From: Onchidella celtica
Taxonomy: Eukaryota; Mollusca; Gastropoda; Systellommatophora; Onchidiidae
Direction of reading: 5' to 3'
Assembly (NCBI GenBank): GCA_963931925.1
Contig: OZ007581.1
Span: 21,444,447 to 21,508,446 of the forward strand
Length of the DNA stretch: 64,000 nt
Made by a program: the position numbers and the translations under genes. Below are positions 1 through 64,000 of this stretch, piece by piece (positions within the stretch are counted from its first letter, which is position 1; each line of letters starts with the position of its first letter). Below the pieces are notes generated by a model, which ran no database searches, was not told where the DNA came from, and saw nothing but the letters and a program-made list of their open reading frames with translations.

Positions 1-484
1 TCAAATCATTCCAAAAAGTGTAATATCACAGAGAAGTGAAAAAAAAAAAAAGTACACCTACTCAAGCTGTCTCTATCATTGTTGTAGGAAATGAAAAAAA
101 AAAAATGGCCAAGGTAGCAATAATATCAACTTTTATTGTCTCTGTCTTATTTTCATGCTCAGGTTTTCTGAAAGAATTAAAATATTATGTCTCCAAAATT
201 TCTTTCAGGCCAGTTAATGAACATTTAAAGGTACAACATGACACTAAATGTCATACCAAAGACAAAAAAAAAAAATTAAGCGTTGCTGCTTGATCTTGTT
301 TAGTAGATCTATGCAGCACATCATGTCCCTTCTGGGAGAGGGTAAAATCTACAACTTAATTTACAAATTCATACAATTTTGAGAATTTCACCAACGTGAT
401 ACAATTCATGAAACGATTTTGTGAAGTGGCTGTTGTGTGCCGACGCGCCGTAAAAACCCAAACTTAAACTAGAAGTGTTTCTGA
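1..484. other. Unassigned non-coding DNA
   Basis: AT-rich sequence with several A-runs. No supported gene. It contains the left arm of a 36-bp inverted repeat at 123-158. Confidence 0.5.
123..158. repeat. 36-bp inverted repeat, left arm
   Basis: Positions 123-158 are the exact reverse complement of 1307-1342, giving a 36-bp perfect inverted repeat spanning about 1.2 kb. The match does not extend on either side and I see no target duplication. It may be two fragments of one dispersed repeat in opposite orientation, or the ends of a decayed DNA transposon. Confidence 0.75.
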
Positions 485-760
485 TATTTTTCACTGAAAT
501 TAGTTCTTCTGCGTTCTTCGTGTCAGGAGGCCTGTAGCCTGTATGTACTCCTGAGATCCTCTGCTATCCCATATATTTAGCTTAGTGTAGTGCCGCACTT
601 TGGTGCCAGCTGTCTTCCCTCTGTTCTTTGTATAGGAGGATATGTTCTGCATTCTCTGGGGAATTTCCACATGGGCATGTCTCAGTTTCTCCAACATTGA
701 ATCTCTTGCAAAGATGCTGCCGGAGTCTGTTATGTCCAGTCTTAGCCTAAAGACTACACT
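485..760 (-). pseudogene. LINE 3' remnant, zinc-knuckle C-terminus (I/Jockey type)
   Basis: Read on the minus strand, with a frame change, the segment carries the pattern GHNRLRQHL, then CPCGNSP, then AEHIL. This Cys-x-Cys...His arrangement is typical of the extreme C-terminus of I/Jockey-superfamily LINE ORF2 proteins, where it follows RT or RNase H. No RT domain lies adjacent, so the copy is heavily 5'-truncated or broken. An open stretch of 65 codons covers 500-697, but the motif needs a second frame, so the copy is non-functional. It could belong to the same family as the fragments at 43.8-45.2 kb and 60.5-61.3 kb. That link is inference. Confidence 0.6.
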
Positions 761-1093
761 AAAAGTAGAAGTCCATATTAAAACAACAGATAAAACTGGT
801 TAGTGGACACTAAACTACAGTGCCCAACACTGTCTGGACTAACTCTTCCTACCACAGTAATAGTATCGTTTGTATCTATCTATACTATATTATAGTAATA
901 TATTTGTGGACCAGATGATTCGTTGCAAAAGACTTATGAACACTCAGACTTCAAATTTAATGTAGTGCATCAGAATGGCTGTAAGGGTGCAAAGTTTTTA
1001 ATAGAAGTCTCAAATCGGTGAAGTTTTTTTTTATAGGAAATCTATTGCTTTCGAGCCATGGTTCGCCATTTTAAGTTTCATTGACGCTAGATC
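761..1093. repeat. Dispersed repeat, diverged copy of the 12.1-12.66 kb family
   Basis: The part from about 940 to 1090 shares the stretch TTTCGAG-CATGGTTCGCC and flanking words with 12300-12460 in the same orientation. The copies are clearly related but diverged. The rest of the interval shows nothing I can assign. Confidence 0.5.
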
Positions 1094-1120
1094 GAAGAGA
1101 GAAAGAGAGAGAGAGAAAAA
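1094..1120. repeat. (GA)n microsatellite
   Basis: Short purine tract of GA/GAAA units. Confidence 0.85.
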
Positions 1121-1306
1121 GAACGGTGGGTTCACAGGTTTATCAGGATAAATGCCGGGTGCCTTAGAATCAAAAAAGCGCGATCGAAACTTTCACTCGA
1201 TGACTGCTTCGCCTCGTCTTCGTTCTTCGTCTTAAACATTAAACATCGCATCCATGTATTTTGTAAGGATCCGTAATCTGAAAAATTTATGTTTATTGGT
1301 GCAAAT

Positions 1307-1342
1307 GCATGAAAATAAGACAGAGACAATAAAAGTTGATAT
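1307..1342. repeat. 36-bp inverted repeat, right arm
   Basis: Exact reverse complement of 123-158. Confidence 0.75.
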
Positions 1343-2001
1343 TCTAGCTCGGCATTTTCTTTATTTGAGTTTGTAAAAAAATAGCATTGTTTGGATCTCT
1401 CACGCTGCGAAACCTGTACACGAGAATCCCCAAAATTGTCTTATCTTGTCACTCGAGTACTTAAACATGAAGCAATAACAGTATAACGTAGATTTTTTTC
1501 AATAATTTTGGTGAATTTCATTTGATTTCATCTTATTTCACAGAAAAAAACACTTGGCAGCCATCATTTCTAGTCTTGAAATGTCACTTGTACTAATGCA
1601 ACACTATTCACAGTTTGCCGAGAATGCTGTCAAGACACATAATGACGTACTGTACATGAATCAAATTATTGAGATTGAAGCACACTTCGTTCCTTACAAA
1701 GAGAATGTTTTTTCAGTAACTATATTCTGAGACTATAGCATAAAGAAATAAGTTGTAATCAAAAGCTGCCAGCATTCCTATGGTTACAGAATTGAATGCT
1801 GACCATAAACTATGATTTTCAGACACATTTATTATGTGCAACATTAAAAAATCAGTTGGGTGAGACAGAGTCATTTTACTAGCGGAGAACCTGGTTTCTT
1901 CTGCAGGCTCAAGATATATATTCCATAACCAATAACCAATGTACATTAATTACAGCTTTTGTCTTAATCAAATGAAAATTTACATGCTATAAAATATGCC
2001 C
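1343..2001. other. Unassigned non-coding DNA
   Basis: AT-rich. Short open stretches only, with no recognisable domain. Confidence 0.45.
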
Positions 2002-2070
2002 TATAAGAGCGATAGTTGTTTTGTGCGTAATGATGAATGTGGATAGCACATGTGAATGAGATTGCGATAT
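2002..2070 (+). repeat. 69-bp direct repeat, copy 1
   Basis: Nearly identical (about 2 mismatches) to 3573-3641 in the same orientation. The core begins TATAAGAGCGATAGTTG. Family unknown. Confidence 0.8.
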
Positions 2071-3188
2071 TTACAGTGGGAAAAGGAAATCTTCAGAGAG
2101 ATGATAAAACAGGAAATATGAATATTTAGCAAAATTTTAAGACCACACTGAATGAAAAATTCACCCCTGAAAATTATGAAATCAACGAAACATTTAATAC
2201 TAGTTTCTTTACGCATAATGGAAATAGCTGCAAGGGAACCATTAATTGCAACACTGGATGCACAAATGCAATCACGAAGGTAAATTCTTTATATTTTCTG
2301 AAACAAGAATAAAAGCAAAACTAACTAGACTTCTAACACTGACAACTGGGATCTTCATGTGATATGACAAACAGCAAAGCCTAAAAAAACCAAAGCCACA
2401 CTCCCCTGGTCAAGTTCATAGCACTCATATGGATACAAACGAAAAAATTATAAAATATGCAGCAGGTGGTAGGCCTTGTGTTCATCAGTTCGGTGCTGTT
2501 GTTATTGCCTCTGCTTCATAGCATCTTGAAGTTTGTTATGGGAACCAAAACTTTTAGAAATTTAAAGAATCAACAATGAATTTATAATTTCAGTGTTTAC
2601 CCTTTATTGTGAAGACGAATTGTGGTGCGAACTGTTGACGACGACGATATGCGAGCAAGTCGATGGACTAAATATATGACAAACTGATGCGTCTCAGGGT
2701 TCGATGTCTCGGAGTCGGATGCTACATTTATTATGCCATCAGAAAGTCCAATTTTTCCCCGTTAAGTACATAAAAAGTTCCTACACATTAGATTTAGCTA
2801 CAATATCATAAAAATTCAATGAAATCCATGTTGCAACTTTCTACGTGATCAGATCCAAACCAGACTACGGTTGTATCGTCTGTGGATCAGCTGAACCATC
2901 ATGCCTTGAAATGCTAGACCCTGTGCACTAGCCACCACAAAGGGATGAATCGTTTCCACACCTCTCTGTATGTGGAGCCAAATGAAGCGTCCATATCTGA
3001 CAGAAACTTTCTCTTCAGTAGGGATTAAAAATGATGATATCCGTTTACAATTTAGTTTTCAACCAAACATGCCATACATTCAGTATCTTTAAGGTGTTAC
3101 CCTTGCTTTTTTTGCTTCGCATTCAGTCTTTGCTGGTGAATCCCGAAATCCAACCATATCCCACATGTCTTAACATGTGGCGAAATAT
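2071..3188. other. Unassigned DNA with one dispersed repeat trace
   Basis: No gene supported. Around 2605-2710 the sequence resembles 62705-62820: shared words are TGCGAACTGTTG, then CAAGTCGA, then ATGAC-AA-TGAT, then TCTC. This indicates a dispersed repeat present at both ends of the window. Confidence 0.4.
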
Positions 3189-3300
3189 CATAAAAACCAC
3201 AGAAAAACTTCTATGATTATTGTTGGGGTTTTATTTCTCACGCGGGGCTTTGCAACATACAACCTTTTCTTTTTGCCCATTTTTGACATATGTGGCGGTG
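3189..3300. repeat. Segment shared with the 5' part of the 13-17 kb LINE
   Basis: The start (about 3189-3211) matches 16748-16770 in the same orientation. The following part (about 3225-3290, from GGGTTTTATTTCTC onwards) matches the reverse complement of about 16786-16852. Two pieces of one repeat thus occur here in altered relative orientation. Confidence 0.6.
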
Positions 3301-3572
3301 TCACGAGCTGGAATTCCCGAACACAATTAGTTGGGTGCCTCACAAAATGCGTGTTTCCGTTTAGTCAACGGTCACACAGTCATCACTCTTAGGCTGATCA
3401 CTCAAATTTGAGAGGTGTCTGGAGAATCTTGTCTGGAACAAGAAGAAGCTTCAAACATGCAGTTCTGACTGTCTAGGAACTGGTGAAATCAATGTTCGGT
3501 TATGTCTTATTTTGTGCTGTTCGGTATTTAGATCTACTGCTTCTCGTTTCTAGAGTGTGCTCAGACACGTAT

Positions 3573-3641
3573 TATAAGAGCGATAGTTGTTTTGTGCGTA
3601 ATGATGAATGTGGATAGCACGTGTGAATGAAATTGCGATAT
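3573..3641 (+). repeat. 69-bp direct repeat, copy 2
   Basis: See the copy at 2002-2070. Flanks of the two copies are unrelated, which suggests a dispersed repeat and not a local tandem duplication. Confidence 0.8.
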
Positions 3642-6600
3642 GGTAAATTGTGAGCCAGGAGCGGCCAGTGTGATTATAATTCTGTTTCCAGGTGTGGGTA
3701 GCTTGATTTCATCTTTAGTTCTACAGTAAGTTATTATAAGTAAAATTGTTTACGTAACATAACATTGTTAGAAGCTACCTAGTAGGGTGACGTGTCGGTG
3801 CCTTCGTGAGCGGTATGCTGGTGATTATGTATGCATACGTACCACTATAATGTGTTTCCATACCCAATCATTGCTGGGCTACATAATTTTTCTTGTTTTT
3901 TTTTATTGTAATAAAATGTGGTCCCTGTCACCCTGCTTTGTAAGATCGTGAGCAACCACCACGGTGATGAGAGTTGGTTAAATCCCATCCCATTACACAT
4001 AAACCAAATTTCGCATGTCCGAAGAACAACACCGTCCCAGAAACTTACAAACAAGTGTTTAGAGAAGTAATCAGTATTTATTACCCTGACTCCAAGCCTT
4101 TTTTACAGGGCTCCTAAGACAATGATTAGGTAGGAGTAACCTCATTCTTTAGTGCAGACACTCAGTCTCTATACCACGGAAATTAATGCAGTCCAGTTCG
4201 TGCTTCTTTTCGCTGTCCTGTCTCCAGGCTTTGAAACCGTCTTCTAATATGAACTTCATACAAAATAATCTCTGTTTGATCTCTGACCAAACTGGCATCA
4301 AATGAAATGAAGGAGCACACTGATAGGCTGTCCGTCGAGTTTCCTAATCTGTCTCAGTCGCGTGAGTCCACGTGGGTGCGTAAGACAGTACTTTTCAACA
4401 ATAAAAATGAGCTTCCCATTCATATAAATCATATTTAGTAAATCAAACCTAGGACATTAGGCAAGAAAAAAAATAATCAGTTCAATCATTGAAAATTTTC
4501 ATGCTCCTGTGGCAAAACAAAAAAACATGATATTTTAAACATGATTTTCAACAATGTGCAATGTCAACAAGTAATGATTCAGTAGCCATAGGATGCCCCC
4601 AGAAATTGGACAAATTGAGTAAAAAAAATGATCTGGCCCAATGTGTCCTGTTTTGTCTTGTTTTTTTTTTAAAGCAGTTCATGTTATAGGTTTTGCTTCA
4701 GAAGGGTCTGTCAAGAATGATGTCTATGAAGCCCACAAAGCTCCACAGGGCTGTATATGAAAGATTACTAATTATTGCAAAATGGTTTAACATTTCACGT
4801 CACTATTTGCATTATTTGTCATGTTCATAGATAAAATTATGAAAATTCCTTCTGCAATGAACTTGAGTTGGGCATGTTGCAACTCTTCTTTGTGGAATCG
4901 GTGTGGTTACAATCAAATTAAGATAAACGAGTTCTTCAATTTAAGCGTTGCAAAACTTGTGTTGACACTTAACGGATGAGTTGATCTTGATTGTCCGTTG
5001 AAAGCCACTAGCTTTATTTTCACTCCCAGTCGCGCAGTGGCACAAGATGTCATGGATTATGCTCCTGAAGCGTAAATACCAACAACAAACATGGAAATGC
5101 CGATGGGCCAGTTCAGAGCAATCCTAACAAAACTGGGAGACGCGGATACATACCCTCCCACCCCATTCTCCCAACGCCTAAATCTCTCCTCTCCATCAAA
5201 CTCAAACCCTCCCACCTACCCCTCCAAAAAAACCTAGTCGCCCACAAAGTTCCTCCCAAAAAATAAAATTGTAGGCTTCAAGGTAAGACACTTAATTACC
5301 TCATGACCCATTTTTTTATTTATGCAGAATTTATGCACGAGAGAAAATAAGCCCACTGAGTGCCAGCACAATTGAGGCCTGTGTGTTTGTAAATTAATTA
5401 CAAAAAAAGTTTTTAAACCAAAGTGTATTAACTCCCTTACTGAGATGGCACGCGCTCAGCCAACTACTAGGTTCTATTGTTTACACTAGACTTATGGAAT
5501 CAAAAACATGTGCCACTTAAGCCATGACCAAGCCATTAAGGCCAAGGAAGGGGGCTTTTGTGACGTCAGGTTAACCAATGGGTGACATTAGCAGACCGTT
5601 GACTAGCAGGACAGCGGAAGCAGACGCAACAGTAAACAAAACATCGTGGACCATTAAGAATATAGGAGAATCTAAATAAACTTAAAGAATTGGAGGGATT
5701 CCATCTTTAAATATCAGGCATTGATGAAAAGGGACATGTAAGTTTTGATTTAAGGGGGGGGGGGCGAGAGGGGGGTTGGGAATTATATTTTGATCTATGT
5801 CACACCTAAGACAGTTAAATTGAAAACCAATGATAAAGCAGGCATGCCGATCTTGCTGCAGGGGTCTAGCCAGCGGCGGGGACCTTACTTTGTTAATGCT
5901 AGACAGACAGTGACAGGGTTCAGTGTTTTCAACTAGATAGAAATCAATATGGAATTATGACTGGTCTTGTTGATTGGAAGCCATGCTACTATAATTGATA
6001 TTCAAAGCTCTTGGTTTCCCTGGCTTAATACAAGCCATCAATCTAGGTCAATCTAGAGAGGATGATTTTACCAGGAATGAAATTTTGTTAACTGTCTTTA
6101 CTTGGTGAGACTGGGAATCACAGCTCTAAAACCTATGCCATGTGGTTTTATTTTGATGGTATGAGTGTCATTTGAATTTAGGATTCGTCGTTAAAAGTAT
6201 GAATGCGACAGTGATGTAAATGTCATTAATCCTATGCCTACGTCTCCGTAGTGAGCTAGGCAAGTTGGTAAATTGTAAGGTCTTCAAGTATTGTTTGATG
6301 TCTACAGCTTCTATATGATCTGTAAGAATTACTTAAGTGCCTTTGGCATAATGATAGATAATGTCCTGAGGACATTTTAACGTAGTTGATACTGCTAGAT
6401 CTAGAATAATTAAAGGCTTAGTATTTCAGTGGGGGATTTATAAGGATGAAAGGAATTGATTTAGATTTGGTTTAGATCATCTAATTAGACTCAATTAGAT
6501 TTGCATTAGATCTAGAATACTTCCAGACTTAATATGAATTTCTATGGATATTGTTTTTCGTGATATTGTTTCACAGTCACATATATATTTTTAACATATC

Positions 6601-7127
6601 GTAAATACATCCGTGCTTGTGGCCTTGCAGGCATGACAAAAAAGTTACCATTTCGTTATTTAGTAACTAGTACAAAAATGCATTCGAAAACACAACCTAG
6701 TAAATGCTAAATCCCACTTCATGACAGCTCTGCCCGGGAGAACTATCTTTATTACTTATAATGATCTAGATCTAGGACACTAAGTCAAGTTCCTTCCATA
6801 GACAAACAAATATAATGACAGAATCAGTATCGAATCGGATTCCGCGCCAACTCTGGTTTGTTTACTCTTTTTTGGCTAAAGTTTACAGGCAATCCATGTT
6901 TTCGTTGATCCACAAATTGCTGCCTTCGGCGATAGTACTTAAAATAGATTAAATAAGACGTCCCTGTTCTAAAAGCATGTGTTTGTGTGTGTAATATTAT
7001 GATTCAGACTCTTTTATTTTCGTGATTCTTACATTTTCGTGATTCAATGAATCCATAAATTAAGTCTGCTATTGTAATCCCCGTTCAAAGAATCTGAAAG
7101 ACAGGTATCATTTTAGGCTTGGATTTG
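3642..7127. other. Long stretch without recognisable gene
   Basis: I find no coding signature on either strand. Sub-features: about 3905-3945 resembles 10008-10065 (shared AAAATGTGGTCCCTGTCA, then GCTTTGTAAGA, with a small indel); a G-run at about 5754-5775 could form a G-quadruplex; a C-rich stretch lies at about 5150-5230. Exons of a host gene with short coding parts could be missed here. Confidence 0.4.
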
Positions 7128-7227
7128 TTTACTTTTGCCGTACTGTCTAGGTCGAAGCACACTTGCCGTAAGTTGGCTTTACTTTAGCCGCACTGTCTTG
7201 GTGGAGGCAGGCTTAGCGTAAGTTGGT
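7128..7227 (+). repeat. 50-bp imperfect tandem duplication
   Basis: Two adjacent copies with a 50-bp period (7128-7177 and 7178-7227). Each begins TTTACTTT-GCCG-ACTGTCT and ends CGTAAGTTGG. They are diverged by substitutions, so the duplication is not recent. Confidence 0.75.
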
Positions 7228-8109
7228 CGCCATCTTTACTTCAGCTGCCAACGACGCCACGCGGAGACTTGCGTAGCGCTAGTGTCACCTCTAGCTATAT
7301 TATATTTTTACTGTATACATGTGTAATATTATGAGATTTGGAGAATGGTTCCGTACTTTGGTGGATGATCTTACAAAGCAATATAGAATATATGGTAATA
7401 TAGTGTTTGCGCTGAATTGAAACCATGGCGTAAGCTTTTAAATGAATAACATCACCATTCATAGGCTTGAAATGCTATTTGCAAACGATATTTAAGTATG
7501 GGTTATAACTATATTTATATGAAATATATCGGTAAAAATATTTGACGTATATCGGGGCGGTGTTCACATAGATTGTGTTCCTTTATCGTGGATGCTTTGA
7601 CTCGCCCTTAGATACAAGGATTTTTTTATTTTTATAGACAGGAAATCTTCAATCTTAAAAGTTATTAGCTGGTATTTAAAAGAATGAATAATAAATTTGG
7701 AATCTGCATTAGTTGATTATAAAACAAAACAAAAATGCATGCCTTTGTATATTATTTATGTAGCCTGCAAATTTAAAAGAAAATCTAGTTCTAAGAGGTT
7801 GAATTGATCAAACTTACAGAAAACTAGGTGAGTTCGAACATGAGTCCCCTCTTGCAGACATCGGAAGACAGCAGACTACGCCCTACGCAGTTGGCTCTTT
7901 TGCAAATGATTTGTTGTTTTGTTTTTTGTTTTTTTTATAATCTTCGTGTAAACAATAATGATTAGATCCGATTGATTAGATTAGGATTAGTGGGCATTTT
8001 ACGAGTTAGCCTAGCGAAGTAAAATGCGAGATTAGATCTATCTAGATTTAGGCCTATCGAAATCTGGATTCAGATGGTGATTCCACATTGTAAGTAGCAG
8101 TACAAATAT

Positions 8110-8330
8110 TGATTGAGTAATGTAGCTGAGTTGCCCGGCTCTGCGCGGTATATTAGTTTCAGTTTTATTTTATTTTTGTTTGTTTGTTTGTTTTTAGATA
8201 AGTTTTACAGCTCTACCTTTGTGCGTTGACATCCTGCGCATCCCGTCAGCATCCGTCAAAATTAATGGCGCACGGGTTATGTTTGTTTGTTAGTGAACAC
8301 ATCGCAGGAAGTGATAACGTCATGTTTAGG
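8110..8330 (+). repeat. Dispersed repeat, plus-strand copy
   Basis: Matches the reverse complement of about 12466-12660. Shared words are TATTAGTTTCAGTT, the TTTGTTTGTTTGTTTTTA tract, GCGCACGGGTTA and AGTGAACACATCGCAGGAAG. This copy has about 30 extra bases near 8240-8270. No coding capacity is recognisable. Confidence 0.65.
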
Positions 8331-9299
8331 CGGAAGTGGGCTATTATTAGAAACATACATCAATATCTTATTGATCGTAAATTTCGGATCAAATGCTCTC
8401 GTGAATTTAGTCTTGAATTATAACCGCATTTACCGATTAACTCAGAAATAACAAACGGTTTTGTTTGTGTATAGCGATAGGAACAATGTTCGCTATCCCA
8501 TAATTCTTTTTGCCAAATTTCAGGTCGGTGCATTGTGTAGTTTCCGATTCCATAGGACTATTAGGGGTTTTGTTCTAGCTTTATTATATAGATTGTTTTT
8601 ATATAGATTGTTTTGATCAGTGGTTTGATGTTTTTGTGGACACAGTAAAGTCGTATTAAAATCTCATAGGGTGTAATAGGGGCTTTTTACTGCTTGGAGG
8701 CTACCTGGCAGTAAATAATATGCAACTGGATAGTGATCTGAGTTTTCATATCTACCAAAATCTATCAGTGACCAGTGGCAAGCGTCTGTTATAATGTTAA
8801 TGACATTCTGTTGAATCAGCAATATTATTTTTGACTACCAAATACCTGTACATGTAGAAAGTTGCATTTCTTCCACGTCATCCTTATTTTGATGATATAC
8901 TGTCATGTTGTAGTGAATAATGTCTGTTTGTTTATTCTAGGATGCCACAGAACTATTTATATTGTATAGTTTTCATTAGTTACACTTACAGCATCATTTT
9001 TTTTTATCATCTCTAGCCAAGAAAGGTTGCCTGAGAAGAACATTGCTACCATGAGTATTGTAGCTTCTTGCATGTTGAAAGGTTGAGCGCAGAAAGGTGA
9101 GGACATTGTATTATGAGCTGATCTTTTGGTGTATTTTGGCCAAATTTTTGTCTGATTTATTTTCTATCTGTTATCTACTTTGTCTGTGCACTGGGTGACT
9201 TAATAAGATCAAGGTACCTGTCAGTACTTACTGCTGAAGATATAATAATTATTATGTTCTTGACTTTACCAGTGAATTAATCATTCGTATCATTAGGTC
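8331..9299. other. Unassigned non-coding DNA
   Basis: AT-rich with no supported gene. It may be the continuation of the dispersed repeat starting at 8110, but similarity to the 12-kb copy is lost here. Confidence 0.4.
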
Positions 9300-9538
9300 G
9301 CTGCAGGATTCTAAACGGCCAACTCGGTTTTTGTAAATTTTACAGGAGAGTGGAAAAACTCAAAAGCGAGGCTATTATACACATTTTGGAGCTGGGAATC
9401 GGTATTGATACCAAAAATTTTTCCCATTACAGGGCTTATTTTATTTATAGGATGTGTCATGTGATGTCACTCTTAATTCCGGGAAAAAAAAACCCAGCAC
9501 ACTGCGTTTTCAGAGTTAGCCGTTTAGAATCCTGCAGC
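9300..9538. mobile_element. 239-bp fold-back / MITE-like element
   Basis: The termini 9300-9325 and 9513-9538 are inverted repeats matching at 25 of 26 positions, with outer sequence GCTGCAGGATTCTAAACGG. The interior shows no domain. I could not find a convincing target-site duplication next to the repeats, so the superfamily is undetermined. A non-autonomous DNA transposon is the most economical reading. Confidence 0.65.
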
Positions 9539-12100
9539 AACGAAATTTAGTTATAGAGAAATTTTTTTGCCTTACTCAATGGAATCCTGATTTCCCAGTT
9601 GGTTTAATGTAGAGACCACGTAATGGTAAAAATACTGCAATGAAAAATAAAGAACACAATAAATTAACCGACTGAAAACTGAGACATCAGTATTGTCATG
9701 AGACTATGACACAATGGCTTAAAATATGAACAAATTAATTTTTTGTCAAAAAACCGTTTCACCCACAGGACTGGAAGCATGAGACCCAGAGGATAAGAGA
9801 AAAATAGACACAGATCATACCATCATGTGGCAGAACTTTTTCAATGAAGAAATTGTATACCCATTACACTTAGCACTGTGGAAAAGCAGAATGCAAAGAA
9901 GAGGAGAAGGCATCTTAGAAGATGAGAAGGCACTTAACAGACATTACCATATAGTATATACCAGGAAATTTGAGTGCCCCTGTTGCGACACTCTTCTTGT
10001 TTCGTTTGTAGTAAAATGTGGTCCCTGTCATCAAAAAGATCCTGGTGTGGTGTTGCTTTGTAAGAGTCCATCACAGTTCAGTTTCCATTCTCTAAATCTC
10101 ATTATATTACACACGTATACAGTAAATTTATAGAATTTCATACGCTAATTATACGGCAATAAAAAAAATGTGGTCTTACTTAATGAACCACGAGACAAAT
10201 TAATTTTTTGCTTGCCTCCATCAATTCTAATAATGAGGCATGTTTAGTGCCTATTGTGAAGTATACTTTCTAGCAATATTTGTCTTAAAACATTGTACAA
10301 AAATCATGACAGAAAAGACTTCTGGTTAAAAATACAATTACATACAATAAATAGACTTTTTCCAAAAGCACACTGGCAAAAAAATCCACTGTATTTGGAA
10401 CCACAAAACATAAAAATCACATTCCCCTTAAACGTATATACGTACCAAAAAAAATTAATTTCACAAGGACCTTGGTCTTGTTAGCACGCAGAATGTTTCT
10501 TTCCTCAAATAGACACTTTCAAATTACATGTAGGCCTGTATATGCATGTATTCTTGGCAAGATATCATCACATACTCACACTTTAAAAAAGTGAACAAAC
10601 TTTGAACACCTATTTAAATTTGACCAATTCAGGCCCATAATTAGTAGCAGGGAAAAAGCACAGGATTGACATGTATACGATTACTGGAATGACAGTACAA
10701 TAGGAAATCTGTTTCAGTAAAACTGAAGTCCATGGGGGCAAAAGTGACAAATTTTGACAATCAAATTTAGAAAAGACAGAAGTCCTTCATTAATACTGAA
10801 CAAATGAAAAGAAAATAATGATATTGTTTCTACGCCAGCTGGTATTATATGGATATTACACTCTGTTTTTCCCAGACACAGTTTTTTTATTAACCATAAA
10901 CACAGCACGCAAACATGGGAAAATGCGTAATACTCTAATAGAATATGTGTACATAAAAAGGTATTCTTAGACAAAATTTCAACATAGATGCATTATACTC
11001 CTACTGGTTCAGTTTTTCAGGCCATCACATCAGCGTCTGACTTCTTCACATCACTGTAGTTGACAATCTGTTGTTTCGCAGGAAGTCCTAAAGGTACCAG
11101 ACCTTTTCTCTTAATCCTAGACACAGCCTGCCTGCTGCCGATCCCTGATTCTCTTCCGGTTTGGTTGCACCTGTATTTCCCTCCCATTTTTAACCTGCAT
11201 TTCCTGGGATGCAAATAATTATTTTTAAAAAGCCCTATTCAGCCTAGCAGAACCTGCTTGACACACTGTCCAGTTGCATCACAATCCTGTGAAATTTTAG
11301 TATACTTTCCGCAAGATTTGCATCTCTACTTTGTTTAAGCTTTTCCAAGTGTGCACACTTCCTGGATAGCACTGGACTCTTCATCATCATTTCCATTGCC
11401 AAACAAATCTGCAAAGGACATATAATGTGCCCTCCTGTGCAGGAATATTTGTATAAGATGCAACAGAATTTTGTGATTCATTCTGTTGGAGGGTGATATT
11501 ATGTTCCATCTTTAAAGATTGCCCAATGCGCTTAGATTGAAATGCGATTTGGTCTGTTACAGAATTGTGTGGACGACTCCGTGAATTTTATATTGAATAC
11601 AAATATATGGAGATAGATGAATGAATAAATAAAGTGCACAAGAATAAATACATAGGTAAATGAGTATGAAAATTAATCAATATAGATAACTAAATTAATT
11701 AAAATAAGTAAATGAATAGATCATTAAATAGTTAAACATATAAATAAAAGATAAATAGATAAGCCCTTCTATCTCTTGATTTTCTATCACGACAATCCTG
11801 AGTATCGGACTTACAAGAAGTCTTTTGACTGTCAACTGAACTCTGTGTTGTCGGCTGTTCTTGAACCCTAACTTGGGTTTAGCAGCTGACGGTTTATTAG
11901 TTCGTTGAGGGCAGATGGTCCATTTCCTTGATTAATCATGTTCTCAGTAGGCGTATAACATAAAAAGGTCTATATAATGTATCGTGGAAAAATCGAGATA
12001 TAAATTAATAAAAGGTAGACATTTTCTGTACTATAACACATATCTATATGTATAATTGAGTAAAATTGGACGGTTGTACTCTAAAGCTGAAAAAACGACT
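9539..12100. other. Long stretch without recognisable gene
   Basis: No domain seen on either strand. Sub-features: 10578-10609 is a 32-bp exact repeat of 13024-13055 that contains the palindrome CACTTTAAAAAAGTG; about 10008-10065 resembles 3905-3945; about 11600-11765 is a degenerate AAATAAAT/GAAT simple repeat. Confidence 0.4.
11600..11765. repeat. Degenerate AT-rich tetranucleotide repeat
   Basis: Many AATAAATA, GAATGAAT and AGATAAAT words with interruptions. Confidence 0.6.
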
Positions 12101-12109
12101 GAACGTAGA

Positions 12110-12660
12110 GCCATGAAAAAATTACTGAAAGTAGTTCAAATACTGTAGCAATTCATTTTAAGGATGCAACAACCTTAAAAATTTTAGAAAAATAGAAAAC
12201 AAAATGGGCCGTTCGAGGTTTTCCGATTCGCCATTTTTACAGCTCAGACAGGGCCGAGTTTAGTAAGATATTTTGGTAACTCGAAACTTTCGTAATCTAA
12301 GGCTCAGGAACCGCATCACAGTCAGGCTTCAAACTTTGCACAACAGCGAAATTAACATGGGATATATTAAAAATTATAAAATGTTCAGGCTTCCACGTTT
12401 CATTTTTTTTTCGGCATCATTTAGATCTGTTTCGAGTCATGGTTCGCCATTTTAAGGTTTCGTTATCACTTCCTGCGATGTGTTCACTATCAAACACACT
12501 AACCCGTGCGCAGGGTGTCAACTCACAAAGGCAGAGACTTAATTAAAAACAAACAAACAAAAATGAAATAAACAAATAGGAATAGGCAGGTCCATAATAA
12601 CCACCCAGAACTGAAACTAATATTCAAACCGATTTATCCCGGGCAGGGCCTGGGACCTCA
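12110..12660 (-). repeat. Dispersed repeat, minus-strand copy
   Basis: The right portion (12466-12660) is the inverted counterpart of 8110-8330. The left portion (about 12300-12460) matches the diverged copy near 940-1090. Together these show one repeat family of at least 500 bp with three copies in the window. I recognise no protein domain and leave the class open. Confidence 0.6.
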
Positions 12661-13028
12661 GCTAGTAATGTATAAATGACAAAGGAATAACATTTATACG
12701 TCTTGGAATATTCACCTTTATGCAATTCAAATATGATGAGAATAATAATTACAAAAAAGAAAAAAAGAAAGATGATTTTAAATGACACGTTCCGTCATTT
12801 CTATACAGTAAAAATATCAACCTTGAATAAAGGTGGTAAGATATGAAATTACATTCATTCATGCACCGTAGGATACCAATTTTTCGCATCCGAGTTTTCG
12901 TCTTTCGTCAGTGCCTTTTTTTTATGCAGCTTTTGTTTTTTTTTCACTCACATTGTTCTAATTTCATTTACTTATTCATGCCTTAAACTGCACCATTGTT
13001 TGGTTGTTTATTTTATCCCTCAAACACT

Positions 13029-14330
13029 TTAAAAAAGTGAACAAACTTTGAACACTGAAATAGTTTTTCTTAAATGACATTGAAAGTATAACAGAGATAT
13101 AAGATCTTGGCTTTTTCCGAATTTAAATTTGCTTATACACATTTTTAAAATTAAAATAAGAAGATTCATCTCGTCTAGCATTGTTTGTTCCTTCTTCATT
13201 ATGCCTAGCAAAGATGTCTGTTTGGCAAGCATTGTTTGGTCTATGTCTTGCTCCTTCTTTGTTATGCCTAGCAAGATGTCTGTTATTTTCAGTTCTATCT
13301 TTCTTTCTTATGCATTAATTTTTCGTACAACTTCATTCCAGATGGGTCACAAAAAAGTGTTCAATGTAATCCTTCTTCTTACAGTTGCAATGTGAACACT
13401 GTCTCTAAGATTCATTTTATCGAGAAGTATGGACGTTGTATAAATATTATGTAGAACTTTTAATCCGCTTTCTGAGCATATATTTTTCGCCATTGTCCAG
13501 TACTGTTCGATGATTTCTATTTTGAGTTTCCTTCTCCAAAATGCCAGAATATGCGGTGGAGTGTATTCTTCTTCTTCAATAAGTTTCCGTATGTGCTGTG
13601 ATCTTATTTTTGTGTTATTTATATTCAAATTTTTAAAGACGATAGTATTATGTGGGAGATTTTTTTCCATTTATTTATCTGCAAATTTCGAAAATTCTAT
13701 TCAAAAATTAATGACGCGCTCTTCCCAAGTTTTTCCTATATCTGTTCCCATGTGGGGAAAGTTCTATTGACTAGCAGGTCATCTACATAACTGATACCTG
13801 CTGATGCCCAACTCAGTTATGCCATAAATATGTACTTACTTGCTCTCGAACTAGATTTTTAGTATTGTTGTGTCTTAACCAAGTTGTAATTACTTTTTTT
13901 CCAAAAATTAGATGGTATGTTGTCCTGTATTGCCACGTCGTTCTCGGATTTGACATTTACTTTAAAAATATTAATACCATAGAGCCTTTTTAGGAAAAAG
14001 GCTGGCAGATTTTTCCAATCTGCACCTCCGCCTTGGCCCAGCCCTATTGCCCATTCAATAAAGAAACTGTCTTCCAGGTTTTTCAAGTTTATCATTTTTA
14101 AAACTCTTTTGTCTTCCGATGTGCACATTGTGTTTCGTTTTATCTTTTCGTTTGTAAACTTGCTCCGCCAAATATAGCTGAAGATTTTGCGATTTAGTTG
14201 GCTGAGGATAGTGTCCGGCATTCCGATTCCTGGCATAGTATAAACACATTGGGATATGAGAAAGGTTTTGGCTATGAGAATGTTGCCCTGGATGGATAAG
14301 TCTCTTTTTGCCCATAAGTGTATCTATCAA
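13029..14330 (-). pseudogene. Tx1-like ORF2 C-terminal region
   Basis: Two minus-strand pieces in different frames show the conserved tail of Tx1/L1 ORF2, notably FSYIWRSKF with downstream basic KIKRN, and SFFIEWAIGLGQG. This tail normally follows the RT domain. Within it, about 13177-13282 is a 52-54 bp tandem duplication that repeats a peptide resembling LGI-KKEQ and would lengthen the protein. Stops and frame changes separate the pieces. No separate function is assigned to this tail in the family. Confidence 0.65.
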
Positions 14331-15104
14331 TCTTAGTTATATTTTTCCAATTTTCTTCTATGTCTCCGGCTGAAGCACCGGTCTGGAATGTTTTGTTTAG
14401 CTATCTGAATACCTTGGGTATTGAATTTTAAGCAAGTAGTTCTACTTAATGGCATAATGCTTGATTTGTGCAGATTCAGAACTAATCCTGAAAAGCATGA
14501 GAATGTTTATATTTTGGCTAAGACTTCCCTAAAATCTATTTCATTATTCAGTAAAAGCGTCGTATCATCCGCGTACTGTAAAATATTTTTGCCCTATGAC
14601 TGCCTGGAATTGGAGTCCTTTTATTTTTTTTGTCTGTTTAATGTTTCGTGCCTTCAGAGACGACACTGGGCAGACTTGCCTGATGCCTTGTTCTAAGCTA
14701 TAGTCAGCCAGCCTCCATTATTGATGCAGCATTTTGAAACCAAAGGTCTTTAATGCATAAAAAAGATACTCGTGTGAGATTCTATCGAAGCATTTGCTGT
14801 AAATTTGCTAGCAAGTATCCTGTCTCTTTATTTTGTTCTGCATATTCTATATGTCATCACACCGTCGGAGTAAATATGCTGCGCTACGACCTTTCATAAA
14901 CCCAAAATGGTATTCTGAAATCAGTGACGGGAGCACTTGCAGTCTATGCTAATATAATTTTATAGTCTACATTTGTGACTGATATTGGTCTCCAGTTTTC
15001 TAAAGCAGTATTTGGTAGATTTTTACCTTTATGCATTAATGTCATAACACTTATTTTTTGTGAGCGGGCCAAAGTTCCTTGTTTTTATTCATAGTAGTTT
15101 GAAA
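14331..15104 (-). pseudogene. Tx1-like reverse transcriptase, palm region
   Basis: Minus-strand translation gives KISVMTLMHKGKNLP, then NWRPISVTNVDYKI, and further on YADDTTLLLN with the catalytic YADD at 14564-14575. RT of this group copies its own RNA at a nicked chromosomal target (target-primed reverse transcription). The frame is broken several times. The N-terminal RT motif lies beyond the insert at 15105-15740. Confidence 0.7.
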
Positions 15105-15740
15105 ACAGCCCCCTGCGCTGCTGACAGCCGAATGCTCCGCAGACCGGATTCTGGCGTGGAGATCTTCAGGAGAGAATGCGTCGCTGTTTCGGGCTCTACC
15201 TCTCTACAGCTATTTTAATGACGCACCGAGCCCCCTCACTGATGTGAGGTCTCCTTGCCAGTTCGACTGTGTGCCTCTACTGTCAACCGTCAGGACTCAT
15301 TCCAGGTGGTATCCTCTCTCTTCAACCAGATCCAATGGCTTGCTCTTTCTACGGTCTTTTGTAGATCTTTCTTTGGGCCAAGTCCAGCCACTCTCATCCA
15401 CCTGCTGACGCTGTCTGCAAATGAAGCCTCTACACCCGACCTCGACTGGGAAATGCGATACCTTCCAATCCGCCTCCGCGCACTCTTCGACAAGAGCTTC
15501 GTAGCGGCTGTCCTTCCTCTCGTGTGCTGCCTTGATAATAAGGCACCGTCAGCTCTACCAGATGTACCTCTTTCTCTCCTTCGCTCCATAACACCAGGTC
15601 AGGCTTCTTTGTTGTTGGAATGGGAAAAAATTTCTTGCTGCCTTCTAGATCTGCAGACACTTCCCATTGGCCATCACTTTCGTCAGCAGGGGCTTTGCTT
15701 GTCTTCTCTCTTTCAGGCATCCCTGGATATTAAGTCAAAT
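15105..15740 (-). mobile_element. Insert carrying a PD...ELT nuclease-like fragment
   Basis: The insert has noticeably higher GC than the LINE around it. Minus-strand frames contain KPDLVLWSEGEKEVHLVELT, continuing in a second frame with EVGCRGFICRQ and a Trp-rich end near 15290. The PD-(about 12)-E-x-T spacing recalls the PD-(D/E)xK restriction-like endonuclease at the C-terminus of some site-specific LINE proteins, but the third position is Thr where Lys is expected, so catalysis is doubtful. The family assignment is inference from the motif alone. The fragment is frameshifted and therefore inactive. Its ends, near 15105 and 15740, are where the host LINE RT sequence resumes. Confidence 0.5.
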
Positions 15741-16330
15741 TATACTTCATTCCAGGAGATTTCGTAAAATTCTGTTGTTAAACCATCAATTCCCGGAGCC
15801 GAATTACTTGTTCCCAGATACTACTTTCTTTCTCGTTTAATCTTGGTATTGACATGTCGGCATAGAATGCATTTACTTGCTGTGCACAGTATGCATCTCT
15901 TTTCTTATAGAGTTCAGAGAAATAGTGAATTTCGCTTGGAATCCCCTGTTGAGTGCTGACAATTCCATTATCGGTTTGCAGGTTTTAAATTTCGCCTCTT
16001 TCGAGCTTTCTCTATGCCTTCAATCCATTTGACGTTCGCTCTGATGGCTGCGCCGTTTTTTTCTGCCAAACTAATGATTTCTACTTTCGTTTTCCCAATC
16101 TTTTGAAGTATTCTTGTGGCTAAAGCTAACATTTTCTCCAGATCATTAAATGTTTGTTCTAAACGTCTTTTGCGATCGTTTTTTTCTGTGGCCTTCCTTT
16201 TATTACCCAGTATAGCTTTTCCTTTTATTTTAACTTTCATTGTTTCCCACCTGTCATGACGATTTAATGCCTGAAGCTTCTCTACAATATAAGTTTTCAT
16301 TTGCTGTATGAAATCCACATCCCTTAACAT
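15741..16330 (-). pseudogene. Tx1-like ORF2: first RT motif and endonuclease-RT linker
   Basis: Just right of the insert, minus-strand sequence reads G-GIDGLTTEF (with one stop), the first conserved block of L1/Tx1 RT. From 15968 to 16330 an open stretch of 120 residues is strongly basic and rich in Lys, Arg and Glu, matching in position the linker between endonuclease and RT. It has no recognisable domain of its own. Confidence 0.6.
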
Positions 16331-16334
16331 GTTG

Positions 16335-16760
16335 TTATTGAACTTTTAATAGGATGGAAACCTTGAATTTTGACATTTCCCAGTAAAAGACGACCATTCT
16401 GTGGTCTGTAATTAGTACCGATAATATCTTGGCATTTGTTACTTTCGAAATTAATTCATTTTCAAAAATATAATCTAGTCTACGTGCTGCAAATGGCATG
16501 TTCCGTTTCCATGTACATTCTTTAGCCATGGGATTAAATATTCTCCAAGTTTCTATGAGAAACAAACTGGTTAAAAGCTGAAACTGTGCGGATCCCCTGC
16601 GATAATATCTTCAGAGTTGTTAATCACTATATTAAAATCGCCAGCGAAGACAGTATATATATGGGCTTAATAAATTGATCTATCACATCATCTAGATGTC
16701 TTAGAAATTTTGTCTTGGACAATTTGCTATCAACAGGTTCACTAAATATCATAAAAACCA
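16335..16760 (-). pseudogene. Tx1-like APE endonuclease, C-terminal half
   Basis: The minus strand shows GDFNIV (about 16640), then FAARRLDYIFENEL and LITDHRMV. These are the conserved GDFN, LDYI and DH blocks of exonuclease-III-like LINE endonucleases that nick the target DNA. A frame change lies between GDFN and LDYI. The N-terminal half is not recovered, because the sequence to the right changes character near 16860. Confidence 0.65.
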
Positions 16761-16939
16761 CAGAAAAACTGTGGGGCGACAGAGGGTCAAAATTGCACAA
16801 AAAGAAAAGGTTTGTATATTGCAAAACACCGCGTGAGAAATAAAACCCATACAATACAAAGCAAACTAAAGAGAAGACAGAAATTACAAAAAATATTCGG
16901 CTTTCGCCTTTTTCAAGTGAAAAAAAAACAAAAAACAAT

Positions 16940-17203
16940 AAAAGACTTCAACAGTAACGAACTTCGAGTTCCTGCTTCGTTAGCAGCACCAAAATCTACA
17001 AACAAAGCGCAAACTACTTCCTTCTACACACTCCAAACCAGCCAAAAGTAAGAAAACGGAAGACAAAGAAAGGTTAGACATGCCTGCCATAGTCTATGAT
17101 GCCATTGATGAGAATGGCGAGCTTATGTGCGCTTTGACACAGATGTCTCATTTACAGAATTGGCCGGGAAATTGGACCACAAGAATGAGAACTTACTGAA
17201 GCC
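16940..17203 (+). pseudogene. Coding-like fragment upstream of the LTR insertion
   Basis: From about 17080 the plus strand has codon-like sequence, including MPAIVYDAIDENGE in one frame and then FTELAGKLDHKNENLL in another, which implies a 1-base indel near 17122. The second frame runs into the LTR insertion point at 17203 and continues open from 24972 on the other side. I do not recognise the family. It may be an older transposon protein or a host exon. The part before 17080 is also open but unassigned. Confidence 0.4.
17199..17203. repeat. Target-site duplication AAGCC, left
   Basis: Exact 5-bp match to 24967-24971. It flanks the LTR element on both sides, as expected for a retroviral-type integrase. 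Confidence 0.95.
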
Positions 17204-18123
17204 TGTCACGAGTGGAGTGAGTGCAATTAAGGGGATTGCTACAGAGCGGGTGTAGAATAAGAAGAGCTCACGACAGACGGATAGGAAAAGACGTGAAAGG
17301 GGAAGAGTAAAAATAACTCATGCAGACAAGTGGGAAAAGCGTGCGTGTATGAGTGGTGTGGAAGTCTGAATGAGGCGAAAGCGCTGGATTACTATCACTG
17401 CAAGTTAGAAGGTCCTAGGGATTGGACCTGTGAATAAAAGCCCATCGGGCGGACATAAAGGGAAGCAGTCGAGAAGACTAGTGAGAGTCTTTCCAGTTAT
17501 GACTGGTGTCGGGGACGGGCCGCAGAGCCACCTCGATGAGCACAGGGGATAGGCCAGCATAGGGCCGGAGGCCACACATAGGCCAGAAGTGAGGCTGTCA
17601 GTGCAGGACAGTAGAGGCACATAAAGTCGTGGCAGTCAGGCCACGGACAGGGACGTAGATATGAGAGTGAATGAGATACTATATTGTTGCCATGTTGATA
17701 GGCTAGTGAACTGATATTATGTTGTTGCCATGTTGATGGCTATGGAAATAATAATGTGTTATTGCCCTGCGGAGGTGCTAGGGGAGTGCTAAGGTGTATG
17801 ACAATAGGAAGGTGATATTGAGAGACTGCGGTGCCAGTGAATCATTAATGTACTATTAAGACCCCGAGGGCAGAGGCTGAGGCCGAAGTGCCTTTAGGAG
17901 TAACTACCGGATTGTGGATCCGAGGGAGCGTGTGTGTGAGAATAAGGCCGTTGTACGGCAGTCATTTCAATAATATAATATATGTAATTGCGCTATTATA
18001 TGTATAATTATGTTTAATAAATGTGTGAGTCTGATGGGTTGTTTTGTTAAGTGTTAAACTTGTTTGTTCGTGATTGTCGTCCTGTCATAAACTATTACAT
18101 TTCCCAGTCTGGGATTTGTGACA
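17204..18123 (+). repeat. 5' LTR (920 bp)
   Basis: It begins TGTCACGAG and ends TTGTGACA, and is about 99.7% identical to 24047-24966. An AATAAA polyadenylation signal lies at 18016-18021. AT-rich TATA-like stretches near 17970-18010 could serve as core promoter, but the transcription start cannot be fixed by eye. Confidence 0.95.
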
Positions 18124-18124
18124 T

Positions 18125-18137
18125 TGGGGGCTCGTCC
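18125..18137 (+). promoter_or_regulatory. Primer-binding site, tRNA-Pro
   Basis: TGGGGGCTCGTCC, one base after the 5' LTR, is complementary to the 3' end of tRNA-Pro. It is the same primer used by murine leukaemia virus and by the minus-strand gypsy element in this window. Complementarity stops at 13 bases, after which the sequence departs from the usual 18-base site. Confidence 0.85.
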
Positions 18138-19055
18138 ATTGTGACTCGTCCATTTTCGTAATATTTAGTTGTAGTTATTTAGTAGTAGGTATTTGTGCTG
18201 TCTTGTTCGTTGGATGAATGGACATTTCATGATATGATTTATGTATATTGATGAATATGTATTGATACATGTATTGCTATGAATAGGTATTAATGTGTAT
18301 TTAAACTTTCCAGAGTGTGTGCGTGCAGCCTGAGGAGACAAGCAGCCAGAGCTCCGATTAAAGGGAGGAGTTTTACTCAAAATTTCAAAAGTTAAGTGAA
18401 AGTCAAAATTTTTGTGCCCTGGATTTTGGGCTGTTCCTTTAATCTGTCTTTTTCCCTGTTTTTGCTGTTTTTGTTGTCGTTATAGGTTATACGGGCGGTG
18501 GCGCGGGTTTGCTGTGTTGAACTTAGTTTATCCTTTTAAAAAAGGTGTGGTAAACTTTGGAACGTCGTTCATCACAGTGAACAGTTCTATAGGGACCTGT
18601 ATTTTTGTTTAGTTGTATCGTCGATATCTTCTCTGTTCCGCAGGAAGACGTATTCTCTTGTCCCTCTTTCTACCTATCTATAGATACGTTCTTTTTTTTC
18701 AGACTCTGTTCTTGTTCGTACCTTGTAGTATAATCGGCGTAGTAGGTTGCATTTTTTTTTCCATTATATTTTCTTTTTTAGGTCTTTGTCCTAGTCTGGT
18801 TCGTTGTCCTTGACGTACTTGTGGTCCTTCTACTGTATTTCTTCATTCTTGTCGTTTCTATTTTCTTTTATAATTAATAGTGCATACATTTTATAGATAT
18901 AGAATTAGTTGTGCTGTAAAGGTAAATTTCTGAATTGTATTCTGAACTGGGTATTGTTATATCTGGTGTGATCTCAGGTCTCTGGTCGTATCGTTAGTGA
19001 TCATACCGACAGGTTGGTCGTCTTATAATAGATACCATAACCATAAATCTGTGAA
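18138..19055 (+). other. Long 5' leader of the Gmr1-like element
   Basis: About 920 bp of untranslated leader between primer-binding site and gag, T-rich in its middle. Open stretches at 18412-18612 and 18613-18813 are hydrophobic because of the T-richness and have no recognised domain. Packaging and dimerisation signals would be expected here, but none can be identified by eye. Confidence 0.6.
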
Positions 19056-20072
19056 ATGGCGGAACTCCAACAACTAATGAAGTTGGGTAAGGAACTTGGC
19101 CTGGAGGGAGAGGAGCTACGCGGCTGGATTAAAGAACAGCAGGCAGAAATGCGCGATGAGCGTGCTAAGGATAGAGAGCGAGAAAAAGAGGCTCAGGTAA
19201 AGGAGTTAGAGGCTAAGCAACAGGAAAGAGAGGCTAAGGCTCAGGAGCAGGAGAGGGAGTTAAAGTTAAGGGAGATAGAAGCTAGGGATAACCAACAGGA
19301 GAGAGAGACGCGCATGAGAATCGCGGAGTTGGAAAGCCAAAAGAATGCGCCAACGGAAGCAGTTGAGCGGCAGGTACACAATAAAGGTGGTGTTAGGATT
19401 AAGCTCCCTACGTTCGACGACCGGAAGGACGACATAGACGCCTTCCTTTACAGGTTCGAACTGAACGCACAATTGCAATGGGGGGAAAATAAGGAATTAT
19501 GGGCCACGTACCTGGCGTCTCTATTGCAGGGGCGAGCGTTAACCTACTTTAAAGAGCTACAGCGCGAAGACGTGCAAGATTATGATAAGCTGAAGGCTTT
19601 GCTGCTTCGCCGATTTGCGCGTACCGAGGAATATTTCCGGGAGCAGTTTAGGCGAGCACGTGCGGATACCAGGGAGGACTTTGCTGCCTTCGTCGCGAGA
19701 CTAACGGAGTATTTCGCGAACTGGGTAGACTTGGCGCATGTGGGCACGGATTTCGCTAAAATGAAAGACTTAATGATCCGGGACCAGCTGTACGCGTCGT
19801 GCCACAAAGATCTGGTGGCTTTCCTGAAAGAGAACGAACCCGCGACGGTGCAGGAGGCGTCTAAGTTGGCGGAGGCATACCGTACGGCGCATCCGTCCAA
19901 ACCGGTCGCCAGGGCGTACGTCCAAGATGCTGGGTACGTCGCCGTTGTCGAGGGGTCGCCGGCAGGACTCAGGGACAGGTCGCGTCATCGTGGTGCCTAT
20001 AGTGGGCAAGCCCAGGGGCAGCATAGGGGCTATCACCAATCACCGGCATATGGATCCGGTAAGTTTGACTAA
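19056..20072 (+). CDS. gag: Gag capsid protein with SCAN-like domain
   Basis: A 338-residue protein. Residues about 20-97 form a highly charged Glu/Lys/Arg/Gln coiled coil. Residues about 113-190 look like the capsid N-terminal domain (KLPTFDDRKDDIDAFLYRFE). Residues about 193-275 resemble the SCAN/capsid C-terminal dimerisation fold (YFREQFRRAR, then MIRDQLYASC and VQEASKLAEAY). The tail is Gly/Arg/Gln-rich, and the protein ends before any zinc knuckle. The nucleocapsid knuckles are in the next ORF, so unshifted Gag lacks them. The start is the first ATG after the leader and is followed by an uninterrupted frame. The 3' end overlaps the pol frame by up to 245 bases (19828-20072). The SCAN relationship follows published work linking SCAN to Gmr1-like gags; I judged it by pattern only. 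Confidence 0.88.
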   Translation: MAELQQLMKLGKELGLEGEELRGWIKEQQAEMRDERAKDREREKEAQVKELEAKQQEREAKAQEQERELKLREIEARDNQQERETRMRIAELESQKNAPTEAVERQVHNKGGVRIKLPTFDDRKDDIDAFLYRFELNAQLQWGENKELWATYLASLLQGRALTYFKELQREDVQDYDKLKALLLRRFARTEEYFREQFRRARADTREDFAAFVARLTEYFANWVDLAHVGTDFAKMKDLMIRDQLYASCHKDLVAFLKENEPATVQEASKLAEAYRTAHPSKPVARAYVQDAGYVAVVEGSPAGLRDRSRHRGAYSGQAQGQHRGYHQSPAYGSGKFD

Positions 20073-23000
20073 TGGCCGGGGGCGAGTTGTGACCTTTGCC
20101 GATGACCGACGGCATAGGGACTCTAGTTCCGGTCGCGAGGGGTCACGGGGACCCAGGCCTAGGGCAGCACAGGGAGCGGACTTTTGGACTTGCGGACGCG
20201 TGGGTCACTTTTCGCGCGAGTGTAGGGCCGCGAAGTGTTGGAACTGCGGAAGAGCAGATCACATCAGCGTGAACTGCCCTGCAGGTAGGATAGCGGCGAA
20301 CGCGGACAGTAGCTCCAGTCCATGTTCCCCAAATAAATTTCATCATGCGGCTGCGTGCGTTACATCGGACAACGGAGGCGGACAGTATTCTAAGTGTCCC
20401 AGTTGTGAGAAGTTATTATCTTCCGGTGTTTTACCTTGTGGGAGAAAGATCCCCGTTATAAATTCATGTCATACAGGAGGTGGTCTTAGGGTTTATCCGG
20501 GGTTTGTTGTGGACGAACCGGTCTCGGTTTTACGAGATACAGGATCTACCGTTGTGGGAGTGCATAGGGACTGCATTCGGGATTCACAGCTTACAGGTGA
20601 GACTGTCCCGTGCATCCAATTTTCGGGGGCCATTGAGAAATTACCCATGGCAAAAATAATGATAGATACACCTTTCCTTAGCGGGGAAGTCGAAGCAGTC
20701 GTTGGTTGTTTTCCAGGCGCCCAGCTCATCATTGGGAATGTATCACGGGTAGTTTCCCCTTCCGTTGAGAACGTGCAAGCATGGTCCCAATCAAAAGGTA
20801 TTGACTTTTGCGCCGCGGTCGAAACACGGCGACGGGTAGCTGATAAAGATAAGATTAGACCTTTCGCTACGCCAGCGGTCAACCTAGATATCACGCCAGA
20901 GCGCTTGGCGAGATTACAAAGGGAGGACCCATCATTAAACCCATGTTTTGGGGAAGCGCGAACCGAGAAAACGAGGAGATATAAGAACGGGTCGTCCTCC
21001 TTTATTGTTCAGGCGGGCATTCTGTTCCGTAAGTACGTAACGGTGTCCTCCACTTTAAAGCAGGTCGTTGTGCCAGCGTTGCTGATCGCAACAGTATTGC
21101 ATTTGGCACATGATGTCCCATTAGCGGGTCATATGGGGATAGCTAGAACCAAAGAAAGGGTTCTTAAAAATTTTTACTGGCCATCGATCCACAGAGATGT
21201 GCAGGTCTATTGTAAGACGTGCAGTGCGTGCCAAAAGACGACGCATAAGGGTCGTACACCCCAGGCTCCTCTTCAGAAGATCCCCTCGGTCTCGGAACCG
21301 TTTAAAAAGGTCTCGATAGACCTTGTTGGCCCCATTCACCCAGCGACCGATAGGGGGAATCGATTTTTCTTAACGGTCATATGTAATGCTACGAGATGGC
21401 CAGAGGCGGTTCCTCTGCGGACCATAACGTCTGAGGCGGTCGCGGAAGCGTTGTTTGCAATCTTCGCTAGGGTAGGAATACCAGAGCAAATTCTGTCTGA
21501 TAGGGGCGCGCAATTTACGTCGCAGATGATGAAGGAATTGTTCCGATTATTCAGTATACAACCCATCACTACCACCCCTTATCATCCGCAGGCTAATGGC
21601 ATGTGCGAGAGATTGAACTCGACGTTAAAGTCGATGCTGCGTAAGGTAGCTGCTGATCGCCCTAAAGATTGGGATAGATATATCCCTGCAGTGTTATTCG
21701 CGTACAGAGAGGTACGGCAGGAGTCAACGGGATTCTCGCCGTTCGAAATGATGTACGGTCGTAGTCCTAGGGGCCCAACTGATGTTCTTCGGGACATGAT
21801 GACGTCGCCATCATCGGGAGACGATGAGCAGATTTCGGTGTTTCAGTACCTTGTTGATTTAAGAGAAAGACTATCTTCAGCGCGCACTATAGCACAAGAA
21901 GCTTCTGGTATCGCTTCGAAAAGAGCAAAAGACTATAAAGATAGAGGGTCCAAACTGAGAATTTTTAAGCCAGGAGACAAGGTTCTGCTGTTGCTACCTA
22001 CGGACCATAATAAGTTATTGATGATATGGAAAGGCCCTTATGTTATTGAGCGAGTTGTTTCAAAGGTAGATTACGCTATCCACATTGATGGAGCGAGTAA
22101 GGTTTTCCATGTTAATATGCTACAGAGATTTTATGAGAGACCACAGTATCTGTGTGCACAGACAAGACCAAAGGAGACTGTCTTCTCTACCGCTTGTACG
22201 GGGGTCGTAGACCAGTTGGACTGTGACGTAAGCGACACCGAGGCGCAGGAGGAGTTACAAATTCAATTGCCGGAGTTAACTCCGACACAAGGTTACAGGG
22301 ACGTAAAAATTAACCCTGACCTTACGAGTTCAAGGAGTAGGGAACTTGAGACCCTGTTAGCGTCATTTCCGGATGTTGTTACGGATTTGCCGGGTAGCAC
22401 TACGGTGATCCAGCACCAAATAAAGTTGACTTCGGATAAGCCAGTATTTCTTAGACCGTATCCGTTGCCTTTTTCTTCGAGAGATAGAGTCATAAAGGAA
22501 GTTGAGTCAATGTTGAAGTTAGATGTGATAGAACCATCAACATCGCCGTATTCATCACCCATCGTCCTCGTGAAAAAACTTGATGGATCGGTGCGGTTCT
22601 GTATTGATTTTCGAAGATTGAACACTATTACGGTAGGCGATAGGGAGCCTATTCCGTTCCAGGAGGAATTAATAGCTTCATTGGCCGGGTCCACGTGGTT
22701 TTCCAAGATAGATTTGACGAAAGGGTATTGGGAAATCCCGCTTACTGAGGAGTCTAAACAATACACGGCGTTCCAAACGCCCATTGGATTATTCCAATTT
22801 AAGGTCATGCCATTTGGGTTGGTAAACGCGCCAGCGACGTTTGCACGATTAATGAGATTAGTGTTGAAGGACATACCTAATGTCGTGTCATTCTTTGATG
22901 ATATAGCATGCCATACGTCGACATGGTCTGATCATATTCAGACACTAACAGTAATTTTTCAACGATTACGTCATTTTGGGTTAACTGCTAAACCCGCAAA

Positions 23001-23691
23001 GATGGATTTGGCATGTCCAGAGATAATATTCTTAGGACATATTGTGGGTAGAGGTGTTCAGAGACCTGAAGAAACAAAAATTGACAAGTTAGTAGGGTTG
23101 CAAATCCCTAAAACAAAGAAACAAGTCAGAAGCTTAGTGGGAATTTTAAATTATTACAGAAAGTTCATTCCAAATTTTTCCTCCTTGTCATCTTCTCTTA
23201 CTGACCTTACTAAGAAGGGACAACCCGATAAGGTCCAGTGGACGTCTGAATGTCAGACAGCATTTGATAATTTGGTGACAGCATTATCATCGTCACCCAT
23301 CCTGATATTACCCGATTTTCGATCTAATTTTATCCTCAGAACGGATGCGTCGGACTCTGGTGTCGGCGCTTGTCTTCTACAGGAGAAGAACGAATGTCTC
23401 CATCCTGTATGTTATGTCAGTAGGAAGTTATTGCAGAGAGAAAGAAAGTATTCTGTGATAGAGCGTGAGTGTCTTGCCATTGTCTGGTCCGTCCAGAAAC
23501 TAGGACGTTATCTCATGGGACGAGAATTTTATATCCAGACAGACCACAAGCCACTGACATTTTTGTCGAAGAATCGTTCGTCCAGCCCACGCTTGTCTAG
23601 ATGGGCATTGGCTTTGCAGCCGTATACCTTCGTTATTCAACCAATTCCAGGAACCAGCAATCATATCGCCGACTACCTTAGTCGAGCCTAG
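19828..23691 (+). CDS. pol: Pol polyprotein, integrase upstream of RT
   Basis: The frame is open from the codon after a stop at 19825 to 23691; the first ATG is at 19927. It is in the +1 frame relative to gag, so expression probably needs +1 frameshifting in 19828-20072. Numbering from the ATG: zinc knuckles at 86-117 (the first lacks its leading Cys, the second is CWNCGRADHISVNC); protease DTGST at 204-208; integrase zinc finger H395/H402/C432/C435; catalytic D465, D525, E561 with DD35E spacing; a GPY module at 703-705; RT about 800-1060 with catalytic D929 and FFDD at 989-992; RNase H with D1140, E1181 and D1206; end at ADYLSRA. All catalytic residues expected of protease, integrase, RT and RNase H are visible. 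The protein matures virions, copies RNA to DNA and integrates it. Confidence 0.92.
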   Translation, partial: KRTNPRRCRRRLSWRRHTVRRIRPNRSPGRTSKMLGTSPLSRGRRQDSGTGRVIVVPIVGKPRGSIGAITNHRHMDPVSLTNGRGRVVTFADDRRHRDSSSGREGSRGPRPRAAQGADFWTCGRVGHFSRECRAAKCWNCGRADHISVNCPAGRIAANADSSSSPCSPNKFHHAAACVTSDNGGGQYSKCPSCEKLLSSGVLPCGRKIPVINSCHTGGGLRVYPGFVVDEPVSVLRDTGSTVVGVHRDCIRDSQLTGETVPCIQFSGAIEKLPMAKIMIDTPFLSGEVEAVVGCFPGAQLIIGNVSRVVSPSVENVQAWSQSKGIDFCAAVETRRRVADKDKIRPFATPAVNLDITPERLARLQREDPSLNPCFGEARTEKTRRYKNGSSSFIVQAGILFRKYVTVSSTLKQVVVPALLIATVLHLAHDVPLAGHMGIARTKERVLKNFYWPSIHRDVQVYCKTCSACQKTTHKGRTPQAPLQKIPSVSEPFKKVSIDLVGPIHPATDRGNRFFLTVICNATRWPEAVPLRTITSEAVAEALFAIFARVGIPEQILSDRGAQFTSQMMKELFRLFSIQPITTTPYHPQANGMCERLNSTLKSMLRKVAADRPKDWDRYIPAVLFAYREVRQESTGFSPFEMMYGRSPRGPTDVLRDMMTSPSSGDDEQISVFQYLVDLRERLSSARTIAQEASGIASKRAKDYKDRGSKLRIFKPGDKVLLLLPTDHNKLLMIWKGPYVIERVVSKVDYAIHIDGASKVFHVNMLQRFYERPQYLCAQTRPKETVFSTACTGVVDQLDCDVSDTEAQEELQIQLPELTPTQGYRDVKINPDLTSSRSRELETLLASFPDVVTDLPGSTTVIQHQIKLTSDKPVFLRPYPLPFSSRDRVIKEVESMLKLDVIEPSTSPYSSPIVLVKKLDGSVRFCIDFRRLNTITVGDREPIPFQEELIASLAGSTWFSKIDLTKGYWEIPLTEESKQYTAFQTPIGLFQFKVMPFGLVNAPATFARLMRLVLKDIPNVVSFFDDIACHTSTWSDHIQTLTVIFQRLRHFGLTAKPAKMDLACPEIIFLGHIVGRGVQRPEETKIDKLVGLQIPKTKKQVRSLVGILNYYRKFIPNFSSLSSSLTDLTKKGQPDKVQWTSECQTAFDNLVTALSSSPILILPDFRSNFILRTDASDSGVGACLLQEKNECLHPVCYVSRKLLQRERKYSVIERECLAIVWSVQKLGRYLMGREFYIQTDHKPLTFLSKNRSSSPRLSRWALALQPYTFVIQPIPGTSNHIADYLSRA

Positions 23692-24032
23692 GGGAAGATT
23701 TCGGGAGCTTATACATCGGAGGACAGGAACATTGACAGGATCTGTGTGAATGAGTCGACTTTAAAATATTGACATTATAAATATGATATGAAGAATGGTT
23801 GATAGGTTGAGTGGTTTTTGATTCTGTATTAGATATTGTGTTTAGTCAGCTATTCATGATGTGACACATATATGCATATTGCAGGCCATATTGATCCCCA
23901 TATTTTCCCCTGATTTCGGTATTCTATATACTAGGGGAACTGCTAGGTCATTTTTCTAGTGTAGGTATTGCTCACGCTCACTCGTTGACAGTCATCTTGA
24001 TGCGATTTGAAATTAATTGCATTAATTTTTTT
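23692..24032 (+). other. 3' untranslated region of the Gmr1-like element
   Basis: About 340 bp between the pol stop and the purine-rich tract. No envelope or other ORF. Confidence 0.8.
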
Positions 24033-24046
24033 GGGGTGGGGGATGA
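24033..24046 (+). promoter_or_regulatory. Polypurine tract
   Basis: GGGGTGGGGGATGA lies immediately before the 3' LTR and is the expected plus-strand DNA primer. Confidence 0.85.
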
Positions 24047-24966
24047 TGTCACGAGTGGAGTGAGTGCAATTAAGGGGATTGCTACAGAGCGGGTGTAGAA
24101 TAAGAAGAGCTCACGACAGACGGATAGGAAAAGACGTGAAAGGGGAAGAGTAAAAATAACTCATGCAGACAAGTGGGAAAAGCGTGCGTGTATGAGTGGT
24201 GTGGAAGTCTGAATGAGGCGAAAGCGCTGGATTACTATCACTGCAAGTTAGAAGGTCCTAGGGATCGGACCTGTGAATAAAAGCCCATCGGGCGGACATA
24301 AAGGGAAGCAGTCGAGAAGACTAGTGAGAGTCTTTCCAGTTATGACTGGTGTCGGGGACGGGCCGCAGAGCCACCTCGATGAGCACAGGGGATAGGCCAG
24401 CATAGGGCCGGAGGCCACACATAGGCCAGAAGTGAGGCTGTCAGTGCAGGACAGTAGAGGCACATAAAGTCGTGGCAGTCAGGCCACGGACAGGGACGTA
24501 GATATGAGAGTGAATGAGATACTATATTGTTGCCATGTTGATAGGCTAGTGAACTGATATTATGTTGTTGCCATGTTGATGGCTATGGAAATAATAATGT
24601 GTTATTGCCCTGCGGAGGTGCTAGGGGAGTGCTAAGGTGTATGACAATAGGAAGGTGATATTGAGAGACTGCCGTGCCAGTGAATCATTAATGTACTATT
24701 AAGACCCCGAGGGGAGAGGCTGAGGCCGAAGTGCCTTTAGGAGTAACTACCGGATTGTGGATCCGAGGGAGCGTGTGTGTGAGAATAAGGCCGTTGTACG
24801 GCAGTCATTTCAATAATATAATATATGTAATTGCGCTATTATATGTATAATTATGTTTAATAAATGTGTGAGTCTGATGGGTTGTTTTGTTAAGTGTTAA
24901 ACTTGTTTGTTCGTGATTGTCGTCCTGTCATAAACTATTACATTTCCCAGTCTGGGATTTGTGACA
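24047..24966 (+). repeat. 3' LTR (920 bp)
   Basis: Same length and ends as 17204-18123, with about three substitutions between the two. Confidence 0.95.
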
Positions 24967-24971
24967 AAGCC
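24967..24971. repeat. Target-site duplication AAGCC, right
   Basis: Exact match to 17199-17203. Confidence 0.95.
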
Positions 24972-25248
24972 CTCTACTGCCTGGCAGTCACAAGCAGCAG
25001 ACCCAGTGCTGCTCTCATATAATAAGACAATGCCGTCACACTTCAGGGAACCATCAGTACCATCATCATCCCATGAGGCGGTGCCATCTTCATCTACTGG
25101 GCCATCACCATCCTCAACTATAGTGGCAGTGTCATCTTCATGTTTAGACGCCGATTTTCCCTCACCGCTATATTGGATGCTGTTACCTGACCTCCACCAC
25201 CAAATTTTATTTCTCGACCTCAGAGATAGAACTACCTCCAGACTATAG
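24972..25248 (+). pseudogene. Coding-like fragment downstream of the LTR insertion
   Basis: Immediately after the right target duplication, the plus strand is open to 25248 and continues in phase the frame that ends at 17203 once one copy of the duplication is removed. The peptide is Ser/Pro-rich (for example HEAVPSSSTGPSPSS) and then Leu/Asp-rich. Family unknown. The phase agreement suggests the LTR element disrupted an existing reading frame. Confidence 0.4.
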
Positions 25249-25835
25249 ATTTGTTAGTCATGGAAGACTTCATCCACATCAACATGAGGACCAGCTGTTG
25301 CGATGTTTCTTAGTGATATGTCATTTGTGAAAGGCGATGTGTCTTGGAAATAAAAATGCTTTCTGGGTATTATGAGTGTGATTATGCACATATGGCACCG
25401 ACTGCACCGATATGCATTCATCTGACACCTTGCATGAAGTGCGGTCATTGGTAATTGCATTGTGACATCAGTGTTGTATGTGCATCAACTGGGATCAATA
25501 GCACCATTATTATTTACTATAAATATGATTACATGATGTATTCAAAAAAAGAGTTCAAAAGAGCCAGTGCACACCAGCTAATTAGTAAAGAACTGAATTT
25601 AACGAAAAACAAAGAATAATATTGTGGTCCAAATACCCCGGTACCTAGGCTATTAAGGTCTAGTTCTATAGTAAATTCATTTACTTAAATTGTATGAGAA
25701 TAGTTCTCCCTCCTTTTAAAGCAGGAAAGAAAGAAGGTAGAGAAGAAACAGAAGTTACAGGAGCAGAGGAAAAGAAAGAAGGAGTTAGCAGAGAAAAAGG
25801 AAAAGGAAGGTAGAAAGCAGAAGCTGTAGTGCAAC
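25249..25835 (+). other. Unassigned DNA with a Lys/Glu-rich coding-like tail
   Basis: From about 25723 to 25830 the plus strand encodes a highly charged run (for example KKVEKKQKLQEQRKRKKEL) ending in TAG. It could be the basic C-terminus of the disrupted protein upstream, but the connection across 25249-25720 is not shown. The rest is without recognisable features. Confidence 0.35.
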
Positions 25836-27019
25836 GGATGTGTAAACGCTCAGGCGCAGTCCGTGCTTGCCCTATACAAGATGGCGGCTATTGCCTTCTA
25901 ATGCGCGCACACGAAATCAGCTGTACGGACTCCAGTGTTATTAATAGCTCCATGGCTACATGCTCCATGGTAATCCCCAAAACTCATCGATAGGACAGTA
26001 CACAGTGTGCAGTGGTGCGCACCGAAAATTTGAGGAAGTGCTGATGTCATAAAAACCTACAGCATGTCAATGAGCCTAGCTAAAATTGGGGAAACAATAG
26101 ATTTCCAAAAAAAAAACTACACCGATTTGAAAGCCTTTTACAACGAAAAATCTCAAGTCCACAAATATATATAGTATAGATATTATTGCTTCCAAAGATA
26201 ATTATTATAATATTATCTATACACTGTATGGGGTACTTTTGTTGTGTTTATTTATTTTTTTTTTCATTTCATACAACAACGGTAGAAGTAGTGTGGACTG
26301 AGTGAGTACAACCAAGCTTGAAGATGTTCCTCTTCTTGGTTATAAAGATTATTTGCTACATCTCGGCCTATGATTTATATATTGCCTCTCTCTCTCTCTC
26401 ACACACACACAGACACACACACACACACCAGATCCTGGATTGTAGTGGGTCTATGGCAAAACCAACTTTCCCTCAGTTCTTTAGCATGTTTTTTTTGTGT
26501 GTGTGTTTTTTATAATTGTTATGGTACCACCCTCTCATTGTTGGTTATTTGAGAGAAACTGACTTGTAAAGTTTCCTCTGTCCACACGCTGATTTTATTT
26601 TTTTTAACATGACTCAACATGCGGTAAAAATAGTACTACATAGTTCCCTTCCCTTTTACTTCTGAACGATTGGCCAATTAATAAAAATAACAATATAAAA
26701 AAGCATAAATCATAAATTTATATTTATTATCAAACACTTTAAAAGTATAATTATGATAATCCGAAAATAACATAAATGTATCTAAATTTCCTTGTTTGGT
26801 TATTCTACACATGGGCTTTGTACTATCCCTTTATTAGTCCCAAACAGAGACGCTGCGTGTGGACTATGCCCACGCAGGCATTGGTACCTTCTATGTTTGG
26901 GCGATGCACTCCCTCCGTGGGTCAGGTGACCACTGTCGCGAATATAAGCTTTTCCAGTCTGACCACTTAGTCATTTTCATATCTGACGGCGAGGGGCACT
27001 ATGTGTTTTTGAAGGCAGG
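25836..27019. other. Unassigned DNA, CpG-containing start and (TC)n(AC)n repeat
   Basis: Around 25840-26010 CpG content is locally higher and a YY1-like CAAGATGGCGGC word occurs at 25879, a possible promoter remnant. A compound microsatellite lies at 26385-26429. No gene is supported. Confidence 0.4.
26385..26429. repeat. (TC)n(AC)n microsatellite
   Basis: A TC tract followed directly by an AC tract. Confidence 0.9.
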
Positions 27020-28999
27020 AAATTGACTAATTTCCAGATGTTGGCTGAGACTGAGATTAAAGAACACTCACCATCCAAATCATGTGAATTAGACCCACTT
27101 CCGATGACATTTGTGAAATTATATCTTGATGAGTTATTGCCATCCATTATTCATGTAATCAATGTTTCTCTGAGAACTGGTGTTGTACCAGATTCTTTCA
27201 AACAGGCAATTGTGAAATCTTTGATTAAAAAAGCTGGGCTCGACGTAAACAATGTGAAAAATTATAGGCCTGTGTCAAACTTACCAATTATGCCCAAGAT
27301 CCAAGATCCTTGAAAAATCAGCGTTGAGGCAAATCATGGAGCACATTGAAATAAATAATTTGAATGAGAAAATTCCAGTCGGCATACAAAAAGGGCCACA
27401 ATACTGAGACTGCCATCCTCAGAGTAGTGAATGATATTCTTCTAGAGCTCGATGACAAAAGAGTATGTATTCTTGTACTTTTGCCTTTGATACTTTAGAT
27501 CATAACATTCTATTACATCGTTTAGAAAAGACCTTTGGTATTGCCGGAAATGCACTGTCATGGTTTCAGTCCTATCTTTCAAATAGAAAACAATGTGTGA
27601 GAGTCAATGATAGTTGTTCCAAACACTCAATTTTGGGGTACCTCAAGATTCTGTTTTGGGCCCAATTCTTTTCAACCCAACAAGAGGTTCAGAAAATATG
27701 ATCTTCAATACCACCAATATGCTGATGATAGCCAAATATATAAAGCATGTGATCTTGAAAACCTAGATGATACGATAAAAACAACGACACAAGAAGTTAA
27801 GAAATGTATGGATGATAATAAACTAAAACTAAATGATGAGAAAACAGAAGTTATGCTCATAACGAATCCAAAACAAAAAATCAATCCACCAGATCTCAAT
27901 GTAAATGGCCATCTTATTAAAATGACAAGTAAAGTAAAAGATCTGGGCACAATTTTAGATGCAGAGATGTCAATGTCAGCTGTGTAAGAATCTTAATTTC
28001 CAGTTACGGAAAATCAGCAGTATACGGCAATGCCTAACTACTGAAGTAACAAAACAGCTTGTAACATCACTGTTTCTCTCTAGGCCGGATTATTGTAACA
28101 TACTGCTAAGTGGTCTTCCAAAAAGTAAAATCAATAAGCTTCAGTTAATCCAAAATAATGCTGCAAGAAGAAAAAGGATAGATCACATAACACCAATATT
28201 TAAGGAGCTCCACTGGCTACCTATTGAGCAACGAATATAATATAAATTGGCTTTATTTTGTTATAAATGTGTCAACATGTTGCCAGAGTATATTTAAGAA
28301 CTTATAGAACTACATCGCCCTGCAACCTTAGACTAAGGTTTTAGTGAACCTAAAAAGTTTTGGTGAAAGGGCTTTCAGCCATGTTGGGCCCAGGGTGTGA
28401 CACGAACGAGATTCCTATAAGATAAGATAAGATAAGATAAGATAAGATAAATTTTATTCGTCCTTGTACAAGGAAATTTGTTTTGATCATTGAATACAGT
28501 TACAGAAGCAGAAAGTATGATACATAGCGCGCACACACACATATATACACACACACTGATAAATTAACTAAATTAACAAAATTAACAGTGCACACAATAT
28601 GCTTCCCTAACTAAAAGACATTGACCTGACACGCAGGACATAATTCAACTGTGCACAGATTACGATCAAGATGACGACATTATTGTAACATCCTAGTTGA
28701 TGATGGAATAAACGATTTAAAGTAGCGCTCAGTTTTAGTTTTCTTTGACAACAGCCTTAAACTTCTTAAACTTTAGATGTCCGCAGTTCGCAAGTTTAAA
28801 AGGATGTTAAAATGTCATTTGTATGAGAGTTTCTAGTCTATGTAAAAGCTATCTATTATTATTATTATGTGTGTATCAATGTGGGTTGTGTGTTTGAGTT
28901 TACCCATGTATTTTTTGACATGTTTCTGTAAAGTGCATAGGGCATTTTGTAATGGATATGCGCTATATAAATGCCATCCATTATTATTATTATTATTAT
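27020..28999 (+). mobile_element. L2/CR1-like LINE, 5'-truncated, interrupted near its 3' end
   Basis: Plus-strand pieces in several frames follow L2/CR1-type RT order: SPSKSCELDPLP, then NYRPVSNLPIM, HNILLHRLEKTFGI, ALSWFQSYLSNRKQCV, QYADDSQIY (active-site YADD at 27718-27729), VKDLGTILDAEMSM, RPDYCNILLSGLPKS and HITPIFKELHWLP. After an interruption at about 28417-28770 the C-terminus resumes (KFKRMLKCHLYESF, stop at 28836), followed by a 3' tail with GCGCTATATAAATG and a (TTA)n repeat at 28980-28999. That tail is typical of this group. The 5' half with the endonuclease is missing and several frameshifts inactivate the copy. Confidence 0.8.
28417..28770 (-). mobile_element. 3' tail of another LINE inserted antisense
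   Basis: The interruption begins with six GATAA units (28421-28450). On the minus strand it would read as an AT-rich 3' untranslated region ending in a TTATC microsatellite preceded by ACAAGGACGAATAAAAT, the usual 3' end of many invertebrate CR1/Rex-type LINEs. No coding domain remains. The right boundary near 28770 is where the host LINE frame resumes. Confidence 0.55.
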
Positions 29000-29393
29000 C
29001 TAAAACAGTCATGAAAAAGCATTAATTTTACATGTAATACGTAACATTGAGAAATCGATGCAATCGACAATAAGAATGAACAAGACGACAATAATATCTG
29101 TGATTACATGGCAAGAGCAAATGTACTTAAACGACTTAATTTTGCAAACCAAGTAGGCATTCAGGAAAAACTGGAAGCTCTTTCAAAAAGGAAAAAAATA
29201 TGGTCCAACTATGTACAGGGTTGCCGGCAGCAGCGATGGGTACGGGGAGCTGGTCCTTCAAAAATGGCTATCTGCCTTGCGTGATGTCTGCAACATTCAC
29301 GAGGGACATGGAGACCTGTTTCGAAGATGGGCGCGGGTGACCTTGCTATAGAAGGTCTCTTTATATGGTAGTTAATCTTTTCAAGCCGTTCCC
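29000..29393. other. Unassigned DNA
   Basis: AT-rich, then from about 29210 a GC-richer piece whose open minus-strand frame (29209-29424) shows no known domain. It abuts the LINE RT at about 29394. Confidence 0.4.
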
Positions 29394-30147
29394 ATGAATC
29401 CAGTAGAAGAACTTGGATATGCACTATCTAAACTTAATAATGAGTCAGCACCTGGAAGTGACGGACTGACGACTCCCTTCTATAAGTGTTTCTGGGGACG
29501 ACTTAAGACCTTGTTGTGGGAAAGTCTGTCCGACTCAGTGATAAAGGGAGAGCTTACAACAACGCAAAAAAGGGGCGTAATTACATTGCTGCGTAAGGGA
29601 AACAACTTAGAGAGAAATAATATAAATAATTGGAGACCAGTGAGTCTTACTAATACAGATTATAAAATTTTCTCTAAATGGTTAGCGCTGAAACTTCAAA
29701 GGGTTATGGAGAAACTTATACATAATAATCAGGTGGGTTTTATCAAAGGCAGATCGATCTCAAATTTGATTCGTACTATAGAAGACCTTGGTAAGGAAGG
29801 AGGAAGGTGGGGCAGGTATCTTAGTCTCGCTAGATTTCCAAAAGGATAGTATTGATAAAAAAGCAATCATATATGATGCACTTGAAGCTTTCAATTTTGG
29901 CAATAACTTTATTCAATATATTAAAACATTGATACGAAATACTGAAAGCTGTGTAAAAAATGGAGGCTGGGTCTCAAACTGGTTTAAAACGGAACGCAGA
30001 GTGAGGCAAGGCTGTTGTGTCAGCCCTCTACTTTTTATTTTAGTGGCAGAAATTATGGCCATTAAGGTAAGATATAATCCGCATATAAAATGCATACAAT
30101 TGAAAAATACCTTGGATAATAATATGCTGAGTGTAACAATTTCATGA
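29394..30147 (+). pseudogene. Tx1-group LINE reverse transcriptase fragment, plus strand
   Basis: Two overlapping frames give LNNESAPGSDGLTTPFYK, TTTQKRGVITLLRKGN, NNWRPVSLTNTDYKIF, NNQVGFIKGRSISNLIR and VRQGCCVSPLLFIL. These are RT motifs up to just before the YADD box, which is absent. The frame breaks once near 29800-29850. The fragment ends about where a minus-strand endonuclease fragment of the same LINE group starts (30150), giving an inverted junction. Confidence 0.75.
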
Positions 30148-30149
30148 TA

Positions 30150-30710
30150 AGTATTTTCGATGTGGGGTAATAGGTTGTTATCACAAAATATGTAATCTAA
30201 CCTTCTAGCTATGAAAGGTGTTTTTCTGGCCCAAGTGTAGTGCTTTTCAGGCCCATGGTAGTTGGCAACGCCACGCGTCGAACAAGTCTAGCATGTCAGT
30301 CATTTCGTGCAGCTCGAGGATTTCTTTTCGATCATGTGGCTGGAGAGCTACAATATCTAGGCTATTATCCCGAACGATATTAAAGTCTCCACATATTATC
30401 TTATTATTAAATAAAGACAGTGTTTGGGAGATATAAAATACTTTTTCTGCTTTCATTACTGGGCCGTATATATTGAAGATGGAGAATTCTGATCCCCGTA
30501 TTTTAATATTGACACCTAAAACCCGCGCTGATGAATACACCAGTCTGATTTCTTCGAAACTAAGATTTTTATTGATGAGTATGATTTGGCTTTTACTTCT
30601 GTTTGTACCAGCGGAATAGAACATCTCTCCTCCCCATTCTTTCTTCCACATCCGTAACATGCGTTTCTTTGTAAACATGCGATATCGTACTTTCTGCATT
30701 TTTAAAAAAT
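30150..30710 (-). pseudogene. Tx1-group LINE endonuclease fragment, minus strand
   Basis: An open minus-strand stretch at 30247-30699 contains FSIFNIYGPVMKAEK and IICGDFNIVRDNSLDIVAL, the strongly conserved APE endonuclease core. Left of 30247, in another frame, the fold continues with ARRLDYIF. The very N-terminus, including the first catalytic Asn/Glu blocks, is only partly present. It lies head-to-head with the RT fragment at 29394-30147. Confidence 0.75.
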
Positions 30711-31096
30711 AATTGTACGTTTAATTTTTTTATTTAGGCCTCTGCAGTTCAGAGACAATACAAGCATGAGGGTTTTTCTGAAAGCGTAGTCCTTTATCGG
30801 TCCTTGTCGTTTCCCGGTGGTCACACACAAGGGGAGTTCAAATTAGGTTTCCTTTCCCTGCTGGCTGTGCTCGCAGCTTTCTGTTTCCTCCTCCTCCTGT
30901 CTCCTCACTTTTTCATTTGGTGAATCAATTGTGTCGCCGGCTCTTTTGTTCTGTAGGCTGTGTGAGCGTTGTTGTCCTCGACACGACATACTCCGTGAGC
31001 GGTTTAACATCATTTGTTTAATGTTTGTTTGTGGACTGGGTATAAAACACGTTCACCTGTTCTGTCTTTTGTTTTTGGCGTACTGTTGTGTGTTCC

Positions 31097-31690
31097 CTAG
31101 CTAGTTGTATCTGCATAAGTAGGTGAGCGAATACTTGTGTTTGTTGTGTGCTTGTCTGAGTCGTGCTCTGTGTTTGGAATGTCATTGTGTGTCACTGGTA
31201 TGTTTTCCCCTTTGTCGTTGTCATCGTCAACTGGTGTCCTGTTAGTGTCAATGTTCTTTGGATGTCGTCCTGGTCGGATCGGTTCCCTGTAATAAACCGT
31301 CCCTCTCCATATACCTATAGGGATGGACACTTCTAAATTGATTGCACATAAAACGCCTGCCTGTTTTATACCCAGTCCACCCTCCCTTCTCGTCTCTATA
31401 GTGTTCCTCTTTTATTGCTGACCTTAGCACTACCCCTTTGACAGTTAACGCCTTCTCTATCTTTTCGTGGTGCTTCGTGCTGTGTCCGAGAAAGCAAAGG
31501 GGTTTCTTCCCAATAGTGACACCGATTGTCCCATGAATACAATCCCTTCCGTAAGCAGTTTTTGTCTAGCCCCCGCCCCTTTTACATAAATCCTCCACAA
31601 TCCCCCAATCTTCTGAGCCCCCTCAATGCCGTGAGGACCTGTCGTAGCCTCACAGGCTCTGCACAAGTCTAATATCTTAATTAAACTACC
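31097..31690 (-). pseudogene. Tx1-group LINE ORF1-like fragment, minus strand
   Basis: Minus-strand pieces in several frames, for example WRIYVKGAGARQKLLTEG, SVSLLGRNPFAFSD, DEKGGWTGYKTGRRF and RPGRHPKNIDTNR, resemble the RNA-binding ORF1 protein of Tx1-type LINEs. It lies upstream (in minus orientation) of the endonuclease fragment at the expected spacing, so both probably belong to one copy. The assignment to ORF1 is by position and recollection of the family, with no single diagnostic motif. Confidence 0.5.
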
Positions 31691-32034
31691 ATCTGGAGAA
31701 CTACCATCACATGGATGTGAGAAATATTAATGTTCAGTTACATTTTAGGCGGTATCCAGAGGTATCAAATATCATTCCCTAAGTTTCAATTCTCTAGAGT
31801 ATATAATGATGCTGCATCATTTAAATCAAAATTTTATGATATAGATGAATTAGTTGGCAATCCAATTATTACATTGATTATCAAAATACTTGTATTTGAT
31901 GTTTCAAAACAAAGTGAAAGGTTAAAAAATAGCATAACTGAGTTAAGGCTACATTTAATAAAAATGTTTGTCGTATTCGGGCTAGACATACGAGTTACTG
32001 CCAATAATGGTCTAAGGGACATATTCGATATGCT
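31691..32034. other. Unassigned DNA left of the Steamer-like LTR
   Basis: An open plus-strand frame from 31730 runs into the LTR (to 32104) but has no recognised domain. Probably the pre-insertion sequence. Confidence 0.35.
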
Positions 32035-32202
32035 TGATGTAAATTGTCTTTCTCTCCCCTTCACCATTCATTGTTTGCGCATGCTTGGCGGAGGAATACA
32101 ATAAATAGTGCCGCTCACGCTGGTTCTCCAAACCTACATGCTGTGTCTGTTCCACTGTCCCAATTCTCCCTGTCACGCCTTTACCACTCGAGACGCCCAT
32201 CA
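32035..32202 (+). repeat. Short 5' LTR (168 bp) of a Steamer-like element
   Basis: It starts TGATG and ends CATCA, so the ends are inverted repeats with TG...CA termini. An AATAAA signal lies at about 32099. The size is close to that of Steamer LTRs (177 bp). No second LTR exists in the window, so the borders rest on the terminal repeats and the adjacent primer site. Confidence 0.6.
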
Positions 32203-32207
32203 AAATA

Positions 32208-32220
32208 TGGTGTCAGAATC
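32208..32220 (+). promoter_or_regulatory. Primer-binding site, probably tRNA-Leu
   Basis: TGGTGTCAGAATC, five bases after the LTR, fits complementarity to the 3' end of a tRNA-Leu. Confidence 0.6.
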
Positions 32221-32315
32221 TTCATGAACTTCAGGGGATTGCAGGGTAACCGACAGTTGCTGCACAACGTTTCTGAGCTAACTTTCTTGATTGAAAACTG
32301 CTACCTCGTGTCACC

Positions 32316-33040
32316 ATGTTCAAACCGCCGCAGCCATTTGCATTTCAAGATCCGTCTGCATGGCCTGCTTGGGTGGAAAGATTCAATCGCTTCAGGCTTG
32401 CGTCAAAGTTGAGCAAAGAAGATGGCGAAATTCAGGTCAGTAGCTTACTGTACTCAATGGGAGCTGACGCTGATAAGATTTTAGCACAGTTTGAAATGAG
32501 TGATGCCGACAAGAAAGACTATGAAAAGGTCAAGAAAAAGTTCGATGAACATTTCATTCCGAAGAGAAACGTGATTCACATTGGAGCAACTTTCCACAGT
32601 AGGAACCAGAAAGAAGGAGAAACAGTTGAACGTACTGTTCAATGCTTTGTATGAATTAGCAGAGCATGCTGCTTTCACAGAAAAGAAGGACACTATTACA
32701 GATAGACTGGTCCTCGGGCTCAGAGACAAAGAGATTTCTGAAAAGCTTCAGTTAGAGATTGCGCTGACTTTAGGGACGGCAATCACCATGTCAAGGCAGC
32801 GTGAACAAGTGAAGAAAGAAATACAGGAACAAAGAGGTGCAACGTCAGTGGATTGAGTCCGCTTCCGACCCGGTAGTCGAGGAGGGAAGGGATCATCACA
32901 CGAAGGTCAAGGTGCACACGCGCATACTCCAGAGAAGTTTGCGTGCAAGAAATGCTGAGCTACCCATGAAAAGAGGAAGTGTCCAGCATACCAGAAGAAA
33001 TGCCACAAGTGCGGAAAGATGTCACATTTTGCAAAGATGT
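32316..33040 (+). pseudogene. gag: Gag of a Steamer-like (Mag-lineage) element, broken
   Basis: The gag starts at ATG 32316 with an aromatic/Pro-rich N-terminus (PFAFQDPSAWPAWVERFNRF), which is characteristic of Mag-lineage gags. The frame shifts near 32640 and continues at 32650-32856 (ALYELAEHAAF, DRLVLGLRDKEISEKL). A Cys-His knuckle follows: an intact CHKCGKMSHFAKMC at 33001-33042, and before it a second knuckle interrupted by a stop. Gag forms the particle and binds genomic RNA. Two or more frameshifts make it non-functional. Confidence 0.72.
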
Positions 33041-33042
33041 GC

Positions 33043-33545
33043 AAGTCGAAGACAAAGAAACAAGATGAAGTTACATCAGAGCCAGAGCCAGCAAAAGAAC
33101 CAGAGCCAGAAAATGAGCCTGAGAAAGAGCCTGAGCCTGAAACAGAGTATTTCATAGGAAGCGTCGAGTCCAATGAACCACCATGGAGGGTGAATTTGAG
33201 TCTAGAAGGAACAAGTGTCAACTGGAAGATTGATACAGGGGCCGACGTCAACCTGATCAGCAAATCTACATGGGCAAAGCTAGAAAAGCCGAAGCTGCTT
33301 CCAACGAATCGTGTCAACCTGGTGAGTCCAGGGGGCAGAGTGAAAACTCTAGGTCACTTCACAACAAAGTTTGACAAGAAGATTGATGCTACAGTGTACG
33401 TCATTGATGACGACTCTGACAGTCTTCTTAGCCGCAGTACAGCGACAGCGCTGAACCTTGTACAGAGAGTGAATTCAGTCACTTTCGCGTTAGTGAAGAA
33501 TAAAGCCCGTCAGAATAAAGATCAAAGAAGGTACACAGCCGTACA
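33043..33545 (+). pseudogene. Protease region of the Steamer-like element, truncated
   Basis: In the frame of the intact knuckle, a Glu/Pro-rich spacer is followed by the aspartic protease signature IDTGADVNLIS (Asp-Thr-Gly at about 33230). The protein continues to about 33545 and then changes abruptly to unrelated AT-rich DNA. RT, RNase H and integrase are all absent. The element is fused at this point to the truncated Polinton. Confidence 0.72.
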
Positions 33546-33564
33546 GTATCACTACAGCAAGAAG

Positions 33565-34957
33565 GGTGGCTTATTAATTTTGTTACTTGTTCTTCATCTG
33601 ATAATAGTTTTAACTCAATTCGATCTCTTATGTTTTCAAGAGTTTTTTCCATAAAATGCCTTATTCATTAATTTCCAAAGATTCTTTTCAAAGTCTGATT
33701 TTGACTTAGTTATTTGATTGGTATTAAAATCGATGTATTCTTTTAACCAAGGTCTTTCTTTAAAAGAAATAATTCTATGAACTTTAGAAATTTGTAATCC
33801 AAGGAATTTAAAACACTCTAATAATTTATAATGTATAATAGAGTTTTTTTTTATTTTTTAAATTTAGTATTAGTTTTTCATTTCCTACTTTTTTGTTTTC
33901 TAATTGTAAATAGCTTATATCGTCTTCATTTATTTTTAGTTTCTCTGGAGCTAAAGGAAATCTACTGGTGTTTACTTTTGCTTTAACTGTGTAATCAAGA
34001 TCAAATTCGATAATATATCCTCTTCCTTCAGGAACCTCCTTTAGGAATGATTCTTTTTCCCATTTAAAATCTCCAACCGGTAAAGATTCTGACATTCCTC
34101 CTCCATATAAATTATTTGCATCGAGGTACAGTAAATAATTTGATCTCTTTTTAGGGTCATAATCTGGTAAATATTTATTATTAGCTTTTACATATCGAGG
34201 TCCTAAAACTCCTGAATAACCGCCTCTTATTCCCTTCTCAAACATTAGTAGCATATCTAAATCTGTTAATAATTCTAGTTTAATTCCCGTATATTTTAAT
34301 CCACATTGCCAAGTTAATCCGGGAGCAGAGAAACAATAACACGGGTCAATTTCATGATTGGTTGGGAAAAATTCTCTAAACTTTTCAAATACATCGGCTA
34401 AAGGCAAGAACATCTGTTTTTAGATACAAATCATGATAATCTTGTAAAGTTTTACATTGAAAAGTATTCCAAACATTTACAGCATGTTGGTATTCGTCTT
34501 CTGAAATTCCTTCTTTTCTTAAAGTTGAGTACCAAGGATTTATCCTTGTGGCGTTGGATGGTATTTGTTTTTCTTTTAATCGATTAATTGAATCAACATA
34601 TTCATAAGGATAAACACTTTTTCTTTTGAGTAAATGGAATGTTTCCGGGAAATGTTCTTTCAAGATTTTGAAATCATCCATAGATTTTACGATACCGTCC
34701 AAAGAGTTTGATAAAAACCTATAACTATCCAGGAATCTTAATTTTCTGTAATAATTTCCATATTCAAATGAAATATTATATTCTTCAGATGCAAGCAATG
34801 AAAGTTTATTGTATTTATCTTCATATTTCATTATTTCTTCTATTATGAAATGAAAATCATAACCACTGGCATTGTGAAAAAATACTGGAATTACTTTAGA
34901 TTGTTTTCCTTCTTTGGTATTACAAGATTGACAAAGCAGCTCCTCCATACTTTCCAT
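33565..34957 (-). pseudogene. polB: Protein-primed DNA polymerase B, broken and 3'-truncated
   Basis: In minus-strand order: an exonuclease motif FFHNASGYDFHFI near 34860, a later exonuclease motif YLKTDVLAF at about 34410, then a frame change, then the polymerase A motif YLDANNLYGGGM at about 34100, and in a further frame LWKLMNKAFYGKTLE at about 33640 (motif B). The C motif with its catalytic Asp pair is lost because the gene ends at the junction with the Steamer-like fragment (about 33550-33565). At least two frameshifts are present. In Polintons this enzyme replicates the element from a protein primer. Confidence 0.83.
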
Positions 34958-34961
34958 TGTA

Positions 34962-35279
34962 ATGATTGTGCTCTCTTACTTTGGAGGCGGGGCCAACAAA
35001 ATCATCAACAAATATCCTTTTGAAATGCATTTGCCAGAACATAATTTTACAGGACCGGGAACCAATTTAAAAAAACGGTTGAATTCCGAAATTTTGTCTG
35101 ATGGAACAACAAAATTTACACCAAAATCTTGGAGTAAACCTATTAATAGAGTTGATGAAGCCGCAATGCATCACGGTATTTGTTATTTACAAAATCAAGA
35201 TACTAAATCCAGAAATGAAGTATGTGATAAAAACATGATACATTCTTTAAATTCCAACATTAAGAGAAAGAATAGATAG
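34962..35279 (+). CDS. Phospholipase-A2-like Polinton protein, active site altered
   Basis: A 105-residue open frame divergent from the polymerase, with almost no gap. FTGPGT at about residues 29-34 matches the calcium-loop YxGPG of parvovirus-type PLA2 domains, and AAMHHGICY matches the catalytic HD-x-x-Y helix but with Gly in place of the Asp. Such PLA2-like domains are known in Polinton and parvovirus capsid proteins and help escape from endosomes. The family usually has a larger protein. The missing Asp suggests loss of catalysis. The frame is open to its stop, but its neighbours are pseudogenes. Confidence 0.62.
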   Translation: MIVLSYFGGGANKIINKYPFEMHLPEHNFTGPGTNLKKRLNSEILSDGTTKFTPKSWSKPINRVDEAAMHHGICYLQNQDTKSRNEVCDKNMIHSLNSNIKRKNR

Positions 35280-35299
35280 AAATATTGTTGAACATATTA

Positions 35300-36144
35300 T
35301 TAAAATGAAAAAAACTTTTGGAATGGGCGGAAAAAAAAAAGCTTCGACTCCGTTGATAAGCAGAGCTTCGACTTCGTCGTTGATAAACAACGCTTTACGA
35401 GTGATTTAGCAGAAGAACTTCATAAACTGGTTATTAAAAAATTTAAGAAAAGAAGAGTGATAGTTAATGGAATTGATAAAATATGGGCTGCTGATTTAGT
35501 TGACATGTCTGCTTATTCTAAGCAAAACAAAGGATTTAAATACATTCTTGCTGTTATTGATGTTTTCTCAAAATATGGTTGGATGATTCCTTTATAAAGG
35601 CTCCGACTCCGTCGAAAAAAAGACATCCAGAAAAACTATGGGTTGATAAAGGAAGTGAATTCTATAATAAACATGTTAAGAGTCTTTTCAAAGAAATCTA
35701 TTCCACAGAGAATGAAGAAAAAAGTTCTGTAGTGGAAAGATGGAACCGAACAATGAAAGAAAAAATGTTTAAATATTTCACGGCGAATGGTGTTACGAAA
35801 TGTATAGATGATTTGGTAAATGATTATAATAACACCTATCATTCATCAATAAAAATGACTCCTATCGAAGGAAGTAAAAAACAAAAATTAAAAAACCGTG
35901 TATAGAAATTTATATGAAGAGACAAAGAAACAAAAAGCCTGAATTTAAATTAAGTGATAGAGTTAGAATTACAAAGAAGAAAAAATTTTTTGAAAAAGGT
36001 TATACACAAAAATGGACAAAAGAAATATTTACAACAGATAAAATTTTATATACATATCCAATTACTTACAAAATAAAAGATTTAGATGCTGAAGAAATTA
36101 TTGTGTCTTTTTATGAAAAGGAATTACAACGAACCAAGTTTTAA
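35300..36144 (+). pseudogene. Polinton integrase, frameshifted
   Basis: A retroviral-type integrase in pieces: KIWAADLVDM (first catalytic Asp) at about 35485, YILAVIDVFSKYGW, then a break at about 35596, then KLWVDKGSEFYNKHV (second Asp), SSVVERWNRTMKEKMF (Glu), and after a stop at about 35903 a basic C-terminal domain (35914-36144) with YTQKWTKEIF and TYKIKDL, resembling the chromo/SH3-like end of Polinton integrases. The upstream part (35340-35400) contains an unusual GC-rich repeated motif. The enzyme would insert element DNA into chromosomes, but here it has a stop between the first two catalytic Asps. Confidence 0.78.
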
Positions 36145-36201
36145 CGTAACGTAAAGTTGAACGTTACGTGAAGTTGAACACGTAAAATTTATTTCTTAAA
36201 A

Positions 36202-36680
36202 GTGGCGTATGAAAAAGTTCAATTAAATATTTCTGATAATCAGAAAGAAAAAATTCAAACAGCTATGAAAGAGAATCTTCCTGTTACTATTAGAATTACT
36301 GCAGAACCGGGAAATGATGTTTTAGCATTAACACAAAGACAAATAACTAAATTGAAAAAATCATTTAATCAAAATAAAGGAGCTGATATTACTTTAAGTA
36401 GAAGACAAATAAAATATAACATGAAAATTGAAGGAGGGTTTCTGGCTGCTCTTGTTATCTAAAGTTGTTCCATCAATAGCAAAAGCCATAGGAATAGGTG
36501 GGCTTACAGGTTTAGCAAGTAGTGGTGTTCAAAAATTATTGTCAAAGGAACTGTAAAAGGAAGTGGTAATGAGTTTCAAGGAGATGGACTATATTTAAAA
36601 CGAGAAGGACAAGTTTATAATGATGAAGTTTTTTTGAGCGATTTGGTTAAAGGTATTCCGTTTTTAAATATGATTTTGTA
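36202..36680 (+). pseudogene. Polinton small virion-type protein, frameshifted
   Basis: An 86-residue open frame (first ATG at 36202) has a Gln/Lys-rich N-terminus (LTQRQITKLKKSF, LSRRQIKYNM), then GGFL and a hydrophobic Ala/Leu/Ile stretch. After a frame change near 36455 the same kind of protein continues with Gly-rich sequence and GDGLYLKREGQ before a stop at about 36681. This layout matches a small protein often encoded beside the integrase in cnidarian and molluscan Polintons, compared in the literature with adenoviral minor capsid or core proteins. The function is not proven. Confidence 0.5.
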
Positions 36681-36739
36681 ACCAAAAGGTCAAGAATTGT
36701 TTTGGTGTAACCAAAAGTTCAAAAAATTTATTATAAAAA

Positions 36740-37380
36740 TGGAAGCTTCAGATTATAGAATGACAAAATTCTTGATATTCAAAATTCTTTTGAAAGAACT
36801 AAAGAAAACAAAAGAATAGCAGTTAAGAAATATTCAAAAGCTTTAAATTTAATTGACGGAACTGATGTAACTTTAAAAACTGTAGCCATTGGAATGGGAA
36901 CAACAGGAGTAATACTTTTATCTACAGTGGTTAACATTCCTGTGGCTATTATTATAGAAGGTCTTTCAATAAGTATAGGTTTATTAAGTATAGTTTTAAG
37001 ATACATAAATAAAAGATTACAACATAAAGCTGATAAACATCAGAAAATCTTATTTTTATTGGAATCAAAACTTAATACAATTCAAAACTTATATTTCTAA
37101 TGCTCTTGAAGATGGAAAAATTTCAGATGAAGAAAACAATTTAGAGAAATGAAAAAGGCAATAAAAAATAAAGAAGTAAGCGATCCTGAAATAAATATAG
37201 ATAATCCATTGAAAAAAAAAAAAAACTGGTTTGATTTAAAAAAAAATTGTTTGATTTTTATTCCATTAAAATGTCTTTTTAAAAAATTGAAGATCCTTCA
37301 AAACGTGAAGCTCTTGTTAATGAATTTTTAAAAACCAAAAGAAATATTCAATCAAGTAACTAGCAAAAGAGTAGGAGATA
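36740..37380 (+). pseudogene. Polinton membrane-type protein, frameshifted
   Basis: Pieces in several frames: an N-terminal part from about 36739, an open stretch 36894-37100 with two hydrophobic helices (GVILLSTVVNIPVAIIIEGL and a second) and a His/Lys-rich end, then NALEDGKISDEENN at about 37100-37145 and a Lys-rich tail. I recognise the general pattern from Polinton gene clusters but not a named family. Probably structural or membrane-associated, which is inference. Confidence 0.45.
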
Positions 37381-37510
37381 TTGAAATGAAAAGAGAATTT
37401 TCCAAAGTATTTGCTTCTATCACTCACGGAAAGTACATAAAAAGCAACAGAAGAAACTAAGAAATCTTTACAAGAAATTAAATTTAATACTCCTTGCTAT
37501 AGAACAACCC

Positions 37511-38122
37511 TTGAAAGCAATTGAATCTCAAGCATTGCAACAAATTGGTCCAACAGCAGCAACTTATTTAAAGAAATACTTAGGTACAACTAATGCAGAT
37601 AAAACTTTTGGAATTAATTCTTTAGGTGATAAATTTTATATTGGAAATAAAGAAATAAATTTTGATGATGATGATATTATTATTGGAGAAGATAAATATG
37701 AAGGAACACCTGGTTTGTGGGAATTAATAACTAGTAGAAATCCTCAAAATTTTTTAGATGAGGATAAAGCCAATTATGCACGTCTTTTATTTTCTACTAA
37801 TGCCATAAAACACAATAATGATCCTAATAATCCAAGACCTAAATCTAGTGGAGGACAGAAATACATGAATATCATAAAACCAATTTGGGAAAATGAACAA
37901 CTTTATGATGATCAAAGAAGTTTAGAAGTAGGTCCTACAGTAACTTATTCCGGAACAGGATTTCTTTCTTCAGATTCAAATGCTTTATTAAAGAGATTAT
38001 CATTATTAATGGCTAGTAAAGAAGCAGGAAATACAGGTGTTGTAAATGAAATTGTAAGTATTATAGATGAATTATATAGACAAAAATTATTAACACTAAT
38101 GAGTATAAAAAATTACAGCTAA
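37511..38122 (+). CDS. Polinton-associated protein of unknown function
   Basis: The longest intact frame of the element, 203 residues. It contains KTFGINSLGDKFYIGNKEI, an Asp-rich turn, KYEGTPGLWELITSRNP and later KPIWENEQLYDD. The TPGLWELI signature recurs in uncharacterised transposon-linked proteins of cnidarians and molluscs, and a DUF may exist for it. No enzyme motif is visible. The first ATG is not preceded by a clean frame: related coding sequence seems to extend upstream of 37511 in other frames, so the N-terminus may be truncated. Confidence 0.55.
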   Translation: MKAIESQALQQIGPTAATYLKKYLGTTNADKTFGINSLGDKFYIGNKEINFDDDDIIIGEDKYEGTPGLWELITSRNPQNFLDEDKANYARLLFSTNAIKHNNDPNNPRPKSSGGQKYMNIIKPIWENEQLYDDQRSLEVGPTVTYSGTGFLSSDSNALLKRLSLLMASKEAGNTGVVNEIVSIIDELYRQKLLTLMSIKNYS

Positions 38123-38159
38123 AAATTGCTATATAAAATCGACAAGTTATAATGTTGGT

Positions 38160-38455
38160 GATAAATAAAGATCGCAAAAGAAAGTATGTTTATGGAGGAT
38201 ATAGTATTTTGACAAATAAATATTTCGGATCAGGTTTTTTTGATTCGATAATTTCAGCTGTTACTAGCAAAGTTGCAAAAGAAGTTGTATCAAATGTGGC
38301 AAAAAAACTGCATCTGACATAGGACAAAAAGCTGTTATTAAATTTATAGTTGATAAAGTTTTTAAACCAAAAAAATAAATAAAGTTCCATCTGGTAAAAC
38401 GCCATTAACATCTGAATCAAAAAAAAATATAGGAACGGGAATTAAACGTATTTAA
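38160..38455 (+). pseudogene. Small Polinton C-terminal gene remnant
   Basis: Plus-strand frames around 38185-38455 give a Gly/Phe start (YFGSGFFDSI), an Ala/Val/Lys helix and a tail rich in Lys, Ser and Thr ending near 38454 (for example KKNIGTGIKRI). A one-base slip separates the two halves. It could be a small core or membrane-lytic protein, but I do not recognise it. Confidence 0.35.
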
Positions 38456-39384
38456 AACTTTTCATTCCAGCGAGTGCAGCATGTGTGAATCAATCAACAG
38501 AATTTTCTGCATTTGAGATTCTCATACTCTGGGAGTCTCAAACTCGGGGGTTTATGGTGAGAGAGTTTTAGGGGATTGGGATTATTGGGAATATTGGGAA
38601 TTATTGAAATCTTTGTTTTATTTTTTTGAAAAAGCTTGAATTTTCATGTGTTTATGTTTTAATAAAGGTTGAATTTTTTTATATTTTAAAGGTGGTCTCA
38701 TGGTGATTCTTTTTTTTTATTTTTTTGAAAAAGCTTAATTTTTGTGTGTTTATATAAGTGTTAATAGGGGGTGAATTTTTTAATAGTTTAAAGGCGGCCT
38801 CATGGCGTCCATTACTATACTACTCATAATATCATTGAGTGACAATACAAAGCCAACACAATACCATCACTGTGATAAAGTAATGGTTATTGATACTGTT
38901 ACAGAACCAATACCACCACACTGCAGTGAAATGATGGCCATCGTATAATAAATAATTCGTGCACGAACCATAGCACATAAACCGCTGTGCATGGTGGTCC
39001 CAAAAAATGCAAAAACAATGGATACAATGGCAAAAATATCAAATACATATCTAGCTTCATCATATTAGGTCAAATAAGTTTAAAAAATTTAATGCAATAT
39101 CAACACTGCCGAAGGATGGAACACTCATACATTACATCAGTGCAATATACAAAATCACTGCTTGCTCGCAGTTCCCATTTTTACATCAAGCTTCATTGAT
39201 AACAAATAATGTTGACATTATTGCAAAATCAAAATATGAATGATACATTGTGGCTCTCTGCCAGACATCAATACTCAGTCAGACACATCATTACACTAAT
39301 TATAATACAATACAGTCATCCTAGAAGGAAATCTAATAGGCAAATTTCTGGCTTACAATGCACTTCACTGACAGTGTAATACTT
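38456..39384. other. Non-coding segment with imperfect tandem duplication
   Basis: Between the Polinton and the minus-strand gypsy element. About 38611-38706 and 38709-38807 are two imperfect copies of a roughly 98-bp unit: shared words are TTTTTTTGAAAAAGCTT, then GTGTTTAT, then TTTAAAGG and CTCATGG. No LTR matching 42713-43310 is found here, although the gypsy element's 3' LTR would be expected at its end. Confidence 0.55.
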
Positions 39385-40451
39385 TCAAAATACTCTACTT
39401 AGGAAGTCGTCACCGACATTTTCCTTGCCTTTGACATAATTAATATTTAATCCTGAATCGATATGGCTGTAAAAATAAACTCCATCGTAATAGCTTTGGA
39501 TTGTCAAATCTAGCAGAATTGAGTTTTGCCAGTCATCGATTACCCAGTCAGGACCAAAATCTTCTTGATCTGGGAAACTTGTGTTGTTTTCTGGCTGTAT
39601 TTCATCTGGTGCTGGAATTATGTGATCCAGATGTACTGAAAATTCTCTGTGACCTTGCCTGACAATATAAGTCACAGGACCTTGACGCTGCAGTACGCTG
39701 GGAAATTTCTAACCAGAACAGTGTCACTAGCTTCAAAATTCCTAGATGTTTTAGTTCCTCGGTCGTGAAATTTCAAACTAACTTCTTGTCTTTTCTCCAC
39801 CTGCTGTGCAAGATTTGGCTTCAATAGGCTTAGCTTTGTTCTAGGATGTTCTGCGGGTGATCGGCCAGTCGTTGAATGCGGTATATTCCGATAAGCCATT
39901 AAAAATCTAGGCAGAATTTGTCCTTTTTTTAAAGCCATTTTTAGTTCTTGGACCATTCGTTCTGCTAATCCATTGCTGGCAGGGTGATATCTTGGAATGC
40001 GGGTATGCTTTACTCTGTTTTCTCTTAATAAGAAATGAGCAAATTCTTCAGAGGTGAACTGGGGTCCATTGTCCGAGACCACTTCTTCAGGAAGTCCAAA
40101 ACGAGCGAAAACTGTTCACATAGCGTCAATAGTTTTCTTAGAAGTTGTATGTTTCATTGCCTCCTGAGTGAGTTCGCTGCGAATGTGACTGTACGGTACA
40201 AAGTCTGGATTCCTATCTTGTGCAGGCCATCCAGACAGAACTCTGTCCAGAATCTGACTCAACAGAGGATCTTTGGATGTAGCCACACGTGTCAAAGGCA
40301 ATTCTTCCAGAACTCTGTTGTAGAACTGAGCCTCTGTTTTGCCGTTCTCTTCCTGGTGAACCACCTGTGGTAATCTTGAAAGTGCATCGGCATTGGCATG
40401 ATCATCGGTGCGTTTATACCCGATGTTGTACTGATATCCAGCAAGTTTCAA
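39385..40451 (-). pseudogene. RNase H end and integrase of the minus-strand gypsy element
   Basis: The first part carries the RNase H terminus (KRTDDHANADALSRLP), then a linker. Without a zinc finger it passes into the integrase core at TIDAM, and after a frameshift VVSDNGPQFTSEEFAHFL (second Asp) and HPASNGLAERMVQELK (Glu). The first catalytic Asp block is deleted. The C-terminal domain includes VRNFP and later VHLDHIIPAPDE. Past that point the same frame shows KGKENVGDDFLSRVF, which again resembles an RNase H terminus. That may be chance. Confidence 0.75.
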
Positions 40452-41075
40452 TGCCCATCTTTGGATTCGGGCTGCCGCAACTGGTGGTATTCCTTTCTTA
40501 TGTCCGAATATAGCTTCTTCAGGACTTGCCGCAAAATAAACTTATGCTTAGCTTCATCTGACGATGTGATTAAAATGTCCTCCAAATAACAGGTATACCT
40601 TGAAGAAATGTCCATTGCTGACTGGAAGATGGCGGGAGCACTAACAACTCCAAATGCCAATCTGTTCATCTGGTACAGACCTTTGTGTGTGTTGATCGTC
40701 AAACATGCCTTGGATTCTTCGGCTAGCTCCATCTGCTGGTATGCCGCTTCAGATCTATCTGGGAGAAATACTTCTTGCCACTCAGATTGGAGAACAGATC
40801 TTGAGGCGTAGGCAGTGGGTGCTGGTTTATGTGGAGTTGGGAGTTATTTTGTAATCTCCACACACTCTGACCTTCTTTTTCTTGTCATCACACACAACCA
40901 CAATAGGTGTAGCCTTGTTCACTTGTTTGAACTTTCGTGATTACCTTCTGTTTTTCCAGTCTGTCTAACTCTTCTTCTATTTTCTGTTTGATTGCATATG
41001 GTACGTGTCTGGGTCTGAAAAACTTAGGTGCAGCATCTGGTTTCAACTTTATTTCTGCTTTAATGTTTTTCATCC
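40448..41075 (-). pseudogene. Reverse transcriptase of the minus-strand gypsy element
   Basis: The RT start is LKPDAAPKFFRPRHVPYAI with EEELDRLEKQKVI (41073-40950). The palm follows in other frames with KKKVRVCGDYK, then MNRLAFGVVSAPAIFQ and YLEDILITS, where the usual YxDD reads YLED. After KHKFILRQVLKKL the sequence jumps to the RNase H terminus, so the thumb, connection and most of RNase H are deleted. The substitution in the active site and the frameshifts make it inactive. Confidence 0.78.
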
Positions 41076-41175
41076 GCCCCAGTGCTTCTTTGAAAACAGT
41101 TGACTGAAATTCTTGTAGTATCTCGTGAACTGACTCTTTGTCGTGAACTTTGAAAATTCTTGGCCTTAATGTCCT

Positions 41176-41472
41176 TCAACCAATTTCTTCCAACAATTGG
41201 GTATTTCTCCAGGAACATCTGCCACAATTAATTTCAGTGTTTTTCTTTGAGAGCCATATTCCACTTGGACTTGACTTTCTCCTATTACCTTGATGTACTG
41301 TCCTCCATATGATTTGAATCTGGTTCCTCAAGGACGCAGGTCTAGTTTGTTTCAATCTGTCAACAACAGTGTGCGGTATCAACGATCTGCTGGCCCCTGT
41401 GTCTATCAAGAAATCTATCTGGTTGCCATTTACACTGATTGGAACCTTAAAGCCAACTTCAGTTTTCTTCAC
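41176..41472 (-). pseudogene. Aspartic protease of the minus-strand gypsy element
   Basis: A 98-residue open frame with FLIDTGASRSLIPHTVVDRL, the retropepsin active-site loop (Asp-Thr-Gly-Ala) and hydrophobic strand. The second half drifts out of frame (a Gly/Ser-rich tail not typical of the fold), so the protein is partial. Confidence 0.7.
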
Positions 41473-41594
41473 TTCTGAGGCAGTAAACAGATACTCAACA
41501 CTTTCTTCTTCTTCTGCGTTGGTTTTCGATTGCGTTGATTTTTCCCTGCTTCTTGGCTACGTTTTTCATTGTGGTCTTGCCTTTCGTTGTGGTT

Positions 41595-42230
41595 CTACAC
41601 GCTTTTGCCACATGTTTTGCACTTATACGTTTTGAACTTACATGTGTCGGCTAAGTGTTGGCCTCCACACCGGTAGCATTTTCTGTGCCAATGGTTGGGA
41701 GTCGGTTTCTTTTCTTTTATTGCACTCACCGCAGCACTAGCGCCAGGTGTTCCATGGTGAATATCTTTAGTCTGTTGTTGGGCCATTTCTTTCTGAATTG
41801 CCAGATCCACTATTTCTTCAAATTTTGTTCCTTCTGCTTTTAGCCGTCTTCTTACAGCTGACTCACTCCTGACTCCACATACAAATTTGAAGAATTCACC
41901 AAATTTGCATTTCACGGCTAAGCGGCCCAGTTCTGGTCCAAACTGTGCCACTGTTTCTCCCTCCTTTTGTTTCCTGCAATGAAGTTTCTGCAATGATTAA
42001 GGGTTTGGGAGCTTTCAGGTTTTCGACAATAACCCTGTACTCCGTTTCGCAAGGTTTCTCTGGAGACAGTAGATTTTTCTGTAAAGTTCACTAATGAAAG
42101 TCGCAACCTTCACCGTATCTTCGGTCACTTGTCAGACCGTCATTGTGGCATCGAAACGTTCGACATAGCTTTCTATGTCGTCTTCGTTTGAGTTGAATGG
42201 CTCAAACAATACATGGCTATGGCTAGCCAT
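41595..42230 (-). pseudogene. gag: Gag of the minus-strand gypsy element
   Basis: The start at 42230 gives MASHSHVLFEPFNSNEDDI and a short N-terminus ending in a stop near 42134. The capsid continues in other frames. An open stretch at 41993-41595 contains FGPELGRLAVKCKFGEFF and a zinc knuckle CYRCGGQHLADTC with an unusual three-residue gap before His, followed by an incomplete second knuckle (CKTCGKSV, stop). Gag would assemble particles. Here it is split by at least one stop and a frameshift. Confidence 0.7.
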
Positions 42231-42690
42231 CTTGGCTGACTAGATCTATTAATGGTGACTCTAGAATCTACTCTGCTACTGCTAGATCTCTAGATCTCGC
42301 CGGCACTCTTTTACAATCAGCTGGTGGATCTGATGAACCGTTAGGCCAGAAAACATTGCCAGGTTTTTATGTGTTGCCAAATACAATTATGAAAAGGCCA
42401 AATGTCTTATAATACATAACACTAAGCTCCTCCTTTAAGGAGTCAAGCATAGCGTTAGGGCACCGGGTATGGTCGTTGCCGAACTTGTACCTCTGACGTC
42501 AAGTCAATGTGGTATTCAACCCAACTGGCAGCATCCGGGGAGATTGGTGAAGAGCTCAAGGACCTCCGCCTCCTGGCTAATCCTTCCAATAGCTTCTGAC
42601 ATGTTGTAGATATCCTCGATGATCGTTACACAATTTACTGTACTTTAAAACACTTCGATGGTCTGGATTGAATCTGATCGGATCTGATCG

Positions 42691-42709
42691 GATCCCGGAC
42701 GAGCCCCCA
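42691..42709 (-). promoter_or_regulatory. Primer-binding site, tRNA-Pro
   Basis: On the minus strand, three bases inside the LTR end, TGGGGGCTCGTCCGGGATC matches the standard 18-base tRNA-Pro site, longer than the 13-base match in the Gmr1-like element. Confidence 0.88.
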
Positions 42710-42712
42710 ATA

Positions 42713-43310
42713 TGTAACAATTGATGTATATTTCAGCACGTTATGATAGGGAGAGTCAGGTGATCCGAACTGCTACCCATTAAAAACTAAACTGTCTCGA
42801 ACTATTGTAGAAAAAATTTATAAATGAAAACATCATCCGATAAACGATTAAGATTAACTTTTAATAACTGTAGATGAACGCTGGATATCTCAACTTCTAC
42901 TTACACTTAACAGGGAAGGCACCCAGGTATATCTACAAAAACTCAGAATTGGTCTTGCAAGCACAGTGTGACTGGATCTTGCCCACACGCGAAATAACTG
43001 ACTCTTGCACACCCACCCGCTTGCCATCCTTTATATAATCATCTAGATAGAACGTTCACGAACGGGAAATCCAGAAACTACGGGATGCATAAAGGCCACC
43101 TAATCGCACTTAGACACGTCACAAAATTGCGTCACTCCAAAGCCAACCTAGCGTAATTACTCCGACTTGAATGATATCGTATGTTCTCGATAGACCTACA
43201 ATTAATAATTACGTCACACAGCGAGACATCACACAGAAGTAAAACAAGCACACGAGGGGTCGCCGAGGGCTGCGGACAACATTGTAAGCCCGTAGAACTC
43301 GGACACTACA
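42713..43310 (-). repeat. 5' LTR (598 bp) of the minus-strand gypsy element
   Basis: On the minus strand it starts TGTAGTGTCC at 43310 and ends TGTTACA at 42713. The borders were found by aligning to the solo LTR at 47721-49661. Confidence 0.8.
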
Positions 43311-43811
43311 GTATGGGTATAAACCCTTTTGCATTAATAAATCTAATTTTCCTTGACCATACATTTTCTCTCCCCATTTACTTTGCTTATTGACTGCATC
43401 ATGTGATTTATAGCCACGTAAATAATTGTAGAAGATCACCGAAATTGTTGTTGTTTTAGAGCTCAGACACAGCTTTAGAGTACAACTGTTGTGAGCTGGA
43501 GCTGTCCAGCATTTCTTGTGTGAGTGATTTCAGCTCTTCAGTGGATTGATTGGTCGTGGAGGTGAAGCCATAGTGTCTTTGATTTAGGGGAAAGTGTTGT
43601 CTTTCCCATGGAGGGCAGCAGTCAACCTCTGTAAGGTCCTAGTCTTCATCTATGCCTGGGATTTTAAGGTTGTTTAACTGTTGTCTAGCCGAGTTTATAA
43701 AGCCTCTTTAGTCTGCTTTTTGTTGGTTTCTTTACTCATGCATTGGGTGATTTCGAAGGTTTTGAAACTTTGTTAGCTGTGAGGTTAGTTTTCCATTTTT
43801 CCTCTCCATCT
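43311..43811. other. Unassigned DNA
   Basis: No supported gene. The right part may be the 3' region of the neighbouring minus-strand LINE. Confidence 0.4.
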
Positions 43812-44399
43812 CTACAATTGGGTGTGGATTTCATTCCCCCAGTGATGATTCGAAGGCGATTTTAGATGCGTTCCACTCTCTGGAAATTGCTCTTTGCCGC
43901 TGCTCCCCACGCTGAGATACCATACTCCAGAACTGGACGTTTTCTTGAGTATGTTTTGTGTTGCTCCCCAGTCTGTACCACCAAACTTTTTAAAGAACAC
44001 AATCCGCTGCATTGCTTTAGTTTGGGTCTTTTCCAGATGGGCTTTCCATGTCAGTCGTTGGTCAAATGTGACTCCGAGGTAATGAGGGTGACTCGTCTTT
44101 GATGAGCTCGTTGTTGATTTTGAGTTTAGGTGACTGCATTCTGGTGGAGAGACTGTATAAGTTGTTTTCTTGGCATTCAGCTTCATGTTCCATGTTGATG
44201 TCCACTGTTGTAGGTTATTTAGGGTAGACTGAAGAGGCATCTGAGCTGTGCCAAGGCTTGTCTCCGAACAGATTAGTGCAAGATCATCAGCATACATTCC
44301 CGCTTTCACTCTTGGAGTTAGAATTTCCTTTATGTCATTCATGAAGAGGGCGAAGAGTGTGGGGGATATCACTCCTCCCTGAGGTCTTGTCTGAAGCAT
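43812..44399 (-). pseudogene. LINE reverse transcriptase core
   Basis: A 195-residue open frame. PQGGVISPTLFALFMNDI (residues 6-23) and MYADDLAL (35-42, catalytic YADD) are typical of I/Jockey-superfamily RT, followed by WNMKLNAKKTTY and HYLGVTFDQRLTWKAHL. The latter is the conserved block after the palm. The protein then becomes atypical (Ser/Gly-rich) by frameshift. The fingers domain before residue 6 is missing through deletion. Confidence 0.75.
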
Positions 44400-44821
44400 T
44401 GGTATCCTCTGATGTTAAATCTGCTGTTGCTCGAGATATGAGTTTCTTGGTCTCCAATGCAATCTGTATTTTTTCGTTGTGAAGTTTGTATGTGAGTGCC
44501 GTCTTTTTTATTGTATATTCCCTCAGCATTCCATTGTAGTATTTTCAAAACGTTACCTTGTTTTCTTTCCTGCACTGCTATGGGTGTGCCTTTGTGGCCA
44601 GTTGTTTTCTTTTTCTTCTTTGCTCGACTCCTGGTTCCCCAAGTAGAGATCGATCGACCACCAGTAGTTGGGGGTGGGCTCCTTCGACGCATAGAGCCCG
44701 GCACTTCACCCGCCTGGCGGGACTTCACAGGCAATCTAACCACATCTACCATTCTGATACTTCTTGTCTGACATGTCGAAGTAATTTTCGTGTGCTGAGT
44801 TTTTGGGTTCGGTTGTGACAC
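44369..44821 (-). pseudogene. LINE ORF2 N-terminus (endonuclease start)
   Basis: A 150-residue frame with a basic, Ser/Thr-rich first part, a run of five lysines, and then KILQWNAEGI, the first conserved block of APE endonucleases containing the catalytic Asn. The frame soon changes to non-homologous sequence and joins RT sequence near 44400, so the endonuclease core is deleted. Confidence 0.6.
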
Positions 44822-45240
44822 CTTTCCAAACTATTAGCACCTTTCGGTCCAACATCTCCGTCTTCTGCGTGCTTTTCCTTCTGGATGTGCTTCCATAGCC
44901 TTTGGTCGCCCGTGACCTGTTCCGCAAGGCAGTGGAGGTTTGGAGTTTTCCTTGTCCTAGGCGGGCTGCTTTCCCAGGCTATGAGCCCCATCTGCCCAGG
45001 AAAGAGGTTAAAGCGCCTCGATTCGCTTGATGGTTCTATCACCGAGCTTCTGAGGTATTTTTTAAAGAATCACTTTTCCCAGGATGTGATCCTGCGTCGC
45101 CCTCTAGAACCATCGCCAGTTGGTCCGCGACTGCTTATTAGCTATTCACAGCTGGCCCCTATATCTAGAGGTCGTTCCACCAGCCGCCACCTGTGGACGT
45201 GCTGGGGGATGGTCGCCCCGAGTGCCCAGGCGTAGTTCCC

Positions 45241-47720
45241 TAAGAACTAAATTGAATTGTTTTCTTCCCTTTTTTTCTAGTGTTATGTGACGTTGTTATG
45301 TCCCATTTTTTTTACAAAGTTCTATTTTACTGTGAACTCCTTTACCACAAGATCTGCACGGTACTAAAATTTAAATACCCCTACGTAATTTAAATTTATG
45401 CACATTACAATATTTCTAAGTGCAGATCTTTATATGTTGCAGATCTATCATCAATTCGCAACCACGGACAAGTATTCACCGTTGTATTAACAAACCCACA
45501 TCTCTAAATGAAAATTACGGGGTGCTATAAGGTTTAGATTTTTCGAGGCGTCTGTCAAAATGTGTGCCCCCCAAATCCGGAGTACTTTCTTTTTTATAGT
45601 TGTAACATAGTTGTGATTAGAATACTATATTTGGCGATTTGGCGGCTAAAAACTGTTTTGCAAAAAAGTGAAAAAATATATATGTGAAATTAACATTTAA
45701 ATCACCCTCAAACACTCCCACAGCGACGGGTTGGTCCATTAGTAATACTACTTGGCTCACCACCACAAGTCCCTGCCCGGTCAGCTTGGTACCTGATAGC
45801 TGCACTTTGGAAATCCTGGATAAACCAACATCAAGTAAATATAAATAAAAAAAATGTAGGGTTTACAGTTTATAATGGCTTTCTTTAAAAATCATTTGTT
45901 AGATCAACTAACTATCTGCGGTCAGTAAATTAAGATTTGTGGTTATATCTGTCATAAAGCAATCCAACAACTTTTTTGAAAACTTTTTATGGATCAAAAT
46001 GAGCGAGCCATGCAGAGAACGATATTCATGCCAATTTTTTAATCTGATATATTTTAACTAATATCTAATAGTAATATCTTGACTCATTCATTTTTATGTC
46101 ATACAAAAAAGACGAAGCGCTCATTCGCAGAGGTCTGCGAATAAGATCCCGATATATGAAAGGATTTATTTTTTTACTCAAATCAATCACTGAAAGAAAA
46201 CCGGCCATAAAAACTCTCGTGACAGTGAGATATTTCAGTTGTTTGTTATCTACTAAATCTTCGTGGACTACTCACATTTAATTTCTTTTTCATTTCCTCC
46301 ACTGTTCGGACCGGTGCCTTCACATCCGCCTCATTGACGGAACGTGCGATCCGCTCCCACGCCTCTTTCTTGGTTCTGATATAATCTTGTCATTAGACAA
46401 TTTACATGTCAGGGTCTCCCGCTTTGCTGCCACTTTCTGTATCAGCATGGAGACCTCGCTTGATGACAATCTCATTTTCCTCTTTGTCTTTGCTGCTGGC
46501 TCTATTGTTTTCAACCGCTACACGAATGCGGCTGTTGCGTATGGGAAGTATTCCTGTTCGTTCTGTCTCATCCAAAGTTGTTCTTTCGCGCGGAAGAGTT
46601 CCCAAAATCTCACGACATAGTGATAACGCAACTGCCTAGTTAACGTCGTGAGCACGAGTACCAAATTTAACGTTTTTACGTTATAACCACAGATGTACTA
46701 CACTAACTAGATCGGGGCTTCCCGTTTGGTTGTTCCAGTGAAAAGTGACGCTCCCCCACAGAGCGATCCGCCATTCTGATAAGCCTTGTTTGTTTAAACA
46801 AAGATCATCATTATCGATAGGCTACTTTCGTTTGTCTTTGCGGGAAGTCTCACGGGAAAGAATCTGAGTTTGAACCAGTCTTTTTCATTGAAAGGTGAGT
46901 ATTACTTACATGTTAATAATGATTTTTTTTCCAGAGATTATCAGTAATTGAAGAATGAATCAATGTGAAAATACGAAAGAGCGAAGGTTCGGTTTGCTAT
47001 CAGGCCTATTTTGTAAATTTATCCCCAAAAATTTTGTTCTGGGCCCTTCACATCACAGGTCCTCTTATGGCGATAAATTTACAAAATACGATTTTTTCAT
47101 ATTTGCTGGAGTTTGTCCACCACCACCCCACCCACTCATACACTCGTATACCATGTATACACACACACTCACACAGACACAGTGCTACGCTTATTTCAGA
47201 GAACAATGCATGAAAGTGCACAGTAACGTTAACATCATAATAAATGCTTAATCTCGCATGTCTCATAACCCCTTTCCCCCTTCACAGTGTGTGTGTTTAA
47301 CATTTTAGGAGGAGGCTGCCCTTCAAATGGTATAAATAGCTCTTCGATCTAGTCACAGTAAATGAGTATATTTAGAAGTTTTGTCATTTTTCATTAAAAA
47401 AACAAAAAAACAAAACCAAACAAATTTAGAGTGAGATTTCTGGCCCGGTTTTTTTTTTTTAAATATTCATTTTTACATAAAATACCAAATTTCACTATGA
47501 TCCATCGGGCGGATCAGATGCACGATCTAATCTGAGGTCAGGTGTTCATCTTCTGTTCAACCTTGTGGAAAGCGACGAGGTTGTTAAAATTTATTTTGTC
47601 CATCTATTAACTCTTTCCCTACGGGCCAGCATTCCAACAGCTGTCCAAACTACGCACTTATCGCAAATGTGGTATCGCTGGACAAGTTACGACAGAGGAA
47701 GCTTTACCAGGAATTCTATT
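45241..47720. other. Long stretch without recognisable gene
   Basis: Mixed AT-rich DNA with short open frames only. A short (AC)n repeat lies near 47159-47182. The overlapping open frames on both strands at 46320-46639 have no domain and are probably chance. Confidence 0.4.
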
Positions 47721-49661
47721 TGTAGCGTCCTAGTCATAAGGGCTAACAATGTTGTCCGCAGCCCTGGGCGACCCCTCGTGTGCTAGTTTTACTTCTCTGT
47801 GATGTCTCGCTGTGTGTCGTAATTGTTTATTGTAGGTCTATCGAGAACATGCGATATCATTCAAGTCGGAGTAATTACGATAGGTTGGCCTTGGAGTGAC
47901 GCAATTGTGTGATGTGTCTAAATGCGATTAGGTGGCCTTTATGCATCCCGTAGTTTCTGGATTTCCAGTTCGTGAACGTTCTATCTATAAAGGATGGCAA
48001 GAGAGTGAGTAGGGTGCAAGAGTCAGTTATTCCGCATGTGGGCAAGATCCCGTCATTTTGTGTATGCAAAACCCAATCTAGGTTTTTGTAACTGCGTGCC
48101 TCCCTCGTAAGTAAGCTGTGAGATATCCAACGTGCATTTACAGTTATTAAAAGTTAATCGTTCATCGGATCCTGTTTTCATTTATTTCTACGACAGTTCG
48201 AGACTGTTACGAGTCTGGTCTGGGTGTTCTGAATTAATGGGATTATGACTGCATTTTAAAATCGAGAGGTATTTACTAATTAAGCTTTCGTACCATGCCA
48301 CACACTAATAACAATCTGAATAAGGTTTTTATCAACAGACCTGCAGGGCCACAAATTTAATTACCTTAAATATCCTAACAATTTTGTCTAGATCTCTTAC
48401 ATACTCAAAAGACAACATCAGCAGCATCAAATGAAAATTCAATAATATGTCACTAGAAGTCTCCTCTAGATTCCTATAAGATTAAGATCATTCTAACTCA
48501 CTAGCAAATTAAATATTAATTATCTATCTCTCAGATATAGTCTGCCTACTATCTATCAAGCAAAATACTCATGTCTCTGGCGACAATGTCATCTCAGCTA
48601 TTTGTGCCTACCGCTTATAATGGATCAAGCTCGTCAATACAAACTGACGTAGTTAAGTTAGATCTACTCTAGGATGGGCTGGCAATCCCCAGCCTCATCC
48701 AGACAAATCAATTTCAATTCACAGTTGTGTATGCCAAACATTCATACTAGATCTAGTTGCAAGTTAATATACATCTTTGTCTTGCATTCTTGGGTAGCAC
48801 TTGTAGCATGTCCTACTGGAAAAATTACGTTCAGCTCCTAGTTCGTTGTTGAATCATCAACAGACAAACACTTACACTTGGTCCCTGATAAGGAATCAGG
48901 GAACAGTAGACAACAGCAGTGGGTAAATATCACCATCGAGCATATGGCTTCATCGCAATGCCTATAATGGACATAGACATAAAAAGAACAGTCTTCTGAT
49001 TCTTCTGGCAGAATCACGCCGACGCCTGCACAGATGGAATTTTCTGTATGGAGTAATGAACATAGGTATGGCTACGCTTTTATACTGTGCGGCCAGCTGC
49101 AAATTACCGTCCAAATGCCTAGATTTGATTGGTGCATCCATCGAGCTCAGCTCGTAGTATTAATAGATCTACATGGAAGTTGGTCACGGCCTTGTACTAG
49201 AAACAGACAAGGTCAAATTAAAATGTCAAAACCATTACTAAAATCTCTAAACCCTCGTGCTTTCTACGTTTTATGTACGAATTTCTGAACGCGACTAAGC
49301 GTCTTAAACTATCTAACCTTATTCACCCCTTCTCTTCCCTCGCAAGAGTTCATCAAAATCACGGGGTCGAGAATTGCACCGTCACTCCTAACCCATCCAT
49401 TTATTCTATCTTGCCCCACTTTCTTTCCATCCCTAAGAAAAAGCGTTACAAAAACAAACTGTTCACGAGAACAGTTCAAGGACAATTTACGCTGGTTATA
49501 ATCAACGAGACCGTGAAAAAAACAAGTCCCTTCAAGTCGTGACCCAGCACGACATTTATAACTTTAACCTTGACAGAGACAGTTTCGTTTTTAAAGGGTA
49601 GCAGCTCATATCACCTGACTCTCCCTATCATAACATGCTGAAATATACATCAACTGTTACA
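47721..49661 (+). repeat. Solo LTR of the gypsy family at 39385-43310, interrupted
   Basis: 47721-48204 plus 49581-49661 align with the 598-bp LTR at 42713-43310 in opposite orientation: starts TGTAG-GTCC, ends TGTTACA. No internal sequence accompanies it, so it is a solo LTR left by recombination. The flanks CTATT (47716-47720) and TTATT (49662-49666) match at four of five positions, a probable decayed target duplication. Confidence 0.78.
48205..49575 (+). repeat. Nested solo LTR-like insertion (1371 bp)
   Basis: The insertion starts TGTTACGAG and ends CTTGACA, with TG...CA ends, and is flanked by a perfect 5-bp duplication GAGAC (48200-48204 and 49576-49580). It contains no gag or pol motif. 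This is the structure expected of a solo LTR of a different, unidentified element family. Another class with 5-bp duplications cannot be excluded. Confidence 0.68.
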
Positions 49662-50054
49662 TTATTTTTAAGGTTCAGGGTCACGGGATATTAAAATTTT
49701 TCATTATAGTGGTCAAGGAATACCCTTACATCACAACGCAGGCTGTGTTGAATCAGCCATCGCTAGGGAGGCGTGCGTCGTAGTGTGCTTTGTGCCGGAG
49801 CGAAAGAGTTAGTTACTGTACATAGGTAATACTGACAATATAGGCCGTGGAACCAAACTTGTAGCTTGTCATTCCGTTACGCACCTCAGGGGATAAGCTG
49901 ATTTTTTTGCATGCGGGCTCTTATGCATCTCCCCTTCACAAAAAACCAATGTTGTCATTTCAAGTCTTGCACAATTTGTATGTAAAGTGTGCCAATAAAT
50001 AATAATTAATGATGCGAATTGAGTTTGCCATTTAAACAATGCTATTCTAATCAA
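49662..50054. other. Unassigned DNA upstream of the candidate exon
   Basis: No gene. The last 30 bases before the exon contain promoter-like motifs, listed separately. Confidence 0.4.
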
Positions 50055-50100
50055 CCAATGGAATTGAGCCTTTCGCCGCGAAATCCAAAATGGCTGCCTC
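50055..50100 (+). promoter_or_regulatory. Promoter-like cluster: CCAAT, E2F-like site, TISU-like start
   Basis: A CCAAT word at 50055-50059, the palindromic E2F-like TTTCGCCGCGAAA at 50071-50083, and CAAAATGGCTGCC around the ATG at 50090, close to the YY1/TISU element that serves short-leader initiation. The spacing fits a TATA-less promoter. Motif reading only. Confidence 0.4.
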
Positions 50101-50368
50101 CATGATGGAATGCTGTATGCGCACTAAGAAAGATGTAAATAACAATATAATTCAGTTTTCTTTGAAAAGTTGGATGAAATTTCGAGAATCATTAGGTTTG
50201 TGGTCATCTTTAGACACTACAGAAGGTTCATTAGCAAGGGTTTTCATTAATAAGCATGATCTAGATCTAGAACTCATGTGCGCCAGGACACTGGGCAGCA
50301 AGCTTGATATGGTTACTTTTTATGACCTGCACGGTACTATAACAGAATGGAGGCAAGATGGAGGATGA
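50090..50368 (+). CDS. Candidate exon of an uncharacterised domain protein
   Basis: 92 residues, start MAASMMECCMRTKKDV. Residues about 20-50 (IIQFSLKSWMKFRESLGLW) resemble the Phe-Ser-x-x-Ser-Trp-x-x-Phe-Arg block of a domain frequent in repetitive cnidarian and molluscan proteins, where a GYH-x-x-CY segment normally follows. That segment is absent here: from residue about 63 the sequence changes to a part (CARTLGSKLDMVTFYDLHG) that is also found, 5'-truncated, at 55255-55410 on the minus strand with the same downstream region. The frame may therefore be a chimera or a copy carried by a repeat. Promoter-like motifs precede it. No splice donor was identified with confidence. Confidence 0.35.
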   Translation: MAASMMECCMRTKKDVNNNIIQFSLKSWMKFRESLGLWSSLDTTEGSLARVFINKHDLDLELMCARTLGSKLDMVTFYDLHGTITEWRQDGG

Positions 50369-50564
50369 AAATGGCAGCACGATGAAACAATGCATTTTCT
50401 ATAAATTCATGAACCAAACTAATCAAAATAATAAAAACTTCCGTGCACCCTCCGCCGTATTTGAAATGAACATGTAAAATTGGGTTAGTATAGGTGGTCT
50501 AATAAAAAAGCCTTTTGCCAGTTTTTCGTTCAAAGGTGATTTTGTGAAATATATAATTATGTAA

Positions 50565-50632
50565 AACGAAACAAAAATGCAAAAATACAGATGTTACATA
50601 GCAATAAACATTGTTATTTTTTAAGAATAAGT
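50565..50632 (+). repeat. 3'-end segment shared with 55255-55322 (minus)
   Basis: A near-identical stretch around AAAAATACAGATGTTACA with AATAAA (about 50604) in both places. It suggests a common transcript 3' end or repeat tail. Confidence 0.6.
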
Positions 50633-52619
50633 TATTAATGTGCACAGTTACGGATGACAACATTTGATATTTAGTCAAAGATGGTTACTGGGAACATATT
50701 AAAACCATACTTAGATTTTCGCTAGGGGTGCGTAACGAACTTTACTTTAGCGACTAGCTAGGATTTTATAAGTGACATATAGGTAGAAAGCTTCCTCTCA
50801 CTTGTAAAGATAAAACATCTTCGTTATTGCCCATAATTATTAATGAAAAGGTTCTTACACACTATAATATTGCTTTCAATATATAGAGCTTTATTTTGTT
50901 TATTTTCACACAGAATTGCATTTGGAATTTTGTGTGTCCATTTTCTTCGGTTTTATAAACTTTGGTGGATATTGTAGTTGATCTTGGGCACCTACAAGTT
51001 GTCAATTTTTTTTAAAGTTTCTGTTAAATGATGATATTCAAACGCATTTGGCAGAGTTTGTGAATATTTAAGGCATTTTATATCCGGTTATGAGAACAGA
51101 TCTTTTAATTCCAGTTAATTTGAGTGTTCTCTTATCTTTGTAGGCAAATGCATTAAAGGATTTTTTGAAAATGGCCAAAATTTCCCTTTTTTTGTCTCCC
51201 TTTATAACGTTGCAGTTTTTGCTCCGAAGCCAATAAATCTGTATTTGTAATGTTTAAGCACTCTCAATAAGCATAGAGTTTATTATGGAGAGACTGTTTT
51301 ATCAGAGTTTGATGTATTGTGATGTTTCTTTCTTGAATTACAGCTCCCCGAAAATGGTTTCTGGCGCATTGCGAAATGAGATGTAATGACTGAACATCAA
51401 AAATTGTATAACTACTTTAATTTTGAAGATAGAGATATAGTAATAAATTTGGTGCCAAAATGTTGAGATATATAACCAGTTCTATTCAGGGAAATAACTC
51501 GTTTTTAGGAATCTCCATTAAAAAGTCAATTTGGAGTACCAACTTAATGAAAACATTGTTTTATGGGCAAAGAAAACATTATGAACAAAGAACTTTTCAT
51601 TTTATCATACTGTTATTATTTCATTGTGTTTGTAATAATTATCTCAACATATTTTCCCCTCGTACGTTTGCTCTAACTGAAACATAATCCTGAAAATAAA
51701 CTCTGCTTTGAAAACAACACTGACAATTGTTATGTTTTTCCGTAGAATTCTTCAGTTGTGTCTTTCTCTACAAGAAGCCTGTGTAAACTAAAAGAAGAGA
51801 AACTTTTGAGTATATTTTCACTAAAGTCATGAATCCTAACATGCGTGACATTTTACTTGGCTACTGTGTGTATCAATAGCAGAGTAGACATGAAGTTCAG
51901 TCATAAATCATTTAATGCATTCATTTATTTCTTTGGCAGTAAATTATTTATATGCACCGACAAATCTTAATTATCAAAGAATTTACCTCTGGAGGAAGGA
52001 AAGGTACAGAGAAAGAATGAAAAGAGGAGAAAGGCTAAGAAGACTGGAGAACAATCGACATGAAAGTACACGATGAGGAAGTTGATACTAAAGAGCATAT
52101 TTTCAAAAGATCTGTTAACTCAAATGACCACAAGATCAATAGGAAGATGGTTCTGACAGTTAGGATGATGATAAATAAAAGAAATGTAAAGAACATTCTA
52201 AAGAATGGAAATGATGAAACTTGAAGATGATGAAGCAAACAAATAATTCCAGCCAGTAATCCTGTGGAAGTTTGCACAAAAGAATGACGTCGTCCTACAT
52301 AGATTCCTTAGTTACAACATCGTACCGACGTGAGTTTGATGTAGGGGACCTGCCGTTATGGTACTCCTACCAATCCTACGGAAGTCTACGTCTGATTGAC
52401 ATAGGTTTGCCGGCTGGGATGGTAATGGTCACAATGACGATAATAATGGAAGGTGAGGCTAGAAAAGATATAATGACAATGATGATCTTAATGAACAGAG
52501 ATGATGTGATAATGAAGATAATGACAAAGATGAAGATGAAGATAGTGAGAGTTTGGGGCTCTGCAGTAAGCAATCTCCTAGAAATGTGAGATTTGAGAGT
52601 AATACACATGTACAGTGTA
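50633..52619. other. Long stretch without recognisable gene
   Basis: AT-rich with GA-rich patches near 52000-52240. No domain seen. Confidence 0.4.
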
Positions 52620-52765
52620 GTTAGGTGGATGGAGAGATGGATGGATGGCTTGATAGTTGGGTGGGTGGATGGATGAGTGGTCAGAGTATACATATAGATG
52701 GTTGATGGATAAATGGGTAGGATTGTGGTGGATACAGGGTGGAAGGGTGGATGGATGAGCAGTGG
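52620..52765. repeat. (GGAT)n-like simple repeat
   Basis: GGATGGAT words with interruptions, the complement of the unit in the larger array at 58346-58712. Confidence 0.75.
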
Positions 52766-54506
52766 TGGACCTACAATTTTTTGGGACCCTGAAGCGTGAA
52801 CTGTTATGGAGCCCTTTCGCAACCAGCTACAGTAGGGCAACATTACATGTAAAAATTCACTCATTAAAAAAACAGTTTCTTCAGAACCCCTCCGGGATTA
52901 GGGGCCATGGAGCTTAAGCTTCATTAGTTTCATAGTAGATCCGCCACTGTCGATGGGGTGTAGTACGGGCACAAAAAAAAAAAAAAAAGGCAAGGTACGC
53001 TACGGGCTTATCGTACATAGACCATAATATAACAGATGTATGCGATCTACCATTTTGGAGGAAAGGAGAAGGAAGGGAAGTGACCACTATGTAGTGATCT
53101 GAACTGTTTGAAAAAAACCTAGCAAGCAATGACATCGTAAAAGATACAGAAATCCTTTTTGTCAGTGTCAGCACTAAGCTTAGTAAGTTGTAAATATTAA
53201 TTTTTTTCCTTCACTTCAGCAGACGGACGATATTCATAATAAAATAGGCTTCACCAACTTTACCAAAAATTTCTTAATTCTGTGACCTTAACCTTGCTCT
53301 TAAGTGAGGCAAACATTGCATTTCGTACTAGCCAGTTGATATGAGTAGTCTGAGTTTTACTCATGGCCAGGTGTTTGCCTCACCTTCTCCACTCTAATTT
53401 CATGGCTGATCTACATTCAACTAGCTGGGTTTTCCCCAAAATCTTGGTTTCGCATTTAATTTTCTTTCCAAAGTTGATAAACTTTCGTCACAGGCCTTTT
53501 CTTTCCATCTTGCAAAGACTGTACAGCGTGCAACGATTAAGAGAGCCGGGAATATATTATGTAATTTAATAAGGGAAAAAAATAATTTTATACTGCTTAG
53601 ATGCTTAGAAGTTATGCAAGGAAACCAGAACAATGGGACATTACAATTTACAGGAAAACTATTTTGGAAAGGCTGTTGTTAGGGATCCGTGGTAGTTTAC
53701 ACAGTGAGTTATAGATGAGCAGTGAACGCAACTATTTTCTCTAGTCCCCACCCCTCAATTTAATGACACCAAATAACAGTGACCAGGAAAAGTGGAAATA
53801 TGCCGCAGGTGATTCACGGATTAACTGTAACTGTAGAGACCTTTGACATGCCATTTATAAATTTATAGTCTTTGGGGAAAAGCATAGGCATTAGTAGATG
53901 AACGGCATGTTATGTTTTTGAGCCATTAAGAACAGCATGAGAGATAATGGATTGAAACAGGAAAGAAACATAAAAAGTCCGTAGGAAGACCAAGAAGGAA
54001 ATGACAAATACGGGTGCGAAACTTAAATAAAATACTACTGAAACCAACCACTGATACATGTATACATAATTAAAACAAGTGAGGAAAACAGAGAGGTGAA
54101 CTAGTGTGAACTGCTGTTGTTGACAATCAGAAAAAGAAAATCAGGAAGAAAAAAAACAGAGAAAGAGATAAACTCGTGTGTGAATGCGTGTTGTTGACAA
54201 TGTTTTGAGTCATCGGGGACAAAAAACAACAACAACGACAACAACTAACAAACAAAAATAGAACAAAAAAGTGGCACGGGCAATCCAGCAGACCGAGTGT
54301 GCCATTTGTCCATGTAGTTGCGGGGGCACTTTTCCCATGACAAGGACAACCCTGAGAAGGTCTGTCTGTTATACGGTGCCCCTCAGGATCGAAGGAAGTA
54401 GGTTCTAACCCGTATTTTTTGTCCGGCCGACTCGGGACCTAACTCCACCCCCCAACTCTCAATTCTCTTAGCAACATATTATGGGAGGAAATCTTGCCAG
54501 ACCCAA
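52766..54506. other. Long stretch without recognisable gene
   Basis: An A-run lies at about 52973-52988. Short similar words around AGTGTGAACTGCTGTTGTTGAC (54105) and GTGTGAATGCGTGTTGTTGAC (54176) hint at a small duplication. No gene. Confidence 0.4.
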
Positions 54507-54944
54507 AGCATTAAAGGTCAGTCTGGACCAAAAACTGACTGTGCAAGCACCTTGGTCACGCCGGACCTTAACGTTGCATGGGAAGAGGAGCCAGTGACCA
54601 CCCAGAGTGGCTGTTATGTACTTATAGAAAAAACGTGCCTACGTTATATATACAGCATGGTCGCAGGTCGAGAAAACTTGTTGGTTTTGGACGAATCAAT
54701 ATTTGGAGAGAATAACTGAACAATTAAGCATTAAAGGTCAGTTTGGACAAAAACTGGCTGTGCAAGCATCTTGGTCACACCGGACCTTAACGTTGCATGG
54801 GAAGAGGAGCCAGTGACCACCCGGGTTTCCCCAGAGTGGCTGTTATAAACTTATAGAAAAAAGGTGCCTACCTTATATACAGCATGGTCGTAGGTCGAGA
54901 AAACTTGTTGGTTTTGGACGAATCAATTGGGAGAGAATAATGTT
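54507..54944 (+). repeat. 220-bp tandem duplication, two copies
   Basis: Copies start at 54507 and 54727, with AGCATTAAAGGTCAGT at each head and GGTTTTGGACGAATCAAT near each end. The second copy has about 10 extra bases (GGGTTTCCCC) after AGTGACCACCC. Divergence is a few percent. No coding capacity. Confidence 0.88.
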
Positions 54945-55254
54945 GAATATTTAATCAGTCCTTGTGTATATATTTACTTCAGAACAATTGTCCATCAGTT
55001 AGATTAATAAGCTTTAGGTTTCCACGGGTTGGAAAATATTTTTTGAACTACTAGAATTATCGTTTTGACAAGAAATAGAAGTTTGCAGGACTTTCCCTAA
55101 TTTCCGCCATTGACATCCCCACAAAGATATATCTATTATATATTTCAGTAACTTGCAACCTTTGGCACTCTTCAGGCCTTAAATTTGGCAGGAAGGTGGC
55201 AATTGAGACAAGGAAGATGGTGGCTATAATTAAAAGCTGTTTACTTCAAGCATG

Positions 55255-55410
55255 TATTTTAAAAAAATAACAATGTTTATTGCTGTGTAACATCTGTATT
55301 TTTGCATGTTTGTTTCGTAATATATAGTACCGTGCATGTCATAAAAAAGTAACCGTATTAAGCGTTCAGTTTGGTGCGTAGTGTTCTGGTGCGCATGAGT
55401 TCTGAAGCAA
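55255..55410 (-). repeat. Truncated copy of the 50273-50632 unit
   Basis: The reverse complement matches 50273-50345 (coding end) directly joined to 50565-50632 (3' segment), lacking about 220 bases between them. It is followed on the right by the GA microsatellite at 55441. Confidence 0.65.
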
Positions 55411-55436
55411 GACTGTAGCAGTTTCTTACTTTTATT

Positions 55437-55440
<4 letters not shown>

Positions 55441-55489
<49 letters not shown>
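55441..55489. repeat. (GA)n microsatellite
   Basis: About 24 GA units. Confidence 0.95.
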
Positions 55490-55492
<3 letters not shown>

Positions 55493-56714
55493 GCGCACGA
55501 TTGTTTATTCCGGGCAAATTCCCGGCAGGTCATCTGGTTGGTAATAAAACAACCTGTTTGTTTGTTTTGTTTTTGTTTTCTTTTACCACTGAGAAAATAC
55601 GTTTCAAAATAATTATAGCCAACAAGATGAACTGTTTTCATGGTGTGTTTTGATTAAGTGAGACTTCAAATGTTATGAACACCCCTTATCATGAAGTGGT
55701 GATATTTCCGATGTGTAAATGCAATTTTTTTGTGGTTTTTGTTCGAAGCACTTGTCAAAATAACTTATGCCTGAAATCCCTTAAGTTAGACATTGGATCA
55801 ATTCTATTTTTGGACTTTATAGGGACTTCGAGTACAAGTGAGACAATGACACAATGCATAAGTTCAAGCCTTTCTCGTTAGTTGATTCAAAGAAAGTCTG
55901 AGTCAAAACCGACACAACACAGACTTGACTCTTGTGTTCTACTACCGTAAAAACATTATCATGTCTCCTGCACTGAGCGCAACATTTAAAACGACACTAA
56001 ATGAACCAGCTCTGTACATCATACATTTACCTGCAGTGATATTTTGCTTTGTGTTTCTCTGATATGTTAATTATGTTAGCACTTCACCATAGAATGATAC
56101 GAATCACAGTATACTTTCAGGTCTTGTCGAAAATGTTCATTATTTTTTATTATGATCAGATCATCTTGTGTGTAACATACATGAAGGGAAGCCTCACATA
56201 ATGTCTATGTAACTTTACCACTGGGTCGGACGCAAGACCTGAGGTAATGAAAGAATAAGACTGTAACGAATGTGGCAGTTTCAAACCTTTAAATAGTCGC
56301 CTACCTCCCCTCCCCCATAAAACAACAATAACAACAACAAAGTCAAAAGGGTCACTCATAACCCATATATAGTGCATATATGCTCGGAGAAGGAAAGGCC
56401 GAAGAGGTGGGGTGGGGGGAGGGAATTCCCCAGCACATTAAATATGAGAATCCCTTAGTAAGTAGTACATTTACGTTGTTGTAGTACATCTATGGAGAAA
56501 GAATACCAGTGGATAGGGGTGGAAGTGGAGAGCAAGCGTCGTGCTCTATTCATTGTGAGGAATTTCAAACAAGGCAGGAAACAAAAAAAAAAAGGGGGGG
56601 GGGGAGGGAGGAGAGATACATCCAACTTACTAGTCAAACTATTGTATGTTTCTGATGAAAAGGTCAGATACATGTAGCCCAGGCATTTATATTTTGGAAC
56701 ATTATTAATTGAAG
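55490..56714. other. Unassigned DNA
   Basis: No gene. An A/G homopolymer junction lies at about 56583-56606 (A-run then G-run). Confidence 0.4.
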
Positions 56715-56813
56715 TGGTTTTAGTGCATTGACAACTTAGATCCCTTGTAATTGTAACCGTGTTGAGTGAATTGAGGGGTTAGAATTACAAGGGACCTAAT
56801 GGCACTGAAACCC
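56715..56813. repeat. Small fold-back sequence (hairpin of about 100 nt)
   Basis: The left arm with TCCCTTGTAATTGTAACC (from 56740) pairs with GGTTAGAATTACAAGGGA in the right arm. Outer parts GTTTTAGTGC and GCACTGAAAC also pair, with a bulge of about 7 bases on the left. It could be a tiny MITE or a hairpin RNA precursor. Confidence 0.5.
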
Positions 56814-57600
56814 ATTCTAATTCTAAACTCTTCCATTGTTAAAAGCTATGTAATGGACATTCATTGTTCACCGTACACTCGTTAAAAGAGGGCGGGGGGT
56901 GGGAGACGCTAAAGTCAAGAATGTGAAAGGAGTACATGGGGTAGGAGGTGAGAGAGGGAGGGGGTAAAAAGAAAATTAAAAACACCACCACCAAAATCAC
57001 TTTTAGACAGTTTGTGAAGTTTCTGCTTTGTGGATGACCACAAACCAACATTGCATAAAATAATCGCAGTTCACAAACATTTTTAAAAGCTTTAACCTTC
57101 TTTTTTTCATGATACAAGTTAACACATACTGTTTTTTTGTTTGTTCAAATTCATTTGGTCTGTTGAAATAACGAGGTCTTATCGGTGTGTTGATAGCTTG
57201 TTTGTTGTGAGCGATTTTCACTTAAAATTTTTTTTTACATACCTTCGGTTTTTTACAACGAGTTCTGATTTCTGAATGTCGCCATTAATAATGTGGCTCA
57301 TTTTAAAATCCATTTGATTTAGTTCTACTGTTTGGAAGTGCTTGACTTCCGAATGCGTTCCATACATGCTAAAGAGGTATTTTTTTTGAGGGGTTTAAAT
57401 AAAAAAAAGGGGCTAGGGTTTTTTTTGGGCGGGGGGGGGGGGGGGGGAGGAGGTTTCTAACGAAAGACAAAGAAATTATTCAGGGCATGCTTCGCTTTCT
57501 CTATCTCTTTCCCCTCTCTATTTTACTTCCATCTCATCTCAATTTCCCTGCGTAAGAAACATCTGAAAGTGAACACATACATAATAAAAATTATTATAAT
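56814..57600. other. Unassigned DNA with G-run
   Basis: A long G-run at about 57430-57452 next to a T-run. No gene. Confidence 0.45.
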
Positions 57601-57624
57601 TCATATCATGACAATACTCAGATC

Positions 57625-57690
57625 CGCACCCACACCCTTTCGCTCCTAAATCACAGGTCTTAACCATTTCGCCACGCAGGTGAGTTAACA
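57625..57690 (-). repeat. tRNA-derived SINE head (candidate)
   Basis: On the minus strand, TGGCGAAATGGTTAAGAC fits a pol III A box and D-arm, and about 35-40 bases later GGGTGCGGATC is a degenerate B box. The pattern resembles a tRNA-derived SINE. It is too diverged to be a functional tRNA gene. Confidence 0.4.
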
Positions 57691-58345
57691 GCTTGACGGT
57701 AGTCATTTACTAATACTCACATACTGCACTCTTGACCTAAATTAGGGAAAGTTACCGACCTTGTTAATTTGCATAGTTTTTAAAAATTATGAATCGGCTT
57801 ATTAGCAAAACAATCCTATTTCAGCTGCTGGAAGATTGCATGATCTGAGCTAATACAGGGCCTACATGAGTGTACGTCGATCGCCAATGGCTACCCCAGC
57901 CCCTTTTCGCCTGATTAGTCAATCTGACTACCGCCCATTGGTACAAACTGACTAGACCCTCACGCTCCCAGGTCCGTCTGCCCATTCCATGTGAGTTTAA
58001 ATTCCTGAACACCATGTCAAGGTTTGTTTCACCAGTAGCGCTTTTGGTAAATTCTGTAACCGTGACCTCTCCCCAGCAAGTTTCAAAATGGCAGCTGTTT
58101 TCGGTTTTTGTCTCACTTCAGGCATCTAGAGGACTAACTCGCATGGGAGGAGTGTGGGGAACAGAGCCCCCGTGCGATCCCCTGCTCACAGTCGGTTCTA
58201 AAGTCGCATCCTTGAAATATCATTATTGTATGACTCAAATGGAGCGCCTCCGCTCCCAAAGTGTTTACATCCTGCTATATTACAACTGTCTATATGCTTG
58301 ACTGTCGAGTCTTCGGGAACATTCCATACATGGTCTTGCTATTGT
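57691..58345. other. Unassigned DNA
   Basis: GC-richer between 57830 and 58210 with open frames on both strands, but no known domain. Confidence 0.4.
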
Positions 58346-58712
58346 AGACACACCATCCATCCATCTGTCCGCCCTTCCATCCATCCATCCATCCTTCCCT
58401 CCTTCCATCCATCCATCTCTCCGTTTGTCCATCCAACCACCCACTCACTTGCCCATCCATCCATCCACCCATTCAATCAACTACCCACCCACTCATCCAT
58501 CCATCCATTCATTCCTGCAACCACCTGTCCATCCATTTTAGCCATCCATCCCTCCATCCATCCATCCTCCACCGGTCGATCCATCCACTCACTTACACAC
58601 CCAACCATCCACTCGTCCATTCAACCACCTACCCACTCATCCATCCATCCATCTATCCGTCCATCACCATCTGCCATACCATTCATCCATCCACCTATCC
58701 AGCCATCCAGTT
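58346..58712. repeat. (CCAT)n-rich satellite-like array
   Basis: About 370 bp of CCATCCAT units with variants (CCACCCACTC, CATTCAACCA). The open frames through it are low-complexity artefacts. Confidence 0.9.
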
Positions 58713-58953
58713 ATTTTTTTGAGTGTATAAACTTTGCTCGTTACCTGCACGTATCTCCATACTTATGAAAGCAGATTTTGGCTAGACGGGTAATGTTTTA
58801 GATCTGTACGGCACTGCGGTCTTTCCGCGTATAGTGTTGCTGTGTGTGTGTGCACGGGCGCGCGTGCGTGTATATTGTGTTTCATATTAGATATTGCTTA
58901 CATTCCACCAAACAAAAGCACTGTACCGAATCCAATGTTTGACCGTGTGCCGT

Positions 58954-58955
<2 letters not shown>

Positions 58956-59046
<91 letters not shown>

Positions 59047-59054
59047 GAGAGAGA
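58956..59054. repeat. (GA)n microsatellite
   Basis: About 100 bp of GA with two interruptions. Confidence 0.95.
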
Positions 59055-59689
59055 ATGAATTAAACTTACAGATGACAGAGAGGTGGGGGAGGTGTGAGTG
59101 TGTACAATATTCATTGTATTTATTATATTTTTACGGCCCTGTTATGCTATTGTCAGTCAACCTCGGGGTTGGCCAATCAAATTGCTTGGCGGTCCGTCCA
59201 TAGGTTGCCCATGTCTGGTCTAGATTCTGTATGGTAACAAAAAGACCACGCATTTATGTGATACACCTAATAGATCACAATATTCATAATTTTTGTACAG
59301 TAAATTCGTCTTGTAGTGGCTCACAAAGCTGAGGGAATCACGTTTCAGAACGTCGTCCTGGCATAACAGAAACCGCTGTTTTTAAATGAAATAGGGTAAT
59401 TTTATTCTACAAATGACAGTTATGTATAAACCAGTTGTAGACGAATAATACGCTTGGATTAGTTTGATCTTTATAATGTATAGCGACCATAACAGATCGC
59501 CAAATACCATTAAGACAGTTCAACCTATACTGGGCAAAGCATACTAGTTACTACACTACTTAGTATTGGTCAATGGCGAAATGCATTATTTTTAGTGAAC
59601 GCTCTTCTTGAAAATTGTGAATCAAAGTTCCGAAAACTGCTAGTGATCAAGCATGTCGATGAGTTATTTTATGGCACCACTCCGGGGAA
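59055..59689. other. Unassigned DNA
   Basis: AT-rich. Nothing recognised. Confidence 0.4.
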
Positions 59690-60503
59690 GATGATGGCAA
59701 TGACGCGCAATACATCGCCTAGCTTGCCAGGGGACGGTGCATTGCCGCAGGTATGATAACTGTTGTCGTCTCTTCTATGACAACAGCATACTTGCATATG
59801 GCATACGACCCCTGCCCACCCAAAAGTTCCTGTGCTCCTGCTCTTGGAGGCCTTTCTAGGCTGAGCACCTTCTCGTGGTCTTCCCCGTTTCCACAGAATC
59901 TCATACATGCGCGACCGAGTCTCCGGCGGTATAACCGGAAGGGAAGGAGATGAGCCCCTTTATAAGGTGCAGGTCGCAGAACCCACCGGCATGTGGTATA
60001 CGCTATGGGCCTCACCAACTCACCCCCTCTCACTTGAGTGGACATCCTTGCTTATCTTAAATCTTTACCCCTATGTGGTCGGCTTGTAAATTGTGTGTTT
60101 GTTAGAATCTGTCCAAGTCCAGAGATTGGCTGCTGGAGTGAAACGCACGACGGGCGGGGTTACGGACTGGCCCACAGGCTCTGCAGTAGAGCAGGGACCT
60201 CATAGCATCACTACAATTTTAATGATCCAGGACGTGAAGATCCTCTGTCTGTGTTCAAGTTGTGACAGAGCTGACGTCAATTCATTACATTTCCTAAAAT
60301 AATTAGACTTCGACTGAGGGCTCTCCAGGAGACAGTAGGTGGCGGGGAATGGACAAACTGTAAGCATGTGAGAGTGACCTGCTGACACAGAGATGTGTGC
60401 CTTCCTTTTTTCTCCTTGCGTGGTGACTTGACAGCTCTGAGGGGACACAGATTATAAGCTAGGGTGGTCAGACAGACCACAGGCACCCCAGCATTATGAT
60501 GTC
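59690..60503 (+). other. GC-richer segment, probable LINE 5' region
   Basis: Its base composition differs from the left flank and it leads directly into a LINE endonuclease ORF. Open frames on both strands have no recognised domain. It may be the 5' UTR or ORF1 remnant of that LINE. Confidence 0.4.
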
Positions 60504-61260
60504 ATGACAAAAAACAAAAATAAATTCCACCTCGGCCGCCGCGTGCAAAAACAAGGGTCGCGCCACACAGTGAGGAACCAGGCTGTGTGCAGCGATAAGT
60601 TAGCGCCTGGAACAAACAAAAGCACCCTAAATATATTGCAGCTTAACATATGCGGAATCTCAAAGAAGAAAACAGAGCCTGCAAACTTACTTAACTTAAA
60701 AAAGGTCCATATAGCCCTTATTCAAGAAACCCTCCACAAAAACACTGATCCCCACATCAGAGGATACACATCCTATCCGTGTAAGTGCACAGAATGCCGA
60801 GGCATAATAACCTACATCAGAAACGATCAACAGGGAATGGTAGAAAACATAACAACTGACAACCCGTTAGAGCTCCCGAAAACAACTTTGTCTTGTGGTA
60901 CAAAACAAAAAATTTACCATCTATAATGCTTACAACCCACCTCAAAACGAATGCAGCTTTCAAAACTTCCCTGAGTCAGAATTCCAGAAAACAATAATTG
61001 CTGGAGATTTCAACGGCCAGTCAACACAATGGGGATATAACAGATCTAATAAAACTGGAAAAGCAAAAAAAGAGCTATGCGGAAGTACAAACCTAGTAGT
61101 ACTTCAAAATGAGAGCTCTGTACTCACACTCCTTCATAGGGCCCATAACACTCTGAGCAGACCAGACCTGACAATTACATCAGCAGATCTCCTACACAAG
61201 CAAACAACAGAGGTCCTTGATGGCTTAGTTGGTGATCACAGACCTATCCAGAAGACTGCT
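60504..61260 (+). pseudogene. LINE endonuclease domain (I/Jockey type)
   Basis: The ATG at 60504 starts a basic N-terminus, then TLNILQLNICGISKKK (catalytic Asn block), KVHIALIQETL (catalytic Glu) and GYTSYPCKC. After a frameshift near 60890 it continues with FTIYNAYNPPQNE, IIAGDFNGQSTQWGY, SRPDLTITSADL and VGDHRPI (catalytic His). All endonuclease blocks are present but in two frames. The copy ends right after the domain in an AAAGT-rich stretch (about 61270-61290), so RT is missing. Endonucleases of this kind nick the insertion site. Confidence 0.78.
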
Positions 61261-61465
61261 GGATCGGAAAAAGTAAAGTAAAAGTAAAGTATGGCGCCAC
61301 TCCAGCCCGAAAGTTTGGTTAGTGCAGGTGCACAGATGGTTGCAAAGTTCAGGAAACAGACAAATAATCAGGGTTTAGTATCATACAATAGATAAGGAAA
61401 TGATACTGAATGGTGCAAAGGATTGAATATTTGATTTGCGCCCCCCCTCCCCGCACCCTCACAAC

Positions 61466-61473
61466 CCGCGTAC
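61466..61473. repeat. Target-site duplication CCGCGTAC, left
   Basis: Exact 8-bp match to 61839-61846. Confidence 0.88.
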
Positions 61474-61838
61474 CACAGACTAATAAATTAACCAGACTGG
61501 AAACACGAGCTTCGGGCTGTGCCGTTTTTTACGGAATTTCCCGAGCGACGACTGTATAACCAACATGGCCGCCGCTCGGGAAATTCCGATTCTAGTTCTA
61601 TCTGCAGTAGACATTTCTTTTCATTTGTCAAGATTGGTTGTACATGTATTAATTTCTTGGTGCGGAACCAAACTTCCGCGTTCAGTAGGCGCGTCAAAAT
61701 GGTGTCATTCAAAATTGTAACTATACTGAAGCGTCGGTCGCTACCTTAAACCTAATATGGCGGATGGTTCATGACCTTCCGCTGTTTTGTGACGTCACAC
61801 AATGGGATCATCCAGTCTGGTTAATTTATTAGTCTGTG
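61474..61838. mobile_element. 365-bp MITE with 28-bp perfect terminal inverted repeats
   Basis: 61474-61501 (starting CACAGACTAATAAATTAACC) is the exact reverse complement of 61811-61838, and an 8-bp duplication flanks it. 8-bp duplications are made by hAT and P superfamily transposases. The CA...TG ends and GC-rich duplication fit P at least as well as hAT, whose usual YARNG start is not met. Inside, 61535-61550 (CGGAATTTCCCGAGCG) and 61573-61588 form a second perfect 16-bp inverted repeat around CAACATGGCCGCC. Perfect ends suggest recent mobility. The transposase source is not in the window. Confidence 0.9.
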
Positions 61839-61846
61839 CCGCGTAC
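61839..61846. repeat. Target-site duplication CCGCGTAC, right
   Basis: Exact match to 61466-61473. Confidence 0.88.
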
Positions 61847-64000
61847 ACAATGAATTTTTTAAAGTAAATTAATACAAAAAGAAATTCGCCGAAGTGCAAG
61901 ATAGGTGACGTCACGTAAAACAAATTAGTGAAGGCCAACTGTTATATTTCCTGTGTGTGATAAGATAACACTACATCGTTTTCTGTACTTCATGAAAAAG
62001 TTGAGCCAACAGTTCCGTACCGACAACAGTTTGGGACAAATCACAAACTTTTTTGTCGTCGGCGACTGAAGTCGTCAGTATGGGCAGTCGTATGTATCTC
62101 CATTGCTTTCACCCAGGAGACAAAACTGTAGGCAATTGAGAAATCAATCGCCTGTATGCGCCTAGGCTAAGGGGCGAATATTGCATGGCTGAGCCTTTGA
62201 TATTTTATATTCAGTTATTTCCCCTTGATTACTGCGAGATCTATTCTAGTTTCCCAGATGATGCTTATTATTATTGTATTATTGTTGTCACCATTGCAGG
62301 TTTGAACAAAAACAGTAATGAAAAGCGAGTGGTCGGGCTGGGAATCATGATTGAGACTTTATTCAGTACTATTTGGTATCTATTTCCCCGGATATTTCAG
62401 AATGTCCCCGGACAATCTAGGATATCCCAGAATAATCCTCCGATAACCTGGAATATAAACTTTATATCTCCGGATATTCTATAATCCCACCTCCCCAATT
62501 CACCTCCCGCTCCGTTTTTCAGTTTATCCCCATTATGATCCCATTATTATCCCTGAATTTTTGTGTGTGTGCCTTTTGCTCCCTTTTCTTCACTTTCCTT
62601 TCATACTGCAATCTTATTCTGCAAGCCAGACACAAAATACCGAGACGAACCATTCCTGCTAGGCTCTCACTATATCCAAAAGATGTGCGTGTATAATGCA
62701 GTGAGGACCACTCTTTTTCGTTCAGTTTATGAAGTGGGGTGATGCGAACTGTTGCATTGTTGACATTAATGATACGCACGCAAGTCGACTGACGGAATAT
62801 GACGAATTGATCCATCTCGGTATCCTGTGCCTGGGGAAATACCATGTAGAGAGGGTAGAAAGTGACGGGCGGGGCAGTGATTGGGGGGTTGGCGCGGGTC
62901 GCTGCTTTTAAGCTTGTAAGTTAGAAGTTCAATTACGAGTGGGTAGTGTACAATTCTAGTGTGCTCTCCTTCTGCCTATCAATTCCGCCTTATTTCCCAT
63001 GTGCATTTGTTTTGGTGCACGATGAGCAAGATGATAAGGATATTTATTGGAATACATTACTTTTGTCCATACAGCAGCTTTCCCAATATGTGTCTGCATT
63101 TTGTCAGCCTTCACTCATTGGGTGTGCAGAGTATCCTATTCCTAATGACCATGATTAGCTGCAGTCCTGCCGGAGATGAACGTAAATCTAGGATTCTAGG
63201 TGAGGAAACTGAAAGATGGCTTTCTTCATGTGCTTTTCAACGACGATGTGCCGGATTACATAATTTCAATTAGAACTGCAATTATGAGAAAAAAGCCAGA
63301 AAAGCCAATAAAGACAGAGTGGCAGTAAAATAATTATAGGAACGGTAATTATTGAATTGATCTAGGGGGATACTTCATAATAGAGGGGGTATTCTAGGAT
63401 ACCCCTGAGTGTCAGGAGGTTAAATTAGGATGGGGGATATGCCACGGCGTCACACTGGTTACACTTAGCAGGCAGTAATGTGGACGAAACCAGTATCCAA
63501 AAAGATATATAAAAAAAAAAAAAAACTCGGAAATAGAGTTTGATTTAGGAGAAAAAAAAAACATTATAGGGAAGGATATGTGTCCTACTTACAATGTTCA
63601 GTATGCCTACATTACAGTCCTGAAAAGTCACAATTAAAATGCCGTTAGCTAGCGAGAGCGAACATAACCTAATGCCTCGTTCATGTATGGCGGGTTACTC
63701 GCCCCCTCCTCCCCCCCCCCCCGCCCGAAAATTCTCGATTGAATACTTCAATACCTTACTTTGGTCGCCAGTCGTGCACTATTTCATAATAAAGTGATCC
63801 AATCGCCACTACTAATAGTAGGCAGTGGTACTGTCGTCGACTTGTGTGACAAAACAGTAGGGATGAATTAGTTACTCAGCATAATTAATTTCACGTACTC
63901 GGAGACTGTTGTGGAGACTACCCAACGCCCAGACATTCTATGGGTTGAATGGGATTGTTAGAAGGCGCTGGCGGCCATCATTATTTGAGTCATCGTGTTT
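61847..64000. other. Long stretch without recognisable gene
   Basis: No domain seen. About 62705-62820 shares words with 2605-2710 (dispersed repeat). Homopolymers occur at about 63515-63526 (A) and 63708-63723 (C). Confidence 0.4.

Follow-up and report, generated by a model that had tools for sequence, protein, structure and literature searches.

We analysed a window of 64,000 nt from the gastropod Onchidella celtica, in which an LTR retrotransposon occupies positions 17204-24966, the placement given in the original prediction. Apart from the flanking duplications, all features named below are on the plus strand. The insertion is bounded by the target-site duplication AAGCC, present at 17199-17203 on the left and as the identical 5 bp at 24967-24971 on the right. 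The 5' LTR (17204-18123, 920 bp, TGTCAC...GTGACA) and the 3' LTR (24047-24966) differ by 3 substitutions, and the LTR termini are TG...CA. One base past the 5' LTR lies the primer-binding site TGGGGGCTCGTCC (18125-18137), whose 13 nt are complementary to the 3' end of tRNA-Pro. A purine-rich stretch, GGGGTGGGGGATGA (24033-24046), adjoins the 3' LTR and is presumed to be the polypurine tract. The hallmarks of an LTR retrotransposon are therefore present, namely paired LTRs, primer-binding site, target-site duplication and, by position only, polypurine tract. An Rfam scan of the window returned no match.

The gag portion (19056-20072) encodes 338 aa and stops at a frame break. It contains a SCAN domain (PF02023, 19629-19892), which scores 33.8 bits against a Pfam cut-off of 27 and bears out the suggested link of this gag to SCAN. 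A comparison of the gag SCAN region with PDB by single-sequence phmmer gave chance coiled-coil matches only. Downstream, a CCHC zinc knuckle (20236-20277) is followed by LRDTGS (20530-20547), which we take to be the protease motif; the assignment is by motif only, and Pfam gave no protease match. A single pol frame then carries, by Pfam, an integrase H2C2 zinc domain (PF17921, 21070-21243), the integrase core (PF00665, 21295-21612), the reverse transcriptase (PF00078, 22570-23046, catalytic FFDD at 22891-22902) and RNase H (PF17917/PF17919, 23239-23625, TDAS at 23341-23352). The matches exceed chance (rve 3.8e-12; RVT_1 1.6e-29; RT_RNaseH 2.2e-36), and the predicted order, with integrase ahead of RT and RNase H in one frame, agrees with them. 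The prediction had further named an HHCC finger, a DD35E core and a GPY module. The zinc finger was recovered and the catalytic spacing is D-59-D-35-E; the C-terminal GPY-like region (22033-22185) is weakly supported by profile, because the models PF22938 and PF24626 match it only below their own cut-offs.

The same prediction had described the element as apparently intact, with both ORFs open. This description did not survive comparison with other copies. The gag and pol of the window copy are in different frames, overlapping by about 200 bp (19876-20072), with the break near the end of the overlap. The cause is a length difference at the gag-pol junction, where the window copy is 23 bp shorter than all eight copies that were fetched; each of these has a single frame open across the fetched piece. 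Scoring of the junction in 39 other copies showed every one to be longer than the window copy, 34 of them by 23 bp and five by 11 bp (net values, read from spans). The 11-bp and 23-bp differences shift the window copy by the same frame, and none of the other scored copies has its length change. In order to retain an intact element, one would have to suppose that gag and pol are separate genes linked through a programmed frameshift. Two open frames overlapping by some 200 bp are what such a design would look like, but the other 39 copies, which differ by 11 or 23 bp, have gag and pol in frame by length, the eight fetched junctions read through in one frame, and 18 of 21 homologues inspected were deposited as one protein of 1404-1515 aa (the other three are shorter). 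We consider programmed frameshifting so improbable as to be nearly negligible. Read from the sequences compared, the two ORFs of the window are one broken gag-pol gene, and the window copy does not have the complete gag-pol reading frame expected of an intact, autonomous element. The ATG of pol at 19927 precedes the break and is therefore probably not a real start. The case calls for caution, since two frames that are open and overlap in a young element mimicked a gag/pol pair where there was one broken gene.

The genome holds a large family of such elements. Among 50 scored places for the integrase-RT region, one is the window and the other 49 are copies at 99% amino acid identity; a frame of at least 1500 codons is open in 44 of these 49 best-scored copies. 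Candidate places of the family number in the hundreds. Ten paired elements, including that of the window, all have perfect 5-bp duplications and 0-3 LTR differences, and a target-site duplication marks five of ten unpaired LTRs as solo LTRs. Judged by its LTRs, which differ at 3 of 920 sites, the window insertion is young. On this point the original prediction was right, as it was about the LTR divergence, the perfect duplication (AAGCC on both sides) and the lophotrochozoan host. COX1 agrees at 99% with O. celtica or a near twin of it; the abalone egg-lysin family, tried as a host marker, gave no match, nor did it do so in controls.

From these features a life cycle can be proposed. The family normally makes a single Gag-Pol. 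The gag part is coiled-coil and has a SCAN-like capsid domain; zinc knuckle, protease, integrase, RT and RNase H follow. The RNA of the family would be packaged in particles and reverse transcription would be primed by tRNA-Pro. The complement of the primer-binding site is the 3' end of a tRNA-Pro(GGG) gene in the same genome (gene bounds by ARAGORN), the match in the window copy being limited to 13 nt. ARAGORN reported a tRNA at one of six loci having a 19-base tRNA-Pro motif and at none of the four loci scanned among those having a 15-base motif. Integration would leave the 5-bp target duplication, as is seen around the paired elements. The window copy inserted recently, and a length change at the junction splits its polyprotein frame; with that split, it probably cannot produce its own Gag-Pol. 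It would move, if at all, only through the proteins of sister copies with an open frame, and the family may be active at present.

Integrase precedes RT in all 120 listed homologues, and RT precedes integrase in all nine gypsy loci of RT-first type taken from the genome of the window, which were chosen as kin of one RT-first fragment. The two orders are separated at 95/97 in the RT tree and at 99/99 in the integrase tree, where the RT-first rows are the nine same-genome loci and Ty3, and named Gmr1, CsRn1, Mag and vertebrate members are not included. Yeast Ty3 (PDB 7q5b) has a homologous RT-RNase H and integrase; unlike in the window element its integrase follows RNase H, and in both trees it falls with the RT-first elements, on a long branch. 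The genome's top RVT_1 matches (L001-L008), considered as references, were set aside because their sequence showed them to be LINEs. Membership in Ty1/copia, which the domain order alone would resemble, was also rejected: the RT match is RVT_1, the best PDB match is Ty3, and no copia RT model (presumably RVT_2) occurs among the Pfam matches at E up to 1. SCAN (PF02023) was found in 77 of the 120 listed homologues by hand count; of the 43 in which it was not detected, 21 are shorter than 1250 aa and 22 are longer, long enough for a gag.

The Gmr1-like clade of Ty3/gypsy elements was reportedly described by Goodwin and Poulter in 2002, with Gmr1 of Gadus morhua. It shares with the window element a Ty3-type pol in which integrase precedes RT-RNase H; the window host is a gastropod, and the comparison with Gmr1 is by order and SCAN, not by tree. 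Kinship with Gmr1 itself is suggested by the order that defines the clade, by SCAN in gag and by the echinoderm elements that accompany the window element. The predicted Gmr1-like identity is upheld to the extent of order, SCAN and the split in both trees, which hold no Gmr1 itself. Trees lacking a vertebrate Gmr1 sequence leave some room for an independent origin of the integrase-first order in a mollusc/echinoderm lineage outside the Gmr1 clade proper. We regard this as unlikely, given that a branch of the RT tree, and likewise one of the integrase tree, sets the mollusc and echinoderm integrase-first elements together on one side, that SCAN also occurs in the gag of over half of frog Gmr elements in the part of PMC4131045 available, and that an annelid Gmr1 clade has been placed by RT, RH and integrase trees according to the accessible text of PMC8220671. 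In all likelihood the window element belongs to an abundant LTR family of Gmr1-like kind (integrase-first, Ty3-type) in Onchidella celtica, of which it is a young and defective copy.

Horizontal movement had also been raised. Mollusc and echinoderm integrase-first elements interleave in parts of both trees, and neither label forms a single clade on either: the number of changes required is 5 (RT) or 4 (integrase) for the mollusc label and 4 or 5 for that of the echinoderms, against 1 for a single clade. Old horizontal transfers in the lineage may therefore have occurred. The distances speak against a recent transfer, the three best matches being 56-65% identical and the 24 listed relatives with a named host 47-51%. 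The labels are moreover clustered on both trees, although near-copies alone raise clustering in such shuffle tests: over 500 shuffles the mean was 12.9-13.0 for molluscs, with no shuffle as low as observed in either tree, and 8.4-8.5 for echinoderms, with 0 and 1 shuffles as low. No relative of pol was matched in viral contigs, and the material searched held no element above 80-90% DNA identity from a distant host. Acquisition of the slug family from another marine animal is very improbable.

The Gmr1-like lineage was first described from deuterostomes, and the gastropod family adds abundant, very young insertions to it. Occurrence outside deuterostomes, which the original prediction held to be of interest, is not new. 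The crustacean elements GyRex4, Gychoro2, GyMaja1 and GyLiva4, of the same clade in arthropod hosts, were published in 2013 as the first in protostomes (PMC3587641, from the portion available, where GyRex4 is described from its RT/RNase H part only). LGF3 of the annelid Lamellibrachia luymesi is a lophotrochozoan member with fewer than 25 elements reported, in the excerpted text of PMC8220671. Proteins with this architecture are also publicly available from scallops, oysters, Littorina and abalone. Our literature search found no paper naming Gmr1 in molluscs; the bivalve transposon paper PMC10294476 has no word starting with Gmr, and the abalone papers PMC6328477 and PMC11764566 matched through a DOI string only. 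The accessible part of the main mollusc survey (PMC6238403) names, for 989 elements, 21 Gypsy clades without Gmr1, some elements falling outside any clade. The integrase-first lineage is absent from that part by name, and an unnamed MolGy clade there may hold such elements. The window element is thus an ordinary, young, multi-copy, new member of a known integrase-first type.

Since a capsid domain that scores as SCAN occurs in a mollusc element, the raw material of vertebrate SCAN proteins looks widespread. Tentatively, and with somewhat less than even confidence, the integrase-first order and SCAN-type capsid could mark an ancient lineage of Bilateria that is diverse in molluscs and in which the SCAN fold served retrotransposon capsids long before vertebrates adopted it. 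The slug would then be a system where such a family still spreads. Among the relatives, Littorina saxatilis P0017 and P0033 share the domain order and 50-51% amino acid identity with the window element. They join it in a 100/99 clade of the RT tree and stand apart from its subclade in the integrase tree, so that the closeness of the Littorina elements differs between the trees.

The LTR retrotransposon predicted at window 17204-24966 does exist; it is young and Gmr1-like, and it adds a new member to the family from a gastropod host. Its two LTRs, 920 bp each, differ at 3 sites, and identical 5-bp duplications (AAGCC) stand on both flanks. The insertion is young, as in the original prediction. 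If neutral changes are assumed to accrue at 1-3 per billion sites per year, the LTR differences would suggest an age of roughly 0.5-1.6 million years. One base past the 5' LTR starts TGGGGGCTCGTCC, which is complementary to the 3' end of a tRNA-Pro(GGG) gene of the same genome, with gene boundaries set by ARAGORN. In the window copy this complementarity is limited to 13 bases with no match further on. A purine-rich run directly adjoins the 3' LTR on its upstream side. In the whole genome the 15-base tRNA-Pro 3' end was found 2057 times versus 0 for the reversed control, far above what tRNA genes likely explain, and tRNA-Pro priming is probably used by many LTR families of the host. Both LTRs also contain a 37-bp tandem repeat of 2.4 copies (17676-17766 and 24519-24609). 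Comparison of window 18124-18150 with fetched loci L019-L046 gave two leader variants after the family LTR, namely TTGGGGGCTCGTCCATTG in the LTR subgroup of the window and, elsewhere in the family, CTGGGGGCTCGTCC followed by different bases.

A charged stretch that by eye looks like a coiled coil opens the upstream (gag) frame of 338 aa (19056-20072). The profile search of gag for SCAN, proposed earlier, found the domain at residues 192-279 with 33.8 bits against a Pfam cut-off of 27. The pol frame contains, in order, a CCHC knuckle, LRDTGS, the H2C2 finger of the integrase, its rve core (D-59-D-35-E), RVT_1 (FFDD) and RNase H (TDAS). LRDTGS is presumably the protease motif; no protease domain was matched by Pfam in this frame, and C-terminal integrase models scored only below the Pfam cut-off. 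Ty3 (PDB 7q5b) has homologous RT-RNase H and integrase in the opposite order, with RT at 584-1009 and then integrase at 1088-1449. Integrase upstream of RT defines Gmr1-like elements (PMC6238403, PMC8220671, PMC2582038). Their gag is held to be the source of the vertebrate SCAN domain (PMC3424704), and over 50% of frog Gmr elements have SCAN domains (PMC4131045).

A protein search scored 7971 proteins, 4536 of them at E <= 1e-10. In all of the best 120 of these the integrase match finishes before the RT match starts. As a contrast set we fetched nine gypsy loci of the same genome from matches to an RT-first fragment in the window, selected to have long open frames and to span a range of identities, and all nine have RT before integrase. 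The trees had 49 rows: the window, 38 proteins (15 from molluscs, 9 from echinoderms and 14 unnamed), the 9 RT-first loci, and Ty3. The 38 proteins comprise every one of the best 120 whose name showed an organism (24, from molluscs and echinoderms only) and the 14 top-ranked of those without a name. The two orders separate with support 95/97 in the RT tree and 99/99 in the integrase tree, in agreement with the predicted Gmr1-like type, no row being a named Gmr1. In the RT tree the window groups with two Littorina saxatilis proteins and eight unnamed ones (100/99), and in the integrase tree its subclade of 7 branches apart from the Littorina rows. Branches are long for Ty3 in both trees and for three RT-first rows in the integrase tree, which leaves the exact positions of these rows unsure. 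Among molluscs, public proteins with the integrase-first architecture come from Littorina, Pinctada, Pecten, Argopecten, Mizuhopecten, Ylistrum, Crassostrea and Haliotis asinina.

The genome searched has 1,140,862,475 bases in 43 contigs, and the published O. celtica assembly is given as 1141.02 Mb in 114 scaffolds, of which 18 are chromosomes, with a mitochondrion of 13.99 kb (PMC12744200). A 13,988-bp contig (C43) carries a COX1 that matches Onchidella celtica at 99% identity and all further hits at 93% or below. Leaving C43 aside, every listed hit in this genome lies on contigs C1-C18. Mollusc-type haemocyanin exons gave 33 PF14830 matches, and 0 of 14 control genomes was positive, the named controls seen being microbial. 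These exons form three clusters on a single chromosome (contig C7), near 0.3, 2.5 and 59.3 Mb. By taxonomy the species belongs to Lophotrochozoa, Mollusca, Gastropoda, Heterobranchia, and the window is therefore not from a deuterostome, as predicted. This is not the first occurrence beyond deuterostomes, since elements reported as the first in protostomes were described from crustaceans in 2013 (PMC3587641) and the annelid Lamellibrachia has them as well (PMC8220671). A survey of polychaetes found no such element itself but counts Gmr1 with the clades that occur in several phyla (PMC8556966). In the main survey of molluscs, 21 Gypsy clades are listed and Gmr1 is not one of them (PMC6238403). 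Gmr1 by name was not found in molluscs in the literature searched, which covered few subscription papers. We saw no sign of recent horizontal transfer of the family.

The claim that the copy is intact with both ORFs open did not hold. All eight gag-pol junctions fetched from other copies have a single frame open along the whole piece, and the window copy falls 23 bp short of them. A junction search scored the best 40 of 850 places, namely the window itself and 39 others. By match spans, 34 of the others exceed the window copy by 23 bp and 5 by 11 bp, and either difference puts the window copy out of frame to an equal extent. Reading a gag ORF plus a pol ORF here therefore misreads one split gene. 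In the pol frame the first ATG sits upstream of the break, and no microhomology was seen at the edges of the length change in the alignment as made. Among the 50 best-scored integrase-RT places the window copy has an open frame of 1287 codons, and the others have at least 1500 (44 of 49) or 964-1399 (5 of 49).

A first look gave 1709 places for the LTR, 850 for the junction and 20321 for the integrase-RT protein, the last possibly including other elements; these totals are not copy numbers because scoring was limited to the best 40, 40 and 50. We fetched 30 of the 40 LTR places, and 20 were paired by position into ten elements including that of the window. In each of the ten, the two 5-bp duplications agree exactly and the LTRs differ at 0 to 3 sites. 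Of the ten LTRs left unpaired, five are solo LTRs flanked by a duplication. The set is biased to young copies because the most window-like were taken. The window LTR falls in a small subgroup, with 8 of 28 other LTRs 3-7 sites from its 5' LTR and the other 20 differing at 13-20. At G000:C13:1959954-1967346, a family copy is bordered immediately on each side by LTR fragments and seems to have inserted into the LTR of another copy.

Other retroelement remains occur in the window. A degraded gypsy fragment (39672-41993, minus strand), 15 kb from the integrase-first element, has the usual order, with RT pieces (41097-40511) and then integrase (40304-39849), and the genome has relatives at 92-95% identity whose open frames reach 1346 codons. 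RT fragments and a retroelement-type aspartyl protease fragment lie at 27607-29849 and 33019-33654 (both plus), one RT fragment over and one under the Pfam cut-off. LINE-type RT and endonuclease fragments lie at 43812-44821 (minus) and 60895-61281 (plus). The former resembles, by eye, the best-scoring RVT_1 family of the genome, some copies of which keep open frames over 1200 codons.
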